A stretch of DNA of 64,000 nt from Armatimonadota bacterium (GTDB taxonomy: Bacteria; Armatimonadota; HRBIN16), in contig BPGT01000002.1 of the NCBI GenBank assembly GCA_026003175.1, positions 744,001 to 808,000 on the forward strand, in the 5' to 3' direction. A model generated the notes under the pieces. It was given only the letters and a program-made list of their open reading frames with translations. It had not been told where the DNA came from and made no database searches. The translations under genes and the position numbers were made by a program. Every line of letters begins with the position of its first letter. Position 1 is the first letter of the stretch. This document shows, one piece after another, positions 1-64,000 of the stretch.

Positions 1-217
1 CCCGTCGCTCCAGATCGATACAGGCTCGTTCCAGCTTCTCCACTTCTCCCCGCAGCCGATTGCGCTCGGTAATCGCCTGAACGGCACGTTCCTTGTTCTT
101 GAGCAGGTTCTCGCGCATCTCCTCGCGCGCCTGTTCTAGAATCACCTCGGGGTTTTCAACCTGCCCCAAGAGGCTACCGAATAGCGCCCGAATATATCGG
201 AATAGTCGCTTGAGCAT
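1..217 (-). CDS. pspA: PspA/IM30 family protein, N-terminal part
   Basis: Read on the minus strand from ATG at 217 and running off the left edge of the window. The 72 visible residues begin MLKRLFRYIRALFGSLLGQ and continue with ENPEVILEQAREEM and a charged coiled coil. This is the amphipathic first helix and start of the coiled coil of PspA/IM30 (ESCRT-III-like) membrane-stress proteins, which bind and stabilise the inner membrane. A GGAGTGAG ribosome site precedes the start, and a good promoter lies at 258-287. The remainder of the protein, and any psp partners, are outside the window. Confidence 0.85.
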   Translation of the reverse strand, partial: MLKRLFRYIRALFGSLLGQVENPEVILEQAREEMRENLLKNKERAVQAITERNRLRGEVEKLERACIDLERR

Positions 218-257
218 TCGCTACAGCTCACTCCTTTCGCCCTGCGTTGTCACCGGT

Positions 258-287
258 ATTATCCCACCAATTGAGGAGTGTTGTCAA
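258..287 (-). promoter_or_regulatory. Sigma-70-type promoter of pspA
   Basis: On the minus strand, TTGACA (282-287) is followed after 18 nt by GATAAT (258-263). The start codon lies about 40 nt downstream. It matches the consensus at 11 of 12 positions. No sigma-54 GG/GC element of the E. coli psp type was seen. Confidence 0.6.
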
Positions 288-297
288 CGGTTGATCC

Positions 298-489
298 CCT
301 CTGTAACAGAGACACCAGAACGGTAGTTGAGTTTCGCGCGGGTGAGGACGATGAGGCTCCTGTCGAGTTGTGCGAACTCCCCGCACCCGAGGGCGGGCAG
401 GAAAGGTGCCCTCTGCGGCGTGCGGCGAGTGGGGCTGGAGGGCGTGGATGTTACCACCCGACGATTCGCCCTCCAGACAAAAGCGGAAA
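298..489. other. Intergenic region with remnants of the dispersed GGAGGGCG repeat
   Basis: No convincing gene. The stretch has gaggctcctgtcgag near 350 and an inverted pair (ctggagggcg near 434, cgccctccag near 467). These are degenerate pieces of the repeat family seen intact at 4471, 29942 and elsewhere. The small open frames here carry only arginine- and proline-rich shadow sequence. Confidence 0.4.
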
Positions 490-1269
490 TTACTTCCACA
501 ACTCCCAGTGCTGCGGAGCGTCCTCAGGCATCAACGCCAGTGTGGAGCATCCCATACCGCCTGCCGACTCGCACACGGACTCGCTCACCGGATAGAGCGC
601 TTCGAAGGGCGTTGCCTTCGCGTGTCCATCGGCGTAGATAACGGTCGATTTCTTGGTGTGTCGGGCGTGAGGTCGCTGGTGCCAGGGCTGTCCGCTGCCT
701 GTTAGCCCCCAAGCAGCAAAACTGAAGGGCGGTGTGATGTGGTTCATGTACGCGCCCCATGTATTGTGCAGGGGCAGGCTGTTGGGACCGTCGGGTATGG
801 CGTCCGCCACCATGATATGTGTGGCAGGTGCTTCCATGCGCGCCATTGCTCCAAACACGCCGCTGGCGCCGGGCACAGGAAATGCCATTCCGTATCCTAC
901 TCGTCCTTCCAGCCATAGACGCTTACCCGCCGTGACACTGGTATCCAGCTTTTTGGCTTCAGGGCACTGCGAGTAGAGGTTGTTTTTGGAATAGGGCTGG
1001 ACGAGGTACAGATAGCCAGCGGACACCAATGAGGTGCCGCATACATCGGGCCACGGGCATGGGATAACGACCTGATAGGGAGGATACGTCTCCTCGTAAT
1101 CCTGTGCGTACATCATAATCGCCAACCCGATCTGCTTGCTGTGGCTGATGCACGCTGCTTGCCGCGCTTTGGAACGAGCCTGCGCGAAGACGGGGAACAA
1201 GATAGCTGCCAGTATCGCGATAATCGCGATAACCACAAGCAGCTCAATCAGGGTAAAACCTTTTCGCAT
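490..1269 (-). CDS. DUF1559 pseudopilin (H-X9-DG protein) 1
   Basis: A 259-residue type II secretion/type IV pilin-like protein. It starts [19 protein letters not shown], with a prepilin cleavage site (G before FTLIE), Glu at mature position 5 and one membrane helix. The C-terminus carries the family signature H(x9)DG ([15 protein letters not shown]). Such proteins are greatly expanded in Armatimonadota and Planctomycetes; their individual functions are mostly unknown, probably envelope or secretion fibres. The start at 1269 is chosen because GGAGG lies 6 nt upstream and the prepilin leader fits; an upstream extension would run through the promoter at 1328-1356. Confidence 0.9.
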
Positions 1270-1297
1270 CGGAAACCTCCTGACCATATAGATTGAA

Positions 1298-1313
1298 ACC
1301 GTTCTATAACGGT
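1298..1313. promoter_or_regulatory. Palindromic operator candidate upstream of pseudopilin 1
   Basis: ACCGTT-CTAT-AACGGT is a perfect 6+6 inverted repeat in the leader, 14 nt downstream of the -10 box and before the ribosome site. Its position suits a repressor site. The half-site differs from the TTGCGTAA operators of the other two pseudopilin genes, so a different regulator is likely. Confidence 0.4.
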
Positions 1314-1327
1314 GTGCGTTTAGTTGC

Positions 1328-1356
1328 AGTATACCGCTTACAGCGAGGGGTGTCAA
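1328..1356 (-). promoter_or_regulatory. Promoter of pseudopilin 1
   Basis: On the minus strand, TTGACA (1351-1356), 17 nt, then TATACT (1328-1333). This is a near-consensus sigma-70 promoter and gives a leader of about 55 nt before the ATG at 1269. Confidence 0.65.
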
Positions 1357-1386
1357 GGGGCAAATGCGGGTGTGTGAGCGAAATTT

Positions 1387-3132
1387 TTATTCCACCAGCA
1401 GCAAATCTGCCGCCGATTTGAACTGCTCCTCGTACAGGGTGCGATATACACCCGGCTTGTTCACCAGCTCTTCGTGCGTGCCGATGTCCACCACCTCACC
1501 TTTGTCCAGTACCACGATTTTGTCCGCGTTGACCACAGTGGAGAGGCGGTGCGCGATGATGATGCTGGTGCGCCCCCGCATCACGTGCTCTAATGCTTCC
1601 TGTACGTTTGCCTCCGTCTGGCTGTCCAGCGCACTGGTGGCGTCGTCCAGTATCAATATCTTGGGGTCGGTAAGGATAGCGCGAGCAATGGACAGGCGTT
1701 GCTTTTGCCCCACCGACAGCTTGATGCCATCCTCGCCGATTTTGGTGTCGTACGCGTCGGGCAGGGTCAGGATGAAATCATGCAGGTCTGCCTGCTTGGC
1801 GGCGCGCACGATCTCCTCCTCCGTCGCATCGTGCCTGCCGTAGGCGATGTTCTCCTTAATAGTGACCGAGAACAACAGCGATTCTTGCATCACCATGCCG
1901 ACGTTGCGTCGGATAGAGTCCAGTTTGATGTCGCGCACGTCCACGCCATCTATCAGCACCTGTCCGTCGGTCACATCGTAGAAGCGGGCAATCAGGTTTA
2001 CCAGCGTGCTCTTCCCCGCCCCACTCGGTCCTACCAGTGCGACCACCTCTCCGGGGTGAATGTGCAGGTTGACGTTTCTCAGCACCAGCTGGTCGGGACG
2101 GTAGCCGAAGCTGACGTTGCGGAACTCTATCTCACCGCGCATGTTAGGGAGCGGTTTGGCACCGGGCGAGTCCTCGATGTCGGGACGCGTGTCCAGCGTT
2201 TCAAACACGCGGTCAATCGCTGCCCCTGCCCATTGCAGAGTGATGTTAAAGTCCACGACGCGCACGGCGGGGTCGTACAGGTAGCCCATGTAGAAGGTAA
2301 ACGCCAGCAACTCACCTGCCTGCAGCTGTCTACCTAGCACCAGCACGCTACCGTAATACCATACCGCAGCGGTTCCTATTGCGCGTACCAGCCCGGCAAA
2401 CAGCCCCAGTTGCCGGTTCAGGTGAACCTGCTTCATACCCAGCGCGAAGTTCTCTTTCACCGTCTGCATGAAGCGCTCCGTTTCATAATCTTCGCGCACG
2501 AAGGCTTTCACTACGCTGATGCCTGCGATCTTCTCCTGCAGGGTTCCCAGCATGGCATCCCACTTCTCACGCAGTTGCACGCTCAATTCGCGGATATATT
2601 TCAGATACAGCTTATAGACCACCACATATAGCGGCACCACCGCCAGCGTCAGCAGGGCTAAGCGCCACTCCTTCCAGAAGATAACGCCTGTCACCGCCAC
2701 TAGCGTCACGATATCGGTAATCAGTGTGACGAAACCGCCGGTGATCATGTACTGGATAACGTCGATATCACCTGTCAGGCGCGCCATAATCTTGCCTGTC
2801 TGGCGCTGGTCATAGTAACTCAGCGAGAGGCGGTTGAGGTGGCGATAGCTCTGGAAGCGCAGGTCGAATACCACCCGTTGACCGAGCCACGTGATAAGGT
2901 AGTTCAGCGTGAAGGAGACCATACCGCGCAGGGCATATAACCCGATAACCCCCCAGAACACCCAGTTCAGCGCGTACCATTTCCTGTGGGGGAACACGTC
3001 ATCAATCACGTACTGGAACAGCAACGGCATGGGCACTGCGCTCACGGTAATCAGCGCCATCAACAGCACGGCGGCAATGACCCGCCAGCGGTACGGTTTC
3101 AGATAGCCCAGCAGTCGCCAGAAGTTGTTCAT
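1387..3132 (-). CDS. ABC exporter, fused permease/ATPase (MsbA/LmrA type)
   Basis: A 581-residue half-transporter. The N-terminal part holds about six membrane helices (ABC_membrane, roughly residues 15-290). The C-terminal part is a nucleotide-binding domain with Walker A GPSGAGKST, signature LSVGQKQR, Walker B ILILDDATSALD and the switch His in IIAHRLST. It presumably works as a homodimer exporting lipids or drugs; the substrate cannot be read from sequence. The start overlaps the stop of the upstream gene by 4 nt (ATGA), so it is translationally coupled as the last gene of the hisI operon. Confidence 0.92.
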   Translation of the reverse strand: MNNFWRLLGYLKPYRWRVIAAVLLMALITVSAVPMPLLFQYVIDDVFPHRKWYALNWVFWGVIGLYALRGMVSFTLNYLITWLGQRVVFDLRFQSYRHLNRLSLSYYDQRQTGKIMARLTGDIDVIQYMITGGFVTLITDIVTLVAVTGVIFWKEWRLALLTLAVVPLYVVVYKLYLKYIRELSVQLREKWDAMLGTLQEKIAGISVVKAFVREDYETERFMQTVKENFALGMKQVHLNRQLGLFAGLVRAIGTAAVWYYGSVLVLGRQLQAGELLAFTFYMGYLYDPAVRVVDFNITLQWAGAAIDRVFETLDTRPDIEDSPGAKPLPNMRGEIEFRNVSFGYRPDQLVLRNVNLHIHPGEVVALVGPSGAGKSTLVNLIARFYDVTDGQVLIDGVDVRDIKLDSIRRNVGMVMQESLLFSVTIKENIAYGRHDATEEEIVRAAKQADLHDFILTLPDAYDTKIGEDGIKLSVGQKQRLSIARAILTDPKILILDDATSALDSQTEANVQEALEHVMRGRTSIIIAHRLSTVVNADKIVVLDKGEVVDIGTHEELVNKPGVYRTLYEEQFKSAADLLLVE

Positions 3133-3965
3133 CGTGTGCTTGCTTCCCTCCCCTGCTCTACGCGGAAACGGCTGGGTGGAGGCGGTTTGGAAATCTGGCT
3201 GTTATCCCAGCGTTGACCGATGACAATGTTCAACCAGGCTTCCGTACCGTAGCCTATACGGTAGCGATACTCCACCCGTTGGATGAAGGCGCTGCGTGCA
3301 TCGACCACACAGGTAATCGTCCCCTGCCCTTTCATCCCTTCGTATGTCACACGCTCTGACCACACCAGCAGCTTGAGGTTCGGTTTGTCGGCAGGTTGTT
3401 CCTTCGCTCCCAGCAGCCTCTGTCGCAATCGGGGTGAACCTATCGCCAGCAGGCGCAACACGTCGGTGTCATCCTGCTCTTCCAGTCCCAGAAAGCGGTG
3501 ATAGCGCGTTTCCGCCATCTGCGCCAGCGTTCGCGGCGCTGTCATCTGCGTAGCAGTGTTGCCCTGCCGTTGGGCGCGCCAGACCCTGCCGTCGCAGATG
3601 CTGTGGAACCATCCAAAGGCGGAGCGCTCCTCGATATACAGTCGGTTCGGTCGTAGCACCGCCAGCTCGGTGCGTATCTCCTGCCCGACAAGCCGTTTCA
3701 CCTCTTGTTCCATCTGCTTCCAGCGGGCGAGGTCTACGTTCGCGTACGCGCTCGGCTTCGCCTCCAGCGACAGGTCCTCAAAGCGTGATACTGCCCGAAT
3801 CTGCAGGCTGGGGGCGTTGCCATACCGTTTCCACACTCGCTGTGCGAGGCTGTCGGCACTGGCGGAGATGGAAACAAACAGGATAACACCAAGCAAAGTG
3901 GCTACTGCCAGCACTCTGTACAGTATGTAGCCCCAGGCTTTAGCCGGCGCCTTGTCTCCATTCAT
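3129..3965 (-). CDS. Putative LolA-like/DUF2092-type envelope protein
   Basis: 278 residues with a short cytoplasmic N-terminus, one hydrophobic segment (about 17-37, signal peptide or anchor) and a soluble domain. Patterns such as RPNRLYIEE, ICDGRVWRAQ and VWSERVTYEGMKGQGTITCVVDA resemble the beta-sheet shell of LolA/LppX/DUF2092 proteins that carry lipids across the periplasm. The assignment is by pattern only. It sits between hisI and an ABC exporter (TGATG junction upstream, ATGA junction downstream). The pairing with the exporter suggests envelope lipid traffic, which is inference. Confidence 0.6.
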   Translation of the reverse strand: MNGDKAPAKAWGYILYRVLAVATLLGVILFVSISASADSLAQRVWKRYGNAPSLQIRAVSRFEDLSLEAKPSAYANVDLARWKQMEQEVKRLVGQEIRTELAVLRPNRLYIEERSAFGWFHSICDGRVWRAQRQGNTATQMTAPRTLAQMAETRYHRFLGLEEQDDTDVLRLLAIGSPRLRQRLLGAKEQPADKPNLKLLVWSERVTYEGMKGQGTITCVVDARSAFIQRVEYRYRIGYGTEAWLNIVIGQRWDNSQISKPPPPSRFRVEQGREASTR

Positions 3966-4348
3966 CAGCGTGAATAGACCTCTTCAGGGTTGACCAGACG
4001 CTCCAGTACCACTTTCGGCTTGTTCTCGGCGTCTATCCGCCGGAAGAAGCAGCTGCGATATCCCTCATGACATGCCGCTCCTACCTGTTTTACTTTCAGC
4101 AGCACCACGTCCGCATCGCAGTCTATGTAAACGCCCTGCACTTCCTGAAAGTGCCCGGATGTTTCGCCTTTCACCCAGAACTTCTGACGCGAGCGGCTCC
4201 AGTAAGTGGCTTTGCCCGTTTCGATGGTTCGCTGCAGAGCCTCTCGATTCATCCACGCCATCATCAACACGTCGCCGTTCTCCGCGTCCTGCACGATAGC
4301 GGGAATTAAGCCCTGTTCGTTGAATTTGAGTTGCGCGATAAAATCCAT
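3965..4348 (-). CDS. hisI: Phosphoribosyl-AMP cyclohydrolase
   Basis: 127 residues, the full length of stand-alone HisI, which opens the purine ring of phosphoribosyl-AMP in histidine synthesis. Family motifs are present in order: [18 protein letters not shown], then [11 protein letters not shown] with the Mg-binding aspartates, then [15 protein letters not shown] with the Zn cysteines and His. There is no HisE fusion and no other his gene nearby. An AAAGGGAG ribosome site precedes the ATG, and TATAAT (minus strand, 4387-4392) probably serves as the -10 box. It is the first gene of a three-gene overlapping operon. Confidence 0.96.
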
Positions 4349-4433
4349 ACTCTACTCCCTTTTGCCGTCGTTCTGCTGATACATCGATTATACCCGCAGC
4401 CGTCATGGGGGATGTAATCGATTCACTCAGGGG

Positions 4434-4535
4434 TTCGCCCTCCAGCCCTGTTCACGCAACCATCCTGCCCGGAGGGCGAGGCTCCCGCCGAGTTGTGAAA
4501 TGTGACGTTCGGCTCACAGGGAGGTTCGCCCTCCA
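4434..4535. repeat. Dispersed GGAGGGCG repeat, long copy
   Basis: The core GGAGGGCGAGGCTCCCGCC starts at 4471. It is bracketed by two copies of TTCGCCCTCCA (4434-4444 and 4524-4534), which are inverted relative to the core end. It fills the whole gap between hisI and the octaheme cytochrome gene. Other copies are at 29942, 37910, 41310, 45770, 58374 and 58487. Confidence 0.7.
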
Positions 4536-4552
4536 GGCGAGCTTTCGTTCCC

Positions 4553-5851
4553 TTACCTGTGCTTGCTACGCAGTTCCTCTGCCATCGCCTTAATCTCGGT
4601 GAGGTCGCGCACCATTTCGCTCCAGCCATACCACAGCGCATAGTCCGGGTTGGCGTGGAAGGTGCCCTGGAAGGTGCGCATTCGATGCTCCAAGAACATC
4701 ACAAACAGCTTTTGCTCGATGGGCGTCGGGGCATCGTGGAAGGTGAGCAGGTTCGGGAAGGCGTGGGGGTAGTTTTCAGGCTTCTTCAAGATGCCGTCTT
4801 GGTACAGCCCCGCCACGACACGGATAGCCTCTGCCATCAGGCGGTCTGCTTCCCGAATCATCTTGTCGCCTTTCTCCAATTCGCCTCTGGCAAACGTGCG
4901 AGAGTGGCACCGTGTGCAGGTTTTGAGCATCTTGTCACGTTCTTTCTGCCAATCCTCTTGGGTTAACCGCGCCACGTCCGCTGCTTTCACTACATCTACA
5001 AGCGCAGTCGGCTTACCCTCGGGGTCTAATACGCCCAGCGCCTGCAAGATAGTTATCCTGTCTGCCGCCCACTCTTTGTCTTCAGGTAATGGCAGTCGCA
5101 CGGCAAGGAAGCCCCAGGCGGTACGCACCTCGTGATTGCCATCCTGCATGTGGCACGTCTGACAGGTGGGCGCAGCAGCGCTGGCTGGCAGTGTCTTGTT
5201 CTGCTTTAGCAGGTAGCGCACGCCATGTTTGGATGCGGAATACATCTCCCATTGCGGGTGGTCGAAGCCCATGTGACAGGTCTGGCATGCTTGCGGTTGA
5301 CGCGCCTCCTCTTTCGAGAACAGGTGGCGGGTATGGCAGGCATCGCACGAAGCCAGCCCGAAGCTCACATCCCCTGCCTTCTTCATCTCGCGGATGTCTG
5401 CTTCGCTCTTCAAGCCAATCTTATGGCATCCTCCACAACCTTTCATACCTTCCATCAGCGCCATTGGCTGCCAGTGTGCGGTAGGCATAGCTTTCATAGC
5501 TGCCCAGGCGTGAGCGTGTTTGCCCTTCTTGAACTGCTCTACCTGTTGCTCGTGGCAGGTGGCGCAGGTTTCCGGTGTGGGGATTTTGGCTTTGGCTACG
5601 TCGGCGGCGGATTTGTGCTCGCTACCGTGGCAGTCGGAGCAATCCACCTCGTTCTTGCTATGCTGGCTGAGCGACCAGTCGGTTACGATTTGAGGGGTTA
5701 CCGTCTTGTGGCACTGCACGCACACAGAAGCGGGCTTCGCCGCGGGTTTCGGCTGTTTCGCCGCCTGCGAACGCGCTACCTGTACCGCCACTACCGCTAG
5801 CAGCGGCACAGAACACAGCAGGCACATTCGTCGCAACACCGCTGAGCTCAT
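4553..5851 (-). CDS. Octaheme c-type cytochrome, hydroxylamine oxidoreductase-like
   Basis: 432 residues with a signal peptide (about 1-30) and eight CxxCH heme sites, at about residues 44, 71, 96, 139, 169, 189, 230 and 312. The stretch GFDHPQWEMYSASKHG and the all-helical C-terminus (NPDYALWYGW) match the HAO superfamily. Members either oxidise hydroxylamine or, in the reductive branch, reduce nitrite or hydroxylamine to ammonia in the periplasm. Whether the crosslinking tyrosine that makes P460 is present needs alignment. No c-type biogenesis genes are adjacent; one more cytochrome c lies at 57733. It is divergent from birA. Confidence 0.85.
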   Translation of the reverse strand: MSSAVLRRMCLLCSVPLLAVVAVQVARSQAAKQPKPAAKPASVCVQCHKTVTPQIVTDWSLSQHSKNEVDCSDCHGSEHKSAADVAKAKIPTPETCATCHEQQVEQFKKGKHAHAWAAMKAMPTAHWQPMALMEGMKGCGGCHKIGLKSEADIREMKKAGDVSFGLASCDACHTRHLFSKEEARQPQACQTCHMGFDHPQWEMYSASKHGVRYLLKQNKTLPASAAAPTCQTCHMQDGNHEVRTAWGFLAVRLPLPEDKEWAADRITILQALGVLDPEGKPTALVDVVKAADVARLTQEDWQKERDKMLKTCTRCHSRTFARGELEKGDKMIREADRLMAEAIRVVAGLYQDGILKKPENYPHAFPNLLTFHDAPTPIEQKLFVMFLEHRMRTFQGTFHANPDYALWYGWSEMVRDLTEIKAMAEELRSKHR

Positions 5852-5872
5852 TTCGGACCTCCCTTCTCTCGT

Positions 5873-5901
5873 TTGTAAATTTTTGGATAATCCGATATAG
5901 A
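5873..5901 (+). promoter_or_regulatory. Probable promoter of birA
   Basis: TTGTAA (5873-5878), 17 nt, TATAGA (5896-5901), in an AT-rich gap between divergent genes. The predicted transcript begins near 5908. Confidence 0.45.
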
Positions 5902-5982
5902 AATATTCTTAAATGGGGGATGGAATCTCCTTCTGCTCCTCCTTGCAGGATATTCACTTCACAGCACGAAATCTCCCGCGGT

Positions 5983-6741
5983 ATGAGCGAGCTGGGATTG
6001 ATAGTATACTGTGGCACTGTTCCCTCCACGCAGGACCTGGCGCGTGAGATTCTGCAAAGTCCACCTGTGCAAATACGCGCGATAGTGGCAGAGCACCAGA
6101 CGGCGGGACGCGGACGACATGGCAACCGCTGGCTGGATACGCGGGGCGAAAGCCTGCTCATGACCCTGTTACTGCGCCTTCAAGCCGAGGAATCGGCTCG
6201 AGTGGGTCAGCTGGCGTTTGTGCTCGCGCTGGCTGTAGCAGATGCCCTAAAGGAGCAAGCAGGGCTAGAGGTGCAGTTCAAGTGGAGCAATGATGTGCTG
6301 GTCCATGGGCGCAAACTGGCGGGTATTCTGATAGAAACCGCCTCCGATGCCCTGCAACAGCCCTGGGCGCTGGCAGGAGTGGGAATCAACCTGCTACAGC
6401 GCGATTTCCCCGAGGAGATACGCGGCAAGGCGACTTCCGTGCTGGTAGAAACAGGCATCGCGTTGTCCTTGGAGCCCCTGGCACAATGTCTTTTACGCCA
6501 TGCTGACCGCTGGATGCAAATCTGGCAGCGCGATGGTCTACCAGTCGTATTGAGAGCGTGGCGCCAGCGCGATGTCACGGCGGGATATGTTTACCGTCTG
6601 CCTTCGGGCTCCATTGGCGTCGCCCAGGGAGTATCCGACACCGGCGAACTGCTGGTAGAGGTGGGGGGACAACAGGTAGCGGTAGCCTCTGCTGAGCCAG
6701 TGCATGGACAGTACCATCATCGCCATAGAGCAACTTACTGA
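5983..6741 (+). CDS. birA: Biotin--[acetyl-CoA-carboxylase] ligase
   Basis: 252 residues from ATG 5983; an in-frame ATG at 5920 would add 21 unlike residues. It is a catalytic-only (class I) biotin protein ligase. Visible are the biotinyl-AMP loop GRGRHG (42-47), KWSND (100-104), the catalytic Lys in GRKLAGILIE and the C-terminal SH3-like cap. No N-terminal helix-turn-helix exists, so it should not repress biotin genes. It attaches biotin to carrier proteins such as acetyl-CoA carboxylase. No strong ribosome site precedes either start, so the start is the uncertain part. Confidence 0.9.
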   Translation: MSELGLIVYCGTVPSTQDLAREILQSPPVQIRAIVAEHQTAGRGRHGNRWLDTRGESLLMTLLLRLQAEESARVGQLAFVLALAVADALKEQAGLEVQFKWSNDVLVHGRKLAGILIETASDALQQPWALAGVGINLLQRDFPEEIRGKATSVLVETGIALSLEPLAQCLLRHADRWMQIWQRDGLPVVLRAWRQRDVTAGYVYRLPSGSIGVAQGVSDTGELLVEVGGQQVAVASAEPVHGQYHHRHRATY

Positions 6742-6904
6742 GAGGCAAAATACCAGTGGAGAGCTAGTAGTTTCCCCAAACGGGTAGGAGACTCCGCAAG
6801 TCACGTCGAAAGCTAGTCCCCCATAAGGTTACTGGTAGTCTTTCCAAGCCTGCCAGTACGGTGATTGGGAGGTTTTTACATCCTTTCGTGGACAGGAGGT
6901 TACG
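6742..6904 (+). other. Intergenic leader with no recognised element
   Basis: 163 nt upstream of the DegT gene. It contains short repeated words (agctagtagtttcccc and agctagtccccc) but no open frame, promoter or known riboswitch core that I could recognise. A GGAGG site ends it just before 6905. Confidence 0.3.
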
Positions 6905-8023
6905 ATGCAAGTCGGGTTCTACGGCCATGTCCGCCAGTATCACAACCTGAAGGCGGAGATCGATAAAGCCATTGTGGACGTGCTGGAGACGGGCTCCTAC
7001 ATCACGGGACCTACTCTCGAGCGTTTCGAACACGAGCTCGCCCAGTTTTTCGGCATGAAGTACGCCGTCGGCGTCAATTCGGGCACCGATGCGATATGGC
7101 TTGCGCTGATGGCGCTGGGCATCGGCCCGGGTGACGAGGTGATTACCGTCACCAATACCTTCTTTGCTACCGCCGAAGCCATCTGGATTGCGGGCGCGAA
7201 AGCAGTGTTTGTGGACACCGAACCGAAGACCAACAATATCGACGTCACCAAAATCGAAGCAGCCATTACCCCGCGCACCAAGGCGATTATCCCCGTGCAT
7301 CTGTACGGTCAGTGCGCGGAGATGGACAAAATCGCTCAGATTGCTCGCAAGCACAACCTGCTGGTTATCGAGGACTGCGCTCAGGCAATCGACGCACACG
7401 GCGATACCTTCAAAGTGGGCGAACTCTCCGATGCTGTGGCGATTAGTTTCATCGCCCATAAGAACCTGGGCACGCCGGGCGATGCGGGAGCGGTCATCAC
7501 CAACCGCGAGGACGTAGCCATCGGCGTGAAGCGACTGCGCAATCACGGCTCGCTCAGGCGGTCGGTACACAGTTTCGGCTTCAATAGTCGCCTGGACGAC
7601 CTGCACGCGGGCATCCTCAGCGTGAAGCTGAAGTACATTCACGAATGGAACAACCGACGGCGCGAGATCGCGCAGATGTACACCGGTGCGCTCAAAGATA
7701 CCTCGCTGAAGCTGCCTTATGAGCTGCCCGGATACCGCCACGTGTACCACCTGTACGTGGTGGAAACCACCAATGGCAAGCGCGATGACCTGCTCAACTT
7801 CTTGAACAAGAACGGTATCGACGCCAAGTGCCACTACCCCATCGCCATCCACCAGCAGGAAGGCTTCCCGTGGGGCAAAGAGGCGCAAATCGTGGGCGGA
7901 GTGCCCAACAGCGAGTGGAACGCGGCAAACTGCGTCTCCCTGCCGATGTTCCCCGAACTGTATCAGGAAGAGATTGACTACACCATCGAGAAGGTGCTCG
8001 AGTGGTGTAAGGCAAACCCGTAG
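6905..8023 (+). CDS. DegT/DnrJ/EryC1-family PLP aminotransferase
   Basis: 372 residues, typical of sugar aminotransferases that convert keto-sugars to amino-sugars for glycans. The family landmarks are GSYITGPTLERFE near the N-terminus, GVNSGTDAIWLAL, the PLP-contact segment VIEDCAQAIDA, and the Schiff-base Lys in SFIAHKNLGTPGDAGAV. Late His and Tyr positions (YRHVYHLYVV) also fit. An AGGAGG site precedes the ATG. The next gene is a Gfo/Idh oxidoreductase 9 nt downstream, a common pairing in which the dehydrogenase makes the keto-sugar. The exact sugar is unknown. Confidence 0.92.
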   Translation: MQVGFYGHVRQYHNLKAEIDKAIVDVLETGSYITGPTLERFEHELAQFFGMKYAVGVNSGTDAIWLALMALGIGPGDEVITVTNTFFATAEAIWIAGAKAVFVDTEPKTNNIDVTKIEAAITPRTKAIIPVHLYGQCAEMDKIAQIARKHNLLVIEDCAQAIDAHGDTFKVGELSDAVAISFIAHKNLGTPGDAGAVITNREDVAIGVKRLRNHGSLRRSVHSFGFNSRLDDLHAGILSVKLKYIHEWNNRRREIAQMYTGALKDTSLKLPYELPGYRHVYHLYVVETTNGKRDDLLNFLNKNGIDAKCHYPIAIHQQEGFPWGKEAQIVGGVPNSEWNAANCVSLPMFPELYQEEIDYTIEKVLEWCKANP

Positions 8024-8032
8024 GTGAGTGCC

Positions 8033-9106
8033 ATGAGCCAACCGGTGTATAAGGTAGTCGTAGTGGGCATGGGCAAGCGCGGGATGCACCATGCCACTAC
8101 CTTTCACGCCAACCCGCGCTTCGAAGTGGTGGGCATCTGTGACATCGACACCGCCAAATTGCAATCCGCCGCCGCGCAGCTAGGCAACCCGATGACCAGC
8201 ACCGATGCCGCAGACCTGCTGGCGAAAACGAAGCCCGATGTGTTTTGCCTTACCACCATGCCCAATATCCGCTACTCGATGATAAAATTGGCGGTAGAGT
8301 CGGGCGTCAAGCTCATCGCCTACGAGAAGCCGATGGCGCTGAGCCTGCGCGAGGCACGCCAGATTATGGAACTGGTGCGGGGGGCAGGCGTCAAAACGGT
8401 AGTCAGTCACCAGCACCGCTACGGCGCACACTACCAGAAGGTAAAGCAAATTATCGCCAGCGGCGCCATCGGGCGGGTGCATACCATGTACGGGCATGCC
8501 ACCGGCTGGATGTTGCACATGATGACACACCTCATCGACTACATGCGCTGGTACAATGACAACGCCGAGGCGGAATGGGTGATGGCGCAGGCAAGCGGGC
8601 GTGGCAAACTGTCCGACAACCACCCTTCACCCGACTACATCGCCGGCGTCATCCACTTTGCCAACGGCGTGCGCGGCATCGTGGAGTGTGGCGCAGGCGC
8701 ACCCGATGTACCCGAGGTGGACTACTGGTGGCGCAAGGCGCGAATCGGCGCACAAGGTACAGAGGGCTTTGCCGAGGTGCTAACGGGCGGAGGCTGGCGC
8801 GCTGTGACCAGAGAAGGCTTGATGCAGGGACCCGGCACGATGGATTACAACCTCGACATGCCCCCCTACATCGAGGACATGGCGCGCTGGCTAGACGACG
8901 ACAGCGCGGTGCACCCCTGCAACGGCGAGGACGCCTACAAGGGCTTCGAAATCATGATGGCGATGGTGCGTTCGGTGGTAGAGCGCGGGCAAGTTGCCCT
9001 CCCCCTCCCCGACGGACCGCCGGAGATAGAGGAACTTTCCAAGGTGCTGCCGGATAAACCAGTGCTCCTTTCCATGCCGGAGAACCGCAAAGAGTATCCG
9101 GTATAG
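8033..9106 (+). CDS. Gfo/Idh/MocA-family oxidoreductase
   Basis: 357 residues. The N-terminal Rossmann fold carries VVVVGMGKRGMHH, and the conserved EKPMALSLREAR segment follows (Lys of the EKP motif, around residue 100). A C-terminal alpha/beta substrate domain follows. Members oxidise or reduce sugars and inositols with NAD(P). ATG 8033 is preferred because AGGTGAG lies just upstream; a GTG at 8024 overlaps that site. It is in an operon with the DegT aminotransferase and ends before a hairpin at 9123. Confidence 0.9.
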   Translation: MSQPVYKVVVVGMGKRGMHHATTFHANPRFEVVGICDIDTAKLQSAAAQLGNPMTSTDAADLLAKTKPDVFCLTTMPNIRYSMIKLAVESGVKLIAYEKPMALSLREARQIMELVRGAGVKTVVSHQHRYGAHYQKVKQIIASGAIGRVHTMYGHATGWMLHMMTHLIDYMRWYNDNAEAEWVMAQASGRGKLSDNHPSPDYIAGVIHFANGVRGIVECGAGAPDVPEVDYWWRKARIGAQGTEGFAEVLTGGGWRAVTREGLMQGPGTMDYNLDMPPYIEDMARWLDDDSAVHPCNGEDAYKGFEIMMAMVRSVVERGQVALPLPDGPPEIEELSKVLPDKPVLLSMPENRKEYPV

Positions 9107-9122
9107 CCAGCGACACAATGTG

Positions 9123-9148
9123 GAGGGTCACGCTCCGTCGTGACCCTC
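9123..9148 (+). terminator. Hairpin, probable terminator
   Basis: GAGGGTCACG and CGTGACCCTC form a perfect 10-bp stem around a 6-nt loop, 17 nt after the oxidoreductase stop. The following T run is weak (gcgtttc), so termination may be only partial. Confidence 0.55.
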
Positions 9149-9265
9149 GCGTTTCAAAGCACGAAGAGGTTTATCCAACACACAGTTGCTGCGGAGACAA
9201 CACGCTTGCACGAGAAGGATAAGAGTGTGGTAGCTGGTAAAATGTAAACCGAGAAGAAACCGTGG

Positions 9266-10636
9266 ATGCGCATGGAGGCTGAGGGTTATTCCGTGGAACC
9301 AACACTTGATCTGACACCACCGGCAGTAGACTCGGACAGCTTGTCACTGGATACAGCGAAGGCAACGCGATGGCTGTCCAGCGGAGGGCGAGAGCGTGCG
9401 TTTGGTGTAGTGTACACACCACGCCATCTCGTAGATTTCATGGTACACCTGGCTTATCCCCATCGCAAAGCGTGCCGAGTGCTGGAACCTGCGTGCGCTG
9501 ATGCTCCCTTCCTGGCGTCTTTTGCCCAGCATTACGGTCGTGGTCATGAACTGGTTGGAGTGGAGATAGACCCTGAACACCTCAAGCATGCGCGCTGGAA
9601 TGTGCCACAGGCGACTTTTGTAGAAGCAGACTTCCTGTTGTGGGATCCCCGTGCACAGTTCGATATCGTTCTCGGTAACCCGCCGTATGGTATCATCGGC
9701 GATGCTTCGCATTATCCGATTCACGTGCTGAAGGAGCGCAAAAAGCTTTATCGCCAGCGGTCGCGTACGTGGTATGGTAAATTCAACATCTACGCGGCTT
9801 TCATCGAACACGCCGTAGAATTGCTGGCTCCTGATGGCAGACTGGTCTTCGTTGTGCCTGCCAGCTGGCTGGTATTGGATGATTTTCAACGGTTGCGCTC
9901 CTTTCTGGCAGAGAGTGGCAAGTTGCATGTGTATTACTTAGGTAAGGTATTCCCGAAACGTAACGTGAGTGTTGTGGTGCTGGTAGTTGAGAAGGGTGGT
10001 CAGGGGTTACTACTGTATGACGGTACAGAAGAACTGAAGGTATTCAAGCCAGAGTATTCCGGTGAGATGATTCGATTTGAGACGGCTGAGTGGCTACGAT
10101 TTGAGCGAAGAGGTATACCGCTCGAGGAACTCTTCGAAATCCACTTTGCGGCCCGTAGCCCCGAGGTGCGTAAGCATCCTGCCGTGGTTTCCGAATCGCG
10201 CCCCGGGTATGTGCCTGTGCTGACAGGGAGGAATCTACATGCTGGCAGGATAGACTATGAGTCTGGCTACTCCGGGCTATGGATGCCTCGCGAACGAGCA
10301 GCCGAATTACGTTCGTTTTATGGCTTTCCCCACCTGGTAGTGGCACACACGAAGGGTGCGAGGGTCGTTTGCGCGTATGATGAGCGTTGTTACCCATGGC
10401 GTGAGGAGTTTCATCTCGTGCCGAAGGTGGGCAGCCCAGACCCAGTTGCCATTATGGAGTACTTGAACAGCGACCTGGTTCAGCACTATGTGAAACAACT
10501 CTACAGAGATTTCGTGCCTCATCTGACTGCAACCATGCTCAAAAGGGTACCTGTTGATCGCGCTGTAGCACGTTTTGCCACCGACAACATGCAGCTTCTA
10601 CTTCTCGATGAGGAGGCTATTCATGTCAACAGCTGA
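9266..10636 (+). CDS. TaqI-like adenine-specific DNA methyltransferase
   Basis: 456 residues. SAM motif I is VLEPACADAPF (72-82), the catalytic motif IV is NPPYG (138-142), and the C-terminal TaqI-type specificity domain includes FAARSPEVRKHPAV, PVLTGRN and YRDFVPHLTATML. From memory these segments match M.TaqI of Thermus aquaticus almost word for word, so N6-adenine methylation of TCGA is expected. The last 14 nt overlap the endonuclease gene. An alternative start is ATG 9272. Transfer from a thermophile such as Thermus, or shared ancestry, is inferred. Confidence 0.93.
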   Translation: MRMEAEGYSVEPTLDLTPPAVDSDSLSLDTAKATRWLSSGGRERAFGVVYTPRHLVDFMVHLAYPHRKACRVLEPACADAPFLASFAQHYGRGHELVGVEIDPEHLKHARWNVPQATFVEADFLLWDPRAQFDIVLGNPPYGIIGDASHYPIHVLKERKKLYRQRSRTWYGKFNIYAAFIEHAVELLAPDGRLVFVVPASWLVLDDFQRLRSFLAESGKLHVYYLGKVFPKRNVSVVVLVVEKGGQGLLLYDGTEELKVFKPEYSGEMIRFETAEWLRFERRGIPLEELFEIHFAARSPEVRKHPAVVSESRPGYVPVLTGRNLHAGRIDYESGYSGLWMPRERAAELRSFYGFPHLVVAHTKGARVVCAYDERCYPWREEFHLVPKVGSPDPVAIMEYLNSDLVQHYVKQLYRDFVPHLTATMLKRVPVDRAVARFATDNMQLLLLDEEAIHVNS

Positions 10637-11471
10637 GACACTATTAAAAGGGTTCGAAGGATTTTTAGGAACGATTCCACTCGACAAGTACCGACAGGAA
10701 CTTCTCTCCGTCAAAACAGTGGAGCAGGACCTGCCAAAAGATTTGAACCCTTTGCCTGACATTTATAAGCAGTACTGGACGGATTCATCTAGACAGTTTC
10801 CTGATTACGAATCGTTCTTCGAGCAATGGTGGAAAGACCATCTTGCACCCATTGATGAATTCGTTAAGCATTATTTCTGGGGATGTTCTTACGAATTTGT
10901 GCGTCTCGGCTTCAAAGCGAGACTATACCGCACATTAATCTCGGTGCTTACACAATTTCACTTCAGCTATGCCTGGCGTGCCTTTTGCACTTTGCCGATC
11001 GAAACGTCTGCTGAAATGGATATGCATGGCATTGACGCTCTGGTGCGGTTTCGGGACATAGGTGTGGCATTGCAAATGAAAAAGGAAACTTACCGACCAG
11101 AAGCGCGTAAATCAGGACGCTTTGTGCAGAAGCAATTGCATGCTAAAATACTGATTGAACTGCCATATACTATTGTATCGTCAAAAGAGTGGGAGCAACG
11201 CAAAAATAGGGCTAGGGATAAACGCAAAAAAGAAGAATATGCTCTTTTCCACTGGTTATCTACTGAACTGCAAAGGTGGCTACCCAACGGCTTCGTCGTT
11301 TTCCAAGACAAATATCCAAGGCTTGTGGAGCAATTCATTGAAGACTTCTTATCGGGCGATTATGCCAGCCAAGACCATATCGGTTGGGACGAACTACTGA
11401 AGAAGATACACACCCTGTCAGGCGATCATCTCCCTGTAGATGATGGTTCACTCCATGGCAGCGCTCAGTAA
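10623..11471 (+). CDS. TaqI-like type II restriction endonuclease
   Basis: 282 residues. The N-terminus contains KTVEQDLPKDLNPLPDIY, a hallmark of the TaqI endonuclease family, which cuts TCGA. A PD-(D/E)xK-like core follows, with Asp in GIDAL (about 138) and Lys in QMKK (about 153). The start ATG 10623 is chosen because GAGGAGG lies 7 nt upstream; it overlaps the methylase gene. Base composition is visibly more AT-rich than its neighbours, a sign of acquisition. Together with the methylase it forms a complete type II system. Confidence 0.9.
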   Translation: MSTAETLLKGFEGFLGTIPLDKYRQELLSVKTVEQDLPKDLNPLPDIYKQYWTDSSRQFPDYESFFEQWWKDHLAPIDEFVKHYFWGCSYEFVRLGFKARLYRTLISVLTQFHFSYAWRAFCTLPIETSAEMDMHGIDALVRFRDIGVALQMKKETYRPEARKSGRFVQKQLHAKILIELPYTIVSSKEWEQRKNRARDKRKKEEYALFHWLSTELQRWLPNGFVVFQDKYPRLVEQFIEDFLSGDYASQDHIGWDELLKKIHTLSGDHLPVDDGSLHGSAQ

Positions 11472-11516
11472 TAGAGAACTGAATCTGTCGGCAGTTCAGG
11501 ATTGTGAGGACTTCAG

Positions 11517-12340
11517 ATGTTCGCGTACATTCTCCTGCACTTCATGATGACGTGTTCTGTGACCGGTCTCTGTCAGGGGGATAACGGTTCTTCTTTGAAC
11601 CCCGCCGAAGATGCCCGCCTGCGCCAGACGATATCCGTTGCTTACGCGCCGACACCGCTCGGCGAATTGTTGCAAAAGTTGTCACGACAGGCAGGCGTAA
11701 CCCTGCGGGCGGAGCGTACTGTCGCCGAACACCGGGCTATTCTGGTAGCGAATGGCAGAAATAGCGTCGCTGGAGGGTTGGCAGCTGGAGATGCTCGATA
11801 GGAAGCTGGAACTTACGACTCCAGTCAGTGGACTGCAGCGCACTGGCGAAGGCATATGTGCCAGCCTGATTCGTGAACGCCCTTTGAGGTTTGTCCTGCT
11901 TGCGCTTGGCGCGCTGCCAGCCCCCCAGAGAGATGCTCTGCTTCGAGAGACACCAATGCCTGTAGCTGCTATGCCTCGCCGCGCTCAACAGTTTATGATA
12001 TGGGCTGTTTACACCCTGGACGCGCAAAATGCTCTGGAAGCAGGAACATCGCCCACTACCGAACATGGAAGGAGGTATCGCTGGAACAGATATCGCGTTG
12101 TCGGTACAAGTGGAGGAACGCTTCGCTACGGAAGTAGACAATGCCCGCGTACCACCCGATGTGTCGAGTGCGCTATTCAGGAGCGAAACGACGGTCCATG
12201 AATGGGTATCGCAATTGCCTGAAGAAGAACGTAAGAAATATCTGCGCCGCCAGCACTCTTTCAGCGCCTCGTTCTCTCTGGTGAGTAGACAGGGTAGAAG
12301 GTACGTTGGTTCTGTGAGCTGGAACCGATGGATGGATTAG
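11517..12340 (+). pseudogene. Decayed gene with STN-like N-terminus
   Basis: Protein-like sequence passes through three reading frames in turn. 11517 to about 11745 has a signal peptide and a short STN-like segment (LGELLQKLSRQAGVTLRAE). About 11750-12050 continues as AEIASLEGWQLEMLDRKLEL. About 12030-12340 runs as SVQVEERFATEVDNARVPPDVSSALF. Each switch is a net +1 shift, so at least two frameshifts break one ancestral secreted protein of about 270 residues. STN segments occur in secretins and in peptidoglycan or TonB-related proteins. The function is unknown. Confidence 0.6.
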
Positions 12341-12341
12341 C

Positions 12342-12370
12342 TTGCCTCGCTTCCCGAAAGTTGCTATAAT
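12342..12370 (+). promoter_or_regulatory. Promoter of the DUF3866 gene
   Basis: TTGCCT (12342-12347), 17 nt, consensus TATAAT (12365-12370). The predicted start near 12377 gives a leader of about 34 nt, which rules out translation from any codon upstream of 12411. Confidence 0.75.
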
Positions 12371-12410
12371 GGGGCGCGTCCCAAAGTGGGAGCGAGGGAG
12401 CGAGGAGCAC

Positions 12411-13515
12411 ATGATTTCCAAAGCGATTGGCACGGTCACCGAGATACGTCAAACACGCGCCGGGGTACAGGAACTGGTCGTACAAAGCGGCGAAGAAATC
12501 CGCCTGGCGTTGAATCATATCAACCTGACCGGCGTTGCTGATGTCGGCGATGCGGTGGTGTTGAATACCACCGCTACTGAACTGGACCTCGGTTCTGGCG
12601 GATACGACTTTGTGATTCACAACCTGACCCGCCCGCTGGAACCCACCCCGATGGACGGGCACATCGTTCGTCTGCGCTATACTCCCATGCAACACACCGT
12701 GCTGGCAGTGGAAGAACCGGCGTCCCCCCATCACGAGGTGATGCAGAATGCGGCTTCTCTGGATGGGATGCCAGTGGTTTGCTGTGGACTACACAGTCAG
12801 ATTGCTCCGGTCGCCGCTGCCCTGCACCACTACACAGGGGGAAGATGTCGCGTGGTGTACGTGATGACGGACTCGGCGTCTCTGGCGCTGGGGGTCAGTC
12901 ATCTGGTTCCCGCGCTTGGCGAGGCGGGGCTGTTGCACGGCGTGATCACCGTTGGGCAGGCGTACGGCGGGGACCTGGAGGCGGTGAACGTATACAGCGG
13001 ATTGCTCGCTGCGCGGCACGTCATGGGAGCAGATGTGGCTATTGTGTCGCAGGGCGTGGGGCAATACCGGCACGGCGACCACTTTCGGCTTTTCGGGTAT
13101 TGACCAGGGTATTGCTCTGAACGCTGCTGCGTCGCTGGAAGGGATACCCGTCGCCTGCCTGCGCATCAGTTTTGCCGACCCACGCCCGCGTCACTATCGC
13201 GTCAGTCATCATACGCTGACCGTGCTGAGTAAAGTAGCGATGACACGCTGTCACGTGCCGGTGCCGGAGCTCGCCCCCCCTCGCCTCTGGGAGGTATTGG
13301 GGCAGTTGGAAGAGCGCGGCATCGCCGCGAAGCACCTGATACGGGTGCTGGACGGCTCGGCAGCGCTGGAAGTGTTGCGAAAGTACCGTATCCACGTCAC
13401 CACTATGGGGCGTACCGTGCTGGAAGACCGCGAGTACTTCCTGGCGGCTGCTGCCGCCGGCGCACACGCTGCAGAACTGGCGACACTGCCCGAAACGGTC
13501 AAGCAGGTGGGATGA
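12411..13515 (+). CDS. DUF3866 family protein, split by a one-base frameshift
   Basis: Translation from ATG 12411 (CGAGGAG upstream) runs as MISKAIGTVTEI to a stop at 13103. The family's conserved C-terminal half (GFSGIDQGIALNAAASL, LRISFADPRPRHYRVSHHTLT) continues in the next frame to 13515. Joining the frames at the G run 13058-13061 with one G fewer restores GVGNTGTATTFGFSG and a protein of about 367 residues. DUF3866 has no established function. Either the gene is broken or a base was miscalled; it is reported as one gene. The NUDIX gene overlaps its end by 4 nt. Confidence 0.75.
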
Positions 13516-14057
13516 AAAAGGTGCAGGAAAGGGTTATCTATTCGGAAAGAGTGTTTGAGGGACGGGTGGTCAACCTGCGAGTGGACACCGTTCGCCTGCC
13601 TAACGGCAGGACTTCGCAGCGCGAGGTTGTGGAACATCGTGGCGCAGTGGCTATCGTGCCCTTGTTGGACGATGAGACGGTGCTGATGATTCGGCAGTTC
13701 AGGTTGGCAGTCAACGAAGAGTTGCTGGAGGTGCCTGCGGGCACGCTGGAACCCGATGAGCCGCCAGAGGCATGCGCCGCCCGCGAACTGGAAGAAGAGA
13801 CAGGCTATCGTGCGAGCACGCTACGCAAGCTGTTCAGTCAGTACCTCGCTCCGGGCTACTCGCAAGAGATACTGCATGTGTTTCTAGCGCAGGGTTTGGA
13901 GAAAACCGTCCAACGCATGGAGGAGGACGAAAACCTGGAGGTCGTGCCTGTGCCTCTTCGTCGCGCGGTAGATATGGTGTTGTCAGGCGAGATCCGGGAC
14001 GCCAAGACCATCGCTGCCCTGCTGGTCACGCACTACATACTCCTCAATCGGCGGTAG
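13512..14057 (+). CDS. NUDIX hydrolase, ADP-ribose pyrophosphatase-like
   Basis: 181 residues, the size of ADP-ribose pyrophosphatases. The Nudix box starts at GTLEPDEPPEACAARELEEE (about 77-96), with the REXXEE glutamates that bind Mg. The beta-strand RGAVAIVPLLDDETVLMIRQFR before it and LAPGYSQEILHVFLA after it are typical of the ADPRase subgroup. The enzyme splits ADP-ribose to AMP and ribose-5-phosphate. The start overlaps the DUF3866 stop (ATGA). Its 3' end overlaps the convergent glycosyltransferase gene by 25 nt. Confidence 0.9.
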   Translation: MKKVQERVIYSERVFEGRVVNLRVDTVRLPNGRTSQREVVEHRGAVAIVPLLDDETVLMIRQFRLAVNEELLEVPAGTLEPDEPPEACAARELEEETGYRASTLRKLFSQYLAPGYSQEILHVFLAQGLEKTVQRMEEDENLEVVPVPLRRAVDMVLSGEIRDAKTIAALLVTHYILLNRR

Positions 14058-15106
14058 ACATCCAACAGGCGATGGACGGTGTGCTCCCACGTGAAGTGTT
14101 GCAGCACATGCTGTCTACCCCGTTTCCCCATCTCGTGCCACAATGGACGCAAGGAGAGTGCATACTGCAGAGCGTCCGCAAGGGCTGTCGCCTCGTCAGG
14201 AGTAACCAGCCAGCCTGTTTCACCGGGTAACACCACCTCTGCCAGTCCGCCTACATTGGAAGCGATAACCGGCTTCTCCGCCGCCATTGCCTCCAGTGCG
14301 AACAAGCCCAGCCCCTCCCGACGCGAAGGCACTACCGCTACGTCACATGCTGACCATGCGCTATCCAGTGTGGGAAGGTAGCCTGTGAACCGCACCCGCT
14401 CTCCAATCCCCAGCTCTGACGCAAGCCGAAGCAGCGCGTCCCGTTGCGGACCCTCACCCACAACCAGCGCGAACCACCCTGGAGCGAGCGCCAGTGCCTT
14501 CAGCAGCACATCTACCCCCTTGTCTCCCATCAACCGTGCCACGCACAGCGCGACCGGAACATCATCGGGCAGATCCCACTGTTGACGAGCAGACAGTCTG
14601 TCCTCTGCATAGGGGCGTATCGCGTCTACATCTACTCCGCCGGGCACTACTTCACACTTCGCCTCCGAATGCGGAAAATTGCGCAGCCATGCCTGCTGCA
14701 CCGCCCGCGAAACCGCCAGAATCCGCCCTGCCGAACGAGCAGCACGGTTCAGAAGCCAGCGCACCGGGGGAACCAGATGCTCCGGAGGAAGATTGTGCAA
14801 GGTGAAAACCCAGCGTTGAGGAGGCGCCAACGCAAGCACTCCCGCTGCTCGCAATCCGTGCGCGTGAAAGAGGTCGTATTCCTTCTGCCAGCCCTTTGCC
14901 TGCAGGGCGCAGCGAAGGTCAGCCACAACCTGCGGACGGTCAGAAATTTCCCAGCGCAGAGTACGCTGCAAAGGCAGGGAAGAATGCATTGCCGAAGGGC
15001 AGGCAGTCGCACATTCTACCCCTTCGCGCTCAAGACGGGGTATCACGTTCTGCAGAAAGCGCAGCACCCCACCCGCCGCAGGGCGCGCCAGATGCAACAC
15101 GCGCAT
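14033..15106 (-). CDS. Glycosyltransferase family 4 protein
   Basis: 357 residues with a GT-B fold. The N-terminal part has the glycine-rich acceptor loop ARPAAGGVLRFLQ; the C-terminal GT1 domain has VVGEGPQRDAL and the nucleotide-sugar motif SRREGLGLFALEAMAAEKPV followed by SNVGGLAEVV. It transfers a sugar from a nucleotide-sugar to an unknown acceptor, probably for envelope glycans. It is the third gene of the cdaA-ybbR operon, 6 nt after the ybbR stop. Confidence 0.88.
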   Translation of the reverse strand: MRVLHLARPAAGGVLRFLQNVIPRLEREGVECATACPSAMHSSLPLQRTLRWEISDRPQVVADLRCALQAKGWQKEYDLFHAHGLRAAGVLALAPPQRWVFTLHNLPPEHLVPPVRWLLNRAARSAGRILAVSRAVQQAWLRNFPHSEAKCEVVPGGVDVDAIRPYAEDRLSARQQWDLPDDVPVALCVARLMGDKGVDVLLKALALAPGWFALVVGEGPQRDALLRLASELGIGERVRFTGYLPTLDSAWSACDVAVVPSRREGLGLFALEAMAAEKPVIASNVGGLAEVVLPGETGWLVTPDEATALADALQYALSLRPLWHEMGKRGRQHVLQHFTWEHTVHRLLDVYRRLRSM

Positions 15107-15112
15107 AGCCGT

Positions 15113-16063
15113 CTACGGCGCCGGACGCTCCGGCAGTCGGCGCACGCGCACCGAGACGCGCACGCTGGGTGTCGTTAACTGCACACCGTCCACAGTGCGT
15201 AACGGCACGTTCCTGATAACATCGGATGTCAGGTGGTCGATGTCTATCGGCTCGGTTTCCACGCTGTGCACTCGTGCCAGCAACTCCGGCTTACCCGAGA
15301 TGACCACCGTACGCGGCTCGATAGTAATCTCCTCGATGGCAACGCTGGGGTCGGGTGTACCTTTCCATACTGGCGTCACCAGCACCGTTTTGGTAAGGCT
15401 CACCGGCGCCAGCTTCAGTACCACCCGTACATACGAAGGGCGGATGGTTACCCCACCACTGATAGGGCGGTTGTCCGCGTCTAGGGCAACCACAGGCAGA
15501 TCATCGTCTACTTCATCGCCTACCTTTTGGGGTACAGCATTGACAATCAGCCTCCTTACCTGACTAACTTTATCGCGCGGACCGGACACCGTTGCTGTTT
15601 CAGGGAAAAGGATAGGCGAGAGGTAAACATATCCCTCAGGCGGCGAATTAACGAAAAGACATTCTATCTTGAACTCTTTACTGATACGCCTTGTCAGGGT
15701 TACCTGCACAGTTGGTGGAAGGACTTCCACTTGCACATCCTGCAGCATATCCTTGCTCAGGTTCAACCGCACCGGTAGCCTCTGTTTCCCTTCAGGCAAA
15801 CCAGACACGTCCACCATGGCGCGGATTCCGCGTGGGGCTATCTGCTCCACACTACTGCGCACGCCGGTAAGTACCACCGTCACCTGCGAAGGGCTCACCA
15901 CCGGCGGCTCGTAGCCATTTTGCACATGCTGCACTTCTACGTCCACCGTAAACCGCTGGGTAACGGTGGGGTTCTTCTCAGCGTTGACGTACAGCCAGAT
16001 CAGTATCGCACTGCTCAGCGCCATCAGTTTCTCGGGGATGTTTTCGCGAAGCACACGCCACAT
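15113..16063 (-). CDS. cdaR: YbbR-domain protein, CdaA regulator-like
   Basis: 316 residues with one N-terminal membrane helix (about 11-28) followed by extracellular YbbR-type beta domains, recognisable from repeated patterns such as FTVDVEVQHVQNGYEPPVVSPSQVTVVLTG-like strands and VSGLPEGKQRLPVRL. In Firmicutes this protein (CdaR/YbbR) binds and modulates the diadenylate cyclase CdaA. It lies 6 nt downstream of cdaA here, the canonical arrangement, so the same role is inferred. Confidence 0.85.
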   Translation of the reverse strand: MWRVLRENIPEKLMALSSAILIWLYVNAEKNPTVTQRFTVDVEVQHVQNGYEPPVVSPSQVTVVLTGVRSSVEQIAPRGIRAMVDVSGLPEGKQRLPVRLNLSKDMLQDVQVEVLPPTVQVTLTRRISKEFKIECLFVNSPPEGYVYLSPILFPETATVSGPRDKVSQVRRLIVNAVPQKVGDEVDDDLPVVALDADNRPISGGVTIRPSYVRVVLKLAPVSLTKTVLVTPVWKGTPDPSVAIEEITIEPRTVVISGKPELLARVHSVETEPIDIDHLTSDVIRNVPLRTVDGVQLTTPSVRVSVRVRRLPERPAP

Positions 16064-16069
16064 CGCTGC

Positions 16070-16987
16070 TCATCTCCTCTCCGCTTGCGCCGATTGCTGC
16101 CGACCCTCTTGGCGGCGCCCGAACCCCCACGCCGGACGCCAGCGCATGGTCTGGCGCAGGCTCTCGAGAGCTTGTTTCGGCGGCTGTGTGGTGAGCAGAT
16201 TCATCAAACGCTCGCGCAAGGTATCCTCACGAAAACCTCGCTGCAACCGTCCTGAGAAGGCAACAGAGATGATACCGGTTTCTTCAGAGACTACCAGTGC
16301 CACAGCCCCCCGTTCCGAAGCACCTATCGCCGCCTTGTGACGCATGTGCACGTTCTGGTCTACCATCGGGTTCTCGGTTAGCGGCAGTGTGCAACCGGCG
16401 GCGATAATGCGGTCGCCCCAGATGACCACAGCACCGTCGTGCAGCGGGTTGCCCGGATAAAACAGTGAGGTAAGCAGGCGGGCGTTGACCTTTGCGTCGA
16501 TGGACACGCCCGGCGAGACGTAATAGTCTAGCGAAGGGTATGGCTCAAACACGATGAGTGCACCTATTTTTTGACGCGACATCTCGGCAGCAGCACGCAC
16601 CACTTCGTTCACCACTGTCGTCAGGCTCTCGCGCCCGATGGGGGTGATGCTCTGTCCCCAGAAGCCGAGACGCCCCATCTCTTCTAACACATGGCGCAGC
16701 TCCGGATAAAACAGGATGACCAGCGCTACCGGACCCAGGGGAAGCACCTGCCGCATCAACCAGTTCAAGGTGGTCAAGCCCAGCTTGCCGCTAATGTACA
16801 TCAACAGGAAGAAGAGGGACAGCCCTGACATGATTTGCCACGCACGGGTGCCCTTTGCCAGAAGAATGAGCCGATATAGCAAATAAGCCACCGCGAGAAC
16901 GTCCACCAGCATCACCAGCGTGGATGCTACGTCTAGTTCCCTTAGTGTTACCAGTAGCGGCTTGAATACCGTTTCAACGACGGACAA
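16070..16987 (-). CDS. cdaA: Diadenylate cyclase (c-di-AMP synthase)
   Basis: 305 residues from the chosen TTG start. Three membrane helices (about residues 20-95) precede a DAC domain with the catalytic DGA (174-176, in PLHDGAVVIW) and MRHKAAIG (205-212, the RHR-equivalent motif). It condenses two ATP into c-di-AMP, which controls osmolyte and cell-wall homeostasis. The frame is open up to a GTG at 17083, but a good promoter (17030-17058) lies inside that extension, so TTG 16987 with GGTGG upstream is preferred. It is the first gene of cdaA-cdaR-glycosyltransferase. Confidence 0.92.
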   Translation of the reverse strand: MSVVETVFKPLLVTLRELDVASTLVMLVDVLAVAYLLYRLILLAKGTRAWQIMSGLSLFFLLMYISGKLGLTTLNWLMRQVLPLGPVALVILFYPELRHVLEEMGRLGFWGQSITPIGRESLTTVVNEVVRAAAEMSRQKIGALIVFEPYPSLDYYVSPGVSIDAKVNARLLTSLFYPGNPLHDGAVVIWGDRIIAAGCTLPLTENPMVDQNVHMRHKAAIGASERGAVALVVSEETGIISVAFSGRLQRGFREDTLRERLMNLLTTQPPKQALESLRQTMRWRPAWGFGRRQEGRQQSAQAERR

Positions 16988-17029
16988 CGCACCACCCTGC
17001 TTATCGAGAAGTCTGAAGGGGACGTTTTC

Positions 17030-17058
17030 AGTATAGCACAACGCTTTTCGCTCCGCAA
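17030..17058 (-). promoter_or_regulatory. Promoter of the cdaA operon
   Basis: On the minus strand, TTGCGG (17053-17058), 17 nt, TATACT (17030-17035). Its position within the open frame upstream of cdaA decides the start codon. Confidence 0.6.
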
Positions 17059-17185
17059 GCGGTCGCCCCTCTATGTCTGACACCAGTTACAGGCGGAAGG
17101 TTCCATGCGTTTGCCCCCTTACGGAGTGTAAAATGTCTCAACTATGCGGTGGGTGCGCAGTACTGATTGCAATCCTATCTATCCA

Positions 17186-18394
17186 CTACAGCCGGCGGAA
17201 CTGTAGCACCCCTTGGGACAAACCTCCGCTAACTATCCACTCCACACCTTCTTGCTGAGCAACAGCCTGAGATTCAGGGGTTGCCCACTCCTCCCCAATT
17301 ACCACAGGTGTCGCATCTACCCCTACCTGTCTCAGTGTATTAGCCCGCTGGCGAGCACGGCGTACGTCATGCCCGTTCACTTTTTGAGAGACCTCCACCA
17401 CCAGCACACGGTCGCCCTTCCACCAGATGATATCAGACAATAGCGGGTCCTCTGGCGGTTCGGGAGCGCGCTGCTGCTGAAAATAGGGTGATAGCCACCT
17501 GGTGACAACACTGCTCACGTGAGGATACTCGGGTGAACCACCTTCGCCTCCGAAGAACAAGTTGGGTGCTCGCCTTATCGTGTCTCTTTCGTATCTCTCA
17601 CCGTCGCGTCGTCCTGCTTCTCCACGTTGCCAGTCTGCCAGCCTGCGTAACTCCTGGTCTGTGCGCTTCTGAGCCTCGATCAGCTCAGACAGTTGCTGTT
17701 CGGTGCGACGCTGTGCCTCTGCCAGAGCGCGTACTTCCTGAGCCAACTGCTCCAGACGCTCATCGGTGCGACGCTGTGCCTCTGCCAATTGCTCCAGACG
17801 CTCATCGGTGCGACGCTGTGCCTCTGCCAATGCCCGCACTTCGCCCGCCAACTGCTCCAGTCGCTCATCGGTGCGACGCTGTGCCTCTGCCAACTGCTCC
17901 AGACGCTCGTCAGTGCGACGCTGTGCCTCTGCCAATTGCTCCAGACGCTCATCGGTGCGTCGCTGTGCCTCTGCCAGAGCGCGAACTTCCTGAGCCAACT
18001 GCTCCAGACGCTCATCGGTGCGACGCTGTGCCTCTGCCAATTGCTCCAGACGCTCATCGGTGCGTCGCTGTGCCTCTGCCAGAGCGCGAACTTCCTGAGC
18101 CAACTGCTCCAGACGCTCATCGGTGCGACGCTGTGCCTCCGTAAGCTGAGCTATCGCTATTGAGTGCTGAGCGAGTATCTCTGAGTGCTGGCGTTGTATT
18201 TGCACCACTTCAGAAAGGATAGCCCGAATTTGCGCCAGCTCCTGTCCTTGTTGGCGCTGTAGCTCGACCAGCTCTCTCACAAGGTCAGGTAGTTGAAGCA
18301 GTTCCTCTGTGAGCAGCACTCGCCTCAGCTCGTCGCGCCACTCTGGATGTTCCTTCAATATCCGAATCAGGTCGTTCACATCGTTCACAGTCAT
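17186..18394 (-). CDS. Heptad-repeat coiled-coil protein with nuclease-like C-terminus
   Basis: 402 residues. Residues 1-85 are charged helix. Residues 86-253 are a tandem array built on EAQRRTDERLEQL (eight exact and two diverged copies), with inserts of AQEVRAL or AGEVRAL after some units, so units are 14 or 21 residues and keep the heptad phase. Residues 254-402 are globular: LLSDIIWWKGDRVLVVEVSQK resembles the D...ExS/K strand of PD-(D/E)xK-like domains found in DUF3782-type proteins. Function unknown; a long coiled coil tethering a nuclease-like domain. It has its own transcription unit upstream of cdaA. Confidence 0.8.
   Translation of the reverse strand: MTVNDVNDLIRILKEHPEWRDELRRVLLTEELLQLPDLVRELVELQRQQGQELAQIRAILSEVVQIQRQHSEILAQHSIAIAQLTEAQRRTDERLEQLAQEVRALAEAQRRTDERLEQLAEAQRRTDERLEQLAQEVRALAEAQRRTDERLEQLAEAQRRTDERLEQLAEAQRRTDERLEQLAGEVRALAEAQRRTDERLEQLAEAQRRTDERLEQLAQEVRALAEAQRRTEQQLSELIEAQKRTDQELRRLADWQRGEAGRRDGERYERDTIRRAPNLFFGGEGGSPEYPHVSSVVTRWLSPYFQQQRAPEPPEDPLLSDIIWWKGDRVLVVEVSQKVNGHDVRRARQRANTLRQVGVDATPVVIGEEWATPESQAVAQQEGVEWIVSGGLSQGVLQFRRL
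17636..18139 (-). repeat. In-frame tandem repeat, 42- and 63-bp units
   Basis: This DNA encodes residues 86-253 of the coiled-coil protein. Units of 42 bp, and 63 bp when the 7-residue insert is present, are nearly identical at the nucleotide level. They can recombine without disturbing reading frame or heptad register. The opposite strand stays open in all frames because of the repeat, not because of genes. Confidence 0.9.
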
Positions 18395-18467
18395 GCCAGT
18401 ATGTTTTCCACCTCTCAGGTAGAGTATACCTCAAGTATCGCAGGGGACACGCGAGATTTGTCTCGAT

Positions 18468-19079
18468 TTACCTCCTGAATACCCATCGCAGCAGGGGTAT
18501 TGCCGCCGAAAGCGTTTTCGCGCGGTGGCTAATCTGGTTCTTACGCTCCATCGGCAATTCCGCCATTGTGCAACCCAGCTCGGGCAAGTAGAACACAGGG
18601 TCGTAGCCGAAGCCGTGCTCACCACGGGGTTCCCAGTAAATCCATCCGCAGCAGGTGTCGCGCAGGATATACTCGGCGTCCCAGGGTGTACTGATAGCAA
18701 CTACCGAATTGAAGCGGGCTCCCCGCTGCTCCTGCGGAACGCCTTCCAATAGCTCCAGCAGCTTGGCGATTTTAACATCCCAAGGTGTATCCTCACCGGC
18801 AAACCGCTTGGAGTGCACGCCCGGCTTGCCACCCAAATGGTCTACTTCCAGGCCGCTGTCGTCGGCAATGCACACCCTGCCGGTGTGCACTACAGCAGTG
18901 CGTGCCTTGGTGAGGGCGTTAGTCACATAATCGTCGCCATCCTCTTCGGGCTCGGGGTAAGGAGGAAAATCGCGCAACGACTTGATGGCGATACCATCCT
19001 CCTCCAACACCTGTAGCAAGGCGCGCATCTCGCGGAACTTCTTGAGGTTGTTGGTAGCAATGACCAGTTCCCGCTTCAT
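18468..19079 (-). CDS. rdgB: XTP/dITP pyrophosphatase (HAM1/RdgB)
   Basis: 203 residues, normal length. The N-terminal IATNNLKKFREMRALL contains the substrate-binding Asn-Asn-Lys, and ADDSGLEVDHLGGKPGVHSKRFAG is the family signature. FGYDPVFYLPELGCTMAELP and KNQISHRAKTL near the end complete the set. It removes non-canonical purine nucleotides (XTP, dITP, ITP) from the pool. The ATG follows the rph stop directly, and rph-rdgB is a widespread operon. Confidence 0.95.
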   Translation of the reverse strand: MKRELVIATNNLKKFREMRALLQVLEEDGIAIKSLRDFPPYPEPEEDGDDYVTNALTKARTAVVHTGRVCIADDSGLEVDHLGGKPGVHSKRFAGEDTPWDVKIAKLLELLEGVPQEQRGARFNSVVAISTPWDAEYILRDTCCGWIYWEPRGEHGFGYDPVFYLPELGCTMAELPMERKNQISHRAKTLSAAIPLLRWVFRR

Positions 19080-19805
19080 CTACAGAATGTCCTTCAGTAC
19101 CTCACGCTGTATCTGGAAGATTTGCTGTAAGCCCAGTTGCGCCAGGTCCAGCAGCTTGTTCAGGCGGTCCCTGCCGAAGGGCAGCCCTTCTGCTGTGCCC
19201 TGCACCTCCACGAACTTACCTTTGCCGGTCATTACCACGTTCATATCCACCGACGCCTGGTAATCTTCGTCGTAGCAGAGGTCGAGCAGGTCCGCCCCTC
19301 CAACCACTCCTACGCTCACTGCTGCCACGATGTCGGTAATGGGCATGTGCTTAATCATGCCTTTCTGGCGCATCCAGTATAGCGCTTCCGCCAGAGCAAC
19401 GAAACCGCCGGTAATGGACGCCGTACGCGTGCCGCCGTCTGCCTGGAGTACGTCGCAGTCGATAGTGATGGTACGCTCCCCTAAGCTCTCCAGCTGCACT
19501 ACCGAGCGTAACGCTCGCCCAATCAGTCGCTGAATCTCCATCGTGCGTCCGCCGGGCGCGCCTTTGGTGATTTCGCGAGGCGTCCGCTGGCGGCACGAGC
19601 GAGGTAACATGCCGTACTCCGCGGTCACCCAGCCAGTTCCCGTACCCTTCAGGAAAGGCGGAACGCGGTCTTCTACCGAGGCGGTGCAAATCACGCGGGT
19701 ATCCCCCGCTTCAATCAGACAAGAACCTTCTGCGTATTTCATCACCCCCCGCGTCAAGCGCAGGGGACGCAGCTCCTGCGAGCCGCGCCCATCAGGACGT
19801 GCCAT
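19080..19805 (-). CDS. rph: Ribonuclease PH
   Basis: 241 residues, full length. It starts [17 protein letters not shown] and has the phosphate-binding region [17 protein letters not shown], plus [17 protein letters not shown] and the late motif [22 protein letters not shown]. It trims tRNA 3' ends by phosphorolysis. An AAAGGGG ribosome site precedes it and TATAAT (minus strand, 19841-19846) lies upstream. A tRNA gene is immediately upstream on the same strand. Its stop TAG abuts the rdgB ATG. Confidence 0.97.
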
Positions 19806-19878
19806 GAACAGACCCCTTTCTGCTGGATTGCATCACTATGATTATAACCGAAAAGAGCTTGCAGGGGAAGCAATAAAA

Positions 19879-19953
<75 letters not shown>

Positions 19954-19966
19954 GCACTGCATCTTT

Positions 19967-19995
19967 ATTATAACCCCACTTCATCCACTTGTCAA
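19967..19995 (-). promoter_or_regulatory. Perfect-consensus promoter of tRNA-Arg
   Basis: On the minus strand, TTGACA (19990-19995), 17 nt, TATAAT (19967-19972), so all twelve consensus positions match. The -35 box overlaps the stop codon of the helicase gene (19992-19994). The tRNA 5' end is 14 nt past the -10 box. Confidence 0.85.
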
Positions 19996-22247
19996 AACGA
20001 TGCCCCCGGCCGAGGACGACGCAGGAACTGCAGTTCGTTCATAGTGGCGCGCGAAGCGACCCGCAGAAACGCTGCGCCGCGATAGGGCATTACCACACTG
20101 CCCCACCACACCGCTTGCCTGCCGACAAAGGCACACCAGTCCTGATACTCCTGTCTGCCTTGCGGCAGGCGCAGAGGGGCAAGCCTTGCTCCCGCTTTGT
20201 GCAGCACGGTGGTTCGTTCATCCGGATCAACGCCATCGACACGCAGGATATTCACTTCCACGCCCGCACGCAGCAGGTTCGTCAGTAAGCCGGTCAACGC
20301 CTCTGCATCGTCGCGGCGAAGCAGGGGTTCCATCACGGTGACGCTGCCCCGCCCGCGCATTGCTTCGCGCAGGTCCTGCTGAAGCATCGGCTGGAAATCC
20401 GCTTCGCCCACCCATCGCCATGCGCGCTGGTTGTCGATTGCCACGCCCACCAAACGTGAACCGTCCAGCACTGTCCCCTCGTTTCGTATCCGTTGCAGGA
20501 TGTACCGTAGCAGAGACTGCGAAGGCAGTTTACGCTCCAGATATCCCGCATCACCCACCAGATAGATCTGCTGCTGAGCACGCGTTACCGCCACGTTTAA
20601 CAGGCGTGTGCTCTCTTCGGCAGGGCTACCGCCGCGTAGAAACTGCCCAACCCACCCGAACGGCGGGGCGTCCACGCAGTCGAAGATAATGACCTGCCTT
20701 TCCTCTCCCTGAAAACGATGCACCGTCGCCACACGCACCTCGTGAGCCAGGTCGCAGTCCAGCAGCATAGCATGAATGAGCGATGCCTGCGCGTTGTACG
20801 GCGTGACGATTCCCACGCGCAGGAAAGGGTTTTCGGTTAACAAGCGCTGTGTTAACCCCACACACACCAGCGCGCTGGCGATGTTGAAGTGCGAGTGGCC
20901 GCTGGTTCGGTCGGAACAGGCTCGCAGGGGGGCAGTGTCTACCAGATAAAGGCATTCTTCCGGCACGCCGTGCAGGTGCTCCGGCGTGCGCAGCATCCCT
21001 TCGTACATCGGCTCGTTCACCAGCTCGCAGATAGGAGTGCGCATGCGCCATTGTTCCACCAGAGCTACCAGGTTCCAGCGATGCTGCACGCTCCCATCCG
21101 GCGACACCACGCCCGTCTGTTGGAAGATGTCGGTGTTCAGCCAGCGCGCCTCTTCCTCCTCCTGCACCATGCTGATTGGTGGCAGCTGGCGAAAGTCGCC
21201 GCCGATAACCACTCGCTTGCGACACAACGCCGAGAGCGCCGCGACGTACGGCAGAGGCGCCATACTTCCTTCATCTATCAGCAACACGTCAAACCGTCGT
21301 TCGCGCAGATAGGGGTCTGTGGCTGCTTTGGCAAGCGTGCAGGCAATCAATTGTGCCTTTTCTGTCAGGCGTCGTCGCTCGCGCTGGGAGCCGTGTTCCC
21401 CTTTGTCTGCAGACGTATCCCTTGTATCTCGCCGCTCCAGATGCGTGCTCAGCAACAGAGGTTGTAAATGGGGTTGTTCCGAGACGCCGAGGCGCAATAT
21501 CGCTCCTTGCGCCATCTTGCGCATCCATTCGCCGTCTGTGCCCACCGCATCCAGCAGTTTGGTCAAGGCGCGATCTACTGCCACGTTGGTGTTGGAAACC
21601 AGCAACACGCTCTCACCCCGGCGTACACACGCCTCTGCAATCCACGCCAGTGTGGTGGTTTTGCCCGTGCCCGGCGGTCCCCACACGAAGAGCACAGGAG
21701 CATTTGCAGAGAGCTGAATAGCGGCGCGCTGTTCGGGGTTTGGGCGCTCGTGTACAGGGGCATTTTCTTCTCTCATGCAGCGCAGCAACGATACAGCTTC
21801 ATCACTTCCGACAACTGCTCCTATGCCGCGCAACCCCAAAACCGCTTCTGCAGTCGCCATTTCGAAATGACGTGGGGAGCGAATCTGCTCTTCCAGCAGC
21901 TGATGGAGGCGCTCCAGAATAAAGGTAAGGTCGATCAACAGCTGGCACGCGCCCAGCGACTCGCCGAGGTCACGAGTAACCACATGCACTTCGTAACCCA
22001 GAGCGAAGATGACCTCGCCCGGCACTTCGGTTTCACCGGTGTCTACGACGACGGGTGCGTCTTCTAATGAGGGGTGTACCTGTTTGGCGGTCTCGAAGCG
22101 GTAAACGGCTTGCTCGTCTTCTATTTGTCGGATTCGCTCCGCCCACACGGCACGCAGGCTCTTGAGGTTCGCTTTGTCTGCCTGCTGCGCGATGATTTCG
22201 GCTTCCACTGCCGTCTTCAGGTTTTCGTAGAGAAGCATGATGTTCAT
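19992..22247 (-). CDS. UPF1/IGHMBP2-like superfamily 1 helicase
   Basis: 751 residues from ATG 22247. Helicase motifs are in order: Walker A GPPGTGKTTT (about 190), LVSNTNVAVDRAL, Walker B LLIDEGSMAPLPYV, GDFRQLPPI, then VATVHRFQGEERQVIIFDC and the motif VI region RLLNVAVTRAQQQIYLVGD. An N-terminal helical region precedes motif I. About 180 C-terminal residues after the helicase core look like a phospholipase D-like or other accessory domain, without a clear HKD. It probably unwinds nucleic acid 5' to 3'. The promoter 6 nt before the ATG implies a leaderless message and excludes a longer N-terminus. Confidence 0.88.
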   Translation of the reverse strand: MNIMLLYENLKTAVEAEIIAQQADKANLKSLRAVWAERIRQIEDEQAVYRFETAKQVHPSLEDAPVVVDTGETEVPGEVIFALGYEVHVVTRDLGESLGACQLLIDLTFILERLHQLLEEQIRSPRHFEMATAEAVLGLRGIGAVVGSDEAVSLLRCMREENAPVHERPNPEQRAAIQLSANAPVLFVWGPPGTGKTTTLAWIAEACVRRGESVLLVSNTNVAVDRALTKLLDAVGTDGEWMRKMAQGAILRLGVSEQPHLQPLLLSTHLERRDTRDTSADKGEHGSQRERRRLTEKAQLIACTLAKAATDPYLRERRFDVLLIDEGSMAPLPYVAALSALCRKRVVIGGDFRQLPPISMVQEEEEARWLNTDIFQQTGVVSPDGSVQHRWNLVALVEQWRMRTPICELVNEPMYEGMLRTPEHLHGVPEECLYLVDTAPLRACSDRTSGHSHFNIASALVCVGLTQRLLTENPFLRVGIVTPYNAQASLIHAMLLDCDLAHEVRVATVHRFQGEERQVIIFDCVDAPPFGWVGQFLRGGSPAEESTRLLNVAVTRAQQQIYLVGDAGYLERKLPSQSLLRYILQRIRNEGTVLDGSRLVGVAIDNQRAWRWVGEADFQPMLQQDLREAMRGRGSVTVMEPLLRRDDAEALTGLLTNLLRAGVEVNILRVDGVDPDERTTVLHKAGARLAPLRLPQGRQEYQDWCAFVGRQAVWWGSVVMPYRGAAFLRVASRATMNELQFLRRPRPGASF

Positions 22248-22253
22248 ACAGGT

Positions 22254-22282
22254 ATTATGCGCATGGTGGAAGGAGTTGTCAA
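22254..22282 (-). promoter_or_regulatory. Promoter of the helicase gene, leaderless geometry
   Basis: On the minus strand, TTGACA (22277-22282), 17 nt, CATAAT (22254-22259). Only 6 nt separate the -10 box from the ATG at 22247, so transcription should start at or next to the A of the start codon. Confidence 0.7.
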
Positions 22283-22359
22283 TCGGGATTGCTCTGAAGC
22301 GGGACGAAGTCACGAAAAAAGGTCAGGAGGGATGTCCTCCTGACCAGAGTTCATGACCA

Positions 22360-23121
22360 CTACAGCGTCGAACAGTTTGCAGGGTCTTCGTATGCGTAGC
22401 TTGGAGGATTGCCCGGATAGAAGTTCTCAGGCTTTAAGCCGGGTTGACGGATCCATTTGGCGTGTCCATCGGCGAACACGAAGTTCGCGCCGCTGGCGTG
22501 TCGCCAGTGAATAGCGAAACCAGACTGTCCTCGCGAGGCAGCATAGGGATGGAACGCATCATACCGCTGTTGACAGCGAACGGACGCCCAGTCGGGGAAC
22601 CCACCTCCGATGTCGTTGTGGTGCCAGGGGTTCATGGTGGAAGCGGCTCGGACAAGGCTGCCATTGCCGTTCCAGTCGTTCACCCCTGTCTCTCCGATGA
22701 TAATCGCATCCGCCACGCGCTCGTAGGCTCCGAGCGACACTCCCCAGCCGACGTGCCAGTTTCCGGCATAGGCAGGACCGGCAGCGCCGTTGTCGGTGCG
22801 GGTCATATCCGTGGGGTTCACCCTGGGAGCGCTAGGGCACAAAAACACGCCATTGTTTTTTACATAGGGGTAGATGCGCTGTGGCCAGTGAATAGCGCTA
22901 CCATCAGGCTGCGGAAACCACCATAACAAGATGGTCGTTTCGTCATAGTCCTGGGCATACATCGCCATCGCCGTTGCCAGTTGCTTCATGTTGGAAAGAC
23001 AAGCTGTTTGCCGAGCCTTATCTCTCGCCTGTGCAAAGACGGGGAACAGAATCGCTGCCAGTATCGCGATAATCGCGATAACTACCAGCAATTCGATCAG
23101 GGTAAAGCCACGTTTGGACAT
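22360..23121 (-). CDS. DUF1559 pseudopilin (H-X9-DG protein) 2
   Basis: 253 residues. It begins [19 protein letters not shown] (prepilin leader, cleavage after Gly5) and continues through [28 protein letters not shown], the family's conserved post-helix segment. The C-terminus has [16 protein letters not shown], an exact H(x9)DG. A GAGGAGG site lies 7 nt before the ATG. The promoter and a LacI-type operator sit directly upstream (23141-23193), and the presumed regulator gene lies just upstream on the same strand. The ligand or assembly partner is unknown. Confidence 0.92.
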
Positions 23122-23140
23122 GGTGAAACCTCCTCATTTT

Positions 23141-23160
23141 TTGCGTAATCGATTTCGCAA
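23141..23160. promoter_or_regulatory. LacI-family operator upstream of pseudopilin 2
   Basis: TTGCGTAATCGATTTCGCAA is a 20-bp near-perfect palindrome with central CG (9 of 10 half-site pairs), typical of LacI/GalR operators. It begins 4 nt downstream of the -10 box, so it covers the transcription start. The same site at the same distance precedes pseudopilin 3 at 25306. Confidence 0.75.
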
Positions 23161-23164
23161 TCTC

Positions 23165-23193
23165 ATCATAACACACTTCGTTTTGTCTGTCAA
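23165..23193 (-). promoter_or_regulatory. Promoter of pseudopilin 2
   Basis: On the minus strand, TTGACA (23188-23193), 17 nt, TATGAT (23165-23170). It is followed after 4 nt by the operator at 23141-23160, so a bound repressor would block initiation. Confidence 0.75.
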
Positions 23194-23231
23194 GGGAGTG
23201 AGGCATTCCATTCTATCGGGCAATAGCGAAC

Positions 23232-24287
23232 CTAAACGTCGTTCTTCGAGAGTGCCCCACAGGACTGTCGGACAACCAGCTCGGGGGCCAGCAGTATCTG
23301 TTGCTGCGGTGTAGACCTGCCCTTGTGTATCCTTTCCAACAAAAGGGAAGCCGCCTTCCGACCGATCTCGCGCATGGGCTGTGCCACCGTCGTCAAAGGA
23401 GGCGAGAAAAACGCACTGGTATCCTGATTGTCAAAGCCAACCACCGAGACGTCATCTGGAACGCGAAAGCCGCGTGTCTGCAAGGCACGGATAACGCCAT
23501 AAGCCACATCGTCGTTCACCGCAAAGGCACCATCCAATTTTCCGCCCTGTTCGAGGTAGTGGCTGACCGCGTTGTACGCATACTCTTCTTCGGGGAAAAT
23601 ATCAGGCAAACCGGGTCCCAGTTCGATAGTCTGACAGATGTCGCACTCCGCGAGCGCACGCTGGTAACCTGTAAATCGCCCAATGACCGAGGTAGCACGT
23701 CGTTCACGTGAACCGTTCGACACGAACACAATCTGTCGCCTGCCCAGTTGCAAAAGGTGTCTGGTCGCTAGGTAACCGCCCAATTCATTGTTTGTGGCGA
23801 CAAAGTCGATGGGTAGACCGGGGATATAACGGTCTATGAGTACAATGGGCACTTGTAAAGCAAGCAGTTCCTCGTAGAAATCCTTGTTCTCTTCGGGGTC
23901 TGCAGGGGCAACGATTAGACCATCTACCCTCTTGTCCAGCAACATCTGGATGATTTCCCGTTCTTTGTCGGGGTAGCCGTATGAGCAGGCAAGCAATACG
24001 CCGTACTGATTTGCCTGTGCCACCCCATCCACACCTTCCAGAATGTGCGAGTAGAACCAGCCCGTGAGACCGATGACAACCAGGCCGATAGTGGACGTTT
24101 TCTGTATCCGCAGGCTTCGGGCGACCAGATTGGGACGGTAACCGAGTTCGTGTGCGACGTGAAGAATCCGCTCACGAGTCTGGGGATGGATTCTCCCTTT
24201 GTTATGTAAAGCCCGGTAAACCGTCGTTTTGGAAACACCCACCTTGCGAGCAATGGTATCCATATCTGCACGCTGTGGTTTTATCAT
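23232..24287 (-). CDS. LacI/GalR-family transcriptional regulator
   Basis: 351 residues. The N-terminal helix-turn-helix is DMDTIARKVGVSKTTVYRAL (about 8-27), with the hinge helix RPNLVARSLR (about 51-60). A periplasmic-binding-protein-like ligand domain follows, with segments KRVDGLIVAPA, DGAFAVNDDVAYGVIRAL, PDDVSVVGFDN and PPLTTVAQPMREIGRKAA, so a sugar or similar small ligand is expected. It lies between two pseudopilin genes that share LacI-type operators, so it is the obvious candidate to bind them. No promoter of its own was found; it may be read through from the operon starting at 25281. Confidence 0.93.
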   Translation of the reverse strand: MIKPQRADMDTIARKVGVSKTTVYRALHNKGRIHPQTRERILHVAHELGYRPNLVARSLRIQKTSTIGLVVIGLTGWFYSHILEGVDGVAQANQYGVLLACSYGYPDKEREIIQMLLDKRVDGLIVAPADPEENKDFYEELLALQVPIVLIDRYIPGLPIDFVATNNELGGYLATRHLLQLGRRQIVFVSNGSRERRATSVIGRFTGYQRALAECDICQTIELGPGLPDIFPEEEYAYNAVSHYLEQGGKLDGAFAVNDDVAYGVIRALQTRGFRVPDDVSVVGFDNQDTSAFFSPPLTTVAQPMREIGRKAASLLLERIHKGRSTPQQQILLAPELVVRQSCGALSKNDV

Positions 24288-24307
24288 ATCATCTCATCCT
24301 CTTTGTT

Positions 24308-24341
24308 CCGATGTCCGAACCCTGCAGGGTTCGGACATCGG
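24308..24341. repeat. 34-bp perfect palindrome
   Basis: The arms of 17 bp are exactly complementary (arm CCGATGTCCGAACCCTG), with no loop bases. It begins 3 nt after the stop of the small membrane protein gene and 21 nt before lacI. It could act as a terminator or attenuator between them, though no T tract follows on the minus strand. It may also be a mobile repeat unit. Confidence 0.7.
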
Positions 24342-24343
24342 CG

Positions 24344-24544
24344 TTATCGGGGCATGTTTCGCTGCTGTTGTTCCCAGGACTCTTTCGAGCGTTTAATCAT
24401 TTCCAGCACCTCAGGAGGCGGTGGCTGCATTCCTGGCGGCGGAGGGTTTTTGGGGCGGGTAAACCACCATCCCAGCGCAACCACAATCAGCAGCACCAGC
24501 CCGATAATCACTGCAGCCGCCAACGGACTGACTTCACGCTTCAA
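24344..24544 (-). CDS. Small single-pass membrane protein, KREVSP type
   Basis: 66 residues starting with TTG: (M)KREVSPLAAAVIIGLVLLI, then one membrane helix (about 7-26), a proline-rich linker (PKNPPPPGMQPPPP) and a charged tail. AAGGAGG lies 11 nt upstream. Small proteins starting KREVSP with one helix are, as I recall, common in Armatimonadota; their function is unknown. It lies 17 nt downstream of pseudopilin 3, so the two are probably co-expressed, and it may be an assembly partner or anchor (inference). Confidence 0.7.
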   Translation of the reverse strand: MKREVSPLAAAVIIGLVLLIVVALGWWFTRPKNPPPPGMQPPPPEVLEMIKRSKESWEQQQRNMPR

Positions 24545-24561
24545 CAGTGACACCACCTCCT

Positions 24562-25281
24562 TTATAGCGGTGCGGCACGCTCGTAGTAGTCCAGCTTGTC
24601 GCCGTTCTGGAACTTGGCGTGACCATCCGCGTACGCCGCGTTCTTGCGCGACAGTCCTGCCGTGTTGCCCGTCATGTGATAGTATACCAAATCTCCAATA
24701 GTAGGCTTTTCGGCAGGATTGGTCACCGATGCCAGCGAGCGACTGTCGCCAGAATGGTAGCCCGAGCAACCATCCCAGCTGGTAATGACATAGATGGAAA
24801 GTCCGTTGTCACAGCGTCGGGTACCGTTTTCGCAGAGCGCAGGCATCCAGCAGAACATCGCTGCAGGCTTGGCGTAGTACTCGTAGCTGGTTTTGCCTGT
24901 CCAATCAGGGCTCCACATGTTCGGCACGCTAATCCCCCACCAGGTTAAAGGCGCGCCATTATCGCTGGGGCAGGCGAAGATACCCATGTTCTTCACATAC
25001 GGGCGGAGGCGGAAGACAATACCTCCCGGGAAGGTTGCCGGATTGTCATGCTCCGCTTGCCACTCCCACCATTCCCAGCTGCCAGCGTTCGGGAACTTCT
25101 CGTCGTAGTCCTGTGCATACATCACGATCCCCAATCCCAGCTGTTTGAGGTTGGACAGACAAGAAGTTTGGCGTGCTTTCTCCCGTGCCTGTGCGAACAC
25201 CGGGAAGAGAATGGCTGCTAGTATCGCGATAATCGCGATCACAACAAGCAGCTCGATCAGTGTGAAGCCGTTTCGTCGCAT
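24562..25281 (-). CDS. DUF1559 pseudopilin 3
   Basis: 239 residues, beginning [19 protein letters not shown], with the conserved [30 protein letters not shown]. The C-terminal end keeps YADGHAKFQ, but the His ten positions before DG in the H(x9)DG signature is replaced ([12 protein letters not shown]). ATG 25281 is chosen because AGGAGG lies 10 nt upstream; a TTG at 25302 would overlap that site. It is the first gene of an operon with the small membrane protein, under a LacI-type operator. Confidence 0.9.
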
Positions 25282-25305
25282 CTGAGCTTCCCCTCCTAAC
25301 AAGTT

Positions 25306-25325
25306 TTGCGTAATCGTTTACGCAA
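25306..25325. promoter_or_regulatory. LacI-family operator upstream of pseudopilin 3
   Basis: TTGCGTAATCGTTTACGCAA, a 20-bp palindrome with one mismatch, differs from the 23141 site at only two positions. It lies 4 nt downstream of the -10 box, exactly as at the other operator. Confidence 0.78.
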
Positions 25326-25329
25326 TCTT

Positions 25330-25359
25330 ATCATATCAGAACATGTTGGCTGGCGTCAA
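25330..25359 (-). promoter_or_regulatory. Promoter of the pseudopilin 3 operon
   Basis: On the minus strand, TTGACG (25354-25359), 18 nt, TATGAT (25330-25335), then 4 nt to the operator. Confidence 0.72.
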
Positions 25360-25417
25360 GGTGTTTCACCGCGTTTTTGCAAATTTTTCAGAAAAAAAAC
25401 CGCTTTGTTACCTGCCC

Positions 25418-25447
25418 TTGCGTACCCCCCTGTCCTTCCGTTATAAT
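25418..25447 (+). promoter_or_regulatory. Promoter of trpS
   Basis: TTGCGT (25418-25423), 18 nt, consensus TATAAT (25442-25447). No T-box leader fits in the roughly 35 nt before the gene. Confidence 0.65.
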
Positions 25448-25488
25448 GCGTGTGATGAACCTGTTTCTCGGGAGGTATGTACGTTCCA

Positions 25489-26469
25489 ATGTCCAAATCC
25501 CGCCTTCTCAGCGGAATGCAGCCAACGGGTGTTTTGCATCTGGGTAACCTGGAAGGCGCTTTGCGCAATTGGGTGCTACTGCAGGAGCAGTACGAGTCCT
25601 ACTTTTGTATCGTGGACTGGCACGCTCTCACCACACTTGCCGAACGTCCTGAGGAGATACCACATAATGTGCGCGAGGTAGCCATCGACTACATCGCCGC
25701 AGGACTGGATCCGCAAAAGTGTGCTATCTTTGTGCAGTCGCACGTGAAGGAACATGCGGAACTCCATCTGCTCTTTTCCATGATTACGCCGCTGGGATGG
25801 CTGGAGCGAGTGCCCACCTATAAGGAGAAGCGCGAGAATTTGCAGATAGAGTCGGTCTCCTACGGTCTGCTGGGCTATCCTGTACTGCAGGCAGCAGACA
25901 TCCTTATCTATAAAGCAGCCGTTGTGCCGGTCGGAGAGGACCAGCTGCCCCATCTGGAGCTGACTCGCGAGATCGCCAGACGATTTAACTTCCTGTACGG
26001 GGAGGTTTTTCCCGAACCGCAGGCTCTGCTCACCCCAGCCGCCCGTGTGCCGGGGCTAGACGGGCGCAAAATGAGCAAGTCCTATAACAACGCTATCTAC
26101 CTCTCCGACGATGCGCAAACCGTAACCCAAAAGGTGAAACAAGCCTATACCGACCCCCTGAAGATTCGCAAAAACGACCCCGGCCATCCTGAAGGATGCG
26201 TGGTCTTCGCCTTGCATCAGATATACAGCAAGCAGGAAGTGGCGACTATAGAGTCTGAATGTCGAGCCGGACAGCGGGGTTGTGTGGATTGCAAGATGCA
26301 GCTGGCAGACAATCTGAACTCAGCGTTAGACCCTCTGCGCCACCGTCGGCAGGAGCTGCTGGCAAAAGCGGGAGAACTGGAACGCATCCTGAAGGAAGGT
26401 GCGGAAAAAGCACGCGCGGTCGCCAGCGAAACCATGAAAGAAGTACGTAAAGTGATGCATCTGGAGTAG
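25489..26469 (+). CDS. trpS: Tryptophanyl-tRNA synthetase
   Basis: 326 residues, a normal class I TrpRS. The HIGH-like motif is GVLHLGN (14-20) and the KMSKS motif is intact in GRKMSKSYNN. The tryptophan-pocket region DQLPHLELTREIARRFN is present. It charges tRNA-Trp. An in-frame ATG at 25477 lies 1 nt after the GGAGG ribosome site, too close to work well, so 25489 (13 nt) is preferred, with some doubt. The next gene starts 3 nt downstream. Confidence 0.96.
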   Translation: MSKSRLLSGMQPTGVLHLGNLEGALRNWVLLQEQYESYFCIVDWHALTTLAERPEEIPHNVREVAIDYIAAGLDPQKCAIFVQSHVKEHAELHLLFSMITPLGWLERVPTYKEKRENLQIESVSYGLLGYPVLQAADILIYKAAVVPVGEDQLPHLELTREIARRFNFLYGEVFPEPQALLTPAARVPGLDGRKMSKSYNNAIYLSDDAQTVTQKVKQAYTDPLKIRKNDPGHPEGCVVFALHQIYSKQEVATIESECRAGQRGCVDCKMQLADNLNSALDPLRHRRQELLAKAGELERILKEGAEKARAVASETMKEVRKVMHLE

Positions 26470-26472
26470 GCG

Positions 26473-27648
26473 ATGGAGGTCACCTTTCGCGCTATCCGTC
26501 CCGATGAGCTGGAGACCTGCTTGGACGTCTGGGATGCCGCTTTTGAAGAGACCCCGCGCGATTATTTCGCAAAGTATTTTACCGGTGACCCCTGGTTTCG
26601 CCCAGAGTACACACGCTGTGCCTTCGAGGGCGAGCGGATGGTGTCTGCTGTGCAGATTGTGCGCCGGGAGGTGCGTGTTGGGCAGGTAACGCTCACTCTG
26701 GGAGGCATTGCCAACGTCGGCACGGTGCCTGCATATCGCTCGAAGGGATACTCTACCCAGCTACTGCGCGACGCCATCACGGTAATGGAGAACGAGGGGT
26801 TTGATTTCTCGATGCTTTTCACCGGTATTCACGGCTTCTACGCGCGGCTTGGGTGGGAAATCCTGCCGGTGCAGGTGATGTCTGCCGAGATTCGTGCCGA
26901 CCTTCCCACCCCCAAACAGACCTGCCGCATCCGCCCGCTTGCCGATGCGGACCTGGACGCCCTGTGTGCCTGCTACGAACAGTGTAATGCTGGGCGCAGT
27001 TTCACTGTGGTGCGTTCCCCCGCTTATCTGCGCGGCTGGACAGGTTGGGATGAGCGCACCCCCAGCGATGTGTTTGTGGCGGAAGCGGCGGGCAAACCGG
27101 TGGGCTATATCGTTGCCCCGATGGGTGATAAACTGTCCATCATCGAGGTCGGCTGGCTGCCTGCATACAGCGAGTGCATCTTCGCTTTAATGCTCTACGT
27201 AGCGCGGCTGGCGGCGGACCGCCAAATTACTCAGGTTCGCCTGCATATCCCGCGTGACCCAGCGCTGATGAGCGTCGCTCGCAACCTGTTCCGCCACTTT
27301 ACTTGGCACGAGCACGCTCCGATGGTTCGTGTGATACGCTTGCAACCGCTAGTGAATAAGCTCTTGCCCGAGCTGTCGCGGCGAGTGCAAATGGTGGGCG
27401 CAAAGGGCACGGTGAGGTTGCGCCTGCCGTCGGGCACGGTGGGGCTGAAAGCGAACGGCGAGGGGGTAACGCGCTATGCCGACGCCCTGCCGGAAGTAGC
27501 ATTAACGCAGGCGCAGTTTCTGGGGCTGGTTTTTGGGTTGACAGGTGCCGAGGAGTTACCCGATCCTGTTCCCCAGCAAACCCGTGCTCTGTTGAACGTG
27601 CTCTTTCCGCGCCAACCAGCGATATACTGGGCGTGGGACAGCTTCTAA
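26473..27648 (+). CDS. Eis-like GNAT N-acetyltransferase
   Basis: 391 residues. The first GNAT domain has the acetyl-CoA loop VGTVPAYRSKGYSTQLL and FYARLGWE. A second GNAT-like domain (VVRSPAYLRGWTG, FVAEAAGKPVGYIVAPM) and a C-terminal sterol-carrier-like region follow, the three-part layout of Eis-type acetyltransferases. Family members acetylate amines, including aminoglycosides, but the natural substrate here is unknown. The start is 3 nt after the trpS stop, so it is probably co-transcribed with trpS. Confidence 0.85.
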   Translation: MEVTFRAIRPDELETCLDVWDAAFEETPRDYFAKYFTGDPWFRPEYTRCAFEGERMVSAVQIVRREVRVGQVTLTLGGIANVGTVPAYRSKGYSTQLLRDAITVMENEGFDFSMLFTGIHGFYARLGWEILPVQVMSAEIRADLPTPKQTCRIRPLADADLDALCACYEQCNAGRSFTVVRSPAYLRGWTGWDERTPSDVFVAEAAGKPVGYIVAPMGDKLSIIEVGWLPAYSECIFALMLYVARLAADRQITQVRLHIPRDPALMSVARNLFRHFTWHEHAPMVRVIRLQPLVNKLLPELSRRVQMVGAKGTVRLRLPSGTVGLKANGEGVTRYADALPEVALTQAQFLGLVFGLTGAEELPDPVPQQTRALLNVLFPRQPAIYWAWDSF

Positions 27649-27668
27649 AATGGTCGAGGAGTGGTACC

Positions 27669-28715
27669 ATGGCTGAACAACATCACATGCATCGTGAAAT
27701 ACACGAACAACCGCAAGTGATTCGCACTGTGGCGCAGAAAAGCGTGCGCCCGGCGCAGTTGCTGGCGCAAGCTATCCGCGACAGGGGGGTCCAATTTGTA
27801 ATGATTAGCGCTCGCGGCACCTCCGATAACGCGGCACTCTATACCAAATACCGACTGGAGATAGAAGCGGGCATTCCGGTCGCCTCGGCTGCGCCTTCTA
27901 TCTTCACGCTGTATAGCGGACAACTGAACCTCTCGCGTGCAATGGTTATCGGAATTAGCCAATCGGGCAAGGCGCAGGACGTAGTGGAGGTGGTTTCGGC
28001 AGCTCGTGCTGCAGGAGCATTGACTGCCGCCATCACCAACGACCCCAGCTCGGAACTGGCGCAAGTAGCGGAGCACGTGTTGCTTTGCCACGCGGGCGAG
28101 GAGCGTAGCGTCGCCGCTACCAAAACCTACACCGCTACGCTGGCGAACATCGCTCTGCTGGTGGACGCTCTGGTAGGGCGGACACGCCCCGGCGAGGACA
28201 TCGAAGAGGCTGCGCAGGGCATGGAGCAGGTGCTGGCGATGGAAGAAGAGATAGAGCTTCTCGCAGAGCGTTACCGCTATATGTCCGCCTGTATGGTGCT
28301 GTCGCGCGGATATAACTTCTGCACCGCGCATGAAGCCGCACTGAAGATGATGGAGACGGGCTACGTGATTGCACGCGCCTACTCCGCCGCCGACTTCCTG
28401 CACGGTCCCATTGCCGTGGTGGACACAGGCTTCCCTTGCTTCGTGTACGCGCCCAACGGCAACGCCTACGCCACTATGCTACAGCTAACCGCCAAACTGC
28501 GCGAGCGCGGTGCAGAGATCGTTGTTATCTCCTGCAACCCGGAGATTCTGCGTTTAGCCACCCGGATGGTGGTGCTGCCGTGCGATATTACCGAGCGCAT
28601 CAGCCCACTGGTGTACATCGTCGTCGGGCAGCTGTTCGCGTTCCATCTGTCCGAAACGCGCGGATACGACCCGGACCGTCCACGGGGGCTGAGCAAGATT
28701 ACTATTACGCGGTGA
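27669..28715 (+). CDS. SIS-domain protein, GlmS isomerase-like
   Basis: 348 residues from ATG 27669 (GAGGAG upstream). Two sugar isomerase domains are visible: SARGTSDNAALYTKY, IGISQSGKAQDVVEVV and ERSVAATKTYTATLANIALL in the first, and LSRGYNFCTAHEAALKMMETGY and DFLHGPIAVVD in the second. It lacks the glutamine amidotransferase half of GlmS, so it is more likely an amino-sugar-phosphate isomerase or deaminase (AgaS or NagB-II type). It ends before a short inverted repeat and an M20 peptidase gene. Confidence 0.88.
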   Translation: MAEQHHMHREIHEQPQVIRTVAQKSVRPAQLLAQAIRDRGVQFVMISARGTSDNAALYTKYRLEIEAGIPVASAAPSIFTLYSGQLNLSRAMVIGISQSGKAQDVVEVVSAARAAGALTAAITNDPSSELAQVAEHVLLCHAGEERSVAATKTYTATLANIALLVDALVGRTRPGEDIEEAAQGMEQVLAMEEEIELLAERYRYMSACMVLSRGYNFCTAHEAALKMMETGYVIARAYSAADFLHGPIAVVDTGFPCFVYAPNGNAYATMLQLTAKLRERGAEIVVISCNPEILRLATRMVVLPCDITERISPLVYIVVGQLFAFHLSETRGYDPDRPRGLSKITITR

Positions 28716-28725
28716 TAATATATTT

Positions 28726-28771
28726 GTCATGCTGAAGAATCCCCAGGATGCTTCACTGCGTTCAGCATGAC
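28726..28771. repeat. Inverted-repeat element, GTCATGCTGAA family
   Basis: GTCATGCTGAA at the left and TTCAGCATGAC at the right are exactly complementary, enclosing about 24 nt. It sits between the SIS and peptidase genes. Similar elements are widespread in bacterial intergenic DNA and can act as terminators or processing sites. Confidence 0.6.
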
Positions 28772-28799
28772 CAAAAGAGGCACAGCAGGAGGCAGCATT

Positions 28800-29921
28800 A
28801 TGGTCAACCGGCAACGACTAGTAGACGATTTTATCGCCCTGTGTCGCATCAATAGCCCGCCAAAACAGGAAGCGGAGGTAATTGAGGCGGTGCTCCCACG
28901 CCTGCAACGGCTGGGGCTGGAAATCTGGCGTGACGACGCGGGCAAACACATCGGCGGAAACGCGGATAACGTCATCGCTCACCTGTCCGCGAACGTCACA
29001 GGCGTACCACCCATCTTCTTCAGTGCGCACTTCGACACGGTAGAGCCTAACCCCAACGTGCAGATTATCGTGGAGGGCGACCTCATTCGTACCGATGGCA
29101 ACTCCATTCTGGGCGCGGACGACAAGGCGGGGCTGGCATCCCTGCTGGAAGCCATCGAATGTATTGCAGAAAACAACCTGCCTCACGGTGAGATATGGCT
29201 ACTGCTCAGCGTGGCTGAAGAGATAGGTCTTCTGGGCGCGAAGCACCTGCCTCTGGAACAGGTCAACGCCACAATGGGCTTCGTGCTGGATACGGGTCCG
29301 CCTGTGGGACGAGTGGTAGTGGGTGCACCAACTCACGACCACCTGACGGTGCGCGTGATAGGACGCGCTGCGCACGCCGGAGCTGCCCCCGAACAGGGTG
29401 TCAGCGCGATCGTGGTAGCGTCGCGCGCGATTGCCCGCATGAAGCTGGGGCGCATCGACGAGGAGACCACTGCCAATATCGGCTCGTTTCATGGTGGGCA
29501 GGCAACCAACGTAGTGTGCCCGGAGGTGGAAATCCGCGCGGAGGCGCGCAGCCACAGCACAGAAAAGCTGGAAGCGCAGGTGGCTCACATGATAGCCTGC
29601 TTCCGCGAGGAGGCGGAAGCGATGGGTGCACAGGTGGAGGTGGAAACCTCGCGCCATTACCAGGCGTACCGCCTTTCTGAAGACGACCCAGTAGTGCAAA
29701 TCGCCCGTGAGAGCGCGCTCGCGATAGGACTTCCCTACGAGGCGAAGCTAGCAGGCGGCGGTAGCGACGCCAATGTGTACAACGCAAAGGGCATCCCTAC
29801 CGTCGTGTTGAGTACGGGTATGGACCAGGTGCATACGCACAACGAATGTTGCCGCATCTCCGACCTGGAGAAAACCGCCCGGTGGGTGCTGGAGATCGTG
29901 CGGCGGGTGGCGGAGAGCTAG
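28800..29921 (+). CDS. M20 peptidase, peptidase T-like
   Basis: 373 residues from ATG 28800 (AGGAGG upstream). The metal ligands and catalytic residues of the M20 family are visible: His and Asp in SAHFDTVEP (77-79), Asp in GADDKAGL, the Glu pair in SVAEEIGL, Asp in VLDTG and the late His in HTHNE. An inserted dimerisation lid (HAGAAPEQGVSAI) is typical. It probably removes N-terminal residues from small peptides in the cytoplasm. Confidence 0.92.
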   Translation: MVNRQRLVDDFIALCRINSPPKQEAEVIEAVLPRLQRLGLEIWRDDAGKHIGGNADNVIAHLSANVTGVPPIFFSAHFDTVEPNPNVQIIVEGDLIRTDGNSILGADDKAGLASLLEAIECIAENNLPHGEIWLLLSVAEEIGLLGAKHLPLEQVNATMGFVLDTGPPVGRVVVGAPTHDHLTVRVIGRAAHAGAAPEQGVSAIVVASRAIARMKLGRIDEETTANIGSFHGGQATNVVCPEVEIRAEARSHSTEKLEAQVAHMIACFREEAEAMGAQVEVETSRHYQAYRLSEDDPVVQIARESALAIGLPYEAKLAGGGSDANVYNAKGIPTVVLSTGMDQVHTHNECCRISDLEKTARWVLEIVRRVAES

Positions 29922-29941
29922 TGTTCCAGCCTCTATCTTCT

Positions 29942-29966
29942 GGAGGGCGAGGCTCCTGCCGAGCCG
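29942..29966 (+). repeat. Dispersed GGAGGGCG repeat, consensus copy
   Basis: This copy starts GGAGGGCGAGGCTCCTGCC and continues GAGCCG. It lies in the 187-bp gap between convergent genes. The rest of the gap holds nothing I recognise. Confidence 0.7.
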
Positions 29967-30108
29967 TCGGCGTTGTGGCGAAAGCGCACCGATGGAGCAA
30001 GGCGTGTGTTTGAAGAGAAAACGCTCCTGATAGACTAATAATCCTTTCAGTGTTTTTCAAAAGCGTCAGCAAAGCATCTCATCTTGACAGATAGACTACC
30101 AGCCAGCC

Positions 30109-30882
30109 TCAAAACTCCGGCACAGGCGTGTAGACGTTCCTCCCACCGGTGCGGTCCTTGCCCCTCAACAGGTAAATGCGATGCCTGCCGCTGGTGTCGT
30201 TGTGTACCACATACGCCGGCATATAACGCATGGTGTATCCACAGCGCCGCTTGCTGGAGTAGTTGGGTGCAGAGGCGTGAACCGTCCATGCATCGTGGAA
30301 GCTGCACTCCCCTATCGCCAGCTCAATGTCCACTGCCTGCGACTCGTCTACATTCTGCAGTTCGGTGGAGAAAACGTGCGTCGTGGTGTCCACTGGACGA
30401 TACGCTTCGTGCCCAGGATGTTGCCAGCAATGCGAGCCAGGGATGACGCGCATACAGCCGTTCTCGCGAGTGGATTCGTCCACTGCCAGCCACAGCGTGA
30501 TAACCTCCATCGGCTCCAACCGGTTGCCCCAGTAATCGCCATCGGTGTGCCAGGGTACCGCTTTGCCATCGCCGCCCGGCTTGGCAATAAAGTGACTGCT
30601 CCACAGCACGATATCAGGACCGATGAAGCACTCTACCACATCCAGCACACGCGGGTGAGCCAGATAACGGAACAACCAGGGGTCCTCGAAATGAGGCACA
30701 TCCAGCTCTTCAGGGCGTTTGCCAGGAGGGAGTGAAGCAATCATTTGATCCACATGCTCGCGCAGGAGGTCCAGCTCCTCTCGGGTAAAGATGCGCCCGA
30801 ACTTCAGGTAACCATGCTCCTTATAGAATGCTACCTGCTCCGGCGTAGCGCGGGAGACAACCTGCCAGTCGTGCATAGACAT
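30109..30882 (-). CDS. Phytanoyl-CoA dioxygenase (PhyH) family protein
   Basis: 257 residues. This is a non-heme Fe(II)/2-oxoglutarate oxygenase with the iron-binding facial triad: His and Asp in PWHTDGDYW and a distal His in the SFHDAWTVHASAPN region, followed by Arg residues (SSKRRCGYTMRYMP) that would bind 2-oxoglutarate. The family hydroxylates lipids and small molecules; the substrate is unknown. It stands alone on the minus strand. Confidence 0.88.
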   Translation of the reverse strand: MSMHDWQVVSRATPEQVAFYKEHGYLKFGRIFTREELDLLREHVDQMIASLPPGKRPEELDVPHFEDPWLFRYLAHPRVLDVVECFIGPDIVLWSSHFIAKPGGDGKAVPWHTDGDYWGNRLEPMEVITLWLAVDESTRENGCMRVIPGSHCWQHPGHEAYRPVDTTTHVFSTELQNVDESQAVDIELAIGECSFHDAWTVHASAPNYSSKRRCGYTMRYMPAYVVHNDTSGRHRIYLLRGKDRTGGRNVYTPVPEF

Positions 30883-30977
30883 ATCCTGCTCCTCGTACAG
30901 CGTATTTTTCTTAGCTGATTATTTGGCTGATTGGGAGCGCGCTTCCTGCTGAACGGAGCGAACAATTCAAAGTATCG

Positions 30978-31550
30978 CTAAGCCTTTGTACTCACCCATT
31001 CCGATAGCCTTATCTCCAGATTCGGGAACAATCGTGGGCAGAAGAGCGCATCTCCCTCCACGTGGCTGCGTAGCACATAACCCTCTGTGGTCAGCTCGTA
31101 CTCCGCGATGAGCAAGTTTTCAGGGTCAATTACCCAGTAGAATCGTACGCCTGCCTGCTGATAGCCCTCCAACTTGGTGAACAGGTCCCTCAGGCGTGTG
31201 GATGGTGATAACACCTCCACGACCAGGTCTGGTGCACCATGCACTTTGCCATCGGGAGCAGGAAGATGTTTCTCCCTTTCGCGCGCAATGAAGGCGACGT
31301 CGGGAATATAGCCTCGCCCGTTGGGCAAAGCGACATCTACTTCCATCACCACTGTGCCTGTTCCATTCTGGAGGCAATAGTCGTGCAGGCGAGCGAACAG
31401 CAAACCAGTTACCTGTTGATGCTCGCGGCGTGGTGAGGGCATTGGAACCAGTTTTCCCTCTTCCAGCTCGTAGTAGGGTGGACCCTCGGGGAGAGCAAGC
31501 CACTCCTCCTGTGTCCACTGCTTTTCCAGCAATATCGCCTGCTGGCTCAT
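30978..31550 (-). CDS. Uma2-family (DUF820) restriction endonuclease-like protein 1
   Basis: 190 residues from ATG 31550, with GAGGTGATGG upstream. The fold is PD-(D/E)xK-like: EEGKLVPMPSP, IPDVAFIARERE with a catalytic Asp, then APDLVVEVLSPSTR (Asp and Glu), followed by KLEGYQQAGVRFYWVIDPE. Uma2 proteins are abundant in cyanobacteria and thermophiles. Their biological role is undefined and may be linked to mobile DNA. A second paralogue is at 60449. Confidence 0.85.
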   Translation of the reverse strand: MSQQAILLEKQWTQEEWLALPEGPPYYELEEGKLVPMPSPRREHQQVTGLLFARLHDYCLQNGTGTVVMEVDVALPNGRGYIPDVAFIAREREKHLPAPDGKVHGAPDLVVEVLSPSTRLRDLFTKLEGYQQAGVRFYWVIDPENLLIAEYELTTEGYVLRSHVEGDALFCPRLFPNLEIRLSEWVSTKA

Positions 31551-31588
31551 GAAACCATCACCTCGTTCCGATTGTATCAGATTGCCAT

Positions 31589-32692
31589 CTAGTGATGCAA
31601 GCACCACTCGGCAATCATGCGCACACGCTCTATCGGCTCTTCGCCACCGCCCTCGGGCAGCTCGTCGGAGATGCCCAGTACCAGACGCGGGTGGAACAAC
31701 TTCACCAGCTTCTCCACCATCTCCATCACCTGCTCGCGCGTGAAAGGCGGCAGGAACAGGATAGCAGGGATGCCGTCCAGCAGTACCTTGTCGCCGATGT
31801 GCTCTTTGATTTCCTCCGGCGTCACGTCGCCCTGCGGCAGTGGGGTCAACGCTTCCAGACCGTCAAAGGGGAGGTCTTTCAGGTACGGCAGCAGGGAGCG
31901 AAAGTAGCCGTCGATATGTACATGCGTGAAGATACCCGCCTTGCGCAGCTGCCCCGACCGCTTCTCCCAGAAGGGGATGAGATAACACTCGAAGTAACGC
32001 GGGGAGAGCAGACTATCGTGGATGTTCTCGCCAAAGTTGACGATGCGCACCACCCCGCTGGCGATAATCTGCTCGTAGAGCGCGTCGTACGAGTCGTCAA
32101 TAGCGCGCATGGTCTCTTCCACCTCGCGCGGGTTGTCCGCCAGTGCGTAGATGAGGTCTTCCAGTCGCATCCATACTTGCGCTAGCGCCTGGTACGGGCT
32201 TTTAGGCACCCAAAACTGTGGTTCGCCGCGACCACCCATGAAGTCGCTCCCCTGCTGGAAGTTCTCGTACGAGAAGGCGTAAGTGGTATGCTGGTACAGC
32301 CAGCGCAGGGCGCGCAGGTTGTCTACTGTTTTCACGGCGAACTGCACTGTGCGCCATGGACCATCTACCGTCCGCACGTAACGCTCCACCAGGTCGCCAT
32401 AGGGTGTCTCGTAGGCAACATAGCCTTCCTGCTCGCCCCAATGGTGGTGTGCCTTCACCTGAGGAGAGAATTGCCGAACCACCGGGTCGGGCATACCGGT
32501 GTAGTAATGCACGTAGCGCATGGACACCTTCAGGTCGTCGAACAGCTCCAGCAGGCTCATCTCACGATAGCGCAGGGGAAGTTTGTCGAACTGCTTGTGC
32601 CAGGCGTACCATGGCTCGATGCGGGGTTGAAAGAACACATGCGGCAGCGGCTCACCCCGAAACACACGCAGATTCATCTCACGAAAGGTCAT
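31589..32692 (-). CDS. Uroporphyrinogen decarboxylase-like (URO-D superfamily) protein
   Basis: 367 residues from ATG 32692 with AGGAGG upstream. It has a TIM-barrel pattern typical of the URO-D/methyltransferase group: an N-terminal substrate-arm region, NFGENIHDSLLSPRYFECYLIPFWEKR, and FTHVHIDGYFRSLLPYL. It lacks the heme-pathway N-terminal arginine signature, so it is more likely a corrinoid-dependent methyltransferase-like or uncharacterised relative than HemE. The next gene downstream is Uma2. Confidence 0.78.
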   Translation of the reverse strand: MTFREMNLRVFRGEPLPHVFFQPRIEPWYAWHKQFDKLPLRYREMSLLELFDDLKVSMRYVHYYTGMPDPVVRQFSPQVKAHHHWGEQEGYVAYETPYGDLVERYVRTVDGPWRTVQFAVKTVDNLRALRWLYQHTTYAFSYENFQQGSDFMGGRGEPQFWVPKSPYQALAQVWMRLEDLIYALADNPREVEETMRAIDDSYDALYEQIIASGVVRIVNFGENIHDSLLSPRYFECYLIPFWEKRSGQLRKAGIFTHVHIDGYFRSLLPYLKDLPFDGLEALTPLPQGDVTPEEIKEHIGDKVLLDGIPAILFLPPFTREQVMEMVEKLVKLFHPRLVLGISDELPEGGGEEPIERVRMIAEWCLHH

Positions 32693-32731
32693 GTCTGCCT
32701 CCTGTTTGATGGCAGGGTACTCCCATATTCT

Positions 32732-32793
32732 TACCGCAGAGGACGCAGAGCGCGCGGAGTTTCCCCCTCTGTTTCTTGCGTCCCCTGTGGTAG
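32732..32793. repeat. Imperfect inverted repeat, ACCGCAGAGGACGCA type
   Basis: TACCGCAGAGGACGCA at the left pairs with TGCGTCCCCTGTGGTA at the right with a few mismatches. It lies between two minus-strand genes. Sequences reading accgcagaggacgcagag recur in intergenic DNA of many bacteria. Confidence 0.5.
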
Positions 32794-32819
32794 GCATCTG
32801 GTAACACGTGCAGTGTGGC

Positions 32820-34205
32820 TCAAATCAACAACAGCATGGGCGATTCCAGGAGTGCTTTCACCCTCTGCAGGAAGCGTGCGGCGGGTGCGCCATCCAGCAC
32901 GCGGTGGTCGAAGGTAAGGCACAGGTTCATCAGGTGACGCGCCACCATCTGTCCCTCGCGAATGGCTGGCTTCTCCGCGATACGCCCCACGCCCAGAATG
33001 CCCGTCTGCCCCGGCACCAGCACGGGGTTGAACAGTTCCACGTCATACGCGCCGAGGTTGGTGATAGTGAAAGTGCCGCCCGACAGGTCATCGGGGGTGC
33101 TTTTACCTGCGCGGGCGCGTTCTGCCAGCTCCTTCAGCTCGCGCGAGATTTCACCCAGCGTTTTGTGGTCCGCCCCCTTCACGACGGGAACCAGCAAGCC
33201 CTCTTCGACCGCTACAGCCACACCCACGTTGATGTCGGCGTGTATCATAATCTGGTCGTCCTGCAAGGTGGCGTTCATCAGGGGGAACTCGCGCAGGGCA
33301 CGCGCTGCCGCCTTCACGATAAGGTCGGTGTAGGTGAGGCGGGTGCCGTACGCCTTCTCCACCTCGGGCAACAGCTGCTCGCGCAGGCGCACGCAATCGG
33401 TCATGTCCACCTCCGCCACCAGCGTCACCGGAGGCGCGGAGAAGAAGCCTTTCACCACGTTCTCTGCGACCAGTTTGCGCAGCCCAGCCAGTTTGATGAC
33501 CTGCGCACTCGCAGGCGGTGCGGTCGGCGTGACAGGGGGAGGTGGTGTGGGAGCGACGGAAGGTGCGGTAGCACGGAGCACATCCTCTTTGGTCACCCGC
33601 CCCCCAATTCCTGTGCCGGCAACAGCTGCTACGTCTACGCCCGCTTCTGCAGCAACCTTCTCCGCCAGTGGTGTCACGCGAGGCTTGGTAGACATCAGCT
33701 CCTGCCACACGCTTTCCACATCGCGTTCCAGGATGCGCCCCTGTGGTCCTGTGCCTCGTCCAGCCAGAGCCTGCAGGGGCACGCCCCTCTCCTGCGCCAG
33801 TCGTCGTGCGCGTGGGCTAATGAACAGGCGTTGCTCGGTGGTTGTTGTCGCAGAGGTCTGCGCGACGGGTGCCGTCCGAACCGATTCTCGTGCCGCTACC
33901 TGAGCCGCAGCAGGTTGCGGTTCGGGCTTGGCACCTGGTGTTAGCAGGGCGGAGATGTCCTCATCGGGTGTCTTGCTGATAATGGCAATAGGTGCGTTGA
34001 CAGGAACGGTCTCACCTTCCGCCACCAGAATCTTGCGCAGGTAGCCCTCAACGGTAGCATCCACTTCCAGGTTGGCTTTATCGGTCATCACCTCGGCGAT
34101 GATGTCGCCGCGGCGGATGTAATCCCCTTCCGCTTTGAGCCACTTGGTGATGGTACCTTCCTCCATCGTTTGCCCAAGCATGGGCAGGTTGAAATATTCT
34201 GCCAT
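32820..34205 (-). CDS. 2-oxoacid dehydrogenase E2 (dihydrolipoamide acyltransferase)
   Basis: 461 residues: a lipoyl domain with the lipoylated Lys43 (TDKAN), two peripheral-subunit-binding segments (SPRARRLAQERGVPLQALAG and TPLAEKVAAEAGVDVAAVAG) separated by an Ala/Pro linker, and a catalytic CAT domain ending with the active-site FDHRVLDGAPAARFL (His about 434). Two binding segments rather than one is notable. It transfers acyl groups to CoA in pyruvate-, oxoglutarate- or branched-chain-type complexes. No E1 or E3 gene is in the window, so the substrate is undecided. It lies 9 nt downstream of the kinase gene. Confidence 0.92.
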   Translation of the reverse strand: MAEYFNLPMLGQTMEEGTITKWLKAEGDYIRRGDIIAEVMTDKANLEVDATVEGYLRKILVAEGETVPVNAPIAIISKTPDEDISALLTPGAKPEPQPAAAQVAARESVRTAPVAQTSATTTTEQRLFISPRARRLAQERGVPLQALAGRGTGPQGRILERDVESVWQELMSTKPRVTPLAEKVAAEAGVDVAAVAGTGIGGRVTKEDVLRATAPSVAPTPPPPVTPTAPPASAQVIKLAGLRKLVAENVVKGFFSAPPVTLVAEVDMTDCVRLREQLLPEVEKAYGTRLTYTDLIVKAAARALREFPLMNATLQDDQIMIHADINVGVAVAVEEGLLVPVVKGADHKTLGEISRELKELAERARAGKSTPDDLSGGTFTITNLGAYDVELFNPVLVPGQTGILGVGRIAEKPAIREGQMVARHLMNLCLTFDHRVLDGAPAARFLQRVKALLESPMLLLI

Positions 34206-34214
34206 CCTCCCCTC

Positions 34215-35798
34215 CTATTGCGTGCGGTATACGCGCAGGTGGTCGATGCCAAACCACCCTGTGTCGCCCACAGGCAGGTTCTCCACCTCCACACGCAACT
34301 CTTTGACATCGCGCAGCAAATCCCCTGCCCGCCACTCCACATTCACCCACAGGCCCGGGCGTAGTATCGCTGGCTGAGGCAGATAGTGCTCCTGTCCCTG
34401 GCTATCTACCAGCACCACCGTCGCACGACAGGTCACGCTTACCTGAACCGGCAGAAAGATGTCCAGCGCCAGCGTGTCTCCGAAGCGCGACCAGTCGCCG
34501 GATTCCGGAGAGAGCCGGACGATTAGCGCGGGCTGATACTCCAGCGAACGGCTCATTACCTTCAGCCAGTAGGCGCCCTGGCTCGCGCCGCCGCGGATGC
34601 GCTGGAGGACGGTGGTACTCTTTTCACCGCGCCAGCCGCCTGCCGCGATTTCGAAATCGCTGAGCACAAAAGTGGCTCCTATTGGCTTCGCACTCACCGG
34701 TGGGGATTCGGCTGCGTTTACCGGCGCGGCTTGCTGTCGCGAGAGGAGCCCCCACTCTGCCAGGTACCGCCTCCACTGCCCGTCGTTGCCGCTCAGTACC
34801 GCCCATGTTCCTGCTGCCGCAAGGATGACGATAACAGAAGCCACTCCCGCTACCCAGCCCCACCGGCGTTTGCGAGCGGGGGCAGCAACCTCCTCCGGCG
34901 GCGTGGTGATGACCGTCTTCTCTACCTCCGGTTTGGGCGGTTGTGGACGCGCGCGGAAAATGTCCGCTTCGCCCTGTACTCCTGAGGTGAGCATCGCTAA
35001 ACCCAGGTCTTCCGCAAAGGCTCGCGCAGACTGGTAACGTTTCGCCGGCTCCTTTTCCATCGCCTTGCGTAGCACGCGCTCCACTGCAGGCGAGAGTCCC
35101 TCGGCAGGGGCGGGGTGCTCGTAGATAATCTTGTGCATCACTGCGGTGATGGTGCTGGCATCGAAGGGTTTGGAGCCAGTGAGCAGTTCGTAGGTAGTTA
35201 CGCCAAGTGAGAACACGTCCGATCGCCCATCTATCTCCTCACCTACTATCTGCTCCGGCGACATGTACGCAGGTGAGCCCACCATAATCCCCGCCTGCGT
35301 GCGTACCAGGTCATTCGCCAGCCGGGCGATGCCAAAGTCGGTCAGCTTCACGATGCCGTCCTCCAGCAGGGCGATGTTGTCGGGCTTCACGTCGCGATGG
35401 ATGACTCCTCGCGCGTGAGCGTAGTCGAGCGCACTGGCAACCTGTTTCACGATATTCAGCACGCGGTCCGGTGGGATTTTACCCTCTTCGTTCAGCACCT
35501 CGCGGGCGGTCTTGCCGTGCATGAACTCCATGGCGATATAGTGCATCCCGTTTGCGCTGCCCACCTCGTAGATGGTGACGATATTGGGGTGAGAGAGTTT
35601 GCCCGCCGAACGCGCTTCCCGTTCGAAGCGGCGCACCATATCCAGTCGCTCGCTCTCGCTGATGATAGAGGGCAGCACCAGCACCTTCAGCGCAACAGTG
35701 CGCCCGATGAGCTCATCCTGCGCCTCGTACACGTGCGCCATGCCCCCTACCCCCAGCTGGCGCACGATGCGGTATTTGCCGATGTGTGTGCCTATCAC
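34215..35798 (-). CDS. Membrane Ser/Thr protein kinase with extracytoplasmic CBM-like domain
   Basis: 527 residues. The N-terminal Hanks-type kinase has the glycine loop GVGGMAHVYEAQD, Lys38 in VALKVL, the catalytic loop HRDVKPDN, the DFG of LTDFGIAR and the activation-segment GSPAYMSPEQ. One membrane helix (WVAGVASVIVILAAAGTWAVL, near 330) follows a basic stretch. The C-terminal 150 residues (from FVLSDFEIAAGGW to GIDHLRVYR) look like a carbohydrate-binding jelly roll instead of the usual PASTA repeats. This suggests a sensor kinase for an extracellular ligand (inference). It is upstream of the E2 gene, tightly linked. Confidence 0.9.
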   Translation of the reverse strand: MIGTHIGKYRIVRQLGVGGMAHVYEAQDELIGRTVALKVLVLPSIISESERLDMVRRFEREARSAGKLSHPNIVTIYEVGSANGMHYIAMEFMHGKTAREVLNEEGKIPPDRVLNIVKQVASALDYAHARGVIHRDVKPDNIALLEDGIVKLTDFGIARLANDLVRTQAGIMVGSPAYMSPEQIVGEEIDGRSDVFSLGVTTYELLTGSKPFDASTITAVMHKIIYEHPAPAEGLSPAVERVLRKAMEKEPAKRYQSARAFAEDLGLAMLTSGVQGEADIFRARPQPPKPEVEKTVITTPPEEVAAPARKRRWGWVAGVASVIVILAAAGTWAVLSGNDGQWRRYLAEWGLLSRQQAAPVNAAESPPVSAKPIGATFVLSDFEIAAGGWRGEKSTTVLQRIRGGASQGAYWLKVMSRSLEYQPALIVRLSPESGDWSRFGDTLALDIFLPVQVSVTCRATVVLVDSQGQEHYLPQPAILRPGLWVNVEWRAGDLLRDVKELRVEVENLPVGDTGWFGIDHLRVYRTQ

Positions 35799-35832
35799 GG
35801 AAACCTCACCACTTTCGCTAAGCCTCTACTCT

Positions 35833-36321
35833 TTATTGTCGGTTCATCATCATCCGTTCTTCTTCACGCTGGCGGTCGCGTTCCGCGATGGCTTCACGCT
35901 TGTCGTACAGCTTCTTCCCGCGCACGATGGCGATTTCTACTTTCGCGTAACCGCGTCTGAAATATATCTTGAGGGGCACAATGGTCAGCCCCTTCATCTC
36001 TGCCTTGCCCATCAGGCGGTTTATCTCCCACTTATGCAACAACAGCTTGCGCGGACGCACAGGGTCGGGGTTGTAGCGGTTGCCGTGCGAATAGGGACTG
36101 ATGTGCATGTTGTACAGCCACACCTCGCCGTTTTCCACCTTGCAATAGGCATCCTGCAGGTTCACTCTGCCTGCGCGAACGGACTTTACCTCCGTGCCCA
36201 CCAGTACGATGCCCGCCTCGAAGGTCTCTAGTATCTCGTAGTCGTGGTAAGCGCGGCGGTTGACCAATACCACGCGGTCGCCCGATTCCGCCCCCTTTTT
36301 TGTCCCTTGCCCTTTTGCCAT
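35833..36321 (-). CDS. smpB: SsrA-binding protein
   Basis: 162 residues, full length. The OB-fold segments [35 protein letters not shown] and [27 protein letters not shown] are typical of SmpB, which delivers tmRNA to stalled ribosomes. The basic C-terminal tail, which probes the mRNA channel, is present. ATG 36321 (CAGGTGT upstream) is preferred over TTG 36324. No ssrA gene is visible nearby. Confidence 0.96.
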
Positions 36322-36354
36322 CAAGACACCTGCAATAAAATGCTACTTCATCTT

Positions 36355-36384
36355 ATTATAGTCTATCCTGCTGTTCGCAGGCAA
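36355..36384 (-). promoter_or_regulatory. Promoter of smpB
   Basis: On the minus strand, TTGCCT (36379-36384), 18 nt, consensus TATAAT (36355-36360), about 34 nt upstream of the ATG. Confidence 0.68.
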
Positions 36385-36503
36385 CCGACATAGCCCCGAT
36401 AGGTACACCGTAAGGATTCCAAACGTGCTGCGGCGAAAAGAAACATGCAGTTCCCTGATTCCGTCTATACCTGTGGAATACTCACCGAGGAGGTAACCAT
36501 ACG

Positions 36504-36944
36504 ATGAACTGGCGACAGGTCGCGGTGGTCATAATGGCAACCGCTGTCGTTTTCACGCTGGCATGGGCGCAGGTTTCGCCCGATAGCCAGAAGTGCAGCG
36601 CACACATGAAAAAGGCTCTGAAGGCGGTGCAGATGTATCTGCAAGAATGGGACAACATGTTCCCGCCAGCCACCACTGCCCAGAAGCTGAGCGATGCACT
36701 GCAACCCTACGCGGCGGACAAGTACGTCTTGACCTGTCCTGTTACGCGCAAGGAATACAAAACCAACCCGCATATCACATGGCGCCCCGCGAGCATGTAC
36801 CCCAGGCTGAGTGAGGTTGTTGTGCTCTATGACGCAGTGCCTCACAAGGACAAACGTTATGTGGTAGGCTTTGCGGATGGCTCGGTGAAGGTAGTCACCG
36901 AGAAGGAGCTGGCTGCCATCAAGCAGAAAGCAAGGCTGAAATAG
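36504..36944 (+). CDS. Secreted protein resembling the globular part of DUF1559 proteins
   Basis: 146 residues with a cleavable signal peptide (about 1-22, ending TLAWAQ). The mature part starts CSAHMKKALKAVQMYLQEWDNMFPP, which parallels the [21 protein letters not shown] segment of pseudopilins. It ends with YVVGFADGSVKVV, like their ADGHAK ending. The prepilin helix is replaced by a signal peptide, so it would be released, not assembled. Function unknown. A GAGGAGG site lies 8 nt upstream. The next gene (PHP) follows after 66 nt with a hairpin between. Confidence 0.7.
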   Translation: MNWRQVAVVIMATAVVFTLAWAQVSPDSQKCSAHMKKALKAVQMYLQEWDNMFPPATTAQKLSDALQPYAADKYVLTCPVTRKEYKTNPHITWRPASMYPRLSEVVVLYDAVPHKDKRYVVGFADGSVKVVTEKELAAIKQKARLK

Positions 36945-36958
36945 GCTACCCTGCCCTC

Positions 36959-36985
36959 CCCTCTCCCGCACGTCGGGAGAGGGGC
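36959..36985 (+). terminator. Strong hairpin, possible terminator
   Basis: CCCCTCTCCCG pairs perfectly with CGGGAGAGGGG around a 5-nt loop, 14 nt after the upstream stop. There is no T tract. It resembles the hairpin units of the repeats at 41356 and 58611. Confidence 0.45.
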
Positions 36986-37010
36986 ACGGGTAAGGACAGA
37001 AGGAGAATCT

Positions 37011-37868
37011 ATGCCAATACGATATAACCCGTATGCACAACGTTATCCGCTCTGGCTCAGAGGCAACCTGCACGCGCACACCACTCTCAGCGATGGCGAG
37101 CTCTCCCCTGACGATACGATAGACGCCTTCATTCGGCGTGGCTACGACTTCGTCGCGCTTACCGACCACGATGCTATCGCCAACCCGAACGAGGTTCATT
37201 TCCCCCAAATACTGATCTTCCCGGGCGTAGAACACAGCGCACAACAACACATTCTGCGCGTCAACGTGGCCTCTACCCTGCCCCACGACCTCAGCTATCA
37301 GTCGGTCATAGACCTGACACTGCAAGAGGGTGGTCTGGTCATCCTGAACCATCCCAACTGGGGAGAGAACCTTGACCACTGGCGCGACTCGCAATTGCTC
37401 CATTTGGAACGGTATCACGGCATTGAAATCTACAATAACGTGATTGAGTACCTGGAAGGCAGCCCGTATGCTCTCGACCGTTGGGACAGGTTGCTTTCGG
37501 AAGGTAAACAGGTATGGGGCTATGCAAACGAAGATACGCACCGTGCGTTCCAAATAGGCTCTGCGTGGAACGCGGTTAACGTACGCGAACGCAGCAAAGA
37601 GGCGGTGCTTGAAGCGTTGAAAGAGGGAAGGTTTTACGCCTCCACAGGGGTGGTGATGGAGGAGATTGTCGTGGAGAACGATTACTATAGGATACGCGCC
37701 GCCAACGCCCGGGAACTGCGACTCATCACCTTGGGTGGTCAGGTTGTAGAACGGGTGAGCGGTGGCCATGCCACATTCTCCCTAGGCAGAGTCATTATGT
37801 ACGCTCGCGTGGAAGCAATTGGTGAAGGACAGGCTCGCGCATGGACACAACCGGTGTTTCTGAAGTAG
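37011..37868 (+). CDS. PHP-domain metal-dependent phosphoesterase
   Basis: 285 residues. The PHP metal-binding motifs are clear: NLHAHTTLSDGELSP (motif I), VALTDHDAIANP (motif II), FPGVEHSA and VILNHPNWGEN (motif III). YANEDTH supplies a later Asp-His pair. Such stand-alone PHP proteins hydrolyse phosphate esters such as nucleoside phosphates or histidinol phosphate-like substrates; the exact substrate is unknown. GAAGGAGA precedes the ATG. The next gene starts 10 nt downstream. Confidence 0.88.
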   Translation: MPIRYNPYAQRYPLWLRGNLHAHTTLSDGELSPDDTIDAFIRRGYDFVALTDHDAIANPNEVHFPQILIFPGVEHSAQQHILRVNVASTLPHDLSYQSVIDLTLQEGGLVILNHPNWGENLDHWRDSQLLHLERYHGIEIYNNVIEYLEGSPYALDRWDRLLSEGKQVWGYANEDTHRAFQIGSAWNAVNVRERSKEAVLEALKEGRFYASTGVVMEEIVVENDYYRIRAANARELRLITLGGQVVERVSGGHATFSLGRVIMYARVEAIGEGQARAWTQPVFLK

Positions 37869-37878
37869 GTGATACGAC

Positions 37879-40800
37879 GTGGTGAGGTTTTTTCTCTCGC
37901 GTGCGTTCTGGAGGGCAAGGCTCCTGCCAAGCTGGCACCGCAGGCTGAAGTCTGCGGCTACCACCGTGGTCTGTTTGCTACTCTTTGTTGCCTCCCTCGC
38001 CCATGCAGATACCCGCTGGCACTTCCGAGCCACCATCGGGGTGGATGACGGCGTGTTGGGGCGCCCCGGAGCAGCTATTTTCCGTGTGTTTGTGGGTGAC
38101 GAAAAGGTCTATGAAAGTCCCGTTATGAAAGCGGGGGATAATCCCATCACCATCCACATCCCCCTGCGCGATACCGACACACTCACACTGGAGGTGGCGG
38201 ATACTGGCGACGGTCACGGCGGCGACTGGGGCGACTGGTGCGACGCCCGTATTCAGGACGATTCGAGGCAGACTACCATCTGGCTCAGCGACCTGCACGA
38301 AAAAGTGCTGGAAGAATGGATTACCACACGCAAGGATCGCAACATCGTCGGGCAGCCGCTGAAGCTTCAGGGACGCATCTACTGCAGGGGGCTGGGCACT
38401 GTTTCCGGTTCCCGCATGCGATACACAGATTGGTACGCGCAGTGGCAGCGGCGAGAACGCCGTCTGCAGCAAGCAGAACAGGCAGCCGCGCAAAGATTAC
38501 AATCCCTGCGATTAGAAGGTAATCTACGCGGAGCGCGATTGCTGGTGAACGGTCGTCTCATCACCGCGTTGCCAGCACGAATCCCATCCGGTGCTACGGT
38601 GCAAGTGGGGCTTACTCTGAACAAGGGACAATTTCTGTGGCGGCATCCGGTCTTCGAAAGCCTGCGGGTACGGTCCGTGCAGGGGTCCGTGCCCATCCGC
38701 CTGTGGCATCCCGAGAGTGTCCAGATGCTCTCGTCTTCTCAGGCAGCAGACCTGCCGGTTCTGAACGGAACGACTTATCCGGGTGCATCCCCCGTGGAGG
38801 GACAAATACTGCTCACCTATCGTTACCCCTTCCAACAGACGGCCGCCGCTCTGCCGCTTGCGCTCGTCCAAGCGCGCTATACCCTGAGGATTTGGTGCGC
38901 GGTGCGCACGCCTGCCGACCATACTTCTGCATCGCGTTACACCACCCTGAGCGTCTCGGTACATGAAGGACAAACCTTGCGAGCACGTACACGCCTGCTG
39001 AGCGCGGGTGAAGCGCAGAGTCTGGCTGAACTTCCTCTGTTGGGCAATGCACCGCTTCGGATCGTGGTAGACGACGCAGGCGATGGCAATCTGGATGATG
39101 AGGTGTACATCGGGGGAGCGATAGTTGACCGCATAAACGGTCGCTCCAGCCTCCTTACCAGCCTGCCCTACCTGTTGGAGGAGACCTCGCAGGAGGCGGT
39201 GCAGGTATTCTACTTCCCAACCTCCGAGATGCGTTGGAGTGCACACTCCTTGTCCGTGCAGCCTCGCTCGGCGTTTCGGGTGCAGGCTCCTGCTCATATC
39301 GTGCTGGAAGGCTATGGCGCCGCCATGGCTCGGTTGGACAACGCCGCAAGGCTGGTGCGTGAAGCGGAAAGGTTGTGGAAGGCTGGCAAGGTCTCTGATG
39401 CGACCGGGAGGCTGGCAATCGCACAGAGGCTAGATGAGGGTAATCCACAAGTGTATCGCCTGCGTGCGCAGATGTCGAAGGCGGCAGGCAGGGACGACCT
39501 CGAGCTGCAAGCATGGAAGCGCCTGGTGGAAATCTCGCGGGCAGACCTGCCCCTGCGGCGGCAGGCAAAGGAGCGTATTGCCGAACTATACCGTTCGCTA
39601 GACGGCAACCGACCCGAATGGGAGTTCCGCCTGCCCCCCGCTCCTCCCCCAGAAGCCGACGTCAGCGCACTGGCGAAGAGTATCTGGCGGTTGCAACTGA
39701 AGCCCTCCTCCTCTACTGACGATATGCAAACGGGCGAACTACGCTTCACCGTGCCGCAGGAACAGTCCGGCTGGTGGTTACAAGGGCGGATCGACACGCG
39801 CGGTCTGGTTGTGTCCGCGTCCCTGGAACGGAAGCGGGAAGACCGCTGGCAGACCGTCTGGCGCGTTGCCGCCTCCGAACCGCAGCAGTTTCCCCTGCTA
39901 GATTACCAACTATCGCCCGGCGAGTATCGCCTGCGCATAGGGCACGACAGCACGCGCGACGGCATAGAAGGGGCTTTCCATATCGCGCTCAGCCTGTTGC
40001 TTTCCCGTGAGAAGCCTGCTCATCCCCAACAGAAGTGGACGTATCGTCTGCACACCGACGGTTCCGCTGAGGTGGAGGTAATCGCATCAGGAGCGATAGC
40101 ACTGCCGGTTCCGCTCACCGCGGACGGGTTGCAGGTGGAAGGAGCGCGATACTCCCTGCTGCCGCCAGTATATGAATATCTCTCCCGACTGGACTTGCGC
40201 CATGCGCAGGTGCTGCTGCTGCAACCGACAGATGAGCAGGCTACCGTGCGATTCCGCTGGCTGGACGCCGCGTACAACGTGCCTATGACCCGCTACGCCC
40301 CCGACCGCAAGGAGCATTTCTACTTCCGCTCGCTTGCCGCGCTGGGCAAGGCGCGGGGTGAAATGGATGTGGTTGTGCACCTGCCGGAAGGTACGGGCGA
40401 AATCGCTACGCTGGTACCGGAACCGCAATCTCGCGAGGGCTCTATCCTGCGCTTCCGTCTGCCGGAGGATCGGGTGGCTGTTGTCAATGCCAAACACTCT
40501 CAGATAAACACCCGCTGGCTCACAGCGACCTATCGGCGTATGACCCTGCACATTCCAGATACCCCCTTCTATCGCCGCTGGCTGCCTGAGTATCTGGCTT
40601 TGCTCATGCGCATCTACGATCGCGAGCGGCAGATAGTAGGCGGTTACGAGCCGGAGGATGCGCTCTTTGTCTCACTGACCGCCCCAGCACAGCTCTCCGG
40701 CTATGGCGGGGCGACCTGGGGTGGACCGCGCTCTGAAACATGGATTGCCAGCACCGGTCGGGTCGGACCCTACAACCTGCGCTACGAGGCGGGCGGCAAC

Positions 40801-41274
40801 GGTGTAGAAGCACACGAGCTGAAATGGGTGTTCCTGCACGGCGTCGGCGAGGGGTTACCGTCCTGGCTGCAGACCGGCGCTGTTATCTACATCGAGGAAC
40901 AGGGCAAGCTGGCGGGCAACACCGCCTTCCCCGACGTGTGGTACCAGCGGGCGTTGCGTCCGGGTGCGCAGGCTTTCCGCAAACGGTTCCCGACTATTCC
41001 TACCCCACTGCAGTGGTCAGAGAGCGAGTTTCGCCAGCAGCCAGCGGCGCAGCGAATGCTTGGCGAGGCGATGGCGCACGAGATACTGCGCACCATTGCG
41101 CAGCACTACGGCAACCGCGTGTGGGCGGAACTGTTCCGCCGAAACCGTGAAGGCAAGATGGGGATCAAAGACCTTCCCGACCGCGAAAAGGACAAACGCA
41201 TTATTGGCACACTGGTAGAAATAACAAGAGATGCCAGCGTGAAGCGATTGTTTGAGAAGTGGGGATTCCGCTAG
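37879..41274 (+). CDS. Large secreted protein with NPCBM-like domain and gluzincin-like end
   Basis: 1131 residues from a GTG start. A 43-residue signal peptide (MVRFFLSRAFWRARLLPSW..., core TTVVCLLLFVASLAHA) precedes an NPCBM-like sugar-binding domain (TRWHFRATIGVDDGVLGR, DTGDGHGGDWGDW; about 45-125). The middle holds beta-rich segments and a TPR-like stretch (VREAERLWKAGKVSDATGRLAIAQ). The C-terminus (from His979, HELKWVFLHGVGEGLPSWLQTGAV) looks like a gluzincin peptidase fold in which HExxH is degenerate (HELKW), so peptidase activity is doubtful. Part of the signal-peptide n-region is encoded by dispersed repeats. It follows the PHP gene by 10 nt. Confidence 0.75.
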   Translation: MVRFFLSRAFWRARLLPSWHRRLKSAATTVVCLLLFVASLAHADTRWHFRATIGVDDGVLGRPGAAIFRVFVGDEKVYESPVMKAGDNPITIHIPLRDTDTLTLEVADTGDGHGGDWGDWCDARIQDDSRQTTIWLSDLHEKVLEEWITTRKDRNIVGQPLKLQGRIYCRGLGTVSGSRMRYTDWYAQWQRRERRLQQAEQAAAQRLQSLRLEGNLRGARLLVNGRLITALPARIPSGATVQVGLTLNKGQFLWRHPVFESLRVRSVQGSVPIRLWHPESVQMLSSSQAADLPVLNGTTYPGASPVEGQILLTYRYPFQQTAAALPLALVQARYTLRIWCAVRTPADHTSASRYTTLSVSVHEGQTLRARTRLLSAGEAQSLAELPLLGNAPLRIVVDDAGDGNLDDEVYIGGAIVDRINGRSSLLTSLPYLLEETSQEAVQVFYFPTSEMRWSAHSLSVQPRSAFRVQAPAHIVLEGYGAAMARLDNAARLVREAERLWKAGKVSDATGRLAIAQRLDEGNPQVYRLRAQMSKAAGRDDLELQAWKRLVEISRADLPLRRQAKERIAELYRSLDGNRPEWEFRLPPAPPPEADVSALAKSIWRLQLKPSSSTDDMQTGELRFTVPQEQSGWWLQGRIDTRGLVVSASLERKREDRWQTVWRVAASEPQQFPLLDYQLSPGEYRLRIGHDSTRDGIEGAFHIALSLLLSREKPAHPQQKWTYRLHTDGSAEVEVIASGAIALPVPLTADGLQVEGARYSLLPPVYEYLSRLDLRHAQVLLLQPTDEQATVRFRWLDAAYNVPMTRYAPDRKEHFYFRSLAALGKARGEMDVVVHLPEGTGEIATLVPEPQSREGSILRFRLPEDRVAVVNAKHSQINTRWLTATYRRMTLHIPDTPFYRRWLPEYLALLMRIYDRERQIVGGYEPEDALFVSLTAPAQLSGYGGATWGGPRSETWIASTGRVGPYNLRYEAGGNGVEAHELKWVFLHGVGEGLPSWLQTGAVIYIEEQGKLAGNTAFPDVWYQRALRPGAQAFRKRFPTIPTPLQWSESEFRQQPAAQRMLGEAMAHEILRTIAQHYGNRVWAELFRRNREGKMGIKDLPDREKDKRIIGTLVEITRDASVKRLFEKWGFR
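37910..37957 (+). repeat. Dispersed repeat pair inside a signal-peptide coding region
   Basis: A GGAGGGCAAGGCTCCTGCC copy (37910-37928) is followed by the hairpin CCGCAGGCT-GA-AGTCTGCGG (37938-37957). Both are intergenic repeat types elsewhere. Here they are in frame and encode WRARLLPSWHRRLKSAA of the secreted protein at 37879. Confidence 0.7.
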
Positions 41275-41309
41275 TGGTCTGTCAAGCGTGATTCGTGCTA
41301 TCCCATGTG

Positions 41310-41426
41310 GAGAGCGAGGCTCCTGCCGAGCCGTTGGTGTCGTTGCCCTCTGCACCTGACCCCCTTGCCCCCTTCCCTGCCAGGGAAGGGGGAACCACCA
41401 TCCCCTCTCCTCGTAGGAGATCTAAC
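41310..41426. repeat. Repeat cluster: GGAGGGCG copy plus double-hairpin element
   Basis: 41310-41334 is a copy of the GGAGGGCG family (ggagagcgaggctcctgcc). 41356-41426 is a second element with two hairpins, CCCCCTTCCCTGccAGGGAAGGGGG and a CCCCTCTCCT unit. It is the reverse complement of the element at 58611-58690. Together they fill the 196-bp gap between convergent genes. Confidence 0.7.
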
Positions 41427-41470
41427 GCAAACCCACTTTGCCCGTCGCATCGAGCACAGGCGCGATGGTT

Positions 41471-42445
41471 CTACCCGGCTTCAGCCGATTCCTTCGCCAG
41501 CGACAATGCGCTCTCGTAACGCCGACGGTCTATCTTCCCCTCCTCCACTGCCTCTTTGACCGCGCAATTGGGCTCGGTATCGTGCTGGCAGTCGGGGAAG
41601 TAACACTCGCCCAGATAAGGGCGTATCTCGGGAAAGGCTTCCCACACCGTCTGTGCGTCTACCGCCCACAGTTCGAAGTTGCGCATTCCGGGCGTATCGG
41701 CAATCCAGCCATCCTCGCCCATGCGAATCAGCTGCGCAAAGGTCGTGGTATGTCTGCCTTTGTGCGTCACTTCGCCTACCTGCCCCACCTTGAGACCCAG
41801 ACCGGGCTGCAAAGCGTTCAAGATACTGCTTTTGCCCACCCCGGAGGGACCGCACACCGCGGAGATTTTTCCGTGCAGCCGCTTGCGCAGGCACTCGATG
41901 TTGTCGCCTCGCGTCGCGCTAACGCGAATCACCTCGTACCCCACGCTGGCGTATACCTGCAGATGGTGCTCGGTCTGTGGCTCGACGGGCAGGTCACACT
42001 TGTTGGCGATGATAATGGGGTGCAATCCGTTCGCATACGCCGCCACGAGGAATCGGTCCAACTGCCAGGGGTCTAAACGCGGCTCCAGCACCGAGAAGAC
42101 CACCAGCAGCAGGTCGATATTAGCCACGATGACCTGTACCTCTTTTGTTCGGGGGATAAAGCGCACCACCGCGGAGCGGCGAGGCTCTACATCGGTAATC
42201 ACTCCCTGATGCGAGGTCGTATAATGAAACCAGACAGCATCACCCACCGCCACTGGGTTGGTCAGTCGCTTGCGCTTCGCCTGAATCACCCGAGGGGCGC
42301 GGCTGGCGCTTTCGGTCATTATCAGTTCTTTTTTCAGGTTGCCGCGCAAAGTGCAGAGCACCTCGCGCCCCTCGTGGAACACCGTATAGTTGCCTGCACT
42401 CGCACGGATGACCAAGCCCTGTAGCTTATGCGTTGCTGCTGCCAT
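41471..42445 (-). CDS. rsgA: Ribosome small-subunit biogenesis GTPase RsgA
   Basis: 324 residues. It is a circularly permuted GTPase: the G4 motif ANKCDLP comes before G1 GPSGVGKSSILN, then G2 and G3 KGRHTTTFAQL and DTPGMRNFEL. An N-terminal OB fold precedes it. The C-terminal zinc knuckle is GECYFPDCQHDTEPNCAVKEAV (Cys, Cys, His, Cys). It matures the 30S subunit. The start overlaps the end of larC by 20 nt on the same strand. Confidence 0.95.
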   Translation of the reverse strand: MAAATHKLQGLVIRASAGNYTVFHEGREVLCTLRGNLKKELIMTESASRAPRVIQAKRKRLTNPVAVGDAVWFHYTTSHQGVITDVEPRRSAVVRFIPRTKEVQVIVANIDLLLVVFSVLEPRLDPWQLDRFLVAAYANGLHPIIIANKCDLPVEPQTEHHLQVYASVGYEVIRVSATRGDNIECLRKRLHGKISAVCGPSGVGKSSILNALQPGLGLKVGQVGEVTHKGRHTTTFAQLIRMGEDGWIADTPGMRNFELWAVDAQTVWEAFPEIRPYLGECYFPDCQHDTEPNCAVKEAVEEGKIDRRRYESALSLAKESAEAG

Positions 42446-43601
42446 AACACCGCATCGCCTCTGCGTATACTTCTTTTAGCGCGACCCCGTGTTCCTCTGC
42501 ACGCGCAGCACAGTCGGCATACTCGGGTGAGGCGGTCATCTCCTTGCCGTTCCAGATGCCAACCTTCACGCGCACCTCTCCATAGCGCGTTTGCACCGTC
42601 TCCCAGCGTCGCTCCAAACACAGCCTTTGCCACCGGCTGAAACGTGCCCCGAAGGTGGTGGTCTCGCGGAAGAGAGTCTCCAGCAGAGGTATCTCCTTAC
42701 CCGGTTCGCACAGCACGCTCAGCTGTGTGGCGGGGCGCCCTCGTTTCATTGTAATAGGAGCGTAATACACATCCAGCGCGCCCGCGTCGAACAGCCTCTG
42801 CTGCACCACAGGGTACCACTCCGGGGTCATATCGTCTACGTTGACCTCAATCAACATCGTGTCTTGCACAGGCAGTTCCGGCATCGCCTCCCCAATCACC
42901 ACCCGTAGTACATTGGGACGCACCTCAAACCGCTTCTTGCCCGCCCCGTAGCCTACCTGCTTTATCCTCATGCGCGGGAAGCCGCCGAAACGGCGTGCCA
43001 GTGTGACCACTAGCGCCGCGCCCGTTGGTGTGACGGTCTCACCCTGTACGGCATCGTCGGGGATGACTTCCGCGCCTTTAAGCAGCTCCAGCACTGCGGG
43101 CGCAGGAACCGGTATGACCCCATGCGCCGCCCGTACGAAACCGCGCGACATCGGTAGTGGCGAACATTCCACCGCATCTACCCCGAGCACGTCCAGCAGC
43201 ACGCACACGCCCAGAATGTCGGCGATGGCGTCTACTGCACCTACCTCGTGGAAGTGCACGCGATCAATAGTCGTACCGTGCACCGCTGCCTCCGCTTCCG
43301 CTAGCCGACGGAACACAGCGTCCGCCCACTCTTTCGCCCGAGCCGACGCTGCACTCTGCCGGATAATCTCGAGCACCTCGGACAGGTGGCGGTGTGGTTG
43401 TTCCGATTCGCAACGGATGGAAACATCTACTGCCTCTATGCCATTGACGGTTGTCTTTGCGACATCAAAGCTCCAGCCCTGAACAGAAAGGCTGCGCCAC
43501 ACCTCTTGTAAAGCCTCTCCTGGTGCGCCGGCGGAAAGCAGCGCCCCCAGAGCCATGTCGCCCGAAACGCCGGAAAAGCAGTCAAAATAAGCCAGACGCA
43601 T
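42426..43601 (-). CDS. larC: Nickel pincer cofactor biosynthesis protein LarC
   Basis: 391 residues, the full fused LarC1-LarC2 length. It starts with the hallmark LAYFDCFSGVSGDMALGALL and has HFHEVGAVDAIADILG (His/Asp metal region), PTGAALV and LIEVNVDDMTPEW. LarC is a CTP-dependent cyclometallase that inserts nickel into the pincer cofactor of lactate racemase. larA, larB and larE are not in the window, so the client enzyme must be encoded elsewhere. It is co-transcribed with rsgA. Confidence 0.94.
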   Translation of the reverse strand: MRLAYFDCFSGVSGDMALGALLSAGAPGEALQEVWRSLSVQGWSFDVAKTTVNGIEAVDVSIRCESEQPHRHLSEVLEIIRQSAASARAKEWADAVFRRLAEAEAAVHGTTIDRVHFHEVGAVDAIADILGVCVLLDVLGVDAVECSPLPMSRGFVRAAHGVIPVPAPAVLELLKGAEVIPDDAVQGETVTPTGAALVVTLARRFGGFPRMRIKQVGYGAGKKRFEVRPNVLRVVIGEAMPELPVQDTMLIEVNVDDMTPEWYPVVQQRLFDAGALDVYYAPITMKRGRPATQLSVLCEPGKEIPLLETLFRETTTFGARFSRWQRLCLERRWETVQTRYGEVRVKVGIWNGKEMTASPEYADCAARAEEHGVALKEVYAEAMRCYGSSNA

Positions 43602-43619
43602 CGTATTTCCCCTGGTATC

Positions 43620-43649
43620 TTGCCGTTGTCACCATATCTGTTGTATGAT
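43620..43649 (+). promoter_or_regulatory. Promoter of the 43696 gene
   Basis: TTGCCG (43620-43625), 18 nt, TATGAT (43644-43649), in the gap divergent from larC. Confidence 0.5.
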
Positions 43650-43695
43650 ACACTTAGCCTTGTGACGGTGGTTTCCCTTCGGAAGGAGGTTACTG

Positions 43696-44373
43696 ATGAG
43701 AGTGTCACGATGGATATGGTCTGTTATCGCCGGTATAACCGTTGTGAATCTGGCGTCATCTGCACAGGAGCCGCCCAAGCAGTCTTCTGGAACGAAAGCG
43801 TCGCAGCCGTTCACCCGCACTGCTGCGCCGGACCCCGCGCTCCCGCCTGTAGCCATGCTGGCGAGACTTCTGGCGCTGACTCCTGAGCAGGAACAGACGG
43901 TGCGCCAGCTTTTTGCCGAGCACAACAAAAGCTACGGTGAAATCCTTCAGCAAAAACTGTCCGCTAAGGAGCGGCAGGAGAAGCTGCGCGAACTGCGCAG
44001 GAACCTGCAGAAGAAACTGGAATCTGTGCTAACGCCTCAGCAGTTGCAGAAACTGCGGCACCTGGACCCTGAGGCGATGCTGGTGGACAGGCTCACCGTC
44101 GCGTTGAAACTGACCCCAGAGCAAAGTGCGCAGCTGCTGGAGGTGATGCGAGAGCAGAGCGCAGGTATCCGCGCCGTCGAAAAGCAGGCACAGCAGAACG
44201 GCTGGAGCGAGCAGCAGAAAAAGCAAAAGCTGGCAGAACTGCGCAAACAGATGGATGAGAAGGTGAATAAAATCCTGACGCCAGAGCAGCAGCAGAAGCT
44301 GCGCCAAATCCTGCAGGGTGAACCTGAGAAGCCAGCAACACCGCCTAAGCAGGAACAACAATCGCCACCATAG
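43696..44373 (+). CDS. Secreted helical protein, Spy/CpxP-like (LTPEQ repeats)
   Basis: 225 residues with a signal peptide (about 1-23) and a Gln/Lys-rich helical body. The motif LTPEQ recurs (LALTPEQEQTVRQLF, VLTPQQLQKLRHL, LKLTPEQSAQLLEVM, ILTPEQQQKLRQIL), as in the LTxxQ motif of Spy/CpxP periplasmic chaperones. A chaperone or stress role is inferred from the pattern only. AAGGAGG precedes the ATG. The gene ends 13 nt before the promoter of the TrpB2 gene. Confidence 0.7.
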   Translation: MRVSRWIWSVIAGITVVNLASSAQEPPKQSSGTKASQPFTRTAAPDPALPPVAMLARLLALTPEQEQTVRQLFAEHNKSYGEILQQKLSAKERQEKLRELRRNLQKKLESVLTPQQLQKLRHLDPEAMLVDRLTVALKLTPEQSAQLLEVMREQSAGIRAVEKQAQQNGWSEQQKKQKLAELRKQMDEKVNKILTPEQQQKLRQILQGEPEKPATPPKQEQQSPP

Positions 44374-44385
44374 CGCCCCTGTCAT

Positions 44386-44414
44386 TTGACGAAATCGCAC
44401 AAACCCAATATAAT
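44386..44414 (+). promoter_or_regulatory. Promoter of trpB2
   Basis: TTGACG (44386-44391), 17 nt, consensus TATAAT (44409-44414), 32 nt before the chosen GTG start. No trp attenuator was seen. Confidence 0.75.
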
Positions 44415-44446
44415 GATGCGCAAGTGAGAAGTAAGGAGGAATGCAC

Positions 44447-45754
44447 GTGAGTACAACGACGCATTTTACTTTGAGCCAGGCGGATATCCCGACACACTGG
44501 TATAACATCCTTACCGATTTGCCGGAGCCGCTGCCTCCACCGCTGCATCCGGCCACTCAGCAACCCATCAAGCCGGACGATATGCTTGCCATCTTCCCCG
44601 AGAACCTAGTGATGCAGGAGTTCAGCCCTGATCGCTGGGTGGAGATACCGGAACCGGTTCGTGAAGTGTATGCGCTGTGGCGTCCAACCCCTCTCCTGCG
44701 CGCGGTAAGGCTGGAGAAGGCGTTGCAGACCCCGGCGCACATCTACTATAAGTACGAGGGCGTGAGTCCTGCTGGTAGCCACAAACCAAACACTGCCGTC
44801 GCCCAGGCGTACTACAACAAGGTAGCCGGTATCGAGCGTCTGGCGACAGAAACAGGAGCCGGACAGTGGGGTTCCGCGCTATCGCTGGCGTGCAGGCTGT
44901 TCGGACTGGAGTGCACCGTGTATATGGTGAAGGTAAGCTACTACCAGAAGCCTTACCGCAAGATGATGATGGAAACATGGGGGGCAACCGTCTACCCCAG
45001 TCCTAGCGAAAACACCGAGTACGGGCGCAAACTGCTGAAGGAAGACCCCGACTGCCCTGGTAGCCTGGGCATCGCCATCAGCGAGGCGATAGAAGATACG
45101 GTGCACTCGAAGAACACCAAATACTCGCTCGGTAGCGTGCTGAACCACGTGTGTATGCATCAGACCGTCATCGGTCTGGAATCCGTGAAGCAGATGGAGA
45201 TGGCGGGTGAAGAGCCGGATATCATTGTCGGCTGCGTAGGGGGAGGCAGCAACTTCGCCGGCCTGGCGTTCCCCTTCGTGCGCCAGAAGATTACCGAAGG
45301 CAAGAAATACCGTGTAATAGCGGTGGAGCCGAGTGCATGTCCGTCGATGACGAAGGGCGAGCTGCGGTACGACTTCGGGGACACCGCCATGACCACACCG
45401 CTGCTGTGGATGTACACCCTGGGGCACGACTTTATGCCGCCCAAGATTCACGCAGGAGGCTTGCGCTATCACGGCATGGCGCCGCTGGTAAGCCATCTGT
45501 ACAAGCTGGGACTGATCGAGGCTGTCGCCTATCCGCAGACGAAGGTGTTCGAGGCGGCGGTGACCTTTGCCCGTACGGAAGGCATCATTCCGGCGCCAGA
45601 GTCCGCTCATGCAGTGCGCGCTGCAGTGGACGAGGCTATCAAGGCACGTGAGGCAGGCGAAAAGAAGGTCATCCTGTTCAACCTGTCCGGACACGGGTTG
45701 CTGGACCTCACTGCGTACGAGGCGTACCTGTCCGGGTCGTTGCAGGATGTATAG
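44447..45754 (+). CDS. trpB: Tryptophan synthase beta chain-like protein, TrpB2 type
   Basis: 435 residues, longer than TrpB1, with the N-terminal extension ([19 protein letters not shown]) and [15 protein letters not shown] of TrpB2. The PLP Lys113 is in [14 protein letters not shown], and [12 protein letters not shown] binds the phosphate. TrpB2 enzymes condense indole and serine, often as stand-alone indole scavengers. No trpA is adjacent, which fits that role. The GTG at 44447 is preferred: AAGGAGG is 8 nt from it but only 1-2 nt from the ATG at 44441. Confidence 0.92.
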
Positions 45755-45769
45755 CCAGCGCGTTCCAGT

Positions 45770-45886
45770 GGAGGGCAAGGCTCCTGCCGAGCCGCATCTG
45801 TGGCATTGCAAGGGAGCGCGGCGACCGAAGCAATCCCGTTCGCTGTCAGAAGAGATTGCTTCATCGCTGCGCGGCTCGCAATGACA
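45770..45886. repeat. Repeat cluster: GGAGGGCG copy plus long hairpin element
   Basis: 45770-45794 is a GGAGGGCG-family copy (GGAGGGCAAGGCTCCTGCC). 45804-45886 is a long imperfect inverted repeat: CATTGCAAGGGAGCGCGGCG pairs with CGCTGCGCGGCTCGCAATG, with GAAGCAATC and GATTGCTTC inside. Part of the latter recurs near 47876. It lies between trpB2 and the PII-like gene. Confidence 0.68.
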
Positions 45887-45905
45887 CTATACAGGAGGCG
45901 TAGTA

Positions 45906-46208
45906 ATGGCGGAAATGCGGATGGTGCTGATTGTGTGCGACGCGGGTGTGACTGCCCGGGTGACGGAGATACTCTGCGAAGCGGGGGCACCGGGGTACAC
46001 GGTGCTGCACGACGCTACCGGCAAGGGCGAAAGCGGTCCACGCGAGAACACGCCGATATGGCCCGGCTTGAACAGCGTTATCCTATGTGCCGTACCCGCC
46101 GATTGTGTACCGAGGATTCGTGAGGGACTGGATGCCCTGCGCGAACAGCGCAGGGCAAGGCATCTGCCCCTCAAAATGTTCGCATGGGACCTGGAAGAGG
46201 TGGGCTAG
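45906..46208 (+). CDS. PII-like signalling protein
   Basis: 100 residues with a ferredoxin-like PII pattern: MVLIVCDAGVTARVTEILCEAGAPGYTVL, then ATGKGESGPRENTPIWPGLNSVILCAVPADCVPRIREGL, equivalent to the T-loop region and beta strands of PII relatives. The canonical uridylylated Tyr of GlnB is not visible. It may sense a nucleotide and act on an unknown partner. AGGAGG lies 8 nt before the ATG. The 3' end overlaps convergent nadB by 4 nt. Confidence 0.7.
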   Translation: MAEMRMVLIVCDAGVTARVTEILCEAGAPGYTVLHDATGKGESGPRENTPIWPGLNSVILCAVPADCVPRIREGLDALREQRRARHLPLKMFAWDLEEVG

Positions 46209-47797
46209 CCCATACCACTCCGGCACAGTACCGTATCGCGCTTGAAGTTCACATCATCCCGCTCAGGGAAGTCTACCAGCGTGTGCAGCCCACGGCTTTC
46301 GTGTCGGCGTAGGGCGCATCGCACAATAAGATTACCCACAATAGCAAGATTCCAGTGCTCCCACGCTTCCACGTGGTGAGGGGCTTTTTGCATAGCAGTC
46401 TGAGCCTGCCGCTCGATGCGTTGTAGCTCCTGTGCTGCCTCTTCTAACGACGCCAGCTTGCGTACAATGCCTACTTTCTGGTGCATTACCGCGTGCAACC
46501 GACGACGAACATCTCCTTGCTCTGGCTCTTCCGAGACACCACCCGCCTGCGCGAGGGCATCCAGCGTGGGCACAGGATCGGTGCTGGGCTGGTTCCATCC
46601 TGCCTCCACCGCGTGAACCGCGGCGCGGTCGGCGAAAACCAGCGCCTCCAGCAAACTGTTACTGGCAAGACGGTTTGCGCCGTGCACCCCCGTGCAGGCG
46701 ACCTCTCCTGCAGCGTAGAGACGCGGGATAGACGTTCTGCCGTACAGGTCGGTCTGCACACCGCCGCACATGTAATGCGCAGCGGGCACCACGGGTATCC
46801 ACTCCCGCGCCATATCGATACCCACACTTTGCAGCCTGTTGTAGATGACGGGAAACCGCTGGCGAAGAAACTCTTCGGAACGATGGGTGATATCCAGATA
46901 TACGCACGGGATGTCCAGCCGTTTCGTCTCCGCGTCAATGGCGCGGGCAACCACGTCACGCGGTGCGAGGTCCTTCATCGGGTGGTACTTCTCCATAAAC
47001 GGCGTACCGTCGGGCAGACGCAATACCGCCCCTTCGCCGCGCACCGCCTCGGAGATGAGAAAGCTGCGCGCCTCCGGGTGATACAGGGTGGTGGGGTGGA
47101 ACTGCATAAACTCCATGTTGGCAACGCACGCACCCGCCCGCCATGCCATGGCGATGCCGTCGCCAGTAGCGATGGGTGGGTTGGTAGTGTGTGGATACAC
47201 CTGCCCACAGCCACCCGTCGCCAAAAGCACTGCCCGCGCGAAAAACGCCTCCGGCTCGTCCAAATGGGTGTTGAGCACCCACACCCCCACGCACTCCCCG
47301 TCGCGGAGGATGAGGTCTAACGCGAAGAAGTGCTCGTAGATAGTAATGCGCGGATGGTGGCGCGTGGCTTCCAGCAGGGTGCGCTCTATCTCCCAACCCG
47401 TCTGGTCGGCATAGTGCACGATACGATTGCGCGAGTGTCCCCCTTCTCTGCCTAAAGCCAGCACCGGGTTGCCCTGCGCGTCCCGCTCCATGTCGAAGCG
47501 CGCTCCGAGCTCTATCAGCCGTCGAATCTGGCGCGGTCCCTCCTGCACCAGCACACGCACTGCATCCTCATGACATAGCCCCGCGCCCGCGTTCAGCGTA
47601 TCCTGAATATGCAGTTCAAAAGTATCCTCCGGCGACAGCACCCCCGCGATGCCACCCTGCGCGTAGTTGGTGTTGGACTCACTGCGCTCCTTCTTGGTAA
47701 TAACCACCACTTCCGCCCGCTCTGCCGCACGCAGCGCGAAGGTCAATCCCGCAATCCCGCTACCAATCACCACAAAATCAGTCTGATGGACGTTCAT
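46205..47797 (-). CDS. nadB: L-aspartate oxidase
   Basis: 530 residues. The FAD-binding N-terminus VIGSGIAGLTFALRAAE, then ESNTNYAQGGIAGVLSPEDT, the active-site region around HYADQTGWEIERTLL, and YAAGEVACTGVHGANRLASNSLLEALVFADRAA are diagnostic of NadB. It oxidises aspartate to iminoaspartate, the first step of de novo NAD synthesis. nadA and nadC are not in the window. A C-terminal helical domain of the fumarate reductase flavoprotein type is present. Confidence 0.95.
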   Translation of the reverse strand: MNVHQTDFVVIGSGIAGLTFALRAAERAEVVVITKKERSESNTNYAQGGIAGVLSPEDTFELHIQDTLNAGAGLCHEDAVRVLVQEGPRQIRRLIELGARFDMERDAQGNPVLALGREGGHSRNRIVHYADQTGWEIERTLLEATRHHPRITIYEHFFALDLILRDGECVGVWVLNTHLDEPEAFFARAVLLATGGCGQVYPHTTNPPIATGDGIAMAWRAGACVANMEFMQFHPTTLYHPEARSFLISEAVRGEGAVLRLPDGTPFMEKYHPMKDLAPRDVVARAIDAETKRLDIPCVYLDITHRSEEFLRQRFPVIYNRLQSVGIDMAREWIPVVPAAHYMCGGVQTDLYGRTSIPRLYAAGEVACTGVHGANRLASNSLLEALVFADRAAVHAVEAGWNQPSTDPVPTLDALAQAGGVSEEPEQGDVRRRLHAVMHQKVGIVRKLASLEEAAQELQRIERQAQTAMQKAPHHVEAWEHWNLAIVGNLIVRCALRRHESRGLHTLVDFPERDDVNFKRDTVLCRSGMG

Positions 47798-48114
47798 CTC
47801 TCCACGCCTCTGCTTTGATGGGGTAGCTCTATTTTACCTTGTAAAGTCGTCAGAAGGGACGTCGTTGAGAGTAAAAGAGGAGATTGTTTCGCCAGCTCGC
47901 AATGACAGGGGTAGATCAGGTTCACGCCTCCCTCCGTCCCCATCAGGGCTACCTCTCTCCAGCAATCTGCGACGAAAGCCATACCCATTCAAACCATACC
48001 CTATCAGACATTGTGCGGGTAACTCACCAAAAGCAAGTCATCTCACCCCGTTTACAATTTCCCCTTTTGCGCTTATAATACATCCAAGATGTCACTCAAG
48101 AAGAGGTACAGTGT
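47798..48114. other. Intergenic region with partial repeat and a promoter
   Basis: The gap between divergent nadB and the oligopeptidase gene. 47876-47907 (gaggagattgtttcgccagctcgcaatgaca) is a partial copy of the long hairpin element at 45804. The promoter of the downstream gene is at 48051-48079. Nothing else recognisable. Confidence 0.5.
48051..48079 (+). promoter_or_regulatory. Promoter of the prolyl oligopeptidase gene
   Basis: TTTACA (48051-48056), 17 nt, consensus TATAAT (48074-48079), 35 nt upstream of the ATG. Confidence 0.68.
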
Positions 48115-50268
48115 ATGATGTCTGCAGGACTGCTGGAAATGGGTTTTATTCTGTTGCTGGCGGTGTTCGCTGTGCAGGCGATGGCACAACCGTTGCAGTA
48201 TCCACCCTCCCGCAAGGTAGATGTGGTGGACGACTACCACGGTACGCTCGTGCCGGATCCCTACCGCTGGCTGGAAGATACCGAATCCCCCGAAACGAAG
48301 GCGTGGATAGAGGCGCAGAACGCGCTCACCCTGCCTTATCTGCGCAACCTGCCACATCGCGAGCCGCTCCGGCGTATCCTCACCCGTCGGTGGAACTACA
48401 CGCGCTACGGTATCCCCTTCAAGCGGGGCAGACGCTACTTCTACTTCAAGAACGATGGGTTGCAGAATCAGGCGGTGCTCTACTGGCAGCCGACGCTGAC
48501 CGGCAAACCGCGTGTGCTGCTGGACCCCAACCTGCTCTCGCCAGACGGCACGGTCTCCGTCTCCAACGTGTCGGTCTCCGAAAACGGACGCTGGCTGGCT
48601 TACGGGCTGTCGGACGCAGGCTCCGACTGGCAGCGTATCCGGGTGCGCTCAGTAGAAACGGGTGAAGACCTGCCCGATGACCTGCAGTGGGTGAAGTTCT
48701 CCAGCATCGCATGGACGAAGGACGGCAAGGGCTTCTTCTACTGCCGCTACCCCGAACCGCCCAAAGACGCCAACCCCATGTGGCATCCCAACCTGAACCA
48801 GAAACTGTACTACCACCGCCTGGGCACACCACAATCGGAAGACCTGCTCATCCTCGAGCGACCAGATAAACCCGAATGGCGGTTCTCCGTCGTGGTGAGT
48901 GAGGACGGGCGTTACGCCGTCATCGAGGTCACCGAAGCGGGACCTAAGAACCTAATATACGTGATAGACCTGCAACGCCCCAGCCAGCCCGCAGTACAGT
49001 CGCCCGTGCAGCCTCTGATAGACCAGTTCGAGGCATCCTACCAGTTCCTGGGCAATGATGGCACGCTCTTTTACTTCCGCACCGACCTCGACGCTCCCCG
49101 CGGCAGAATCATCGCAATAGACCTGCGTCAGCCCAGTAAGACGCTCTGGAAAACCATCCTGCCCGAAGGCGAAGACACCCTGCAGGCGGTAACGCTGATG
49201 GGCAAGCAGATGGCGGTCGTTACTCTGCACAACGCCACCAGCAGAGTATGCATCTATACCCTCAAGGGAGAGTTTGTGAAGGAGATACTCCTGCCCACGC
49301 TGGGCACGTGTAGCGGGTTTGTGGGCAGGCGCCATCAGGAGGAGTTTTTCTACGCCTTCACCTCGTTCGTATATCCGTACACCATCTACCGCTACGATGC
49401 CCGCACGGGAGAGAGTACCGTGTTCCACGCACCACAAATAGAGGGGCTTGACCCCGCGCAGTATGAGACAAAGCAAGTCTGGTATCGCAGCAAAGACGGC
49501 ACGCGCGTGCCGATGTTTATTACCCACCGCAAAGGCTTGCCACTCAACGGCGAGAACCCTGCCCTGCTTACCGGTTATGGAGGATTCAACATCTCCATCA
49601 CGCCCTATTTCTCCGTCAGCAACCTGGTGTGGCTGGAACAAGGAGGCGTGCTGGCGGTGCCCAATCTGCGCGGCGGTGGCGAGTTCGGCGAGGAGTGGCA
49701 TCAGGCGGGCACCAAGCAGCGCAAGCAGAACGTGTTCGACGACTTCATCGCCGCTGCGGAGTACTTGATAGACCATCGCTACACCAACCCGCGCAAGCTG
49801 GCTATTCGTGGCGGCTCCAACGGCGGTCTACTGGTGGGCGCAGTGATATGCCAGCGTCCCGACCTGTTCGCCGTCGCCTTGCCTGCGGTGGGTGTAATGG
49901 ATATGCTGCGCTACCACAAGTTCACCATTGGTTCGGCGTGGAAGGAGGACTACGGCACCAGCGACGATCCGCAGATGTTCAAGGCGCTGTACGCCTACTC
50001 ACCCCTGCACAACCTGAAACCCGGCGTACGCTACCCCGCTACGCTGGTCACCACCGGCGACCACGACGACCGCGTGATGCCAGCGCACTCCTTCAAGTTC
50101 GCCGCGCGTTTGCAGGAAGTGCAGGCAGGAGATGCTCCCGTGCTCATCCGAATCCAGACCCGCGCTGGACACGGTGCAGGCAAACCCACTTCGCTGGTCA
50201 TTGAAGAGGAAGCCGACGTGTTGGCGTTCACCATGTATCATCTCGGCATGGAGGTGCCCAAAGAGTGA
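48115..50268 (+). CDS. Prolyl oligopeptidase (S9A family), exported
   Basis: 717 residues with a signal peptide (about 1-26). Family landmarks: DPYRWLEDTESPETKAW near the N-terminus, a seven-bladed propeller, then the catalytic domain with NLRGGGEFGEEWHQAG, nucleophile Ser568 in RGGSNGGLLVGA, Asp in TTGDHDDRVMPAHS and His in RAGHGAGK. It cleaves short proline-containing peptides after Pro. An ATG at 48118 is an equal alternative. The amidohydrolase gene begins within its stop codon. Confidence 0.94.
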   Translation: MMSAGLLEMGFILLLAVFAVQAMAQPLQYPPSRKVDVVDDYHGTLVPDPYRWLEDTESPETKAWIEAQNALTLPYLRNLPHREPLRRILTRRWNYTRYGIPFKRGRRYFYFKNDGLQNQAVLYWQPTLTGKPRVLLDPNLLSPDGTVSVSNVSVSENGRWLAYGLSDAGSDWQRIRVRSVETGEDLPDDLQWVKFSSIAWTKDGKGFFYCRYPEPPKDANPMWHPNLNQKLYYHRLGTPQSEDLLILERPDKPEWRFSVVVSEDGRYAVIEVTEAGPKNLIYVIDLQRPSQPAVQSPVQPLIDQFEASYQFLGNDGTLFYFRTDLDAPRGRIIAIDLRQPSKTLWKTILPEGEDTLQAVTLMGKQMAVVTLHNATSRVCIYTLKGEFVKEILLPTLGTCSGFVGRRHQEEFFYAFTSFVYPYTIYRYDARTGESTVFHAPQIEGLDPAQYETKQVWYRSKDGTRVPMFITHRKGLPLNGENPALLTGYGGFNISITPYFSVSNLVWLEQGGVLAVPNLRGGGEFGEEWHQAGTKQRKQNVFDDFIAAAEYLIDHRYTNPRKLAIRGGSNGGLLVGAVICQRPDLFAVALPAVGVMDMLRYHKFTIGSAWKEDYGTSDDPQMFKALYAYSPLHNLKPGVRYPATLVTTGDHDDRVMPAHSFKFAARLQEVQAGDAPVLIRIQTRAGHGAGKPTSLVIEEEADVLAFTMYHLGMEVPKE

Positions 50269-51173
50269 TTATTGACATGCATACCCACATTGGCGACCTG
50301 CGCTCTCTGGCGGGGATGCACCGCAAGCCTATCTTGATAGAAGACCTTATCGCCCGGCTGGACGACGAGGGGATCGACAAAGCGGTACTGCTTCCCTGGC
50401 CCGCCTCACCCGATGGCGTACAGTTCCCGGGGCTGTTCCAGCCGCAGGCGGACATTGTGTCACAAATCCGCGAAGGGCAGCGCTATCCCGACCGCATTAT
50501 CCTCTTCGGCAACGCCGATCCACGCTGGGGCGGCAACACTGCTAAGACCGACTTCTCGTGGCTTTTCGAGCGGTTTGTGGAGATGGGCTGTGTGGGCATC
50601 GGCGAAATCGGCGCGAACCTGCTCTACGACGACCCGCGCGTGGTGAACCTGTTCCGCCAGTGCGGCGAGTGGCAGTTCCCTGTAACCATCCACGCTACCG
50701 GAGCCGGCGAGGGTCAGTACGGGCTGATAGACGAACCGGGCTCCCCGCACCTGCTGAACCTGCTGCAACAGGCTCCCAATACGGTCATCATCGGACACGG
50801 GCCCGGCTTCTGGGCGCAAATCAGCGCAGATGCCACGCCTGACGACCTGCTGGGCTACCCCAAAGGACCCATTCGGAGCGAGGGCATGGTGCAGAAGCTG
50901 CTGCGCGACTTCCCCAATATGTATGCTGATATTTCCGCTGGCAGCGGCTATAATGCGCTCACCCGAGACCTCGAATACGGTATACGCTTCCTGAACGAGT
51001 TTCAGGATAAGCTGATGTTCGGTACCGACGTGTGCTTCGCGGATGAGGAAGGGCGGATGCCTCACCTGAACTACCTGAAGGAACGCCTCGCCGCTGGCGA
51101 CATCTCGCAAGAGGTGTATGATAAAATCACGTATAGGAACGCATTGAAGGTACTGGAGCGATGGGAACCATAG
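50265..51173 (+). CDS. Amidohydrolase family (TIM-barrel, amidohydrolase_2) protein
   Basis: 302 residues from a GTG that overlaps the upstream stop by 4 nt (GTGA). The N-terminal metal motif is MHTH. TIHATGAGEG and NTVIIGHGPGFW supply further histidines, and FGTDVCFADEEG holds a late Asp, the pattern of amidohydrolase_2 decarboxylases or hydrolases. Substrate unknown. Coupled translation with the peptidase gene suggests a linked role in peptide or amino-acid derivative breakdown (inference). Confidence 0.82.
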   Translation: MIIDMHTHIGDLRSLAGMHRKPILIEDLIARLDDEGIDKAVLLPWPASPDGVQFPGLFQPQADIVSQIREGQRYPDRIILFGNADPRWGGNTAKTDFSWLFERFVEMGCVGIGEIGANLLYDDPRVVNLFRQCGEWQFPVTIHATGAGEGQYGLIDEPGSPHLLNLLQQAPNTVIIGHGPGFWAQISADATPDDLLGYPKGPIRSEGMVQKLLRDFPNMYADISAGSGYNALTRDLEYGIRFLNEFQDKLMFGTDVCFADEEGRMPHLNYLKERLAAGDISQEVYDKITYRNALKVLERWEP

Positions 51174-51224
51174 TAATAGACCAGATGGTGAGCGCCAGCA
51201 AAACATCTCAACGGGTCGCTACAA

Positions 51225-51246
51225 TGAGATCCTTCGCTTCGCTCAG
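51225..51246. repeat. Short repeat fragment, TGAGATCCTTCGCTTCGCTCAG
   Basis: A short imperfect palindrome-like unit (tgagatccttcgcttcgctc) in the 109-bp gap before corA. It resembles a widespread intergenic repeat type. Only one copy was seen in the window. Confidence 0.35.
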
Positions 51247-51282
51247 CCAGACACCATTGAAGCAAGTACAACCGTTGTGAAC

Positions 51283-52278
51283 ATGACCGAGCAAACAGCC
51301 CAGACCATGCCTTACCACTTGAAAGCGGCGCACTGGCAACCGCCTGACCCGCCTGCTAGGCTGGACGAAACGGCCGCGATAGAGGCGTTCGAGCGCAATC
51401 TGGGCGTGATATGGGTGGATGTTACCGCCTGCGACGTATCTGCTACGTCAAACTTGCTTACCCAGCGTTTTGGATTCCACCCGTTGGCAGTCGAGGATGC
51501 CCTCAGCCCATATGAACGCCCTGCCCTCCAGCGCCACGACGACGTGCTGTTTCTGGCGGCTCACGCGGTGCTGCAGCAAGATGGCGAGGAGGTGTACCAC
51601 GAAATCGGTTTTTTCCTGGGAGGCTACTTTTTGGTAACCGTGCATGTCGAGCCCGTGCCGCTTATCGACCAATGGTTCGAACGCTGGATAGCCCACCCCG
51701 AACGGGTAGGCAAGACATCTGCGCATCTACTCCACCTGCTGCTGGACGCCATCGTGGATGGCTACTTTCCCATCAGTGATACTCTGGAAGAGAAGGCGGA
51801 CGACCTCGAAGACGCCATTTTCACAGGCAATGGTCGTGTGCAGGTAGCGGATATTTTGCAAGCAAAGCGCAGGTTGCTGCAACTGCGTCAGCACATTACC
51901 CCTCTACGTGACATCCTGAACGCCTTGCTGCGCCGGGACGTGGAGATAATCCCCGACGAGGTGGTTCCCTACTTGCAGGACGTGTACGACCACACCCTGC
52001 GCATCGCCGAACTGGCGGACATCAACCGCGATATTCTGGCGGGCGTGCTGGATGCGCATCTGTCCGTTGTGTCCAATCGGCTCAATGAGGTGATGCGTAT
52101 CCTCACGGTCATCTCTACTATCCTGATGTCCGCCGCACTGATTGCGGGAATCTACGGCATGAACTTTGTGCATATGCCCGAACTACAGTGGAAGGCAGGT
52201 TATCCCTTCGCAGGCGCGATGATGGTGCTGGTAGGCATGGTGGAGTGGTACATCTTCAAGCGCAAGGGGTGGGTATAG
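51283..52278 (+). CDS. corA: CorA-family magnesium/divalent cation channel
   Basis: 331 residues from ATG 51283 (a GTG at 51277 is possible; no strong ribosome site). A cytoplasmic alpha/beta funnel (HPLAVEDALSPYERPALQRHDD) leads to long helices and two C-terminal membrane helices. The gate and selectivity motif is YGMNF, followed by the loop HMPEL. It forms pentameric Mg2+ channels. The dppB-like gene starts 2 nt downstream, so the genes are in one operon even though the functions differ. Confidence 0.92.
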   Translation: MTEQTAQTMPYHLKAAHWQPPDPPARLDETAAIEAFERNLGVIWVDVTACDVSATSNLLTQRFGFHPLAVEDALSPYERPALQRHDDVLFLAAHAVLQQDGEEVYHEIGFFLGGYFLVTVHVEPVPLIDQWFERWIAHPERVGKTSAHLLHLLLDAIVDGYFPISDTLEEKADDLEDAIFTGNGRVQVADILQAKRRLLQLRQHITPLRDILNALLRRDVEIIPDEVVPYLQDVYDHTLRIAELADINRDILAGVLDAHLSVVSNRLNEVMRILTVISTILMSAALIAGIYGMNFVHMPELQWKAGYPFAGAMMVLVGMVEWYIFKRKGWV

Positions 52279-52279
52279 T

Positions 52280-53203
52280 ATGGCACGCTATATCGCCTCG
52301 CGTCTATTGCAAGCGATACCCACCCTGTTGCTGATTTCCTTCCTCACTTTCATCATGGGTTTCCTGGCGCCAGGTGACCCCATCCGCATGATTTTGGGCG
52401 AGCATTCCGATCCACAAACGGTGGCACAGGTTCGCCACGAGCTGGGGTTAGACCAGCCCTGGTACGTCCAATATGGACGTTTCGTGTGGAGCGCGCTGAA
52501 GGGCGACTTTGGAATCTCCCTATATAACCGGCGTCCAGTAGGTGACATTCTTCAAGAATCTTTTCCGGCAACCGCCACGCTGGCGGTGCTGGCGATTCTG
52601 CTGGCAGTAGTGATTGGCATTCCAGCGGGCATCGTGGCAGCGGTATGGCATAACCGCCTGCCGGATCGGCTGAGCATGACAGGGGTAGTGCTTGGCATCT
52701 CTGTGCCCAACTTCGTGCTCGCAACGTTACTCATCTTGCTGGTGTCGGTACGGCTGGGGTGGTTACCTGTGGCTGGGTGGGGCGCGCCGGAGTATCTGGT
52801 GCTGCCTGTGCTGGTGCTGGCGGCGCGTCCGGCGGCGAGCATCGCGCGTTTCACCCGCACCTCGATGTTGGAGGTGCTGCAGCAGGACTATATCCGCACC
52901 GCCCGCGCGAAAGGCGTGCCCGAACGTGCGGTAATCCTGAAGCACGCTTTGCCCAACGCGCTGTTGCCCGTGGTCACGGTCATCGGCAACGCTTTTGGCT
53001 ACCTGCTCACGGGCTCGTTCATTGTGGAGACGGTGTTTGCGGTGCCCGGGGTAGGCTATAAATCGATAGAAGCCATCCTGCGCCGCGATTATCCCGTCAT
53101 CCAGGCGGCTACCCTTCTGTTCGCGTTCTTGTTCATCGTGGTCAATTTGACAGTGGATATTTTGTACACGAGACTAGACCCCAGGGTGCGATTCCGTGGG
53201 TAA
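52280..53203 (+). CDS. ABC transporter permease, DppB/OppB type
   Basis: 307 residues with six membrane helices. It begins MARYIASRLLQAIPTLLLISFLTF and has the characteristic periplasmic loop (LGLDQPWYVQYGRFVWSALKGDFGISL). The EAA loop that contacts the ATPase is YIRTARAKGVPERAVILKHALPNALLPV. It is one half of a peptide, nickel or sugar importer. The partner permease is at 54244, but ATPase and substrate-binding genes are not nearby. An alcohol dehydrogenase gene follows after 15 nt. Confidence 0.9.
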   Translation: MARYIASRLLQAIPTLLLISFLTFIMGFLAPGDPIRMILGEHSDPQTVAQVRHELGLDQPWYVQYGRFVWSALKGDFGISLYNRRPVGDILQESFPATATLAVLAILLAVVIGIPAGIVAAVWHNRLPDRLSMTGVVLGISVPNFVLATLLILLVSVRLGWLPVAGWGAPEYLVLPVLVLAARPAASIARFTRTSMLEVLQQDYIRTARAKGVPERAVILKHALPNALLPVVTVIGNAFGYLLTGSFIVETVFAVPGVGYKSIEAILRRDYPVIQAATLLFAFLFIVVNLTVDILYTRLDPRVRFRG

Positions 53204-53218
53204 AAGGAGGGATGTTTT

Positions 53219-54244
53219 ATGCAAGTTGCAGCCATTACCGGCAAAAGACAGGCACAGCTGGTGGAACGTGAAACACCCCATGCGTGGGGCGATGTGGTGG
53301 TGGTGAGAATCCACGTGACGCCGATGTGCACCGAGTACAAACTGTATCGCGATGGACACTCTACCGACGTGCTGGGGCACGAGGCGGCAGGCGAAGTGGT
53401 AGAAGTCGCCCAGCCGGGCAGAGTGAGGGTTGGAGACCGTGTGGTGGTGATGCCGCAGTACCCTTGTGGAACCTGCAGATACTGCCTCGCGGGGGACTAC
53501 GTGTATTGCCTCAACAATCTGGACATCCTTCGCCTCACCGGCAACAGCACGGGCACGGCAACCTATGCGCAGTACATCCTCAAGCAGGACTGGCTGCTGA
53601 TTCCCATACCCGACGACATGTCCTATGAGCATGCGAGCATGGCGTGTTGCGGTCTGGGACCCACCTTTGGCGCCATGCAGCGTCTGGAGGTAGACGCCTA
53701 CGACACCGTGCTGATTACCGGCATGGGTCCGGTGGGGCTGGGCGGGGTGGTGAATGCGGTGTACCGGGGGGCGAAGGTCATCGCGGTGGAACCCCATCCC
53801 TATCGCAGGAACCTCGCGCTGGATCTGGGTGCTGTTGCCGCTATAGACCCCGGTGACCCCACCGCCATGCAGCAGATTCTGAGCCTCACGGACGGCAAAG
53901 GCGTGGACAAGGCAGTGGAATGTGCAGGCACTCCAGAAGCACAGCGGTTCATGATCAACGCCGTACGCCGGCGTGGACAGGTGGCGTTCGTCGCGGAGGC
54001 GGGAGAGTTCACCCTGCACGTGAGCAACGACCTGCTGCGCAAAGGGCTGGAGGTGCATGGAATCTGGCACTGGAATCTGGCGGACACGCCACGCATGATG
54101 CAGACCATCCGCGCGATGGGACACCTGCTGGATAAGATGATCACCCATCGTTTCCCGTTGAGTCAGGTGCAGGATGCCTGGGAGCTACAGCTAACAGGCA
54201 ACTGTGGAAAGGTACTACTTTACCCGTGGGGTGATTCTGTCTGA
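53219..54244 (+). CDS. Zinc-dependent alcohol dehydrogenase (MDR family)
   Basis: 341 residues. Catalytic zinc ligands are Cys in PMCTEYK and the GHEAAGEV motif; structural zinc Cys residues are in YPCGTCRYCLAGDYVYC (C-x2-C-x2-C-x7-C). The NAD-binding loop is TGMGPVGLGGVVNAV. It resembles sorbitol/threonine-type dehydrogenases. It lies between the two permease genes of a Dpp-type importer, 15 nt after one and overlapping the next by 1 nt (TGATG), so it may act on the imported compound. The substrate is unknown. Confidence 0.9.
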   Translation: MQVAAITGKRQAQLVERETPHAWGDVVVVRIHVTPMCTEYKLYRDGHSTDVLGHEAAGEVVEVAQPGRVRVGDRVVVMPQYPCGTCRYCLAGDYVYCLNNLDILRLTGNSTGTATYAQYILKQDWLLIPIPDDMSYEHASMACCGLGPTFGAMQRLEVDAYDTVLITGMGPVGLGGVVNAVYRGAKVIAVEPHPYRRNLALDLGAVAAIDPGDPTAMQQILSLTDGKGVDKAVECAGTPEAQRFMINAVRRRGQVAFVAEAGEFTLHVSNDLLRKGLEVHGIWHWNLADTPRMMQTIRAMGHLLDKMITHRFPLSQVQDAWELQLTGNCGKVLLYPWGDSV

Positions 54245-55068
54245 TGTGGCGCACGTGGAAGGGGTATCCGCTCGCACTGGCGTCGCTGGTTTATCTGTGC
54301 CTGATGGCAGCGGTAGCCCTGTTCGCCCCTGTCATCGCCCCTTATCGCTATGATACACAGGATGCCACCGCCGTGTTGCAACCGCCTTCTGCCCGACATC
54401 TTCTGGGCACGGACGAGCTGGGACGTGACGTGTTCAGCCGATTGGTATACGGGGCGCGGGTATCGCTGACGGTGGTACTGCAGGTAGAGCTGCTGGAGGT
54501 GCTGATCGGTGTGACGTTGGGACTGCTGGCAGGATACTTTCGGGGCAGATGGGACGCCCTTATCATGCGCTTTACCGATATGATGTTCGCCTTCCCCGAC
54601 ATCCTGCTGGCGATACTGATTGTAGCGATACTCGGACCGGGGTTGCACAACGTGTTCATCGCCCTCGCCCTCACAGGGTGGCCCAGCATGGCGCGGGTAG
54701 TGCGTTCGCAGACTCTGGCGTTGCGCGAACGGGAGTTTGTGGAAGCGGCGCGGGCGATAGGTCTCAGCCACACGCGCATCCTGCTACGCCATATACTGCC
54801 CAACCTGTTGCCAACCATTGTGGTGGCAGTTACCGTGGACGCGGCAGGTATCGTGCTGGCGGAGAGTGCCCTCAGTTTTCTGGGGCTGGGAGCGCAACCA
54901 CCCCTGCCCTCGTGGGGACGCATGATCGACGACGCCCGCCAGCTGATGCGCAGTCACCCGATGTTGCTGGTCTATCCCGCGGTAATGCTCTCACTGACGG
55001 TGATGGCGCTCAACTTCTTGGGCGACAGCTTGCGCGATATGTGGGATCCCAGAAGACGCAGGTTATAA
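54244..55068 (+). CDS. ABC transporter permease, DppC/OppC type
   Basis: 274 residues with six membrane helices. YDTQDATAVLQPPSARHLLGTDELGRDVFSRLVYGARVSL is the DppC N-terminal signature, and the EAA loop REFVEAARAIGLSHTRILLRHILPNLLPTI contacts the ATPase. SALSFLGLGAQPPLPSWG ends the domain. It pairs with the permease at 52280. The ATPase and binding protein must be elsewhere. Confidence 0.92.
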   Translation: MWRTWKGYPLALASLVYLCLMAAVALFAPVIAPYRYDTQDATAVLQPPSARHLLGTDELGRDVFSRLVYGARVSLTVVLQVELLEVLIGVTLGLLAGYFRGRWDALIMRFTDMMFAFPDILLAILIVAILGPGLHNVFIALALTGWPSMARVVRSQTLALREREFVEAARAIGLSHTRILLRHILPNLLPTIVVAVTVDAAGIVLAESALSFLGLGAQPPLPSWGRMIDDARQLMRSHPMLLVYPAVMLSLTVMALNFLGDSLRDMWDPRRRRL

Positions 55069-55085
55069 TGGAGAGGGGTGATAAT

Positions 55086-55214
55086 ATGGCGATTGTAGTA
55101 ACGAAAGTGAAATACATCAATCATGCCCTTGTACCGGAGGAGCTGCTGAACTTGCGTGAGGGTGAAACCGTTTATGACGATAGAAGCGATTTCAGCGTTT
55201 TGCGGAAGAGGTAG
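55086..55214 (+). CDS. Small unknown protein, 42 residues
   Basis: Starts MAIVVTKVKYINHALVPEELLNLREGETVYDDRSDFSVLRKR-like; GAGAGGGGTG precedes the ATG and a TATAAT lies at 55064-55069, overlapping the end of the dppC gene. The sequence is well-formed (charged, no runs), so it looks like a real short protein, but I do not recognise it. It could be a regulatory or toxin-like peptide. The start and its reality need expression data. Confidence 0.4.
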   Translation: MAIVVTKVKYINHALVPEELLNLREGETVYDDRSDFSVLRKR

Positions 55215-55287
55215 TCTGCGTACACCCGGTAGACCTACTATAGATACCTGCCCTTCGCCCGGCAAAATTACCAGTTTTATGCCTGTC

Positions 55288-55317
55288 TTGTAAGTACGGC
55301 TTCGTTCACCGTATAGA
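55288..55317 (+). promoter_or_regulatory. Probable promoter of the PEP-CTERM gene
   Basis: TTGTAA (55288-55293), 18 nt, TATAGA (55312-55317). The resulting leader of about 70 nt has no recognised riboswitch. Confidence 0.4.
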
Positions 55318-55391
55318 CACGGATGATTTGCCAGGCTTAAAATGATGCCGTTATGACATCTCATGTTACCGAAAGGAGGCATATCTACGGC

Positions 55392-55979
55392 ATGAAACGT
55401 TTGTTGCTTGCAGCAGTGTTTGTCGTTAGTGTCTGTCTCACTCAGGCGGCACACGCCTACACCTTCGAAGGCAGTGATTGGCTTTTTAGCCTGCATGGCA
55501 CACTCACCACGCCCCTTGGCAGCGACCCGGTGAATGTAGACAATGAGCCGCTTACCATCACGCAGAGCAGCGTCACCGATATCGTGATGCCCTTGACGAT
55601 TTCTGGTTTTCCCGTCAACGTGCCAGGGGTGGTATCGGGCACGCACCTTATTGCCCACGTTGTCGATCCCACCCATTACGACGCGGGCAGCAATATCTGG
55701 GTGCGTGACCTTACTGTCCATCTGGAGGGCGACGCAACCGGCATCAATCCGCTAGTAGTTGGGGCATATGGTGCGCGTGCGTACGAAGTGATTGGCAATC
55801 CCTCTCCCACCTCGTATATTACAGCGAAGCTCTACCTGAACGACGCGGTGTACATCGGCGACGCCGTGATCAGCATCAACGACTGGCAGATGCTCCGCCC
55901 TGTGCCCGAACCGAGCGGCTTGCTGGTACTGGGTGGGGGACTGGCGTCCCTGATGTGGAAACTCCGCCGACGTGCGTAA
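55392..55979 (+). CDS. PEP-CTERM sorting-signal protein
   Basis: 195 residues: a signal peptide (1-22, ending AAHA), a beta-rich body of unknown fold, and the C-terminal PEP-CTERM tripartite tail (VPEPSGLLVLGGGLASLMWKLRRRA; PEP, hydrophobic helix, basic end). Such proteins are processed by exosortase and exported, often with extracellular polysaccharide. No exosortase gene is in the window. ATG 55392 lies 12 nt after AAAGGAGG. It ends before a good terminator. Confidence 0.82.
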   Translation: MKRLLLAAVFVVSVCLTQAAHAYTFEGSDWLFSLHGTLTTPLGSDPVNVDNEPLTITQSSVTDIVMPLTISGFPVNVPGVVSGTHLIAHVVDPTHYDAGSNIWVRDLTVHLEGDATGINPLVVGAYGARAYEVIGNPSPTSYITAKLYLNDAVYIGDAVISINDWQMLRPVPEPSGLLVLGGGLASLMWKLRRRA

Positions 55980-55994
55980 CACCTGTCGTGTCAG

Positions 55995-56042
55995 GGGTGT
56001 TTCTGCTGGCACACACCCGGCAGGAACACCCTTTTCTGTTTT
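55995..56042 (+). terminator. Rho-independent terminator after the PEP-CTERM gene
   Basis: GGGTGTTTCTGC pairs with GCAGGAACACCC (one G-U pair) and is followed by a T-rich tract (ttttctgtttt). Confidence 0.8.
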
Positions 56043-56057
56043 CCCCTCTTGCTTGCC

Positions 56058-56087
56058 TTGACTCTGAGGCCTTCTTCTCGCTATGAT
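56058..56087 (+). promoter_or_regulatory. Promoter of the double MBL gene
   Basis: TTGACT (56058-56063), 18 nt, TATGAT (56082-56087). It lies within the open frame upstream of ATG 56122 and so supports that start. Confidence 0.55.
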
Positions 56088-56121
56088 GTGCTGGATAGGG
56101 ACAAATAAGAAGGGAATCACC

Positions 56122-57657
56122 ATGTCTGCCACATTGACCGCTATCAGCCAGCATCTGTTCGTCTATCGGGGCGAGGTGAACGTTGGCGTCGTCTACCGGG
56201 GTGAGGAGGCGTTACTCATCGATCTTGGCGACGGCTCAGTAGTAGACGTGCTGGAAGGGTGCGACATTCGCTGGGTGGATGGCGTGCTGTTCACCCACCA
56301 TCACCGCGATCAGGCGTATGGCGCCTCCCGTGTACTGGCTGGGGGCGGCTGGACGGGCGCACCGGAGGCGGAACGCACGCTGTTCGAGGAGGTGGACACC
56401 TACTGGAACGACCCCAGAAACCGCTGGCATGTATACCACTTCCGCCCTCACCACGTGCTCACCGAGCCTGTGCCGATACACCGCACTTTTGTCGATGGCG
56501 ATACACTCAAATGGACGCCTGCCCGCATGACCGCCCTGCATACTCCGGGCCATACCGAAGGCAGTATGACCTATCTGGTAGACGTAGACGGACAGCGTAT
56601 CGCCTTCTGCGGCGACCTGATATACGATGAGGGGCAAATACTGGATTTGTACAGCCTGCAAAAGGGCTTCGGTGGACTGAGCGATTATCACGGTTTCATG
56701 GGTGCGTGGCGTGAGGTAGTTGCCAGCCTGCGGCGCATCGAATCGGCTGGCGCAACCGTGCTCGTGCCTTCACACGGACATATCATCCGCGACCCCAAAA
56801 GCGCGATAGACCTGCTGGAAACCCGTTTGCACCGGCTGTACGAGAACTACCTTTCCACCTCCGCGCTGTGGTACTACTTTCCCGACCTGCTGCGCGAGCA
56901 GTCGCCTGCTGGCAAGCCGGTTGCTGTCGCCCCTTCTTTGCCCGTTCCGCCCTTTTTGCGCCATGTGGGTACCAGCTGGATGGTGCAGAGTGCAAGTGGT
57001 CACTTGATGGTGATGGATTGCGGTAGTGAAGAGGTGATTCACCAGATTGAAGGGTGGCTGGCTTCAGGTGAAGTAGAGGCAGTGGATGCTCTCTGGATAA
57101 CTCACTATCACGACGACCATGTCGACGCCGTCCTGCCGTTTCGCCAGCGTTTCAGCTGCCCGATTATCGCTGAAGAATCGGTGGCACAGGTGGTATCTCA
57201 ACCTGACCGCTGGCATCTGCCTTGCCTTTCTCCATGGGCTATACCGGTAGATCGAGTGGTCAAGCACGGCACGAGGTGGCAGTGGCAGGAGTTTACTATC
57301 ACTGCTTACCATTTCCCAGGGCAGAGCTTGTACCATAGCGGTTTGCTTGTGGAAGGGCGTGGACTGCGGCTCTTCTTTTGCGGCGATTCGCTGACTCCGA
57401 CCGGCTTGGACGACTATTGCGCTTTTAACCGCAACCTGCTGGGCGAAGGCGTGGGTTACGATTTCTGCCTGCAGCTGCTGGAGGAATTGCAGCCCGACCT
57501 GTTGTTGAACTGCCATGTAGATTCGCCTTTTGCACCCACCCTGCAACACTTGCGAACGTGGCGAGAGCGGCTGCAAGAGCGCATCGTCCTGCTGAAGCAA
57601 TTGTTGCCCTATGATGACCCGAACAGGGGATTGTTCCCCCTGTCCGCCGAGACGTAG
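56122..57657 (+). CDS. Tandem metallo-beta-lactamase-fold protein
   Basis: 511 residues holding two MBL-fold domains. The first has FTHHHRDQAYG, in which the HxHxDH metal motif has Gln for the last His, and later HTPGHTEGS, FCGDL and SHGH. The second has the intact THYHDDHVDAV, and FCGDSLTP and NCHVDSP, but weaker intermediate motifs. Domain 2 may bind metal normally and domain 1 in altered form. The substrate is unknown; glyoxalase II-like or phosphodiesterase-like. Start ATG 56122 (AAGGGA upstream). Confidence 0.85.
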   Translation: MSATLTAISQHLFVYRGEVNVGVVYRGEEALLIDLGDGSVVDVLEGCDIRWVDGVLFTHHHRDQAYGASRVLAGGGWTGAPEAERTLFEEVDTYWNDPRNRWHVYHFRPHHVLTEPVPIHRTFVDGDTLKWTPARMTALHTPGHTEGSMTYLVDVDGQRIAFCGDLIYDEGQILDLYSLQKGFGGLSDYHGFMGAWREVVASLRRIESAGATVLVPSHGHIIRDPKSAIDLLETRLHRLYENYLSTSALWYYFPDLLREQSPAGKPVAVAPSLPVPPFLRHVGTSWMVQSASGHLMVMDCGSEEVIHQIEGWLASGEVEAVDALWITHYHDDHVDAVLPFRQRFSCPIIAEESVAQVVSQPDRWHLPCLSPWAIPVDRVVKHGTRWQWQEFTITAYHFPGQSLYHSGLLVEGRGLRLFFCGDSLTPTGLDDYCAFNRNLLGEGVGYDFCLQLLEELQPDLLLNCHVDSPFAPTLQHLRTWRERLQERIVLLKQLLPYDDPNRGLFPLSAET

Positions 57658-57732
57658 ACCCCTTTGCTTCTGGTATACTAACACCAGAGTTTGTGCAGCT
57701 AAACATCCAACACAGGAGGTTTTGGAGTCAGC

Positions 57733-58344
57733 ATGACCGCAAAAAGGCTCGTTGCGCTCACACTTACCACAACAGTAACAGTGTGCGCTATCTGGTTAGC
57801 AGGATGCCAGCCTCAGCAGAGGGCGGAACAGAAAGAGCAACCAGCACCAGCCGCCTCTGCCTCCTCAGAGGATATGATACAACGCGGGAAGTATCTGGTC
57901 ACCGTTGCTGGTTGTGGAGAATGCCATACCCCCCATAAGATGGGTCCAAAAGGACCGGAACCCGATGAGACACGCCTCCTCTCCGGGCATCCGCAAGATG
58001 AAAAGGTGACACCGCCAGCTGGCACGCCACAGAACTGGACGATCCTGGCGTGGCGCACCAACACCGCCTTCTTCGGCCCGTGGGGTGTTGCTTTCGCTGC
58101 CAACCTCACCCCAGACGATGAAACAGGCATTGGCATCTGGGACGACCAGATGTTCATCAACGCCATTCGGACAGGCAAGCACTGGGGCGCTGGGCGCGAC
58201 ATCGCTCGTATTATGCCCTGGCACAACTACGCCCAGATGACCGACGACGACCTGAAAGCGGTTCTGGCGTACCTCAAGTCACTTCCGCCTATCAAGAACG
58301 AAGTGCCTGAGATGATACCGCCTGCGGGTGCAAAGGCACAGTGA
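57733..58344 (+). CDS. Lipoprotein cytochrome c, single heme
   Basis: 203 residues. A lipobox LAGC places the lipid-bearing Cys at residue 25. The heme site is CGECH (61-65), with a candidate axial Met in RIMPWHNYAQMTDDDL, and the helix DLKAVLAYLKSLPPI is typical of class I c-type cytochromes. It carries electrons at the outer face of the cytoplasmic membrane, perhaps to or from the octaheme enzyme at 4553 (distant, so speculative). AGGAGG lies upstream. Confidence 0.9.
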   Translation: MTAKRLVALTLTTTVTVCAIWLAGCQPQQRAEQKEQPAPAASASSEDMIQRGKYLVTVAGCGECHTPHKMGPKGPEPDETRLLSGHPQDEKVTPPAGTPQNWTILAWRTNTAFFGPWGVAFAANLTPDDETGIGIWDDQMFINAIRTGKHWGAGRDIARIMPWHNYAQMTDDDLKAVLAYLKSLPPIKNEVPEMIPPAGAKAQ

Positions 58345-58370
58345 TTTAAAGAGACGGTTGTGTGAACAGG

Positions 58371-58738
58371 TCTGGAGGGCGAACCTGCCGGTGAGCCGGA
58401 ACATGTAGCCCCACCTTGCCTCTCCACACACGGGGAGGAGCATGTATTGTCCCCCTGCCTGCGGGGAGACTACAGGGGGGCTAACGGCTGGCAGGAGCCT
58501 CGCCCTCCAGAGGTACGTTTTCGAACACCCTCGCCAGCGACTGAGGGTGTTCGAGAATTGTTGAGAAGTTGGTTGTAGCGCAAGGAGAGAGGCGTTCTTG
58601 CTATCCCTGCCTTACCTCACCCCCGTCCCCTCTCCTACGAGGAGAGGGGCGTTCCCCCTTCCCTTGCAGGGAAGGGGGCAAGGGGGTTAGGTTATCTATC
58701 CATTCAACCAGCAATTTCGAACACCCTCGCCAGCGACT
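58371..58738. repeat. Mosaic of four repeat types with a 24-bp direct repeat
   Basis: The 428-bp gap holds no gene. A diverged GGAGGGCG copy (58374-58399), an inverted copy (58487-58509), a double-hairpin element (58611-58690) and a 24-bp direct repeat (58519-58542 and 58715-58738, containing CGAACACCCTCGCCAGCGA) lie in order. The first direct copy is followed by GAGGGTGTTCGA, its own complement, making a 12-bp hairpin after the cytochrome gene. Confidence 0.75.
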
Positions 58739-58766
58739 TGACTTTACCGTGCTCTCCCTATACAAT
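58738..58766 (+). promoter_or_regulatory. Promoter of the 58773 gene, leaderless geometry
   Basis: TTGACT (58738-58743), 17 nt, TACAAT (58761-58766), with only 6 nt before the ATG. The -35 box begins at the last base of the second direct-repeat copy. Confidence 0.65.
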
Positions 58767-58772
58767 AGAGCC

Positions 58773-59717
58773 ATGCACAGCGTACAGATTGTCCCGTTTG
58801 ATGGCAACTTGCTAGATGACGTGGTGCAGTTGCTGCAGCAAACTCTGCACGCCGACCCCATCTCGCGCAATCTGTTCGTGCGCAAGGTGCTGATTGACCC
58901 TAACTTTGACCCCGAAGGCGCGCCTGTGGCAGTGGTGAACGGACAGACAGTGGGTTTTGGGCTGAGTATTGCCCGTCACCTGCCGCTGGAAGATGCCCCG
59001 CCCGACTGGGATAGGGGCTACATCACCTTGCTGGCGGTGCATCCCGATTGGCAGCGTGGTGGTATCGGCTCGCAGCTGCTGCAGAGGATGGAAGACTATC
59101 TGCGCTCACGCGAGAGGAAGCAGGTGCTCGTTTCCCCCTATGCGCCCAACTACTTCACGCCCGGCGTGGATGTGAACGCCTACGCAGGTGGGCTACGGTT
59201 TTTCCTCAAACATGGCTATCAGGAGGTGTATCGCCCTATCTCGATGGACTGTAACCTGCTGAACCTGCGCGTGCCGGAGTGGGTGCAACAACGCGAAGAG
59301 GCTCTGGCGCAGGAGGGGCTGGTGGTGGAACACTACCGCCCGCAGCTGATAACTGCGCTCTTCCGTTTCCTGAGGGCGGAGTTCCCCGGCGACTGGCAGC
59401 GATTCGCTCGGGAGGCGATTTCCCGCATCGAGCAGGGTGATACTCCCAGCCGGTTGTGGATTGCTCACGAGAGGGGCGAGGTGGTCGGTTACAGTCACTT
59501 CGAAGGCGAGCGTTTCGGACCCATCGGTGTCTCGGCGCTGCAACGAGGACGCGGTATCGGGCAGGTGCTCATGTACAAAACCTTGCAAGCCATGCGCCTG
59601 CAGGGACTGCATACCGCCTTTTTCCTGTGGTCGGACGACCATACCGCGGAGAGGCTGTATAGCGCCGCCGGTTTTGTGGAAACAAGACGCTTTGCACTGC
59701 TACGAAAGGAGCTGTGA
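58773..59717 (+). CDS. Double GNAT acetyltransferase
   Basis: 314 residues with two GNAT domains: ITLLAVHPDWQRGGIGSQLLQRM (acetyl-CoA loop) in the first and GPIGVSALQRGRGIGQVLMYKTL in the second. Substrate unknown. ATG 58773 is preferred because the promoter ends 6 nt before it and the repeat-filled upstream frame is not protein-like. The PIG-L gene starts 1 nt after the stop, suggesting coupled synthesis. Confidence 0.85.
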   Translation: MHSVQIVPFDGNLLDDVVQLLQQTLHADPISRNLFVRKVLIDPNFDPEGAPVAVVNGQTVGFGLSIARHLPLEDAPPDWDRGYITLLAVHPDWQRGGIGSQLLQRMEDYLRSRERKQVLVSPYAPNYFTPGVDVNAYAGGLRFFLKHGYQEVYRPISMDCNLLNLRVPEWVQQREEALAQEGLVVEHYRPQLITALFRFLRAEFPGDWQRFAREAISRIEQGDTPSRLWIAHERGEVVGYSHFEGERFGPIGVSALQRGRGIGQVLMYKTLQAMRLQGLHTAFFLWSDDHTAERLYSAAGFVETRRFALLRKEL

Positions 59718-59718
59718 G

Positions 59719-60426
59719 ATGGCTGAGAGTGTAGACATTCTGGCAATCGGGGCGCACATCGGTGACGTGGAAATCGCCTGCGGGATGGCTTTAGCGGCAC
59801 ATGTGCGCCAGGGCAAAAAGGTGGCGATTCTGCACCTCACTGCCGGTGAGAAAGGACACCCTACCCTATCCCCCGAAGACTATGCGAAGCAGAAAGTCGC
59901 CGAGGCGCGTAAGGCGGCGGCGGTATATGGAGCGCAGCTGTACTTTCTGGATTATCGTGACGGCGAACTGCCCGTCAACGACGAGGTACAGTTCCAGATT
60001 TGCGATGTGATTCGCGCCTGCCGCCCGCAAGCCATCCTCACACACTGGCAGGGCAGCATCCATAAAGACCACACCGCCTGCGCCCTGAACATCCCCAACG
60101 CCATCTTCTACGCGGCGATTAAAGGCTTCGTGCGCAAAGACCCGCCACACTGGGTGCCGCGCCTCTACTTCGCCGAAAACTGGGAAGACCAGGAAGGCTT
60201 CGTGCCCGAAATCTTTCTGGAGATCACCGAAGAGGATATGGCATTGTGGCAGCAAGCGGCGGAGAAGCTGGAGCTGTTTCGGGGCGGGGTGTCGCGCTTC
60301 CCCTACGTGGAATACTACAAGGCTCTGGCACGGGTGCGTGGCGCGGAAATCGGCTGCCAGTATGCGGTGGCGTTCGCCGTGCCGCCCAGTGCACACCGGC
60401 GGCGCGTGACCACCCTGCTGGGGTAA
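59719..60426 (+). CDS. PIG-L/LmbE family deacetylase
   Basis: 235 residues. The zinc motif near the start is AIGAHIGDVEIACGM (an AHPDD-like motif with HIGD) and the later one is HKDHTACA (HxxH). LHLTAGEKGHPTLSP and LDYRDGELPV fit the family. PIG-L enzymes remove N-acetyl groups from amino-sugars, as in bacillithiol synthesis. The non-standard first motif (Ile-Gly for Pro-Asp) makes this a divergent branch. GAAAGGAG precedes the ATG. Confidence 0.86.
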   Translation: MAESVDILAIGAHIGDVEIACGMALAAHVRQGKKVAILHLTAGEKGHPTLSPEDYAKQKVAEARKAAAVYGAQLYFLDYRDGELPVNDEVQFQICDVIRACRPQAILTHWQGSIHKDHTACALNIPNAIFYAAIKGFVRKDPPHWVPRLYFAENWEDQEGFVPEIFLEITEEDMALWQQAAEKLELFRGGVSRFPYVEYYKALARVRGAEIGCQYAVAFAVPPSAHRRRVTTLLG

Positions 60427-60448
60427 AATCAGGCAGGAGGTGAACAGA

Positions 60449-61084
60449 ATGGTAGTGGCTCTCGAGAAACTGCAGCGTTTGCAGGAGTGCATGGAGGTGC
60501 TGGCGGATACCGCGCCGATCACCTTTGAGCAGTATCTGGACATCTTCGGCAAGGATGACGACTATGAACTCATTGACGGAGTGGCAGTAGAGAGAATGGC
60601 AGTGCAGTTGGACCATGAGAGGCTCTTCGCGTGGTTACTCACCCTGCTCACGATACACACAGAACAGCACCATCTGGGCATTGTGCTTGGTTCGCGCTCG
60701 GCGGTGCGCATCAGTGAATTTCGTGGTCGCTTGCCTGACCTGCTGTTCGTTAGCGCGGAACGGATGCATATCGTGCAGCAGAAAGCGATTGAGGGCGCGC
60801 CCGACATGGTGATAGAGATTATCTCCCCCAGCGACCGCCGCTCGGATATCATCCAGCGCGAGGCGGACTATCGCACGATAGGTGTACAGGAGATATGGCT
60901 GGTGGATCGTCCTCGCGGGCGCGTGCGTGTGCTACGCAAAAGTGACGACCGCTACGAGGAGCTGGAGTTCCGCGAGGGAGCGATAGAGTGTGCGGTGATA
61001 CCACGCCTCCGCCTGCGTGCGGAGTGGCTGCTCGGTGACGAAAGACCGCCTGTGCATGAGGTGCTGGAGGGTTTGCAAGCATGA
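60449..61084 (+). CDS. Uma2-family (DUF820) restriction endonuclease-like protein 2
   Basis: 211 residues from ATG 60449 (GCAGGAGG upstream at 8 nt). The PD-(D/E)xK-like core is YELIDGVAVERM, LPDLLFVSAERM and APDMVIEIISPSDR, then YRTIGVQEIWLVDR. Its function is undetermined, as for the paralogue at 30978. Its end overlaps mqnD by 4 nt (ATGA). Confidence 0.85.
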   Translation: MVVALEKLQRLQECMEVLADTAPITFEQYLDIFGKDDDYELIDGVAVERMAVQLDHERLFAWLLTLLTIHTEQHHLGIVLGSRSAVRISEFRGRLPDLLFVSAERMHIVQQKAIEGAPDMVIEIISPSDRRSDIIQREADYRTIGVQEIWLVDRPRGRVRVLRKSDDRYEELEFREGAIECAVIPRLRLRAEWLLGDERPPVHEVLEGLQA

Positions 61085-61908
61085 CTGTCTATCTTGCCCA
61101 CAGCCCCGATGCGGACGACGCTTTCATGTTTTACGCTCTTGCCAAAGAGCTTATCGACACCGAAGGGCTCCGTTTTGAACACGTACTGCGCGACATCCAG
61201 ACGCTCAACGAATGGGCGCGTGAGGGCAGGATGGAAGTGACTGCCATCTCTGTGCACGCCTACGCCTATGTGAGCGATAAATACGCCGTACTGACCTCTG
61301 GTGCCAGTATGGGCGACGGCTATGGTCCGCTGATTGTGAGTGCAGAGCCGATGACGCCCGACGATCTGCACCACGTGACCATCGCAGTGCCGGGTTTGCT
61401 CACCAGCGCGTATCTTGCCCTCAAGTTGTTCTTGCCTGAGGTGCGTACTATCGTAATGAACTTCGACCAGATTCTGCCTGCGGTGCAACAAAAGCAAGTG
61501 CTGGCGGGTCTATTGATTCATGAAGGGCAGCTCACACACCGCGAAGCAGGGGTACATAGCGTCATAGACCTGGGTGCGTGGTGGAAGCAGCAGACGGGAC
61601 TACCGTTACCACTGGGGGTCAACGCGGTGCGGAGTGACCTGCCTGCGGACGTTCAGAAAGCCATTGCCCGCATCCTGCGACGGAGCATCGAGTACTCGCT
61701 GCAACACCGGCAGGATGCTCTGCAATATGCACTGGATTTCGGGCGCGGTATCGGGCAGGATGTCGCCGACCGTTTCGTGGGCATGTATGTAAACGAGTGG
61801 ACAGTGGACATGGGCGAGGCGGGCAAAGAGGCGATCAGGCTGTTCCTCCAGAGGGGCGCAGAGGCTGGGATAACCCCTCCCGTGGGGGAGGTTGAGTTTA
61901 TAGAGTAA
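61081..61908 (+). CDS. mqnD: 1,4-dihydroxy-6-naphthoate synthase (MqnD)
   Basis: 275 residues of the MqnA/MqnD fold: SPDADDAFMFYALAKELID at the start, DIQTLNEWAREGRMEVTAIS, AYVSDKYAVLTSGASMGDGYGPLIVS, and a C-terminal helical part. It is MqnD by the SPxxDDxFMFYAL start, cleaving a cyclic futalosine-derived intermediate in menaquinone synthesis. Other mqn genes are not in the window. It implies the futalosine route for menaquinone. Confidence 0.88.
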   Translation: MTVYLAHSPDADDAFMFYALAKELIDTEGLRFEHVLRDIQTLNEWAREGRMEVTAISVHAYAYVSDKYAVLTSGASMGDGYGPLIVSAEPMTPDDLHHVTIAVPGLLTSAYLALKLFLPEVRTIVMNFDQILPAVQQKQVLAGLLIHEGQLTHREAGVHSVIDLGAWWKQQTGLPLPLGVNAVRSDLPADVQKAIARILRRSIEYSLQHRQDALQYALDFGRGIGQDVADRFVGMYVNEWTVDMGEAGKEAIRLFLQRGAEAGITPPVGEVEFIE

Positions 61909-61946
61909 AGCGTATCTCGTCTTCTCAATACAAGGAGGCGATTACT

Positions 61947-63017
61947 ATGCTTGCTCGAACAATAAGGGCAGTGGTAGCTCTCGTGGCGGTAGCCATGCTG
62001 TCGGGATGCGGCATTAGCGTGGACTTCTCCCCCGACGGCAAGACGCTGCTGGTCAGTGGAGGCGAGAAAGGGCTCGTGCTGGTGAACGCAGACGGTTCCG
62101 GAAGCCAGCTTCTGCCAAACACGAAGGGTGCCGGATATGCTCTCTGGAGTCCAGACGGGCGTTACATCCTGTACGGACGCACGGACTGGATGGGTAACCG
62201 CGACCGCTCGAAAGTGTTCCTCTACGACTTGCGCACCAAATCCGCCCGTGCTTTGCCGGGATACCTCTCCCCGCCCTACACCTTCAGCGACGACAGCAGG
62301 CAGGTGGTGGCATGGGATAAGGAGAAAGCGTGCCTGGTGTGGTTAGATGTGTCCTCTGGCGACAGGTTGCTCGAAGTAGCCTGTCCTGTGACCCCACAAA
62401 ACACCCGACTACACTGGCTGCCTGACCGATATGGGGTTGCCTTTATGGCACAGGGAGAAAAAGAAGGCATAGATGTGTATACGGTAGAGGCAGGCAAGGT
62501 GTACCGCATCAGCACCACCGGTGATGTGATAGGTTTGGGGCTATCACCGGACGGCAAGCAGTTACTCTGGGCACGGCAAACAGGATACGACACGAACGCT
62601 ACCGTGACCACCTTTGCCTACGACCTGGACACCCGAAGCGTGAAAAAGCTTCCCTTGCAGGTGTCGGTGCGCGACCTGGCGCGTGCGACCTTGCCTCGCG
62701 GTGCGAAAACCTTTGCCAGGGTGCAGTTCTCACCGGACGGTGAGGCGGTCGTCCTAATGGTCGCAGCAAGGTATGAAGAGAAGGAACTGCCTCTCTACCA
62801 GAAGGTTTTCGTATTGCCCACGTCCGGCGGGCGGTCGGTAAGGGTGTTCAGTGTCCAGAGCAACGAGCTCCTGGTAGATGTAGCTTGGTCGCCCAACTCG
62901 GAGCAGATGACGTTGCTAACACTCCGGGGCGAAAAGAACATGCAGGTAGAAGAAACCCGATTGCGCCTTCGGGTCGCACGCCCGGACGGCTCCCGGAGGT
63001 GGATGGTCGACCTGTAG
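61947..63017 (+). CDS. WD40/TolB-like beta-propeller lipoprotein
   Basis: 356 residues with lipobox LSGC (Cys21). Repeats of the TolB kind follow: ISVDFSPDGKTLLVSGGEKG, ALWSPDGRYILYGRTD, YTFSDDSRQVVAWD, GLSPDGKQLLWAR, VQFSPDGEAVVLMV and VAWSPNSEQMTLLT, that is six or seven SPDG-type blades. Function unknown, probably a binding or scaffold protein at the membrane. Starts shortly after mqnD (ACAAGGAGG upstream). Confidence 0.82.
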   Translation: MLARTIRAVVALVAVAMLSGCGISVDFSPDGKTLLVSGGEKGLVLVNADGSGSQLLPNTKGAGYALWSPDGRYILYGRTDWMGNRDRSKVFLYDLRTKSARALPGYLSPPYTFSDDSRQVVAWDKEKACLVWLDVSSGDRLLEVACPVTPQNTRLHWLPDRYGVAFMAQGEKEGIDVYTVEAGKVYRISTTGDVIGLGLSPDGKQLLWARQTGYDTNATVTTFAYDLDTRSVKKLPLQVSVRDLARATLPRGAKTFARVQFSPDGEAVVLMVAARYEEKELPLYQKVFVLPTSGGRSVRVFSVQSNELLVDVAWSPNSEQMTLLTLRGEKNMQVEETRLRLRVARPDGSRRWMVDL

Positions 63018-63033
63018 CCCTTTGGGCAGAGGC

Positions 63034-63366
63034 TCACTCCCCTTCGTGAGCCTCTGCCCGTTTGTAGAAGATCACGCCGACGCGCTGGATATGCTCCAGC
63101 ACATCGGGATCGCGGATGTGGCTCAGGATAGAAAGGTCGAACGTATAGGGCAACAGCAGGTCGTCCAGCTCGTCGGCGATGCGGTAGAGGACTTGCAGGG
63201 TTAAGTCCTCCCCACCCACCAGAGTCAGATCAATATCAGAGCCGTTTTTGTAGGTACCCCTTGCGCGGGAGCCATAGAGAATAGCTTTCTGCACCTGCGG
63301 ATACCTTGCCAGCACACTGCAGATTTGTGCAATGACGGATTCCCTCAAGCCAAAGCGAGTGTTCAT
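63034..63366 (-). CDS. mntA: MNT-type nucleotidyltransferase (MntA-like)
   Basis: 110 residues. The polymerase-beta-like nucleotidyltransferase motif is LYGSRARGTYKNGSDIDL (GSxxxG and DxD). MntA-like enzymes transfer AMP to the partner HepT-like toxin. It begins within the stop of the HepT-like gene (ATGA), the usual order toxin then antitoxin. Confidence 0.88.
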   Translation of the reverse strand: MNTRFGLRESVIAQICSVLARYPQVQKAILYGSRARGTYKNGSDIDLTLVGGEDLTLQVLYRIADELDDLLLPYTFDLSILSHIRDPDVLEHIQRVGVIFYKRAEAHEGE

Positions 63367-63776
63367 TCCCCTCTCACCCTTAGGGCATCCATCGTCTGCT
63401 GAAGCCGAATGAACTCCGCAAAGTAGCGGTTCAGGACGTCACCCACCACCTGCTCGGCAGTTTCCTCATTGTAGGTGTGCACGGTGAGCGTTCGGCTGCG
63501 CACCATGTCCATCCACACATCACCATCCTGAATGATACCTCGCTGGAATGCCATGCGAAAGGCATCACGGCTGCCGTGAATGCCTGTTTCGCCTTGCGAC
63601 TCCAGATAGTCTTTGAGTACGTTCCACGCCAGCTCATAGGTGTACTCAAACGCCTTAATGAGCCCCTGCTTCTCGAACTCGTTGAGGTCACCTTTTTCGA
63701 CAAACCTGCCGAGCTGCGCGAGCGCCTTGGAGAAGTGATTGAGCCGCTGTATCCAGCGAATATCCTGTTCACTCAT
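63363..63776 (-). CDS. hepT: HepT-like HEPN protein (HI0074 family)
   Basis: 137 residues, all helical. The HEPN RNase motif RxxxxHxY is intact as R95-TLTV-H100-T-Y102 (RTLTVHTY), with Tyr102 the expected target of MntA. The family is known as the nucleotidyltransferase substrate-binding partner (HI0074), here in an operon with its partner. A type VII-like toxin-antitoxin pair is inferred. Promoter at 63797-63825. Confidence 0.85.
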   Translation of the reverse strand: MSEQDIRWIQRLNHFSKALAQLGRFVEKGDLNEFEKQGLIKAFEYTYELAWNVLKDYLESQGETGIHGSRDAFRMAFQRGIIQDGDVWMDMVRSRTLTVHTYNEETAEQVVGDVLNRYFAEFIRLQQTMDALRVRGE

Positions 63777-63796
63777 TGCATACCCTCCCCGGATTT

Positions 63797-63825
63797 AGCA
63801 TACACCAACCCGCTCGTACAGTCAA
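63797..63825 (-). promoter_or_regulatory. Promoter of hepT-mntA
   Basis: On the minus strand, TTGACT (63820-63825), 17 nt, TATGCT (63797-63802), 20 nt before the ATG at 63776; GGGGAGGG is the ribosome site. Confidence 0.55.
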
Positions 63826-63837
63826 ACTTGGCGAATT

Positions 63838-63962
63838 ACTTAGCGAGAATAAGATTCATTATCAATTTTTAATTTGATAAAAAAATTTTGTTTATTATAT
63901 TGAAAATTATTTTATTGTGATGTATAATCTCATTGCATATCATCCCTAAAAGGAGGTTCACG
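63838..63962 (+). other. AT-rich upstream region of a truncated gene
   Basis: About 80% A+T, unlike the rest of the window. It includes a 7-bp inverted repeat TTATCAA-8-TTGATAA near 63858, and the promoter at 63900-63928. AAAAGGAGG lies 7 nt before the ATG at 63963. Confidence 0.6.
63900..63928 (+). promoter_or_regulatory. Promoter of the truncated right-edge gene
   Basis: TTGAAA (63900-63905), 17 nt, TATAAT (63923-63928), in an AT-rich background. Confidence 0.65.
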
Positions 63963-64000
63963 ATGCAAACCACACGCGATGCAAACAGGCTCGCATTCAC
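63963..64000 (+). CDS. Start of an unknown gene, cut by the window edge
   Basis: Only 12 residues (MQTTRDANRLAF) are visible from ATG 63963. AAAAGGAGG lies 7 nt upstream and a good promoter precedes it, so a real, probably strongly expressed gene begins here. Nothing can be said of its product. Confidence 0.6.
   Translation, partial: MQTTRDANRLAF

What the first reader, a model, noticed from the sequence alone, without database searches (positions are those of the whole stretch)
9266..11471. TaqI-like restriction-modification system outside Thermus
Both genes closely match TaqI components, including the KTVEQDLPKDLNPLPD segment of the endonuclease and long identical stretches of M.TaqI. TCGA specificity can be predicted. 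The endonuclease gene is AT-richer than its surroundings and is followed by decayed sequence, which suggests horizontal acquisition.
Basis: partly seen in the sequence, partly recalled or inferred. Interest (0 to 1): 0.5.

Follow-up and report, generated by a model that had tools for sequence, protein, structure and literature searches.

The report
TaqI-type restriction system in Armatimonadota
This bacterium carries an intact TaqI-like methylase and endonuclease pair, an ordinary DNA-defence system; less ordinary is that its sister species all keep a TaqI-like methylase while most lack the endonuclease.

Summary
Window 9266-10636 encodes an M.TaqI-type adenine methylase (60% identical to Thermus M.TaqI) and 10623-11471 an intact RE_TaqI endonuclease, overlapping by 14 bp; TCGA specificity is inferred, not shown. 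Recent import from Thermus is not supported: the methylase groups with those of the same Armatimonadota genus, and the endonuclease tree is compatible with that. The AT-richness of the endonuclease is a family trait (10 of 10 pairs), and the decayed sequence downstream is a remnant of one of the genus's own paralogous genes. Mobility within a thermophile pool is plausible: codon usage is atypical and the closest relative lacks the module. The more telling result lies outside the coordinates. All 10 genus genomes carry an M.TaqI-like methylase, only 3 carry RE_TaqI. The window's own genome holds a second, solitary M at a locus where a sister species still has M plus R; 851 bp holding the endonuclease are missing at one point and the methylase's last residues are replaced. 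This is a clear case of in-situ R loss leaving a conserved solitary methylase, a route that a 2014 survey judged rare. A new member of a known kind, of modest interest.

The parts
9266..10636 (+). M gene: M.TaqI-type adenine-N6 DNA methyltransferase, 456 aa, NPPY motif, TaqI_C target-recognition domain
10623..11471 (+). R gene: TaqI-type endonuclease (RE_TaqI), 282 aa; D133, D138, Q151, K154 invariant in the aligned family
10623..10636 (+). 14-bp overlap of the end of M with the start of R; a GGAGG just upstream of the R start lies inside M (possible translational coupling, inferred)
9157..11596 (.). stretch absent from the closest relative G184, whose sequence joins window 9156 to 11597 with a few bp between; extent of the module, or of a deletion in G184
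11517..12340 (+). remnant of a gene of a paralogous family of mostly about 600-760 aa proteins found throughout the genus (looks like an STN-type N-terminal domain by eye; no Pfam hit); G184 retains 82 bp of it
8024..9106 (+). left flank: GFO/IDH/MocA oxidoreductase, 91-97% identical in 8 of 9 other genus genomes (not found in G183)
12342..13515 (+). right flank: DUF3866 gene, matched in all 10 genus genomes; here split into two frames

Best explanation
The pair is an intact Type IIP restriction-modification system of the TaqI kind. M methylates adenine (m6A) at TCGA in the host genome; R cuts unmethylated TCGA in incoming DNA. R is probably read from the same transcript, with its ribosome-binding site inside the end of M. 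Its ancestors have long circulated in Armatimonadota: M is carried by every sampled species of the genus, at several loci, while R has been lost repeatedly, leaving solitary methylases under purifying selection. In the window's own genome the second copy (C2:1299737-1300999) is such a leftover. Shown: gene identity, intactness, conserved positions, synteny and the R-loss scar. Inferred: TCGA specificity, activity, expression and defence role.
For: Family matches over full length. R keeps D133, D138, Q151 and K154, invariant in 10 of 10 aligned R proteins; these lie four below the numbers I recall for R.TaqI (D137, D142, K158; recalled, nothing found). R model pLDDT 87.5; weak structural matches dominated by PD-(D/E)XK nucleases (Hjc Z 7.1, PspGI Z 5.8). 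M keeps NPPY; 151 positions are invariant between it and seven other M proteins that sit beside an R gene (intact or broken), Thermus included. M-like matches at E below 1e-100 in 10 of 10 genus genomes, RE_TaqI in 3 of 10 and in 9 of 291 genomes of the phylum. R-loss scar: L040 (G187, M+R) and L029 (G000) are collinear except for 851 bp holding R; the M ends ...LQLFTEGNL* against ...LQLVLRCSSS*; dN/dS of these two M genes 0.12. At least 5 changes of R presence on the M tree, 24 rows scored. TCGA observed/expected 0.69 in G000 (464 kb), 0.62 and 0.75 in the other R+ genus genomes, 0.72-0.98 in 7 M-only genus genomes.
Against: No activity, methylation or expression data. No sigma-70-like promoter was found in 9050-11650 (a consensus scan that may not suit this phylum). 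TCGA avoidance is weak evidence: GGCC, GATC and mostly CTAG are avoided far more strongly, and G065, with no M.TaqI-like match, has TCGA at 0.06. The window M and its genus relatives differ far more than their neighbours (dS 3.2 against 0.30 for the flanking gene, G000 against G184), so it is not a simple vertical ortholog at one place. In the R tree window R + G180 R has only 80/88, and a grouping of window R with the G187/G173 R proteins is not rejected (p 0.127).
Confidence: 0.88

Rival explanations
1. A recent horizontal import of the pair from Thermus or a Thermus-like donor.
For: Atypical GC3 and codon score for this genome; module absent from the closest relative at this junction; shared family with Thermus.
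Against: M is 60% identical to M.TaqI but 67-78% to nine of the twelve other genus M genes (two are at 59%, one at 50%). The tree puts it among genus M genes (100/99); Thermus sister relation AU p 0.0375. Low GC of R is general, 10 of 10 pairs. No match to R in plasmids or phages, none to R or M in viral contigs.
Confidence: 0.05
2. Recent arrival in this species from an unsampled relative inside the same thermophile pool (intra-genus or intra-phylum transfer), rather than old residence at this site.
For: Three separate places of TaqI-type genes compared in one genus (window site; SDR-PfkB; SBP-POR), each patchy: SBP-POR has M in 3 genomes and is joined without M in 3; SDR-PfkB is empty with 8 bp between in G184. 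High M divergence against conserved flanks.
Against: G184 keeps an 82-bp piece of the neighbouring remnant that starts inside that gene, which fits one deletion in G184 taking M, R and the 5' part of that gene, hence presence before the G000/G184 split. An unrelated truncation could also explain it.
Confidence: 0.4
3. R is a decayed or silent gene and only the methylase matters.
For: R is absent or broken in many relatives; R differs more than M (53% against 69% identity, G000-G180).
Against: R is full length, the family-invariant positions are kept, GGAGG before the start, confident model.
Confidence: 0.1

Closest known systems
TaqI R-M system of Thermus aquaticus (M.TaqI, PDB 1aqj/2ibs; R.TaqI)
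   Same: Same two families, NPPY, TaqI_C domain, full RE_TaqI profile; M then R with overlapping genes, as I recall for Thermus.
   Different: 60% identity for M; different phylum; R is 282 aa against 263 for TaqI (PMC5587805); specificity untested.
TaqI-type pairs in other lineages (Armatimonadetes SKYB58, Bacteroidota MAGs, Kryptonia, WOR-3, Persephonella, Desulfofervidaceae; loci L012-L018)
   Same: M directly followed by R in all 7 records; R 35-58% identical to the window R in the five that were aligned whole (SKYB58 through its duplicate L046).
   Different: Other genomes; two of the seven R genes are in pieces (L014, L018). They show that TaqI-type systems outside Thermus are not unusual.
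Solitary (orphan) methylases left by R-M decay
   Same: The second M in this genome (L029) and the M genes of seven other genus genomes have no RE_TaqI beside them, and those seven genomes have none at all.
   Different: Here the loss is caught with an intact sister locus and a scar; Oliveira et al. 2014 (PMC4176335, passages read) report that solitary genes rarely arise this way, while Fullmer et al. 2019 (PMC6471742, abstract read) describe patchy R-M and conserved orphans in Halobacteria.

Membership tests
TaqI endonuclease family (PF09573) | Full-length match to the RE_TaqI profile | tested here: met
   228.9 bits, profile 1-229 of 229, cut-off 26.1; Thermus composti rings as positive control
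TaqI endonuclease family (PF09573) | Acidic and lysine positions of the active site kept | tested here: met
   D133, D138, Q151, K154 invariant in 10 of 10; that these are the catalytic ones of R.TaqI is recalled
TaqI endonuclease family (PF09573) | PD-(D/E)XK fold | tested here: inconclusive
   Best Z 7.1 to Hjc over 91 residues; no Foldseek match with E up to 0.001
TaqI endonuclease family (PF09573) | Cleaves TCGA | not testable with these tools
   needs biochemistry
M.TaqI-type adenine methylase | N6_Mtase/Eco57I domain with NPPY and TaqI_C domain | tested here: met
M.TaqI-type adenine methylase | m6A at TCGA | not testable with these tools
   needs methylation-aware long reads or a protection assay
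Type IIP R-M system | Separate M and R genes, adjacent, both open | tested here: met
Solitary methylase from R loss (second M, L029) | R present at the syntenic locus of a relative, absent here, M still open and constrained | tested here: met
Recent import from Thermus | M sister to Thermus M.TaqI | tested here: not met
   tree; AU p 0.0375; one Thermus sequence only

The most novel reading that the evidence does not exclude
TCGA adenine methylation is a retained, genus-wide mark in this Armatimonadota genus: a TaqI-type methylase outlives its endonuclease again and again, at several loci and under purifying selection, so that it has been taken over for host use (regulation, or standing protection against neighbours' TaqI-type enzymes), and the window locus is one of the few places where the original defence function still stands.
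Probability: 0.3. Interest if true: 0.5.

Novelty: new member of a known kind. Interest (0 to 1): 0.3.

Why it matters
On its own, one more TaqI-type system. Its value is as a natural series: within one genus there are intact M-R pairs, a single-point R deletion beside an intact sister locus, solitary methylases at shared sites and empty sites. That makes it directly testable whether solitary methylases come from decay of R-M systems, and whether they are kept for protection or for regulation. The intact R is also a candidate TCGA cutter from outside Thermus, perhaps thermostable if the host is a thermophile (not shown here).

Tried and rejected
Rejected: R low GC as proof of transfer (R lower than M and than its locus in 10 of 10 pairs). 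Rejected: R swapped onto a resident M. Pairwise identities first suggested it (R 59% to SKYB58 and Flavobacteriales against 53% to G180), but the R tree pairs the window R with G180 (80/88) and grouping with the f13/Bacteroidota R proteins has AU p 0.0198.

Nowhere: viral contigs with the R alignment and with M, plasmids and phages with R: no relatives. M was not searched against plasmids and phages. Direct repeats that would mark an insertion in 9000-12500: none convincing. The only tRNA in the window is at 19879-19953, far away. HaeIII-type endonuclease as a cause of strong GGCC avoidance: 0 of 10 genus genomes. Papers: TaqI residue numbers, 0 papers; the 'TaqI-like'/'RE_TaqI' search listed 10 of 527, none on such systems outside Thermus by title; Armatimonadota R-M search, listing only. 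I make no claim that such systems are unreported; REBASE could not be consulted.

Rows dropped or faulty: the row 'B locus FAD neighbour' is out of frame through my coordinate error and is not used. One search held fewer genomes and was extended. In one search the G185 sample (27 kb, GC 0.44) is unlike its genus and may hold foreign contigs; it was kept in the test (R+ against M-only, n 3 against 7, p 0.033, species not independent). G065 (no M.TaqI-like match, TCGA 0.06) goes against the avoidance argument and was kept among the 10 'none' genomes. Genomes were sampled unevenly, 6 to 464 kb. For the M tree N-terminal stretches of G181, G185 (170 residues) and G186 (70) were cut off before alignment, and some rows are fragments; the G187 C70 fragment was not put in the tree. 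G179 was not scored.

Full report
What is there. Two overlapping genes on the + strand. The first, 9266-10636, encodes a 456-residue M.TaqI-type methylase: TaqI_C, Eco57I and N6_Mtase domains over their Pfam cut-offs, PDB best match M.TaqI with E 5.6e-145 over residues 37-434, 233 of 391 aligned residues identical, longest identical run 10. The second, 10623-11471, encodes a 282-residue RE_TaqI protein covering the whole Pfam profile at 228.9 bits. The start at ATG 10623 follows a GGAGG that lies inside M, so R is probably translated in coupling with M (inferred). No solved R structure was found by sequence. The AlphaFold2 model is confident (pLDDT 87.5), and the weak structural matches are mostly PD-(D/E)XK nucleases. 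D133, D138, Q151 and K154 are invariant in 10 of 10 aligned R proteins.

Where it lies. The window is C2:744001-808000 of a 4.1-Mb, 7-contig genome. The phylum label Armatimonadota rests on G063, a genome of the same phylum whose contig has the length and the gene layout of the record titled Armatimonadetes bacterium SKYB58. In G179, G181, G184, G185 and G187 the left flank (GFO/IDH/MocA gene) and the right flank (DUF3866 gene) are neighbours without M or R; in G180, G182, G183 and G186 they are on different contigs or not both found, so they do not test the site. In G184 the sequence joins window 9156 to 11597 and keeps 82 bp (11597-11678) of the decayed gene, then joins to about 12332. That gene belongs to a paralogous family of mostly about 600-760 aa proteins in the genus; several matches to paralogs begin at residues 10-12, before the point at which G184's remnant starts, residue 26. 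One deletion in G184 that removed M, R and the start of this gene explains this simply; an unrelated truncation is not excluded.

How it relates to others. RE_TaqI is found in 9 of 291 genomes of the phylum, 3 of 10 in the genus. M-like matches at E below 1e-100 occur in 10 of 10 genus genomes; of the 51 other relatives searched, G061 and G062 also reach that level and G205, G206, G207 have weaker clear matches. In the M tree the window M sits in a 100/99 clade with G182, G184, G183 and G179, next to G181/G185 (87/85); G180/G186 pair with 96/98; the nine-row genus group as a whole has only 58/15. Thermus M.TaqI lies outside; forcing it beside the window M gives AU p 0.0375. The R tree pairs the window R with G180 (80/88) and G187 with G173 (92/92), compatible with the M tree at this depth. 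On the larger M tree window M and G180 M alone are not sisters (AU p 6e-7), because M genes without R lie between them. The window M is far older than the species split: dS 3.2 against G184's M, where the flanking gene has 0.30 (near saturation, so a rough figure).

The second locus. This genome has another M.TaqI-type gene at C2:1299737-1300999. Its neighbourhood is collinear with G187, where M is followed by R: L040 1-1888 and 2740-5052 match L029 5824-7711 and 7712-10022, so 851 bp holding R are missing at one point. The methylase's C-terminus in this genome runs into what is the end of the neighbouring SDR gene in antisense (...LQLVLRCSSS* against ...LQLFTEGNL*), which is what a deletion leaves and not what an insertion of R would be expected to leave. 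The same junction is empty in G184 (8 bp between SDR and PfkB sides) and holds about 500 bp without a recognisable M or R in G179. dN/dS between the two M genes is 0.12, and the solitary M differs at 0 of the 151 positions that are invariant in eight M proteins that sit beside an R gene, in one of them broken. A third site, between an SBP gene and a pyruvate:ferredoxin oxidoreductase gene, holds a solitary M in G184 and, by synteny at contig ends, in G179 and G187; SBP and oxidoreductase are joined without M in G180, G181 and G186, and in the window's genome they lie on different contigs. On the M tree R presence changes at least 5 times over 24 scored rows. For G179 the contig ends inside M, so absence of R there rests on the whole-genome search alone.

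Composition and sites. R is lower in GC than its M and than the rest of its locus in 10 of 10 pairs. GC3 of the window M (0.548) and R (0.468) is low for this genome (143 genes, mean 0.70, sd 0.06), and the solitary L029 M is equally atypical (0.533), whereas solitary M genes of the other genus species are within 0.04 GC of their locus. So some transfer into this lineage is likely, but the donor is not shown. TCGA observed/expected is 0.69 in this genome, 0.62 and 0.75 in the other two R+ genus genomes, 0.72-0.98 in seven M-only ones; ten genomes without M matches give 0.90-1.13 except G065 at 0.06. This fits pressure at TCGA but does not prove it.

Against the literature. TaqI is a 263-aa Type IIP enzyme cutting TCGA (PMC5587805, abstract and passages). 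TCGA m6A methylases are known far from Thermus, for instance in Helicobacter pylori (PMC3936762, passages). Oliveira et al. [quoted passage not shown] the L029/L040 pair is a clear instance of that rarer route. Fullmer et al. 2019 describe patchy R-M genes and conserved orphan methylases in Halobacteria (PMC6471742, abstract).

Verdict. An ordinary, intact TaqI-type R-M system, correctly spotted. The Thermus-import story is not supported; transfer within a thermophile pool is plausible. The repeated absence of R with M kept across the genus is the part worth following.

Noticed in passing
G000 samples (464 kb, window included) and nine other genus genomes: Very strong avoidance of GGCC (observed/expected 0.05-0.13), GATC (0.14-0.38) and mostly CTAG; G173, G205, G061, G063 and G065 also avoid GGCC and ACGT strongly, while G045, G156, G139, G082, G059 and G008 do not avoid GGCC much. 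No RE_HaeIII in the genus.
   Followed up: partly
window 12342-13515: DUF3866 gene split into two overlapping frames (profile 2-187 and 185-318), a single open frame in most relatives: frameshift or assembly error.
   Followed up: no
L034:1740-3602, L035:7492-9327: M.TaqI-type open frames of G185 and G181 have an N-terminal extension of about 170 residues with no Pfam match in that part.
   Followed up: no
L032:5762-7956: G184 has a divergent M.TaqI-like gene (50% to window M, 25 changes at 151 conserved positions) directly followed by a D12-class methylase gene: possibly another specificity.
   Followed up: no
L013:439-2528, L014:4730-6761: Contigs titled Bacteroidota/Flavobacteriales carry M-R genes nested among Armatimonadota family f13 genes: cross-phylum transfer or misbinned contigs.
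   Followed up: no
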